IMG/VR virus record: IMGVR_UViG_3300021365_000140
Coordinates: 1 to 21,473 of that record
DNA length: 21,473 bases
Direction: 5' to 3' (one strand)
DNA from: a virus
Positions 1-21,473 of this stretch are shown here, piece after piece. Under the pieces are notes generated by a model. The model was not told where the DNA came from and did no database searches. It saw only the letters and a list, made by a program, of their open reading frames with translations. Positions within the stretch are counted from its first letter, which is position 1, and each line of letters starts with the position of its first letter. Made by a program: the position numbers and the translations under genes.

Positions 1-435
1 AGCATTTTCAGTATCCCAATTAAAATCTCCAAAGTTAGCTTCAGTAATTAAAGCTCCTTTAATAATCCATTCAGATACGATATCACCTACAGGTCCTAAT
101 ACGTTCATAGTTAAATCTTTTTTATAAAAATCACTATATCCATCTCTACCTGTTACTGATTCATGATGTAATCTAACCCACTCCATACATGCTTGAGCAC
201 CACTTGGAGTAATTGGATCAAATAATGTCATCTGAATTGTACCCCATTTTGATTTACCTTTTACATATCTTTCAACATTTATGTGATTTAAAGGTACTGT
301 TCCTTGAGTTAGTGTTACAGCTCCAATTCCCTTAATTTGATAAGAAGGAATTCCATCTACATACATTATGAATCTATTCTTTTGTTTAGGTTCAAAAGCT
401 GTGAAAAATATTTCGTTTGGGTCTAATACTGCCAT
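1..435 (-). CDS. 19: Tail tube protein, gp19-like (partial, C-terminus outside window)
   Basis: The minus strand reads open from an ATG at 435 to the window edge, giving 145 codons with no stop. The protein starts MAVLDPNEIFFTAFEPKQ and continues with segments such as RFIMYVDGIPSYQIKGIG, VERYVKGKSKWGTIQMTLFD and a conserved tryptophan near residue 85. This is the pattern of T4-like tail tube subunits, in which a small beta-barrel stacks into hexameric rings inside the sheath. T4 gp19 is about 163 residues, so only a short C-terminal part should be missing. It lies directly after the sheath gene, the same order as gp18-gp19 in T4. An AATATTTATAA block lies 21 bases upstream of the ATG and probably gives it its own transcript. 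Assignment rests on sequence pattern plus position. Confidence 0.87.
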   Translation of the reverse strand, partial: MAVLDPNEIFFTAFEPKQKNRFIMYVDGIPSYQIKGIGAVTLTQGTVPLNHINVERYVKGKSKWGTIQMTLFDPITPSGAQACMEWVRLHHESVTGRDGYSDFYKKDLTMNVLGPVGDIVSEWIIKGALITEANFGDFNWDTENA

Positions 436-456
436 TTTATTATTTTATTTATTTTA

Positions 457-467
457 TTATAAATATT
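457..467 (-). promoter_or_regulatory. Recurrent AATATTTATAA block (candidate late promoter) before tail tube gene
   Basis: An exact copy of the 11-base block lies in the sheath-tube gap, 21 bases from the tube ATG. Promoter function is inferred from its recurrence at gene boundaries. Confidence 0.5.
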
Positions 468-481
468 CTGTTTTTTAGTTT

Positions 482-2254
482 TTATGCAGGGAAATCAACT
501 CCTGTTGGTAATACATTGAAATCTAGGATTATGAATTCTGCTGTTTTAGTTGGTTGTAAATATATTGCTCCAACTAATTCGTTTCTATCAATAACATCTG
601 GTGTATTGTTAGTTTCGTTCATTACAACTTTAAACGCGTATAAACCTTGTCTTTGTTGTACTGATTCTAAGTATGGGTTAACTTGTGTCAAGAAGTTATT
701 TCTTGTACTAATTGTATTTTGCTCAAACACTAAGTTATCTGATACTTGTACTATAAATGATTTAACTGCTATTAGCAATCTTCTTACATTTACTCTATCT
801 AATGCACTTGCTCTACGTTGTAATGTTTTTTGTCCAAATACTACAACTCCACTTGCTGGGAATGTTGCTATTGGATTTACATTTCCACTGTATAAAGTGT
901 CTCTTTGTCCTGATGTTAATCTTTGTTCTGCTCTTATAACATTCCCTAAAGCACCTCTAACTAAACCTGCTGGTGCAAACCATGGCTCAGATGATGCGTC
1001 TGTAAATGAATATACGCCTGGAATAAATGCTGAAGCTGGAGACCAAGTGGTCATGCCGCTAGTTGGGTCAATTGCTTGTAACCACGGCCAATACGCAGCT
1101 GCATAACTTGAATCAAATGCTGTAGCACTTGCTACTGTTTGTGATACTGTTTTACCATATGCTGATGGGTCAACTACTGTTATACAATCTTGTCTATTTT
1201 CTGCTAATGCTACTAATGAATTAACTTGAACTAATGAATTTGTAAATGATGAATCTCCAATTAATCCTGGTGCAACTACAACATTAAAGTTATAATCATC
1301 TTTATTATTAAGTAATGATATTGATGCTGAATAATCTGTTGCCGTTAATCCCTGTATATTCGTGTCAATTATGTTGCTATTAAATTTAGCTGGCGACATT
1401 GATGCCTGAATATTTGCTCCAGTTGCTCCCGTGAAGGATCCTGAAGATGCTACTGGTATGAATTTTGAATATAAAGTTCCTGCTGATCCACTATTTACTC
1501 CACCTGCATTGTTAAAGAAATTTGGTGTTGGAGTTAATACTGATTTTACAGAAATATATTTACTTCTATTAACATAATCTCCTGTTGATTTAACATAATA
1601 ATCAGCTCCATCCTGTGCAATTTCGTGAGTAGTATTACCTATTACTCTTTCTATATAATTTGGTTGGAATGGATCTAATGATAAATCATTAAATGTTTCT
1701 AAAATTGATGGTGAATTTGAAGTATCGTTACCTTGTCTTACTATTAAAGAGAAAGTACCTGATCCTGTATTAACACCAGCAATTTGCCATCTAACATTAT
1801 CTGCAGTACCTAATGCTAATGTACCACTTGCAGCATCAGATGTTGCATAGTTGTTCATTATAGTTCCTTCAGAAATTGTTTGGATTTGGAATGATTCTGA
1901 TGTTTCAAGATTCATGATTCCACTATTTCCAGATCCTGCAGTACTACCTGAGGTAAATGCTGGAGCGAAATCACCATGAGTAACTCTTGTTACTAATAAT
2001 GAGGTTCCACCTTGTCTAAAGTAATTATTAGCCGCTGTAGAAGTTAAGTAAGAATACTGTAGAGATGCACTTTCAACTGTTTGACCAAATATTGCTTGGT
2101 ACTCACTGAATGAAGTAACTAATGTAGGTTTTTCTACAGGTCCTTTTACTGCTGGTCCTATAATCGCTGCTCCGAAATTTAATGGGTTTTGTTGGATAAA
2201 TGATTGATCATTTTCTCTTGCCAATACGCCTGGAGATATTAATGTTTCTGCCAT
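482..2254 (-). CDS. 18: Tail sheath protein, gp18-like
   Basis: This 590-residue protein forms the contractile outer layer of the tail, and many copies wrap the tube. Its N-terminus (ISPGVLARENDQSF, residues about 6-19) and the following segment with GPAVKGPVEKPTLVTS are typical of T4-type sheath proteins. So are the stretch YFRQGGTSLLVTRV (about 77-90) and the C-terminal domain ending FNVLPTGVDFPA, which carries the inter-subunit strands. The middle third is Ser/Thr/Gly-rich and variable, as expected for the outward-facing domains. T4 gp18 is 659 residues, so this is a slightly compact version. The ATG at 2254 is the only start that keeps the N-terminal motif. An AATATTTATAA block lies 32 bases upstream and another lies after the gene before the tube gene. 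A long antisense ORF across this gene is a shadow. Confidence 0.95.
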   Translation of the reverse strand: MAETLISPGVLARENDQSFIQQNPLNFGAAIIGPAVKGPVEKPTLVTSFSEYQAIFGQTVESASLQYSYLTSTAANNYFRQGGTSLLVTRVTHGDFAPAFTSGSTAGSGNSGIMNLETSESFQIQTISEGTIMNNYATSDAASGTLALGTADNVRWQIAGVNTGSGTFSLIVRQGNDTSNSPSILETFNDLSLDPFQPNYIERVIGNTTHEIAQDGADYYVKSTGDYVNRSKYISVKSVLTPTPNFFNNAGGVNSGSAGTLYSKFIPVASSGSFTGATGANIQASMSPAKFNSNIIDTNIQGLTATDYSASISLLNNKDDYNFNVVVAPGLIGDSSFTNSLVQVNSLVALAENRQDCITVVDPSAYGKTVSQTVASATAFDSSYAAAYWPWLQAIDPTSGMTTWSPASAFIPGVYSFTDASSEPWFAPAGLVRGALGNVIRAEQRLTSGQRDTLYSGNVNPIATFPASGVVVFGQKTLQRRASALDRVNVRRLLIAVKSFIVQVSDNLVFEQNTISTRNNFLTQVNPYLESVQQRQGLYAFKVVMNETNNTPDVIDRNELVGAIYLQPTKTAEFIILDFNVLPTGVDFPA

Positions 2255-2286
2255 TGCTTTATATTATATATTAAAGTATTATTTTG

Positions 2287-2297
2287 TTATAAATATT
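2287..2297 (-). promoter_or_regulatory. Recurrent AATATTTATAA block before tail sheath gene
   Basis: An exact copy of the block sits in the gap between the 82-residue gene and the sheath gene. It is 32 bases upstream of the sheath ATG, followed on the coding strand by CAAAATAATAC, very like the copy at 5298. Confidence 0.55.
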
Positions 2298-2315
2298 AGA
2301 AATTTCCTCAAAAGT

Positions 2316-2564
2316 CTATTCTATCGGACTTATTTCACCATTTGTTAAATTTATGTTTCCACTACCGTATTTTTCTTCTAATCCTTTAGCAGTAATGTCT
2401 TGTTCTTTTTGAAGTTCTTTAAAATTTTTAAATAACTCCTCTTTTTTTTCATTTTGGACCATTTTATTTAATTCTATGGATCCTAAACTAAATATTATAT
2501 CATTGTTTTTTGTTTGATAACTATTTAGTAATTGTAACTCTTTTTCTGATAACTTTTTAGACAT
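2316..2564 (-). CDS. Small helical protein of unknown function in the tail operon
   Basis: This 82-residue protein is mostly charged helix: about residues 1-62 are rich in Lys, Glu, Leu and Gln and could form a coiled coil. A short tail follows (EEKYGSGNINLTNGEISPIE). Small proteins with this LxEKYGxGxINLxxGE ending are familiar in phage structural clusters, but I know of no assigned role. It lies between the tail-completion gene and the sheath gene, so it may be a minor tail factor or an assembly chaperone; that is inference from position. A block close to AATATTTATAA ends exactly 15 bases before its ATG, suggesting it is transcribed on its own as a late gene. Confidence 0.75.
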   Translation of the reverse strand: MSKKLSEKELQLLNSYQTKNNDIIFSLGSIELNKMVQNEKKEELFKNFKELQKEQDITAKGLEEKYGSGNINLTNGEISPIE

Positions 2565-2579
2565 AATGTATTTGTTTGA

Positions 2580-2590
2580 TTATAAATATA
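2580..2590 (-). promoter_or_regulatory. Recurrent ATATTTATAA block (one mismatch) before 82-residue gene
   Basis: Ten of eleven bases match the block. It ends 15 bases before the ATG at 2564, the most common spacing in this window. Confidence 0.5.
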
Positions 2591-2606
2591 TTTAGATTTA
2601 TTAAAA

Positions 2607-3551
2607 TTAATCCCTTATCCTACCATCTGTTGTAGGATTTCTTAAAGGTGTAGTATCTCTCATATCTCTTACTGTTTCTGTTGAAATTGTTACTTTAGCC
2701 TTTGAACTATATTTTTTCATAGCATTTAAATCTTTTTGTATAACATCAGGAATAATGTAACCCCTTAATCTTATATTAAAAGTACCTTTAACAAGCCTGT
2801 CTTGACCCATTATTAATTCTGTTGCTGTTGCAAACGAATCTATAAATGCTCTAAATTTGTATCTTTCAGGATTACCCCAATATGAATCAGATGCGTATTC
2901 ACATGCTTCAATAATTTTATTTAATTGAGACATATAATAAGTTTGTATAAGACAACTATATTCTAATGTTACATAATCAGGTTGTGCTACTACATGATAA
3001 GTGTCAACGGGTATTCTATTATTTAATTGTGAAAAATTATCATAAAAGTTATTAGCACCATATGTTTTAGACCATGTACCATATAAATTGGGTTGATTAG
3101 AATCTAATTTATTAGCTACTGATCTGTCTTTTGTTATTGTATCTCTTTTAATTACGATAATAGGTAACATAATTGCACCTTGTTTATCTCTATAATATCC
3201 ATCTCTTTGAAATGATTTCCATCTTTCAGGAGCACCATATATTACTGGTACTTCTCTACGTTGACCATTTTGAGTAACAAAAGGTTTAATTACATTTTGA
3301 AAATAATAAAATACAGCTTCATCTAAATCTTGTATACCAACAGAGTATTGTTTTGTTTTATCTTCCTTAAAACTCATTTCCTCAGACCTATTAAAACTTA
3401 TTCCTGTATTTTGGTAATTAGCATTTTCATGCCCATCATTAAAATTAGGATTAGTTTGAATACCTCTATCTTCAATACCATTAAAAGCTTTTTGCTTTGA
3501 AACAGATATTTGTTTTTGAGTTTTTGGTGTAGGTTTTCTAGGTTTTGCCAT
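2607..3551 (-). CDS. 15: Tail completion / sheath stabiliser protein, gp15-like
   Basis: This 314-residue protein matches the T4-like gp15 pattern. A basic, flexible N-terminus of about 60 residues is followed by the core. That core has the segment VPVIYGAPERWKSFQRDG (about 101-118), then LPIIVIKRDTITKDRS, then a beta-rich part with PDYVTLEYSCLIQTYYMSQ. In T4, gp15 forms the ring capping the tube and sheath that joins the tail to the head. Neighbours fit: the two genes before it are gp13- and gp14-like neck genes and the sheath follows. Its ATG overlaps the stop codon of the gene before it (TAATG), so translation is probably coupled; an AGAGAAAGAATG stretch upstream is one of the few purine-rich leaders here. 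Family assignment is by motif, not by search. Confidence 0.78.
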   Translation of the reverse strand: MAKPRKPTPKTQKQISVSKQKAFNGIEDRGIQTNPNFNDGHENANYQNTGISFNRSEEMSFKEDKTKQYSVGIQDLDEAVFYYFQNVIKPFVTQNGQRREVPVIYGAPERWKSFQRDGYYRDKQGAIMLPIIVIKRDTITKDRSVANKLDSNQPNLYGTWSKTYGANNFYDNFSQLNNRIPVDTYHVVAQPDYVTLEYSCLIQTYYMSQLNKIIEACEYASDSYWGNPERYKFRAFIDSFATATELIMGQDRLVKGTFNIRLRGYIIPDVIQKDLNAMKKYSSKAKVTISTETVRDMRDTTPLRNPTTDGRIRD

Positions 3552-4066
3552 TACATTCTTTCTCTATAAGGTGAAATTGCTACTTTATCCGCTGGGATAT
3601 AATATGTTGAAACTAATGTTGATAAATTATTACCAAAGTTTTCTAATCCTGGATTTAGTGGGTTAACATTATTTGGGTATTTTGGATTTTTACCTCCCCA
3701 ATATTGGTTAGCTACTGTACTTTGTACTCCATAATATCCTTCTTGATATAAAACAATATCACCTACTCTAGGTAATACGTCTGCATCTACTAAATCATCT
3801 CTAAAAAAATAAAATTGAATTCCTTGTCCAAATTGAACACCTTCTACATTATCAACATATTGTTCATTTTCTCTATTTATTAAAACATTAAATATAAAAG
3901 GACCGTCATAAAATTTTTCTTCATCGGCTTCTCCATATAAATTAACTTTAGTTTCTTCTAATTTAAATTGATATAAGGAGCATTGCTGAGTAATAATATT
4001 ACCCATCAGTTCTCTATTTAACTTTCTAACCAGAGACATATCTCTCTGGGTGGTGAACATTGCCAT
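3551..4066 (-). CDS. 14: Neck protein, gp14-like
   Basis: This 171-residue protein sits between gp13-like and gp15-like genes. The segment LMGNIITQQCSLYQFKLEETKVNLYG (about 20-45, described here in part) is the kind found in T4-like marine-phage gp14 proteins. The segment FNVLINRENEQYVDN and the later phrase DADVLPRVGDIVLYQEGYYGV are also typical of head-closure proteins. In T4, gp13 and gp14 close the filled head and form the site where the tail docks. It is shorter than T4 gp14 (about 256 residues). One base separates it from the gp13-like gene upstream and its stop overlaps the next start, so the three form a tight translational unit under the block at 5298. Confidence 0.72.
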   Translation of the reverse strand: MAMFTTQRDMSLVRKLNRELMGNIITQQCSLYQFKLEETKVNLYGEADEEKFYDGPFIFNVLINRENEQYVDNVEGVQFGQGIQFYFFRDDLVDADVLPRVGDIVLYQEGYYGVQSTVANQYWGGKNPKYPNNVNPLNPGLENFGNNLSTLVSTYYIPADKVAISPYRERM

Positions 4067-4067
4067 A

Positions 4068-5282
4068 TTATGCTATATAGATTGTGTAAGGCACTTGTTG
4101 TAACTCTATCATCTTAGCTTCAGCTTCAGATGCCCTACGATTTAATAATGCTTGTCTTGATGTTTCATCAAAATAATTCCTTAATCTTTCAAGTAATGCT
4201 GTTTTTTCAGATGTTGCAGCTGATATTAAATCACCTTGATTTAAATTAACTTCAGCATTTGGAATAGGTATACTGCTATATTTTCCTCTTACGTATCCTA
4301 ACATTTCTTTAGATAAAGATAATGTGTATTCAAAAATCCATTGTCTACCAATTGAATTAATGTAATCGTAATTTGGATTTTCGTATGGTGTATTTGAAAC
4401 ATTTGTTACTGATGTTGGTGTTTTTTTAACTGAGCCTTCTATTCTTTCATCTCTTATTATATATTCAAACCAAACTCTACGTTCACAACATCCATCACAA
4501 TCATCATTTCCACCACTAAAATTAGGGATAGGGAATATTCTTAACATATCATTTCTTATTTCAAAGCTATAATTACTTCTTCTAACTTGTCTATTCATAT
4601 CAATAGATTGAATAACTTGTAAGTCATAATTTAAAGGCATCATTAAGAAACCTTCTGCTCCACCAAATCCACCTACACCTGCAATTCCAGCTGCAATAGC
4701 TCCTCCAAATCCAAATCCATTATAAGGATCCATTAATATAGCTGATGCTGGTAATGGTTCTTGATAAAATACTCTTTTAACTTCTATACCAAAATCCCCA
4801 AAAGCAGCTAAGCCTGTTCCTAAAGAACTAGTTATTAAGCTTTGAGACATAAATGTTTGAAAAGAATAATCTTGTTGGCTTGAAGTTAAAGCAAATGAAC
4901 CAGAATAATAAGGCACATTACCACCTGATCCTGCTTCAGCACCATACATTTCTGTAAGTCTTACTATTGGTTCAAATGATGGTGTTATTATAGCTTGATT
5001 TAAAGGACCTGATCCTGTTTTTAAACCTTCTAATGTTAATTGATTATCTCTTACTTTATAAGCATATAACTCATTTCCATAGGTAGTTACAGCTTCTTCA
5101 AAAGCTGTGTAAAACGACCCTGATTGTAATTCAACATCAACTAATGGATAACCTAATCTCCTTGCGCAAAAATCAGCTACTTTATCTGCATCTAAATCAA
5201 AATCCGCTTGTGTATCATAAAAACCAAACGGTGTTGCACCGGGTGCGAATGATGATGACCCTGGCCAAATTGGTACATTCAT
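4068..5282 (-). CDS. 13: Neck protein, gp13-like
   Basis: This 404-residue protein has the N-terminal signature of T4-like gp13: FCARRLGYPLVDVELQSGSF (about 38-57), then AFEEAVTTYGNELY. Its C-terminus is a helix-rich part with GRQWIFEYTLSLSKEMLGY, a proline-rich IPIPNAEVNLNQGDL segment and a final helix. The middle (about 115-250) is an insert rich in Gly, Ser and aromatic residues that makes it longer than T4 gp13 (309 residues). It includes a DDCDGCCERR cysteine cluster near residue 265 that could bind a metal. The protein should form part of the head-to-tail connector. It is the first gene after the capsid terminator, with an AATATTTATAA block exactly 15 bases upstream of the ATG. Confidence 0.78.
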   Translation of the reverse strand: MNVPIWPGSSSFAPGATPFGFYDTQADFDLDADKVADFCARRLGYPLVDVELQSGSFYTAFEEAVTTYGNELYAYKVRDNQLTLEGLKTGSGPLNQAIITPSFEPIVRLTEMYGAEAGSGGNVPYYSGSFALTSSQQDYSFQTFMSQSLITSSLGTGLAAFGDFGIEVKRVFYQEPLPASAILMDPYNGFGFGGAIAAGIAGVGGFGGAEGFLMMPLNYDLQVIQSIDMNRQVRRSNYSFEIRNDMLRIFPIPNFSGGNDDCDGCCERRVWFEYIIRDERIEGSVKKTPTSVTNVSNTPYENPNYDYINSIGRQWIFEYTLSLSKEMLGYVRGKYSSIPIPNAEVNLNQGDLISAATSEKTALLERLRNYFDETSRQALLNRRASEAEAKMIELQQVPYTIYIA

Positions 5283-5297
5283 ATTATTAGTATTTTG

Positions 5298-5308
5298 TTA
5301 TAAATATT
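5298..5308 (-). promoter_or_regulatory. Recurrent AATATTTATAA block (candidate late promoter) after the capsid terminator
   Basis: An exact copy lies between the terminator at 5333-5360 and the gp13-like ATG, 15 bases before that ATG. A gene group that follows a strong terminator needs its own promoter, so this copy is the best argument that the block is one. Confidence 0.6.
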
Positions 5309-5332
5309 GAAAATTTCTTTATTATTATAAAC

Positions 5333-5360
5333 AAAAAAAAAGAGGCGCAAAAGCGCCTCT
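5333..5360 (-). terminator. Rho-independent terminator after the major capsid gene
   Basis: On the minus strand the sequence reads AGAGGCGC, loop TTTT, GCGCCTCT, then eight T residues. That is a perfect 8-bp GC-rich stem with a U-tract, 30 bases after the capsid gene stop. It should end the abundant capsid transcript before the neck genes. Confidence 0.93.
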
Positions 5361-5389
5361 AATTTATTAAGATCCAGTTTAATCTCTAA

Positions 5390-7045
5390 TTATAGAGTGT
5401 TTAAACCTGAAATTTCGATAGTACCATAAAATTCTGGTCTTACCATTTTCTTAGCATATCTAGTCAATAGACCTTTTCTAGGCACAAACGTGTCTGGATC
5501 ATATACTAATGGAGTCATAATTAATGGAATGTATGGAGCAAATACAGCACCACTTTCTAAGAATTGTCCACCTCTAAATCCTAATAACATAATGTTAGAA
5601 GTCATGTAAGGGTTTTTGTAAACTTTATATCTTCCGTTTAATTGACCTACTTTTTGTACACCAAATGCATAAGAAGCTTTAGCAGCATCTCCATCTGAAT
5701 CAGATGCAAATCCTGGTATAGATTCAATTATTGTAGCAACTGTTGGAGATACTACCATAAAGTTAGCACCACCTCTAAGAGTTTTCTGGTGAATGATATT
5801 ACTTAACTTTTGAACTTTAGTTCCTAATGTTTGGAACCATTGTCCTTGAGAATTGTAAAATCCTAAATCGCTTACAGCACCTGCGCTATTAATTGCAGTG
5901 TTGTTAACAGCTGACCATACTTCAGTTCCTGCAGCAGCATTAGTAATTAACATACTTAAGATTTCTAAGTCAATTTCTAATGAAATGTACTCACTTAAGA
6001 TTGAAGTTAATTCAGCTTCAGCATCTAATGCATGATATGCATTTAAATCCTGTGCAAATTCTGGTGTCCATACAGCTTTCAATTTCTTAGTTTTAGCAAC
6101 GATAGCAGATGATTTCATCTGTACATTGATTTCTGGAATTGTTTGTGCTGGGCAACAGTAAGAACCTGTTAGGTTGTTGTTTCCGTTTGGTAATGAATTA
6201 CCTGCTTCAAAGTCACCTCTGTATTGATCAGTTGGTTGTAATGAGTAAGATAATTGACCAATTCTTGCAGCACCACCTACATTCCAGTTAGAACGAGATA
6301 CTACGAAAGAGATCTGTCCATTTTGGCTTGTACTGAATGCACTTACTTGAATTGGAGCAGCTGATGCTGAGAAAAGTTGGAATGACTTTACAGCAGTAGC
6401 GTCTGGGTATGCGAAACTTGAAGTGTTAAATGTTACTAAAACATATTCGTTGTTAGCAACTGATGCAGAATAATCTGAATCATAATCTAAGTTACCCCAA
6501 GATGCAGTAGCAGCAGCAACTGAAGCTTTTATACTTCCTGTTGTTTGTGTAGAGTAAGAGAATCTACCAGATCCATATAATCCACCTGCGCTATCGTTAC
6601 CAAATGGATTAGTAGCAACGCTACCGTTTCCATAAAGTGAATCACCAGCTGAAAATGGTGATTTATCTGTTCCATATTGGAAGTCTAGGAAGAATACAAG
6701 ACCAGAAGGTAAGTTCATTGGTTGAACCGAAACAAATTCCTTTGCAGCGATTTGACCAAATACTTTTCTTACTAATGGTAAAGCAACTCCTGCCCATTGA
6801 CCACCAATGTTTACAGCAGTTTGTGATTGAAATGTACCTGAAGATGCATTTCCACCACCTGTTTGAGAAGATTCAACAACAAGTTGTTTAGCTTGGTTTT
6901 CAAGAATAATACCCATGTTATTTTTATGGGAACCATCTAAACCTTCTAAAAGACCTGTTTTTTCCCATTTTGTAGCTAATCTAGCAGCATCGCTCTGTAC
7001 TGAGTGATACGGATTAGCACTTTCTAAAAGAGAATTTAAGCTCAT
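5390..7045 (-). CDS. 23: Major capsid protein, gp23-like
   Basis: This 551-residue protein builds the hexamers of the head. It follows protease and scaffold genes as gp21-gp22-gp23 do in T4. The N-terminus (LLESANPYHSVQSDAARLATKWEKTGLL) is a helical propeptide. QLVVE at residues 54-58 followed by S59 matches the (L/I)-x-E type of site loosely (V-V-E), close to where T4 gp23 is cut at E65. Downstream are typical segments LVRKVFGQIAAKEFVSVQPM, a long Gly/Ser/Ala-rich variable insert (about 125-290) and KTKKLKAVWTPEFAQDLNAYH. Then come GGANFMVVSPTVATIIES and a C-terminus RYAKKMVRPEFYGTIEISGL. The start is preceded by AAACTATTATT with no Shine-Dalgarno. No AATATTTATAA block precedes it, so it is probably read through from upstream. 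A perfect terminator follows. Confidence 0.95.
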   Translation of the reverse strand: MSLNSLLESANPYHSVQSDAARLATKWEKTGLLEGLDGSHKNNMGIILENQAKQLVVESSQTGGGNASSGTFQSQTAVNIGGQWAGVALPLVRKVFGQIAAKEFVSVQPMNLPSGLVFFLDFQYGTDKSPFSAGDSLYGNGSVATNPFGNDSAGGLYGSGRFSYSTQTTGSIKASVAAATASWGNLDYDSDYSASVANNEYVLVTFNTSSFAYPDATAVKSFQLFSASAAPIQVSAFSTSQNGQISFVVSRSNWNVGGAARIGQLSYSLQPTDQYRGDFEAGNSLPNGNNNLTGSYCCPAQTIPEINVQMKSSAIVAKTKKLKAVWTPEFAQDLNAYHALDAEAELTSILSEYISLEIDLEILSMLITNAAAGTEVWSAVNNTAINSAGAVSDLGFYNSQGQWFQTLGTKVQKLSNIIHQKTLRGGANFMVVSPTVATIIESIPGFASDSDGDAAKASYAFGVQKVGQLNGRYKVYKNPYMTSNIMLLGFRGGQFLESGAVFAPYIPLIMTPLVYDPDTFVPRKGLLTRYAKKMVRPEFYGTIEISGLNTL

Positions 7046-7079
7046 AATAATAGTTTTTTTAAATTGTGTTAATGTTATT

Positions 7080-8411
7080 TTAAATTAATCCCGCAAGCTT
7101 ACGCATACGGTTAAAAACGTCATTTGATTCGATTATAGGTTGTTTTGTTGACGTCGCTTTTGGTTCTAAACCACTAGCTTTCGATGCTAAACCTTTTACT
7201 CTATTAACTGGAGCATTATCTAGTAATCCTTCGTTTAATGTAGTAAAAATTGTTTTTGCTGTTTTTACATCCTTGGCCTTATCAAATGCCTTTAATACTT
7301 TTACTTTTTTACTTTCTGTCAAGTTTTTAGCTTTAAAGATTTTATTAGTGTAAAGTAATTTCGCGTTTAATAGATTTACTTCATTTAGTTCTGCTTTTAA
7401 TTCATTTACTGAATTGATTGCAGATTCTAAATCTTCTTCCATTTTACGCATTTTTTCAGTTTCCATTTCTGGCTTAGATTCCTTTTCGAACTTACCGTCC
7501 TTTTTCTCATCGTCACCTTTTCTTTGAACTGGATTAGACATTTTTTCGTCTAACTCGTCTTTTTTAGCTTTCTTCATTTCTTCGTCAATTTCAATGTCTA
7601 CATCTACGTCTTCAACATCTTCGATGTCAATTTCGTCTTCCATATCCATTTCGTCTTCTACGAATTCGTCGCCTGGTTCAATTGAACCATCAGCAACCAT
7701 GTCTTTAATGACATCTTCAATAAAGCCTTTTAGGTCGTCTTCAGACATATCTTCAAGGTCAATTTCCTCGTCGTCCATGTCTTCTTTTTCGTCCTTCATA
7801 CCGTCTTTGTAGCCTTCTTCTTCAGCATCCGTACGAGCGTCTTCTTTCATGTCTTCTTTCTCGTCTTTCATGCCGTCTTTGTAGCCTTCTTCTTCGGCGT
7901 CAGTTCGAGCATCTTCGTTGACGTCTTTTTTCTCATCAGCTTTTAATTTAGCTAATTTCTTTTCGTCGTCAGCAAGATCTTTTTCTAGATCTTTAATGTG
8001 GTCTCTATCATCTCTGATAGCACCTTCCATTTTTTTCTGCTCTTCTTTGTTACCCTTTTTAGAGTCTTCAAGTTCAGCTAATAGTTCATCCAGATCAATT
8101 TCTTCTTCTACTTCATCTTCTTGAACCGTTGATTGTCCCACTTTACGTGGAGCTAGGTCCTTTAAAGAATCACCAGCAGGTGAATTTTTTCTTTCGAAAC
8201 TAGGAGCATCAGCTTCTTTTACTTCCTCTTCAGATTCTTTTACATCCTCTTCATCCTTTTTATCCATTTCATCTAACTTTGCAGATAGCATAGATTTAAG
8301 GTGTGGAGTGAAAGCTTCTTCTAGAGCAAGTTTTGCATTGGCGATTGCTACTTCCCTAACGGATTTAGCATCAGCAATGGCTTCTTTTAGCAAATCTCTG
8401 TTTGTTGCCAT
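7080..8411 (-). CDS. 22: Prohead scaffold / core protein, gp22-like
   Basis: This very acidic, Lys/Glu/Asp-rich protein of 443 residues is placed between the protease and capsid genes. Its N-terminus (MATNRDLLKEAIADAKSVRE, then a helix with LEEAFTPHLKSMLSAKLDEM) is that of scaffolding core proteins of T4-like marine phages. The middle is low-complexity and acidic, including a 24-residue tandem duplication. The C-terminal 110 residues are coiled coil ending NDVFNRMRKLAGLI. It should form the core inside the prohead and be degraded by gp21. The reading frame stays open to an ATG at 8498, but that adds a 29-residue stretch unlike the family, so I chose ATG 8411. Codon choice here is richer in C and G than in its neighbours. 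Confidence 0.8.
   Translation of the reverse strand: MATNRDLLKEAIADAKSVREVAIANAKLALEEAFTPHLKSMLSAKLDEMDKKDEEDVKESEEEVKEADAPSFERKNSPAGDSLKDLAPRKVGQSTVQEDEVEEEIDLDELLAELEDSKKGNKEEQKKMEGAIRDDRDHIKDLEKDLADDEKKLAKLKADEKKDVNEDARTDAEEEGYKDGMKDEKEDMKEDARTDAEEEGYKDGMKDEKEDMDDEEIDLEDMSEDDLKGFIEDVIKDMVADGSIEPGDEFVEDEMDMEDEIDIEDVEDVDVDIEIDEEMKKAKKDELDEKMSNPVQRKGDDEKKDGKFEKESKPEMETEKMRKMEEDLESAINSVNELKAELNEVNLLNAKLLYTNKIFKAKNLTESKKVKVLKAFDKAKDVKTAKTIFTTLNEGLLDNAPVNRVKGLASKASGLEPKATSTKQPIIESNDVFNRMRKLAGLI
7779..7922 (-). repeat. 72-base tandem duplication inside the scaffold gene
   Basis: Two adjacent 72-base copies (7779-7850 and 7851-7922) encode a repeated acidic 24-residue unit containing DARTDAEEEGYKDGMKDEKE. 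The copies differ mostly at silent third positions, so the protein sequence has been kept while the DNA drifted. Confidence 0.9.
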
Positions 8412-8437
8412 AATTCCCAAAATTTTTGTTTGTGAAA

Positions 8438-8457
8438 TACGATTATTAAGAATCGTA
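8438..8457 (-). promoter_or_regulatory. Leader hairpin upstream of the scaffold gene
   Basis: On the coding strand TACGATT, loop CTTAAT, AATCGTA forms a 7-bp hairpin 26 bases before the scaffold ATG. It sits in a 126-base stretch (8412-8537) that I regard as untranslated. There is no U-tract after it, so it is not a typical terminator; it may affect translation or RNA processing. I see nothing else recognisable in this stretch. Confidence 0.3.
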
Positions 8458-8537
8458 ATAGGTATTAATTGTTTATCGACATCATATAAGATAATCATGA
8501 TGTATTCTGGTTATACGTATATGAGTATTTTTAGAAA

Positions 8538-9137
8538 TTACACTATTGGGCAAGATCCTTTTGAACAAAGGATTTCGTGTATTAAAGAATTAACTTTATT
8601 GTAATCATAGTTAGTTATTTCTTTACCTTCTTTAATTGTATGCATATAAGAACCTGGATTTGAGGGTGTGGAAACAAAATCCCAACATAATAATTCAAAA
8701 TCATCTTGTACTTCCATTACACCACCTCTATCTTGTAATGATCCCATTCCTCTTGATGATACACCTACTGTAACACCATGACCTATTAGTTCTTTAAGTA
8801 TGTTTCCTGATGGAGTAGGTAAAATTTCTATTTTACCCATTACATTATCTCCATCCCACCAATATTCAGATATTAGATGAGATACATTTTTTAAATTTAC
8901 TACTGAAGATTCAGGGTGATCTAATTCCCCCATTGAACGTCTTTGTTCTATTAATTCAGAATATTTATCCATTTCTCTATTCCATAGATCCTTTGAATAA
9001 TATCTACCATTACCATTTTTAACTTCAGCTGTCGCTAATACACCTTCAACAAGCAAATTACCAGCATCAGAAATATTTTCTGTTAGTTGATTTGGTGATG
9101 GTTTAAACGCATGCGTTTCTATTAGTAATGTCTTCAT
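8538..9137 (-). CDS. 21: Prohead core protease, gp21-like (peptidase family S80)
   Basis: This 199-residue serine protease matures the prohead by cutting scaffold, core and capsid proteins after (L/I)-x-E. The family signatures are present: GELDHPES with the probable catalytic His at 74, GHGVTVGVSSRGMGS with the nucleophilic Ser at 127 or 128, and LLCWDFVSTPSNPGSY with an Asp at 153. The N-terminal part EGVLATAEVKNGNGRYYSKDLW is also typical. Length is close to T4 gp21 (212 residues). The gene starts 13 bases after the core-protein gene and is followed by the scaffold leader. A near-perfect hairpin lies over its last codons (8555-8573) without a U-tract. Enzyme type is confident; choice between the two serines is not. 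Confidence 0.93.
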   Translation of the reverse strand: MKTLLIETHAFKPSPNQLTENISDAGNLLVEGVLATAEVKNGNGRYYSKDLWNREMDKYSELIEQRRSMGELDHPESSVVNLKNVSHLISEYWWDGDNVMGKIEILPTPSGNILKELIGHGVTVGVSSRGMGSLQDRGGVMEVQDDFELLCWDFVSTPSNPGSYMHTIKEGKEITNYDYNKVNSLIHEILCSKGSCPIV

Positions 9138-9150
9138 GTATAACTTTAAT

Positions 9151-10635
9151 TTATTTGTAGTTACCTACATATTTTGCATTAATTGCACCTGCAATTTTTT
9201 CAGCGTCTTCTCTTGATTTACCTTGATCCATGATATCATCAACTACACTATCAAATGACTCATCCACTTCTTCAGTTTCGTCTACCATTTCTTTTTTAGA
9301 GTATTTTTTACCACAAGATTTTTCGTAAAGTTTTTCCATTTTAGCCTTTTTCTTTTCAAGATCTTTAATTTCTCTCTGCATTTGCTTCATTTTAGACTTA
9401 TCAATTAATTCACTAAGGTTTTCATCTTCTTGAATTGAACTAACTCTATCTACTTTTTCTTGAATATGATCATGTAAAAAATCTAATTGAGCTTCCATTT
9501 TAACTTGTTCAGCTTCTTTTCCTATTTCTGCTAATTTAGAATCAATTGATTCTTTTTTTACTTTCTTTTTCTTTTCTTTTTTATCTTTAAGTGCTTTTTC
9601 CATAGATTCATCTTTATCTCCATCTCCATCAACATCTGGATAATCAGGTCTTGCTTCTTCTTCCATGCCTGCTTTATCTTGAGAAGCATCTATTGCTTTA
9701 TCAACAGCATTTTCTTTTACTTCAGGTTCCATTGGTTTTTCAGTTTCAAAATCTTGTAAACTTTCTGCCTCTTTTACAGGCGTCCATTGTAATCCTGATT
9801 CATTCATCATTTGCTTTATTACCTCACCTGATAATGAAGCTAATGAATTAGGGTTTCCTTTACCTACTGCTATATTTTCTTTTACTATTTTTTGAATTGA
9901 TTCTTTTACTACAGCCCAGTTATTATCAGAATCTTTTAATTTATCACTAAATCCACTACCACCATATGTTTTACCATCGTTTTCTTGTGTTGCTGGTTGT
10001 TGGTATCCTAAATCTTTAACTCCAAACTGTCCATTTTTTACATAATGTAATGGATCTTTAGCTAAGTTTTTAATTGCTAAAGCTTGTGCTGCTTCTAATG
10101 TTAATTCTGGATTGTATTTAGTTTCAACATAAACACCATTTAACATTTCTTGCCCATTAACATTATTAATGTTATCTACAGTAGGTGAATAATCATAATT
10201 ATGTGATGCAACATTTTCTACACCATCAGAAATATTTTTATAACTACCATAAGAACCATTTTCAACTTCAAATTTATATTTTGGATCAGCTGATACTTTT
10301 TCATCTTGTTCCTTAGTATTATATTTCATACTTAAGTCATTTCCATCTCCACGGTTAACAATAGGATTTAATGATTTATCTCCAGCTTCATTTAAAAAAG
10401 AATTAAATTTAGATTCCCAAGTTGGTTTAGCCGGAGCTTCCCATGAACTAACAGGTTTTAAATCTACATAATTTTCTTGGATTACACTTCTTCTTTTTAA
10501 AATGTTAGCTGCTTGTGTAAAATTAGCAGCATTATTAATCATTGAAGGATATTGAAGCTTTGCTTCTTTAAGGAATACATCTTTTGCTCCTTTTCCTTCT
10601 TTAATTAAATTGTATTGTTCTTGTAGTGTTTTCAT
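9151..10635 (-). CDS. Prohead core / internal head protein with DxDxDG motif
   Basis: This 494-residue protein lies just before the protease gene, where T4-like phages keep core proteins (gp67/gp68 region). It starts MKTLQEQYNLIKEGKG, like the capsid-targeting peptides of T4 internal proteins, with a possible gp21 site after LIKE (residues 10-13). Residues 1-290 are polar with few hydrophobic blocks. Residues 334-345 read DVDGDGDKDESM, an acidic loop resembling EF-hand or dockerin calcium loops that recurs in marine T4-like head proteins. A Lys-rich segment and a long coiled coil (about 365-450) follow. It ends with a small helical piece, SREDAEKIAGAINAKYVG. The start has one of the few good ribosome sites (TTAGGAAAATAATATG). 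Function is inferred from context. Confidence 0.72.
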   Translation of the reverse strand: MKTLQEQYNLIKEGKGAKDVFLKEAKLQYPSMINNAANFTQAANILKRRSVIQENYVDLKPVSSWEAPAKPTWESKFNSFLNEAGDKSLNPIVNRGDGNDLSMKYNTKEQDEKVSADPKYKFEVENGSYGSYKNISDGVENVASHNYDYSPTVDNINNVNGQEMLNGVYVETKYNPELTLEAAQALAIKNLAKDPLHYVKNGQFGVKDLGYQQPATQENDGKTYGGSGFSDKLKDSDNNWAVVKESIQKIVKENIAVGKGNPNSLASLSGEVIKQMMNESGLQWTPVKEAESLQDFETEKPMEPEVKENAVDKAIDASQDKAGMEEEARPDYPDVDGDGDKDESMEKALKDKKEKKKKVKKESIDSKLAEIGKEAEQVKMEAQLDFLHDHIQEKVDRVSSIQEDENLSELIDKSKMKQMQREIKDLEKKKAKMEKLYEKSCGKKYSKKEMVDETEEVDESFDSVVDDIMDQGKSREDAEKIAGAINAKYVGNYK

Positions 10636-10636
10636 A

Positions 10637-10870
10637 TTATTTTCCTAATAGTGTTTCTATGTCTTTTATAAAATCGCCAATTAAATCTGTAGGTTTAACT
10701 ACAGCATAAGTATTTGGCTGTTCTCTGTATACTTTTATCGTCTCTATTTTTGCTTGACGTAAGTCTTTTTTTATGTTATCTAATCTTGCTTCTAAATCAT
10801 CAAATGCATCAATACGTGCTTCTTGAAATTTAGATGCTTCAGTTTCTTCTTTAACTATTCTGTACTTCAT
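10637..10870 (-). CDS. Small head-region protein of unknown function
   Basis: The 77-residue product (MKYRIVKEETEASKFQEARI at its start) is a charged helical protein ending KPTDLIGDFIKDIETLLGK. I place the start at ATG 10870. The frame is open to 10933, but that extension would overlap the preceding gene by 47 bases, encodes MYKRDRLCQFVNFG, and is unlike the rest. One base separates the stop from the following core-protein start, so the two are probably co-translated. The AATATTTATAA block at 10872-10882 lies almost on top of the start; if it is a promoter it would mainly serve the genes downstream. I do not recognise the family, though its position recalls the small core proteins of T4. Confidence 0.7.
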   Translation of the reverse strand: MKYRIVKEETEASKFQEARIDAFDDLEARLDNIKKDLRQAKIETIKVYREQPNTYAVVKPTDLIGDFIKDIETLLGK

Positions 10871-10871
10871 A

Positions 10872-10882
10872 TTATAAATATT
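10872..10882 (-). promoter_or_regulatory. Recurrent AATATTTATAA block before core-protein genes
   Basis: An exact copy falls between the stop at 10887 and the ATG at 10870, only one base from the ATG. This spacing does not fit a promoter for the 77-residue gene but would suit the core, protease, scaffold and capsid genes beyond. Confidence 0.45.
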
Positions 10883-10886
10883 AGCC

Positions 10887-11666
10887 CTATCCCCAAAGTT
10901 TACGAACTGGCATAGACGATCCCTTTTGTACATAAGTTCCCTGTTTATTTTTTGGAACTAATTTATACTTAAATCCTTTTACATAATAATTATCTTTTAC
11001 TCCATCTTCACTTGCTGCTGGTCCAGGTCCTAATGTAGCACCAGGATTTTCTTTATTTTCAGTAACTCCAAATGAACTTACCATACCTGAAGGTAATTTC
11101 ATTTTTTGTTTAGATGTTACTTTTTTTGCTTTTGGTACTTTTGCAAACTTTTTTCTAATAATATTTTCTGCTTTTTCCTTTACTGCTTTGTATCCAATAG
11201 AAGTGTATGCTGAATCATTATCTGTCCCATCTTCTTTTTTATTTTTATTAAAGGCATAAGGTGTATTATAAGCACCAGCTGCACCTGACATAGATGCTTC
11301 ATCCACATCTTCCTCGTTCATAGTCATTCGCTTATAATCTTCTGGGTATTCATTACGAAGATGAGTTCTTATTTTATTTCTAACTCCTCTAATTTGATCA
11401 TAAAATTCTAAAAATTTACCATCATCTTTAACTTTAGTATAAACACCTTTAGCTGTTGCGGCTGCATCATTGATATCGTCAAATAACTTATCAAAATTAG
11501 GTAAGTTAGTTACTTTCCAAGATACTTTACCACTTTCTGGGTTTACTGCATCTACAGTATATCTAGTGTCTCCATCTTTAGAATATGTTACATCCCCAAC
11601 TTTAGCTCCAATTTGGTTTGCTAAATTAGGAGCTGGAGCTTCTTTAATTTTATACTTGTACGCCAT
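10887..11666 (-). CDS. Conserved head-region protein of unknown function
   Basis: This 259-residue protein starts MAYKYKIKEAPAPN, and residues about 20-58 (VGDVTYSKDGDTRYTVDAVN, then GKVSWKVTNLPNFD) look like a small beta domain. I recognise this N-terminus from proteins between portal and protease in T4-like marine phages, but not a function. A helical part (65-115), a GAAGAYNTPYAFNK segment (about 129-142) common in such phages, and a basic Lys-rich stretch (165-190) follow. The C-terminus is Gly/Ser-rich (GFKYKLVPKNKQGTYV near the end). KIKE followed by A is a possible gp21 site. Its start overlaps the preceding gene by 17 bases, suggesting coupled translation. It is a candidate minor capsid or core protein. 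Confidence 0.72.
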   Translation of the reverse strand: MAYKYKIKEAPAPNLANQIGAKVGDVTYSKDGDTRYTVDAVNPESGKVSWKVTNLPNFDKLFDDINDAAATAKGVYTKVKDDGKFLEFYDQIRGVRNKIRTHLRNEYPEDYKRMTMNEEDVDEASMSGAAGAYNTPYAFNKNKKEDGTDNDSAYTSIGYKAVKEKAENIIRKKFAKVPKAKKVTSKQKMKLPSGMVSSFGVTENKENPGATLGPGPAASEDGVKDNYYVKGFKYKLVPKNKQGTYVQKGSSMPVRKLWG

Positions 11667-12513
11667 TTGCTATTTTAATTTCTTGAATTAATTCATAATA
11701 TTGAAGCAAGTCAACTAGATTATCACTATCTACCTTATCAGTTTTATCTAATTCAACTAGTAATTTTGAAACTTCTTGTACTTTAATTTGTATAGCTTTA
11801 TCTTTAATGTTGTTTCCTGTTTCTTTTAGTAATGAATGTAATTCTTTAATTTTAGAATTATAAAAATTTCTTAAACTAGGAGTTGAATCTACAGAATTAA
11901 TAAATTCTTTAAGTACTTGTTTTTGATCAATACTTAAACCATCATATTTATCATTAAATTTTTCTAATAATATTCTATGGGTTAATGATCTAACATCTTT
12001 ATCATACTCAGAAAATTCATTTAAAATTTTATCTGTATCATCTTTAGGGATTATCTGTTTAGTCAGATGTTCTAATAGAGTTATTTTATTTTTATTAATT
12101 TGATTAATATCAGTTACTTGTTTACTGTTATAACTTTCTATTAGAGTATAAATAGAACCTATTTCTTTATAATTATTTATTTTAGAACCAAAAAAGGATT
12201 CTAAATTATAATATTTTTTAATCTCATTAATTAAATTATATTTTTGCTTTTTTAATACAGTTCTATTTAATTTTGTAGAACTTTCTAAAATAGTAGATAG
12301 TAATAGATTAGCTCTACCCTCACTTAGTACTTTAGATTTTAAAACAGATTCATATAACTTATATTCACGTCCAAGTTCACTTTTTACAAAGTTTTCTTTT
12401 AGTAGGTTAATTGCCGGTGAGTCTACGCCTTTTAAAGTATCGGCTGTTATTTGCCTTACTAGCAGTTCAAATAATATGCCAGTATTTTTATACTTTGAGT
12501 GTTTTATTTTCAT
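11650..12513 (-). CDS. Conserved portal-adjacent protein of unknown function
   Basis: This 287-residue protein is almost entirely helical, rich in Lys, Leu, Ile, Asn and Glu, with no membrane segment or signal. The N-terminus MKIKHSKYKNTGILFELLVR (residues 1-20) is a conserved opening for a family found just after the portal gene in T4-like phages of marine bacteria. I do not know its role; a scaffold-initiation or portal-associated assembly role would fit. A TTG three bases upstream keeps the frame, but ATG 12513 is the likely start. The AATATTTATAA block ends exactly 15 bases before that ATG and overlaps the portal stop codon. Confidence 0.78.
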   Translation of the reverse strand: MKIKHSKYKNTGILFELLVRQITADTLKGVDSPAINLLKENFVKSELGREYKLYESVLKSKVLSEGRANLLLSTILESSTKLNRTVLKKQKYNLINEIKKYYNLESFFGSKINNYKEIGSIYTLIESYNSKQVTDINQINKNKITLLEHLTKQIIPKDDTDKILNEFSEYDKDVRSLTHRILLEKFNDKYDGLSIDQKQVLKEFINSVDSTPSLRNFYNSKIKELHSLLKETGNNIKDKAIQIKVQEVSKLLVELDKTDKVDSDNLVDLLQYYELIQEIKIANGVQV

Positions 12514-12528
12514 CAAAAATATATTTAT

Positions 12529-12539
12529 TTATAAATATT
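12529..12539 (-). promoter_or_regulatory. Recurrent AATATTTATAA block overlapping the portal stop
   Basis: An exact copy whose first bases are part of the portal TAA codon; it ends 15 bases before the next ATG. Confidence 0.55.
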
Positions 12540-14424
12540 AGTCTTTTAGTTGAGATTCATCAAGTAACGATGAAGTATTTTTATCTTCTTCAAAAATTAA
12601 TTTTTTCTTATTTAAAGATTTAAAAATTTCTTTGTTTTTTAAATAAGTAGTTTGAGCACTTACTGTTTCTCTTATACTAGGTCTTCCACTACCTTCATTT
12701 TTATCTGTATCTTTCATACGTTTAGTACCTAGTGGATCTTTACCAAAATTACTTTCTTGTTTACCTCTATTAGATATTGAATCTTTTGGTCTACCCTTAT
12801 CTAAATCATCAGCATAACCATCTGGTACATTTGCTGGGTCAGATTGTGTTCTTCCCATTCCATATAATGATGCTAAATCATGAGGTGTACCATATGATTT
12901 ACCTGTTGATACTGGATCATTACCTTCTGCTGTTATTTGGTCTACTCTAAACTTACGTTTAGCATCTTCTCTAACTAAATCTCTATACTCATCATATTGG
13001 TCTTCACTGAAATGATAAACATTGTGATAAATCCAATCAGATGGTACTAAACCTTGTTCTAATAATGTACCTGCTAATTCAGATTTTGATTTCATTAATT
13101 CAACTTTCTCCTGTTCAAATATAATTGATGGAGTAGTCATTGATAATTCAAAATTAGTTAACGTTTCATCAGTATAACCTTGAGTATATAAATGAACTAA
13201 TGCTATTTTATTTAATTCTGATAGTAATATTCTTTGTATTCTATCAATTGTACGAGCAAACCTAATATCTTCGGCTGCTAATGTAGCTTTTCCTTCTATA
13301 TTTTCATCATAACCTAAAAATGCTTTAGGTATTTTAAGAGCTGCAAATAATTTATCTCTTAAGTATTCAACGTCTTGAATACCATCATATGATAAACCTG
13401 GTGTAGTATCAATTTTAGTTGCATTATCATTTCCTCTAACTGGTATATAAAAATCTTCAAGCATATTTTGCATATTATACTTTAAATTATATTCACCTGT
13501 TTTTTCATCCATCATAGGAGTACGTTTCATACTTGAAATAGTTTGTTGCATAAATGCTTCTATTTCATTTGGAGGTATAGAACCAACATTTACATAAAAT
13601 ACTCTTTTTTCAGGTGCACGTGCAATTCTGTGAATTAACATAGCGTCTTCCATTAAAGAATATTGTTTATATAATTTTCTTGCAGGTTCAATATATGATC
13701 TACCATAAGGAAGGTAATTAACATCAGCTACCATTCTAAAGTGAGCCATTTCATAATTTTCATAAGTAATACCTGGACTATTATCTGCACCTTGGTTAGG
13801 TACATTATAATAACCATAAGAACTACCTGCAAAACCATCAGGATTCCATTTATATAATACTTCAGCTGGATTATCTGGATTATTTCCTTCTAATCTTTCA
13901 ATATGATATGCTGTGTATGGTATAACATTGTAAACACCAAATTTTTCTGCTATTTCTAATTTTAGGAAGAAATCGCCATATTTACACATTTGTCTAACCC
14001 ACATCCATAAATTAAATTCAATATTTAAAACATCATAAAATAAATTATAAAGTATTTTTTGTATGTCTTCATTTGAGCTTCTAATTTGTAATACTTCACC
14101 CATGTCATTTTTAAGTGTAGATTCGTCAGCTATAATATCTAAAGCAGAAGCAATAATAGCATCTGTATCCATTATATCATATTCTGAATATAGTGTAGTT
14201 CTTAAATATTGATAGTTTAAATTAAATTGAGCCCCTAGTAATGATGTTGGGGCGCTAGAATATACCTTATTAAATCTGTCTACTAAAGCATTAGTTTCAT
14301 ATTCCCCACTCGATTGGATATGTCCTGAATCTATAGTTTTAACTTGATTTCCCCCAACATTTCGTACTACTACATCTGTTGAAAATAGTTTCCTTAGTCT
14401 TGAAAATACGCTTTTATCTGCCAT
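12538..14424 (-). CDS. 20: Portal vertex protein, gp20-like
   Basis: This 628-residue protein forms the dodecameric ring through which DNA is packaged and to which the neck attaches. It also nucleates prohead assembly. Recognisable gp20 parts include LGAQFNLNYQYLRTTLYSEY followed by an MDTDAIIASALDIIADES helix (about 60-103). Further on are WVRQMCKYGDFFLKLEIAEK (about 141-160) and MVADVNYLPYGRSYIEPARK with the following LMEDAMLIHRIARAPEKRVF. Then come SYDGIQDVEYLRDKLFAALK and KATLAAEDIRFARTIDRIQR. The last 120 residues are hydrophilic and poorly ordered by composition, making it about 100 residues longer than T4 gp20. The portal follows the terminase directly, unlike T4, where sheath and tube genes lie between. 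Confidence 0.95.
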   Translation of the reverse strand: MADKSVFSRLRKLFSTDVVVRNVGGNQVKTIDSGHIQSSGEYETNALVDRFNKVYSSAPTSLLGAQFNLNYQYLRTTLYSEYDIMDTDAIIASALDIIADESTLKNDMGEVLQIRSSNEDIQKILYNLFYDVLNIEFNLWMWVRQMCKYGDFFLKLEIAEKFGVYNVIPYTAYHIERLEGNNPDNPAEVLYKWNPDGFAGSSYGYYNVPNQGADNSPGITYENYEMAHFRMVADVNYLPYGRSYIEPARKLYKQYSLMEDAMLIHRIARAPEKRVFYVNVGSIPPNEIEAFMQQTISSMKRTPMMDEKTGEYNLKYNMQNMLEDFYIPVRGNDNATKIDTTPGLSYDGIQDVEYLRDKLFAALKIPKAFLGYDENIEGKATLAAEDIRFARTIDRIQRILLSELNKIALVHLYTQGYTDETLTNFELSMTTPSIIFEQEKVELMKSKSELAGTLLEQGLVPSDWIYHNVYHFSEDQYDEYRDLVREDAKRKFRVDQITAEGNDPVSTGKSYGTPHDLASLYGMGRTQSDPANVPDGYADDLDKGRPKDSISNRGKQESNFGKDPLGTKRMKDTDKNEGSGRPSIRETVSAQTTYLKNKEIFKSLNKKKLIFEEDKNTSSLLDESQLKD

Positions 14425-14442
14425 ATTAATATATAATTATCG

Positions 14443-14453
14443 TTATAAATATT
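14443..14453 (-). promoter_or_regulatory. Recurrent AATATTTATAA block before portal gene
   Basis: An exact copy lies between the terminase stop and the portal ATG, 18 bases from the ATG. Confidence 0.55.
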
Positions 14454-14454
14454 A

Positions 14455-16029
14455 CTATAATAACCAACTTATATCCTCGTTGCCATCAGGTGTGTTCATT
14501 TGGTAGGGATTTTTAACTTTTTGGTTACCTACGCCATAACTTGCCTGATAAGGAGTTCTGTTGACTTTCATATTGTTTAATGTTTGTTTTTGTATGTCAA
14601 TACCTCTTTGTCTATATTTTAAAGCTGTATCTCTAATATACATAGCCATACCAAAGGACATGACTAAATCATCGTTATACCCTGTTTGAGCTTCTGGTCT
14701 TCCATTACGCCAAATAAAGGTTTTCATTTCTTCAACTAATCTTTTAGATTGTATAGTTACGCCTTTGTCACCAATATATTCTTGTAATTTACCTATTACC
14801 ATAGGTCGTGTTCTAGAAGACATAGTAAACCCAGCTACCATTTTTGAATGGTCTTGAAATTTATCAAAATAAGAATTTACATTTGTTCCTTCTGATTTTT
14901 GGGAATAATATAAGTTAGGGTAATTTCTATCAATACAAACCTGTATTGTAGCCCATCCTATATTAGCATTTTCTATTACTAATAATGCTTCATTATACTC
15001 AGTTGCTATACCAACTAATAAATGTCCAAATTCTTTAGTACCTAATTGTCCTTTATATTCTGCTACTTGAACATTATTAGTAACATCTAATACATGAAAT
15101 GCAGAATAATCTTTTCCGTCACCTCTAGATACATCTGCTACTACTAAATAATCTCTAGTATAATCTGCATTTTCCCATACCCATAAATTTTTATCAACTC
15201 CTCTTCTTTCTAATGGTGATTTTATAAATGATTTTTCATAATATTCTATATATTCACTGTAAAATACAATATCACCAGAAGTACTAAAATCACAATCACA
15301 TTCTTGTGCTGCCATTCTAGGATCACCTAATAATTCATTTTGTGTATCTCTCCACTTTTGATCTCTTTCTGGATGGACATACCAGGGTAATTTAATAGGT
15401 AAAAATTGATTTTCTTTTGCTTCTGCTCTTGTCCAGGTTTGATGAAACCAATTACCAGTACCATAAGGAGTAGATAATGCTATACAACCACCACCTGTTG
15501 CTAATGTTTGTTGTGCTGATGCCCAAATTTCTCCAATATTATCAATAAAAGCTGCTTCATCAATTAATAGTAAAGATACTGCTTCAGATCTACCAGCATC
15601 ACTTGAAGCTGATGTAGCTTTAATTTGAGATCCATTTGATAATCGAAGATTTAATTTATTATTTTCTGCTGCATCAATTTTAAGCCAAGATGGTAAATTT
15701 TCATACATAAATTTTACCTTTGTAACCATGTTTTTAGCTGTTTCTTGTTTTGTTGCTATACAAAGTATATTTTTATCTTTATGAAATGTCATCATCCACA
15801 AAGAATAACCTGCTGATAAAGTAGATATACCTAACTGTCTAGATTTTAAAATAATAGAATAAGGATTGTCTTGAAATAATGTAAGTACCTTTTCTTGGAA
15901 AGGAAATAGATTAAATTGTATGCGCCCTCGTTGTGGGTGCTGTATATAACAATATTTACGCATAAAATGTACAGGATCCCGAGCACATTTTAAATATTCT
16001 TGACGTATTACTTTTTTTAAATCAGCCAT
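14455..16029 (-). CDS. 17: Terminase large subunit, gp17-like
   Basis: This 524-residue motor pumps DNA into the head with its N-terminal ATPase and cuts concatemers with its C-terminal RNase H-like nuclease. The ATPase has SRQLGIST at residues 63-70 as Walker A, LLLIDEA at 154-160 as Walker B (D158, E159) and STPYG at 187-191 as the coupling motif. The nuclease has VVADVSRGDG with D300, LLVIENANIG with E354, and GYNDDLVMSFGMAMY with D454/D455, matching the three acidic residues of T4 gp17. Walker A has Ile where most P-loops have Lys (the GKT position), a deviation known in some phage terminases. It is shorter than T4 gp17 (610 residues). The preceding gene ends two bases upstream. No small terminase is recognisable nearby. 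Confidence 0.96.
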   Translation of the reverse strand: MADLKKVIRQEYLKCARDPVHFMRKYCYIQHPQRGRIQFNLFPFQEKVLTLFQDNPYSIILKSRQLGISTLSAGYSLWMMTFHKDKNILCIATKQETAKNMVTKVKFMYENLPSWLKIDAAENNKLNLRLSNGSQIKATSASSDAGRSEAVSLLLIDEAAFIDNIGEIWASAQQTLATGGGCIALSTPYGTGNWFHQTWTRAEAKENQFLPIKLPWYVHPERDQKWRDTQNELLGDPRMAAQECDCDFSTSGDIVFYSEYIEYYEKSFIKSPLERRGVDKNLWVWENADYTRDYLVVADVSRGDGKDYSAFHVLDVTNNVQVAEYKGQLGTKEFGHLLVGIATEYNEALLVIENANIGWATIQVCIDRNYPNLYYSQKSEGTNVNSYFDKFQDHSKMVAGFTMSSRTRPMVIGKLQEYIGDKGVTIQSKRLVEEMKTFIWRNGRPEAQTGYNDDLVMSFGMAMYIRDTALKYRQRGIDIQKQTLNNMKVNRTPYQASYGVGNQKVKNPYQMNTPDGNEDISWLL

Positions 16030-16030
16030 A

Positions 16031-16435
16031 TTATTTTGTCAATACTAAAATACCTACTGCAACTAATATACCAGCTCCAGACATTAATTTGGTTTTTACC
16101 TTTTGCTTTTTTAAATCAGTTTGAAGTTTTAAAGAAAGTTCTTTTGATAAAGCTATTTGGTTTGATTTGGTATTTAACATACTTTCAAAATTTACAACTC
16201 TTTCATTTAATTTATTTATAACACTATCTTTAATAACAACTTTTTTTTCTAATAAGCCTATTTTTTCATTGACTATTATTAGTTCATTTTTATTCCCGTC
16301 TCCTTTAATTAAATCTTTAATTACTAGACGAACTATTGGCTTTTTTAACTGAATCGAGGTACTGTCCGTAACGTTCTGTGAAAAACCTTGTAAGCTCATC
16401 ATCATTAAAGCTATCAACGGAATTAACTTTTTCAT
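16031..16435 (-). CDS. Secreted coiled-coil protein with C-terminal membrane segment, candidate outer partner of a spanin pair
   Basis: The 134-residue product begins with a clear signal peptide (KKLIPLIALMMMSLQ, then GFSQ at the probable signal peptidase cut near residue 20), of the kind seen in Flavobacteriia. Residues about 55-115 form a coiled coil, and LMSGAGILVAVGILVL near the end is a membrane segment. The first 119 bases overlap the end of the preceding gene in another frame, the layout of overlapping Rz/Rz1 genes. Against a classical outer spanin, there is no lipobox cysteine and there is a C-terminal membrane segment. Proteins with the phrase VRLVIKDLIKGDG are familiar in Bacteroidetes phages without a proven role. 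Envelope location is firm; spanin function is inference. Confidence 0.7.
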   Translation of the reverse strand: MKKLIPLIALMMMSLQGFSQNVTDSTSIQLKKPIVRLVIKDLIKGDGNKNELIIVNEKIGLLEKKVVIKDSVINKLNERVVNFESMLNTKSNQIALSKELSLKLQTDLKKQKVKTKLMSGAGILVAVGILVLTK

Positions 16436-16700
16436 TTACTTTATATTTTAAAGTGACAATTTTTTTATCTTGTTGATATATTTCTTTGTCTAATTTTACT
16501 ACTTGTTGATTTAATGTATCAATTTTAAATACTAGATTATCATTTATATTATGTAAAGAATCAACTTTAGATTCTAATTTTTCTATTTTAGTATTATAAT
16601 CTATAACATATTCCTCATCTCCTATTAATACAAAATAAATTAATGCACTACTTAAAAGAAGGATTATTCCATAAGTGATAAATCTTTCTTTAGACGGCAT
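16317..16700 (-). CDS. Inner-membrane coiled-coil protein, candidate inner spanin (Rz-like)
   Basis: This 127-residue protein has one N-terminal membrane anchor (about residues 8-27, YGIILLLSSALIYFVL) followed by a long heptad-patterned coiled coil. The segment KIDTLNQQVVKLDKEIYQQD is part of it. It ends in a short tail with FNDDELTRFFTERYGQYLDS. This is the build of an inner spanin, which spans the periplasm to meet an outer partner and fuse the membranes at the last step of lysis. The next gene starts inside it in another frame, as Rz1 does in Rz. Its ATG overlaps the preceding gene by 11 bases. An Rz-like call fits length and topology; a general membrane anchor protein is the alternative. 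Confidence 0.7.
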   Translation of the reverse strand: MPSKERFITYGIILLLSSALIYFVLIGDEEYVIDYNTKIEKLESKVDSLHNINDNLVFKIDTLNQQVVKLDKEIYQQDKKIVTLKYKVNEKVNSVDSFNDDELTRFFTERYGQYLDSVKKANSSSSN

Positions 16701-17094
16701 CTTTTTCTAATTGTGCAACTAATGATTCTAATTCTTTTTTTCTAGATGTTTTTTGTTTTAAATCATCTTTAATTTTTTCTTTTTCAATTCCATCTGCTTT
16801 ACTATATTTTCTAGCTAATGATTTCATACTAGTAGTAATATCTTTTAAAGCTTTAACAGCTATATCTAATTTTTTAAATTTACCTCTAGCGGCTTTAGCA
16901 TTTTTTATAGCATCTTTTTCATCATCTTCCTCGTCCTCACCTAATTGTTTTTGTAGGTCAACTGTTTTTTTAAGTTCAGCGTTATAGGATTGTTGAGCTT
17001 TTACATCTTCTGGAGATATTTTATTTTCTTCGTTCTCTGATAAAGTCGAAAGTATATTTTCTTTAATATAAGATTTTAATTCAGATTTTTTCAT
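16690..17094 (-). CDS. Charged helical protein of unknown function, possibly packaged
   Basis: The 134-residue product is nearly all charged helix with an acidic patch (GEDEEDDEKD, about 52-61) and a Lys-rich coiled coil after it. Its start, MKKSELKSYIKENILSTLSE, is an amphipathic segment ending in L-S-E, the kind of site cut by T4-type prohead proteases, so it could be an internal head protein. Being just upstream of the terminase and lysis-like genes it could instead be a distant small terminase (gp16), but I see no DNA-binding motif to support that. A near copy of the AATATTTATAA block ends 15 bases before the ATG, marking it as the head of a late operon that runs into the spanin-like and terminase genes. 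Confidence 0.65.
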   Translation of the reverse strand: MKKSELKSYIKENILSTLSENEENKISPEDVKAQQSYNAELKKTVDLQKQLGEDEEDDEKDAIKNAKAARGKFKKLDIAVKALKDITTSMKSLARKYSKADGIEKEKIKDDLKQKTSRKKELESLVAQLEKDAV

Positions 17095-17109
17095 TGCTAT
17101 TAGGTTTTA

Positions 17110-17120
17110 TTATAAATATG
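17110..17120 (-). promoter_or_regulatory. Recurrent ATATTTATAA block (one mismatch) heading the lysis-terminase operon
   Basis: Ten of eleven bases match; it abuts the preceding stop codon and ends 15 bases before the ATG at 17094. Confidence 0.5.
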
Positions 17121-17651
17121 TTAAAGCCCTGTAACAGTTAATATTTGTTGAATACGTTCCTCTGTAGATCCTGATATTTTTTCTATTGTATTACATTTAT
17201 GGCTATATCTTTTAATTAAAGTTGTGATAGTAAAATCAATTAAATCTCTATAATGTTCATCTGTTTCACGTACTCCATTATCTTCAATAGGTAAGCCATA
17301 AGGAGAAATATAAAAAATGTAATCATATTCTCGTACAAATTCTTTTGCATATTTTTCAAATATATCTTTATCTTGATGAGCTATAGATTTAGCATTCATT
17401 GTAAATGCCATAACATCAAATACAGTTCTATCTGTAATTATATTATCTTGCATTAATTCGGCACAACGTTCAGCTAAAAATACTGTTTGACCCTTTAATG
17501 TAGAATCAGTATTTAAAGGAATACCTAAATTACTTAAATATTTACTACGCTCAGTAGCAAAATTATAATTATTAAATTGTTCCGTTTCTTTTAAAGCATT
17601 AACTAATGTAGTTTTTCCTACACTCATTGTACCACATAAACCTATTTTCAT
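17121..17651 (-). CDS. P-loop NTPase, AAA_28 / NadR-kinase-like
   Basis: The 176-residue protein opens with MKIGLCGTMSVGKTTLVNAL, a Walker A loop at residues 7-14 (GxxxxGKT). It has DRTVFDVMAFT (about 76-86) as the second functional region and then DYIFYISPYGLPIEDNGVRE, which is typical of the AAA_28/NadR-type kinase group. In NadR this domain phosphorylates nicotinamide riboside to feed NAD synthesis; other members act on nucleosides or are uncharacterised. It follows the FAD-dependent dehydrogenase and the GPA-motif protein closely, with three bases to the latter, so the three are probably co-transcribed. The fold is confident. The substrate cannot be read from sequence; a nucleoside or dNMP kinase is the main alternative. 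Confidence 0.82.
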   Translation of the reverse strand: MKIGLCGTMSVGKTTLVNALKETEQFNNYNFATERSKYLSNLGIPLNTDSTLKGQTVFLAERCAELMQDNIITDRTVFDVMAFTMNAKSIAHQDKDIFEKYAKEFVREYDYIFYISPYGLPIEDNGVRETDEHYRDLIDFTITTLIKRYSHKCNTIEKISGSTEERIQQILTVTGL

Positions 17652-17654
17652 ATT

Positions 17655-17912
17655 TTAATTTCTATGATTTTGACCTTTAGGTGCTGGTTGTTTATACCAA
17701 GGCAACCCCGTTTGATTCCTAATCGCTTCTTTATGATCTTCTTTACTAAATTGTATACCATATAAATGATATTCTGCTTTTCTCTCATTGCCCTCAGGTA
17801 TTAAAGCTGGTCCTTCCCAATTATGTAGTTTACCATCCCAAATATAAGCTATAGTCCCATCTGCTTTTTTTAATCTTTGACTTTTAGGCCACTCGTTTTC
17901 TTTATTTTTCAT
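17655..17912 (-). CDS. Small GPA-motif protein of unknown function
   Basis: This 85-residue soluble protein has the core IAYIWDGKLHNWEGPALIPE (about 21-40), then EYHLYGIQFSKEDHKEAIRN and a Pro-rich tail LPWYKQPAPKG. The DGKLHxxxGPA pattern with a following YxLYGI recurs in small phage proteins and resembles single MORN- or WG-like units, but I know of no function. Its ATG lies 21 bases after the dehydrogenase stop and its stop is three bases before the P-loop gene. The upstream sequence has a CGTATATT element shared with the dehydrogenase leader. Confidence 0.72.
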   Translation of the reverse strand: MKNKENEWPKSQRLKKADGTIAYIWDGKLHNWEGPALIPEGNERKAEYHLYGIQFSKEDHKEAIRNQTGLPWYKQPAPKGQNHRN

Positions 17913-17933
17913 ATGCTATAATATACGTAATAT

Positions 17934-19223
17934 TTATTGGTTTTCCAAAATATCTTCAGCAACTAGTGTACCATGAGCTCCTGATACCGAAATGCCTCTT
18001 GCAGAAAGGGCATCTCCCACAAAGTGAACATTTGGATATTTAGTTAATGATAAGTTATCGTAATTAACTAATGGTTCAGGAGCTAGATATTTAACTTCAG
18101 GTACATATATTCCCCAATCATCTTTTAATGTTGGAAATACTTTTTTCATGTCATTAATAAAATCATATACATACGGAAAATATGGTTGCATTGCTTTAGA
18201 AATTTCATGTAATCTATCTACTTTAGTAGCTGATACTTCTACACCTTCTGATGTAGTTGATTGTTCTCTTGTTGGACTATAAAATAAACCAGTACCTTTA
18301 GATTGTAAATTTTGTACTACTTTTCTAGCCCATTTAAATGGTTCTTTAATACCTTGTACTTCCATTAATATACCAAAATTAGTCATATCATTTCTAAATG
18401 CTTCATCTTTTTTAGCATGTCCATTGTAACTATGGTTACCATATGTTTCTTCAACTGCTACATAAGCTGCATTATTATTAGTACAAAATGATCTTAATGA
18501 TACACCTTTATCTTCATACTTTCTATATAATTTAAAATCATAAGCAATATCAATTAACTTTTGAAAGTGTTTTTGTGGTGCTTCAAATCTAACACCAATT
18601 TGAGCTGGTTTTTCTTCTGTTGGTAAATCATATTTTTTCATTATTTCTGATGTAAAATCTATACCTGATTTACCTACACCAAATATAAGTTTATCATATT
18701 GCATTTTTTCTCCATCACAATAAATCCATTCATTATCAAAATCAATATCATCTACTTTAGTTTCCCATATAAATTCTACACCTTTATCAACTAAATAATC
18801 ATACCAACTTTTACCAATTTCATGTAGATAATCAGTACCAATATGCCATACTGGAAATAATCTTAAACCAAAATATGGTTTGATAAAATCTGGTTCTTTA
18901 TCAGGTGAAGATAATATAATTTGCTCTGGGTGAGGGTGAAATCTAGTAAAATTATCTACTACTTGCTTCATAAGCTCCATTGCTTTTTCATCACCTACAT
19001 ATTTAGATAATTGTCCCCCAATTTGAGTAGAATATGTTAATTTACCATCTGACCAACCACCCGCTCCTAAGTAACCAGTCATTACTTCTTCATATGGTCT
19101 TAAATATGGATCTTTACCCATATCAATAATAGTAATTTTACCATCAAAATTATTATCAACCAATTTAGTAGCAGCATTTACTCCTGCCACCCCTGCTCCT
19201 AATATTATTATGTTTTTGCCCAT
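17934..19223 (-). CDS. FAD-dependent dehydrogenase, COG2509-like
   Basis: This 429-residue protein is a complete flavoenzyme. The N-terminal dinucleotide-binding fold has GAGVAG at residues 9-14 and an acidic residue at 34 for the ribose. GAGGWSDGKLTYSTQIGG (53-70) matches the FSDGKL block of COG2509 uncharacterised FAD-dependent dehydrogenases. The C-terminus has WGIYVPEVKYLAPEPLV and then VHFVGDALSARGISVSGAHG (about 399-418), the second FAD-binding motif that closes this family. No signal peptide or membrane segment is present, so it is cytoplasmic. The reaction is unknown for the family. It has its own leader after a terminator and is followed by the small GPA-motif and P-loop genes. All motifs are intact, so it is probably active and an auxiliary metabolic gene. 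A geranylgeranyl-reductase-like role is a less likely alternative. Confidence 0.85.
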   Translation of the reverse strand: MGKNIIILGAGVAGVNAATKLVDNNFDGKITIIDMGKDPYLRPYEEVMTGYLGAGGWSDGKLTYSTQIGGQLSKYVGDEKAMELMKQVVDNFTRFHPHPEQIILSSPDKEPDFIKPYFGLRLFPVWHIGTDYLHEIGKSWYDYLVDKGVEFIWETKVDDIDFDNEWIYCDGEKMQYDKLIFGVGKSGIDFTSEIMKKYDLPTEEKPAQIGVRFEAPQKHFQKLIDIAYDFKLYRKYEDKGVSLRSFCTNNNAAYVAVEETYGNHSYNGHAKKDEAFRNDMTNFGILMEVQGIKEPFKWARKVVQNLQSKGTGLFYSPTREQSTTSEGVEVSATKVDRLHEISKAMQPYFPYVYDFINDMKKVFPTLKDDWGIYVPEVKYLAPEPLVNYDNLSLTKYPNVHFVGDALSARGISVSGAHGTLVAEDILENQ

Positions 19224-19255
19224 GTATTGTATTATTTTATATGCGTGAATATACG

Positions 19256-19288
19256 AAAAAAAAATGTGACCTCCAAATGGAGGCCACA
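19256..19288 (-). terminator. Rho-independent terminator after the three structural paralogues
   Basis: On the minus strand TGTGGCCTCC, loop ATTT, GGAGGTCACA form a 10-bp stem with one G-U pair, followed by nine T residues. It ends the 19341-20857 operon and isolates the dehydrogenase gene. Confidence 0.92.
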
Positions 19289-19340
19289 GATCTCTTAATT
19301 TAATTTAATCGCCAGGCTATGAATCTGACTATATGTTTAT

Positions 19341-19844
19341 TTAGCTAGCTCTTAATACTGATACTGTTGTAGCTGATGCTAATGAAATATCAAAACTTGC
19401 TGAAGCTCCAGCTGCTACAACTGCACTACCTACAATAGTAGCTCCTGTACCACCTACCATTGTTATAGCGTTAGCTCCTGATATGTTAATAATGTGGAGT
19501 TTATACATTTCATATAATTCATGAGATGCTGTTCCTGATGTCCCTCCAAATAATCCATCAATTAATACTGCTGCTGTTGAAGTAGTAAAATTAATAGCTC
19601 CACCTGGGTTACTTACAATAATTTGCTTTTTAATTACAGTTGGTGTAACTGAAAGAGCTATATTAGATGTTTCGTGTACTGGTTGGTAATTTATTGGAGT
19701 ATTTATGTTTTGATAGCTATATACTATATCATTTACTTTTGCTATCTTATTATTCCAGATAAATCTTTCTCCACCACTAAATGTTTTTGATGTTGTAGAA
19801 GATAATCCTCCTGGAGTATATGCTGTTCCTCTTGTTCCTGCCAT
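19341..19844 (-). CDS. Predicted virion protein, paralogue 3 of 3
   Basis: This 167-residue protein shares its plan with the two genes before it. The N-terminus has GGERFIWNNKIAKVNDIVYS (about 24-43), where the other two have RPGHWYWDNQ or RPGHQYWNSR. The C-terminus has HIINISGANAITMVGGTGAT, then IVGSAVVAAGASASFDISLA and a final strand. This Gly/Ala/Thr-rich beta repeat, with an NxSGxNAIT core and an iaaGaxaxFxv ending, recurs in head-decoration and fibre proteins of large phages. It probably decorates the virion, but the exact location is unknown. It is the last gene of the group; a strong terminator follows 53 bases on. N-terminal RPGH is lost here, so it is the most divergent copy. Confidence 0.72.
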   Translation of the reverse strand: MAGTRGTAYTPGGLSSTTSKTFSGGERFIWNNKIAKVNDIVYSYQNINTPINYQPVHETSNIALSVTPTVIKKQIIVSNPGGAINFTTSTAAVLIDGLFGGTSGTASHELYEMYKLHIINISGANAITMVGGTGATIVGSAVVAAGASASFDISLASATTVSVLRAS

Positions 19845-19869
19845 GGTTTTATTTTTTATTTAAATTAAA

Positions 19870-20379
19870 TTATAATCTGATTATTAATCCGTCTTCAATT
19901 CCAGAAGTAATTGTTCCAATATAAACACGGAATCGAGCTGTTGCTCCTCCAGCAATTACCATTGATCCAATTTCTGTTAGTCCACCTGCTGATGCTGTTA
20001 CTGTAATAGCATTCCCTCCTGATAGGTTAGTATAAGAAAATTCAAAATATTCTCCTACTATAAATCCAAAATTTGATATAAATTGAGCTGCTGTAGGCAT
20101 TGCTACACTAATAGGACCTGCTGGTGTTTGACCTAAGTGAGCAGAATATGCTGCATTGTTAGATTCTGATGAATCAAAAAATGAAGTTACAGTTATTGAA
20201 GTTGCTCCTGCTGTTAAACCTACTGAATTACCACCAAAATTACTTGGTTCAACTCTATTTACCCAAGACCATAATACTCTATCTGCTGTTAATAATTGAT
20301 TATCCCAATACCAATGTCCTGGTCTTCTTTCCAATTGGTTAGTCATGTCTACTGGAGCTAATACTTTTGAATATGCCAT
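19870..20379 (-). CDS. Predicted virion protein, paralogue 2 of 3
   Basis: This 169-residue protein shows the shared plan clearly: LERRPGHWYWDNQLLTADRV (about 16-35) followed by LWSWVNRVEPSN. A variable beta-rich middle follows, then the domain FSYTNLSGGNAITVTASAGG, then LTEIGSMVIAGGATARFRVY near the end. It ends in IIRL. Start ATG 20379 is preceded by an A-rich leader with no ribosome site. Gaps to its neighbours are 22 and 25 bases, so the three genes form one operon. Virion decoration or fibre role is inferred from the domain type and operon; no motif proves it. Confidence 0.74.
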   Translation of the reverse strand: MAYSKVLAPVDMTNQLERRPGHWYWDNQLLTADRVLWSWVNRVEPSNFGGNSVGLTAGATSITVTSFFDSSESNNAAYSAHLGQTPAGPISVAMPTAAQFISNFGFIVGEYFEFSYTNLSGGNAITVTASAGGLTEIGSMVIAGGATARFRVYIGTITSGIEDGLIIRL

Positions 20380-20401
20380 AATTTTTTCTTTTTTTTAGTT
20401 T

Positions 20402-20857
20402 TTATAAAATATACATTGAAACAGTAGTTGCACTAGCTCTTCTTAATCTAACTTTAACGTTATTACTTGCTGCTATTGTTAGGCTTCCATATGATGTTAC
20501 ACCTGCACCCGCTGCTAAAGTTAATGCATTTGCACCACTTAAATTTGCAATAACAGTCTCAAATGAATCATTATCTTTAGTAAATCCTAAATTTGCAATT
20601 AGGTTTGCTGCTGTATCTGTTGTTAATGTTCTTGGTGTTGCATTAGCTATTGTAGCATATTCTGCTAACCATGTTGCTGCTCCAATTACACCACTTACAT
20701 CTGCTAATGTTAAAGGTGTCATGTTTTTTATTGGTAAATATTTTGATACAAAGCTGTATACAAAATCGTAAGCATCAAGTGTTCTTGAGTTCCAATATTG
20801 GTGTCCTGGTCTTTCTACTAAGAAACTTAACCAAGAGTTTGCTGATTTAATTGCCAT
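20402..20857 (-). CDS. Predicted virion protein, paralogue 1 of 3
   Basis: This 151-residue protein is first in the set. It has FLVERPGHQYWNSRTLDAYD (about 12-31), then FVYSFVSKYLPIKNMTPLT. A middle part follows, RTLTTDTAANLIANLGFTKD, whose counterpart in paralogue 2 is PTAAQFISNFGFIVGEYFEF. The C-terminal domain is VIANLSGANALTLAAGAGVT, then SYGSLTIAASNNVKVRLRRA, ending TVSMYIL. The FxV-NLSGxNAlTL-GxGvt-iGs pattern is seen in virion proteins of large phages. A leader of about 90 bases with a near copy of the AATATTTATAA block (64 bases upstream of the ATG) precedes it, probably driving the whole group. Confidence 0.74.
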   Translation of the reverse strand: MAIKSANSWLSFLVERPGHQYWNSRTLDAYDFVYSFVSKYLPIKNMTPLTLADVSGVIGAATWLAEYATIANATPRTLTTDTAANLIANLGFTKDNDSFETVIANLSGANALTLAAGAGVTSYGSLTIAASNNVKVRLRRASATTVSMYIL

Positions 20858-20921
20858 AATGTTTGCTGTCTTTTTTAATTATTAAAAAGCTGGTATTTCA
20901 CCAACTACAACTTTTTGTTTA

Positions 20922-20932
20922 TTATAAATATA
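20922..20932 (-). promoter_or_regulatory. Recurrent TATATTTATAA block before the paralogue operon
   Basis: Ten of eleven bases match. It is 64 bases before the first paralogue ATG, farther than other copies, and lies just after the cysteine-rich micro-ORF. A weak hairpin (AGTTGGT, loop, ACCAGCT, 20888-20906) lies between block and gene. Confidence 0.4.
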
Positions 20933-20948
20933 TGATAATCTATTAAGA

Positions 20949-21053
20949 TTACGAAGCACAACACTTACTGTTACACCACTTTAAACATATTTTATTAAAT
21001 GTTATCTTACAAATAAAATTACAAATTTTTTCTTTCATTTTATTATATTTCAT
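20949..21053 (-). CDS. Cysteine-rich micro-protein, 34 residues
   Basis: The minus strand from ATG 21053 encodes 34 residues with six cysteines at 11, 15, 23, 27, 31 and 32 (pattern CxxxC-x7-CxxxCxxxCC) and many lysines. A second ATG at codon 6 is possible. It starts four bases after the stop of the acidic gene, which favours coupled translation, and a stretch this rich in Cys is unlikely by chance in AT-rich spacer. No signal peptide is present, so the cysteines would be in the cytoplasm, where they could bind a metal or be acylated. Similar tiny basic Cys-rich peptides occur in large phages without known role. It may also be non-coding. Confidence 0.5.
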   Translation of the reverse strand: MKYNKMKEKICNFICKITFNKICLKWCNSKCCAS

Positions 21054-21057
21054 CGAA

Positions 21058-21468
21058 TTAGTCTATATAATAATCATCAATATCATCACCCTCTCTTTCG
21101 GTTTGAGGAAATAAATAATCTAAATAGTTATACCATTTATCATCATAATCTTCATATCCACTTTCTGTTTGATAATAACCAGCTATTAATTTACCAATAT
21201 CTGAAGCTGGTTCATCAAAATAATCGGCTACATCTTCTGCATCTGTCCAAGTTGAAGCTGCATTCATAAATTCAATTACATCTTCATCATCCATATCATC
21301 AAAACTTCCTTGGTCTTGCATTATATCATATACTTCACCTGCTAGATTCTCATCTTTAACTTGAGGAAATTTTTCTTGAAATTCTTCCCAAGATAAATCA
21401 ATAGCTACAGTTTGTTCTTTTAATAGCCTTCCTTCAGCTAAATATTTTTTTAAATCGAAGTTATCCAT
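21058..21468 (-). CDS. Acidic protein of unknown function with capsid-targeting-like N-terminus
   Basis: This 136-residue protein is strongly acidic (many Asp, Glu and Tyr). It starts MDNFDLKKYLAEGRLLKEQT, an amphipathic segment with two possible gp21 sites (LAE before G13, LLKE before Q19) of the kind that leads T4 internal head proteins. The phrase FDLKKYLAExRL is familiar from marine T4-like phages. The body has LSWEEFQEKFPQVKDE and WTDAEDVADYFDEPASDIGK, helical with no known fold, and ends in a run of acidic residues and Tyr. Only five bases of its leader are in the window, so its promoter is not visible. It could be an internal head protein or a DNA-mimic type inhibitor; neither is shown. 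Confidence 0.72.
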   Translation of the reverse strand: MDNFDLKKYLAEGRLLKEQTVAIDLSWEEFQEKFPQVKDENLAGEVYDIMQDQGSFDDMDDEDVIEFMNAASTWTDAEDVADYFDEPASDIGKLIAGYYQTESGYEDYDDKWYNYLDYLFPQTEREGDDIDDYYID

Positions 21469-21473
21469 TTTAT

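Follow-up and report, generated by a model that had tools for sequence, protein, structure and literature searches.

The gene at 17934..19223 on the minus strand encodes, with very little doubt, an intact flavoenzyme of the COG2509 type that belongs to the core of its phages. The window, that is, the whole stretch of DNA analysed, is a single virus record of 21,473 bases and represents a T4-like late region. The FAD gene lies upstream of a P-loop kinase gene and the terminase gene; in a marine lineage of T4-like phages that is so far uncultivated, it belongs to the core genes and keeps its syntenic place. The reading favoured here, tentatively and at somewhat less than an even chance, holds that the enzyme performs a redox step late in infection, using FAD and acting on a purine- or nucleotide-type metabolite, in coupling with a nucleotide-type kinase.

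The reading frame starts at an ATG at 19223 and runs for 429 aa without internal stops; the plus strand across 17934-19223 has stops throughout and no long frame. A first-pass annotation of this DNA had proposed a complete gene with exactly these ends, which proved right, although it left the minus strand unstated and the kinase unmentioned. Both FAD motifs and the SDGKL block, which it had described as kept, are present: GAGVAG at residues 9-14, SDGKL at 58-62 and GDALSARGI at 403-411. An alignment of 69 viral and cellular sequences contains 41 invariant positions, including residues of all three motifs (G9, G11; S58, D59, K61; G403, D404) as well as H127, R212, Y228, K231, R244, C247, N249, E258, N267, H269, E376 and K378. 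On the strength of these 41 positions it can be argued that the chemistry is conserved between phage and cellular forms. Comparison with ten relatives showed purifying selection on the gene (pN/pS 0.15-0.28). As relatives of the protein are encoded in 371 viral-contig stretches and the gene is under such selection, the ORF is not a product of chance. The view that the gene is of full length and looks active is therefore shared here: it is intact, and the alignment, the predicted fold and the selection suggest that the product is probably active.

The family assignment draws on a profile and on structure. A single-sequence search of the PDB with the FAD protein gave only a modest match to 3NLC (E value 5e-4), and a profile built from short forms, 23 of phages and 46 of cells, matched the same entry (VP0956) at 3.2e-39. 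The AlphaFold2 model (pLDDT 87.6, pTM 0.89) aligns with 3NLC over 385 residues (Foldseek E 5e-23; Z 33.9, rmsd 2.9), while the runner-up reaches Z 20.2, with 221-228 residues aligned among the next best. Because of the profile match and the full-length match of the model, the protein is called a COG2509-type short form, a label that rests on 3NLC and on the motifs of that COG. VP0956 of Vibrio parahaemolyticus, a long-form COG2509 member, is a structural-genomics entry titled 'uncharacterized protein'. It has the full-length fold and the SDGKL and HIGT blocks in common with the phage protein; however, its N-terminal extension of ~95 residues is missing from the latter, so that the alignment begins at 3NLC residue 95. 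The SDGKL block and the subsequent family blocks are all present in the FAD protein, which also scores above the cut-off for Pyr_redox_2 (35.6 bits; cut-off 26.1) and matches phrog_12409 'dehydrogenase'. The Pfam family FAD-depend_C (PF21688) gave no match in the FAD protein at E 0.1 and none in the protein of a Fletchervirus discussed below, whereas one cellular short form scored 47.6 bits and one long form 244.4 bits (cut-off 27). For this reason the protein is labelled a diverged COG2509-type short form and not a PF21688 member.

The HI0933 family was considered and rejected, as Pfam HI0933_like reached 14 bits against a cut-off of 50. The HI0933-like flavoproteins (2GQF, 3V76, 2I0Z, 4CNJ) have an FAD Rossmann core in common with the model at Z ~20, but only 221-262 of their residues can be aligned to it. 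The profile search and the structure prediction that the first-pass annotation had named, the one as a possible refutation and the other as a check, both returned 3NLC, the latter with a confident model, and its assignment to the COG2509 type stands. The same is true of its statement that the family is without an established reaction, since none was found in the literature searched (open-licence papers only). The locus At4g30720 presumably also belongs to COG2509, a placement that was not counted as evidence. It is described as a chloroplast FAD oxidoreductase (PMC2869320).

Along the minus strand of the window, the FAD gene follows three paralogous ORFs and precedes an 85-aa ORF, the P-loop kinase, a 134-aa ORF, two small ORFs and the terminase. 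Beyond the terminase come the genes for portal, protease, major capsid protein, head-tail adaptor and tail sheath; ORFs without an assignment lie in between. The three tandem paralogues (19341-19844, 19870-20379 and 20402-20857, minus) are 34-37% identical to each other, two have weak head-scaffolding PHROG matches, and they occur in only part of the related loci. The 85-aa ORF (17655..17912, minus) evolves fast and has no Pfam or PHROG match and none in the named-phage collection. It is followed by the kinase (17121..17651, minus; AAA_28 family, 176 aa), the constant partner of the FAD gene, by the 134-aa ORF (16690..17094, minus), whose order after the kinase is conserved, and by the terminase large subunit (14455..16029, minus). 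The two small ORFs before the terminase have hydrophobic stretches, judged by eye, and one of them has weak coiled-coil Pfam matches. The description of the gene as lying between two structural modules is therefore only half right: the upstream side holds the three paralogues (19341-20857), with weak head-scaffolding matches for two, but on the downstream side the kinase and small ORFs precede the terminase.

The terminator said to lie before the gene corresponds to a strong hairpin resembling an intrinsic terminator at 19265..19288 on the minus strand (10-bp stem, 4-nt loop, nine T), which would end the upstream transcript; counting the T run, the pattern stops 41 nt ahead of the ATG. The box TATAAAATA at 19233..19241 (minus), 9 nt before the ATG, exceeds the T4 late-promoter consensus TATAAATA by one base and is suggestive only. 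Rfam detected no leader element within 16500-21473. PADLOC returned no defence match for the FAD protein, the 85-aa ORF or the 134-aa ORF, and one weak partial match for the kinase (E 0.005, 13.8 bits).

The window and related loci contain small ORFs with a near-identical N-terminal peptide (MDNFDLKKYLAEG...) but divergent bodies, one of them at 21058-21468 (minus) of the window. A total of 79 such ORFs were found in 46 of 80 related loci, with at most six per locus, as in L179, where six stand in a row at positions 1961-4979. The MDNFDLKKYLAEG N-terminus resembles the capsid-targeting tag of T4 injected internal proteins, and these ORFs are a candidate packaged-protein family.

The best 80 of the 371 viral loci encode proteins 76-100% identical to the FAD protein. 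Wherever the contig extends, the order FAD gene, small ORF, kinase, 134-aa ORF, small ORFs and terminase is near-invariant in these loci, the small ORF between the FAD gene and the kinase being the most variable part of the block. To guard against circularity, linkage searches were seeded on the terminase, which serves as a syntenic anchor, and on the kinase, and not on the FAD gene. Among the 80 terminase-seeded loci in the matches listed, the FAD gene was present in 29/29 that reach 2.7 kb upstream, and the kinase in 48/48 that reach 1.6 kb upstream. Seeding on the kinase gave 80 loci, of which 72 were examined and the remaining 8 had already been covered; 55 of the 57 with at least 500 nt upstream carry the FAD gene, and both exceptions have less than 750 nt upstream. 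These counts make the FAD gene and the kinase a unit that is core to the lineage. Judged by the terminase, no cultured phage is closer than Flavobacterium phage immuto (60%), from which Bacteroidota hosts appear likely.

Outside this lineage, the named-phage collection gave 52 matching records, namely 38 Campylobacter phages at ~25% identity and 14 unannotated fecal records. Gp008 of Fletchervirus NCTC12673, a 'dehydrogenase', is likewise phage-borne, similar in length and equipped with the same FAD motifs, but is only ~25% identical to the window protein and reads SDNK where the latter reads SDGK. In the two Fletchervirus copies that were looked up, the gene adjoins dUTPase and clamp-loader genes, and the annotation shows no kinase within 8 kb. 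Of the 14 fecal records, labelled 'Bacteriophage sp.', the three that were read look like pieces of bacterial chromosomes and were not counted as phage copies. These three, L084, L085 and L086 (MT836377, MT835490, MT835478), carry bacterial housekeeping genes, recognised by eye as dnaX/recR/smpB, thyA/rnf and mutS, one record having been seen partly.

By sequence and predicted fold, the constant partner of the FAD gene belongs to the P-loop kinases. It matches AAA_28 (PF13521) at 44.3 bits against a cut-off of 27, and S10, G12, K13, T14, D74 and R75, which make up a Walker A and a DR motif, are invariant in 27 sequences. Its predicted structure (pLDDT 87.6) has NadR (Z 17.3), deoxycytidine kinase (16.3), deoxyadenosine kinase (16.1) and thymidylate kinase (15.5) as neighbours, so that NadR-like and deoxynucleoside-kinase-like folds are effectively tied for the model. 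Owing to this tie, the kinase does not settle the substrate.

Further indications come from cellular relatives of the FAD protein, which are mostly Bacillota and 26-32% identical (best 80 among the matches listed). In one Bacillota-type phylum, which holds Desulfotruncus and Schwartzia, the short form is near-core, with 151/199 genomes positive at 1e-60 in one genome draw; a second, nearly identical draw was left uncounted. The Bacillota proteins (~460 aa, e.g. Schwartzia succinivorans L090) fall in a length class similar to that of the phage form and have the same invariant set, including C247, H127, H269 and E376. They differ in being only 25-32% identical, in carrying a cysteine-containing insert ahead of SDGKL and in their surroundings, where purA or xpt is a frequent neighbour in place of the kinase of the phage form.

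This neighbourhood was read in 91 cellular short-form loci from the top of the ranking, 31 from the phylum draws and 60 further ones fetched. PurA lies downstream in 44 of the 91, on the same strand in every case (44/44), with a gap of 17-145 nt in 42 and 1332 nt in two. Four more loci have xpt directly upstream at 23-30 nt, five have dnaB only, and 38 are without purA, xpt or dnaB within ~1.5 kb. The commonest neighbour after purA is dnaB; however, 28 of the 44 purA loci show no dnaB in the stretch read, which argues that the pair of short form and purA is not merely the order of dnaB and purA. Among the best 80 cellular loci in the matches listed, purA is nearby in 8 and xpt in 7, and the purA cases extend to Mycoplasmatota (L145) and Actinomycetota (L163). 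The two sets overlap by at least two genomes (L392 and L413 are the same genes as in the L093 and L090 genomes), and two others, L393 and L394, gave the same values. On the tree, the loci with adjacent purA fall in clusters: the trait takes 9 changes and occurs in 6 of the 28 groups formed at 70% identity, with 88 of the 91 rows included and three lost. The adjacency may thus in part reflect inheritance of the gene order at dnaB and purA. Collectively, the purA/xpt neighbourhood supports a purine-related role well, if not conclusively.

A near-core short form with purA or xpt as neighbours and a NadR/deoxynucleoside-like kinase as phage partner are the reasons for which the purine or nucleotide step is favoured. 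The FAD protein and the kinase two genes downstream would work as a pair on a small molecule derived from a nucleotide or nucleobase, most likely a purine. The FAD, which the protein is predicted to bind, would take or give a hydride in a pocket of invariant polar and charged residues, proposed to be lined by H127, R212, Y228, K231, R244, C247, E258, H269, E376 and K378, and the kinase would phosphorylate the substrate or the product of the FAD enzyme. The invariant residues common to phage and cellular forms count for this proposal, as does the purine-base chemistry (que, folE and a DpdA-like protein) encoded by a 158-kb relative. Against it count the clustering of the purA adjacency, the 38/91 loci without purA, xpt or dnaB, the lack of a purA homologue (PurA/PurZ; 0/8 phage records), the two Fletchervirus copies near dUTPase without an annotated kinase at up to 8 kb, and the tie between the two kinase folds. 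Moreover, the 158-kb record ends inside its FAD gene, so that kinase and que genes were not seen there together with a whole FAD gene. With an identity of only ~25-32%, the phage and cellular substrates may also differ. A bolder form of the proposal holds that the COG2509 short forms are a missing flavin-dependent purine-nucleotide enzyme, whose phage version would produce or recycle a purine deoxynucleotide, or a base of the genome, of an unusual kind; this we regard as unlikely.

The kinase also lends itself to a different interpretation. If it phosphorylated nicotinamide riboside and the FAD protein were an oxidoreductase dependent on NAD(P)H, the pair would maintain or restore the NAD pool at a late stage of infection, perhaps to counter defences that deplete NAD. 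The best structural match of the kinase model is indeed NadR bound to nicotinamide riboside, and a sequence-profile search of the PDB with the kinase placed a nicotinamide-nucleotide adenylyltransferase first (E 0.005). A related phage also encodes an adenylyl/cytidylyltransferase-like protein in its late region, seen in 8/80 loci, a count limited by locus ends; however, this is a weak domain match that stays below the cut-off. Deoxynucleoside kinases lie within ~1 Z unit of NadR, and the cellular form has purA and dnaB as neighbours, with no nad gene recognised among its 14 largest neighbour groups. Taken together, a role in NAD economy is an unlikely explanation of the pair, although it is one of the two main rivals of the purine reading, the other being the 7-deazaguanine modification considered next.

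Another interpretation arises from the wider gene content of the related phages, in which the FAD enzyme and the kinase would act on 7-deazaguanine, either in DNA or before its insertion, as a late genome-protecting step. The 158-kb relative (L172) encodes FolE, QueD, QueE, QueC, a flavodoxin and a DpdA-like protein (L172:14958-15764, minus), the last of which is 40% identical to immuto DpdA, matches only PHROGs of unknown function and has no Pfam family above cut-off. Further, immuto has a homologue of the terminase and a homologue of the kinase (28%; 25-28% for its relatives), and the immuto kinase sits in a 7-deazaguanine DNA-modification cluster. Around such immuto-like kinases, DpdA was found in 30/34 loci, a formyltransferase in 30/34 and QueF in 32/34. 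The immuto-like phages (L087, L342-L375) have this as a conserved cluster of FolE, DpdA, formyltransferase, P-loop kinase and QueF, in which the kinase is annotated only as a thymidylate kinase. DpdA-like matches were obtained in 4/24 FAD-phage records, the source record among them, most of the other 20 being short fragments; one of the four is cut by a contig end and one has an in-frame stop.

Several observations speak against this modification reading. No FAD gene was found in immuto or in any of 13 immuto-like records, some of them fragmentary, with a query that does match its own record. Fletchervirus NCTC12673 has the FAD homologue but no annotated que/dpd genes, and strict co-occurrence was not seen, although an FAD-phage record does carry que/dpd genes. 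Measured along the contig of the 158-kb record, ~87-95 kb separate the que genes from the FAD gene; should the genome be circular, the distance in the other direction would be ~62 kb. A 7-deazaguanine step is judged to be unlikely.

Other enzymes encoded by these phages were noted in passing. The 158-kb relative has a NodU/TobZ-type carbamoyltransferase (L172:3112-4785, minus; PF16861 and PF02543 above cut-off), possibly for DNA or sugar modification. The late region of a 120-kb relative encodes a Zeta-toxin-like P-loop protein (L178:8433-9230, plus; PF06414 61 bits, cut-off 22.3). ThyX and ThyA were each found in 0/6 marine FAD records, five of which are ~120 kb or shorter, and ThyA in 3/3 immuto-like records. 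The idea of the FAD protein as a substitute for thymidylate synthase was dropped, as Fletchervirus NCTC12673 has a flavin-dependent thymidylate synthase in addition to its FAD homologue.

The first-pass annotation had suggested an uncharacterised step in host redox or cofactor metabolism and a search for the cellular donor, a view that amounts to an auxiliary metabolic gene taken from a host. The family does look metabolic, and its reaction was not found in the open-licence literature. However, among the matches listed, the closest cellular proteins are at most ~32% identical and the plasmid relatives (18 records) are distant, at most ~29%. The short form was found in 1/296 Bacteroidota genomes, and that one had been chosen as the centre of the scan for having the gene; the scan scored five candidates per genome at E 1e-30, a setting that weaker long forms could escape. 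The presumed hosts thus seem to be without the short form, which argues against a simple host-derived auxiliary gene. A search for the donor by phylogeny, as had been suggested, gave no name: a tree of 75 rows from a quick search groups the marine phage proteins in a single clade, whose stem is saturated at ~9 changes per column. Given this saturation, the starred union of the clade with Fletchervirus may be long-branch attraction. Recent acquisition from a host is therefore unsupported, and the strict core synteny with the kinase does not resemble an occasional acquisition. Of the earlier interpretation, family and integrity stand and the host-derived metabolic step is unsupported; the auxiliary-gene view is considered improbable. 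Finally, it is very improbable that the FAD protein feeds electrons to, or repairs, a phage ribonucleotide reductase: the 158-kb marine relative and Fletchervirus NCTC12673, hence both FAD-phage groups, carry large and small subunit genes, but many T4-like phages have ribonucleotide reductases without an FAD gene, and no nrd gene was recognised in the 14 largest neighbour groups of the cellular form.

As an enzyme family, this one is already known and has a solved structure. Three points are new within the literature searched: the phage gene is core, it has a kinase as its partner, and its cellular relatives are associated with purA and xpt. The phage gene supplies a minimal, strongly conserved pair of enzyme and kinase, to which the cellular relatives add a recurrent purA neighbourhood. 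An 'unknown dehydrogenase' thereby becomes a directly testable purine-nucleotide question, one that concerns both a near-core gene of a bacterial phylum (151/199 genomes) and a widespread marine phage group.
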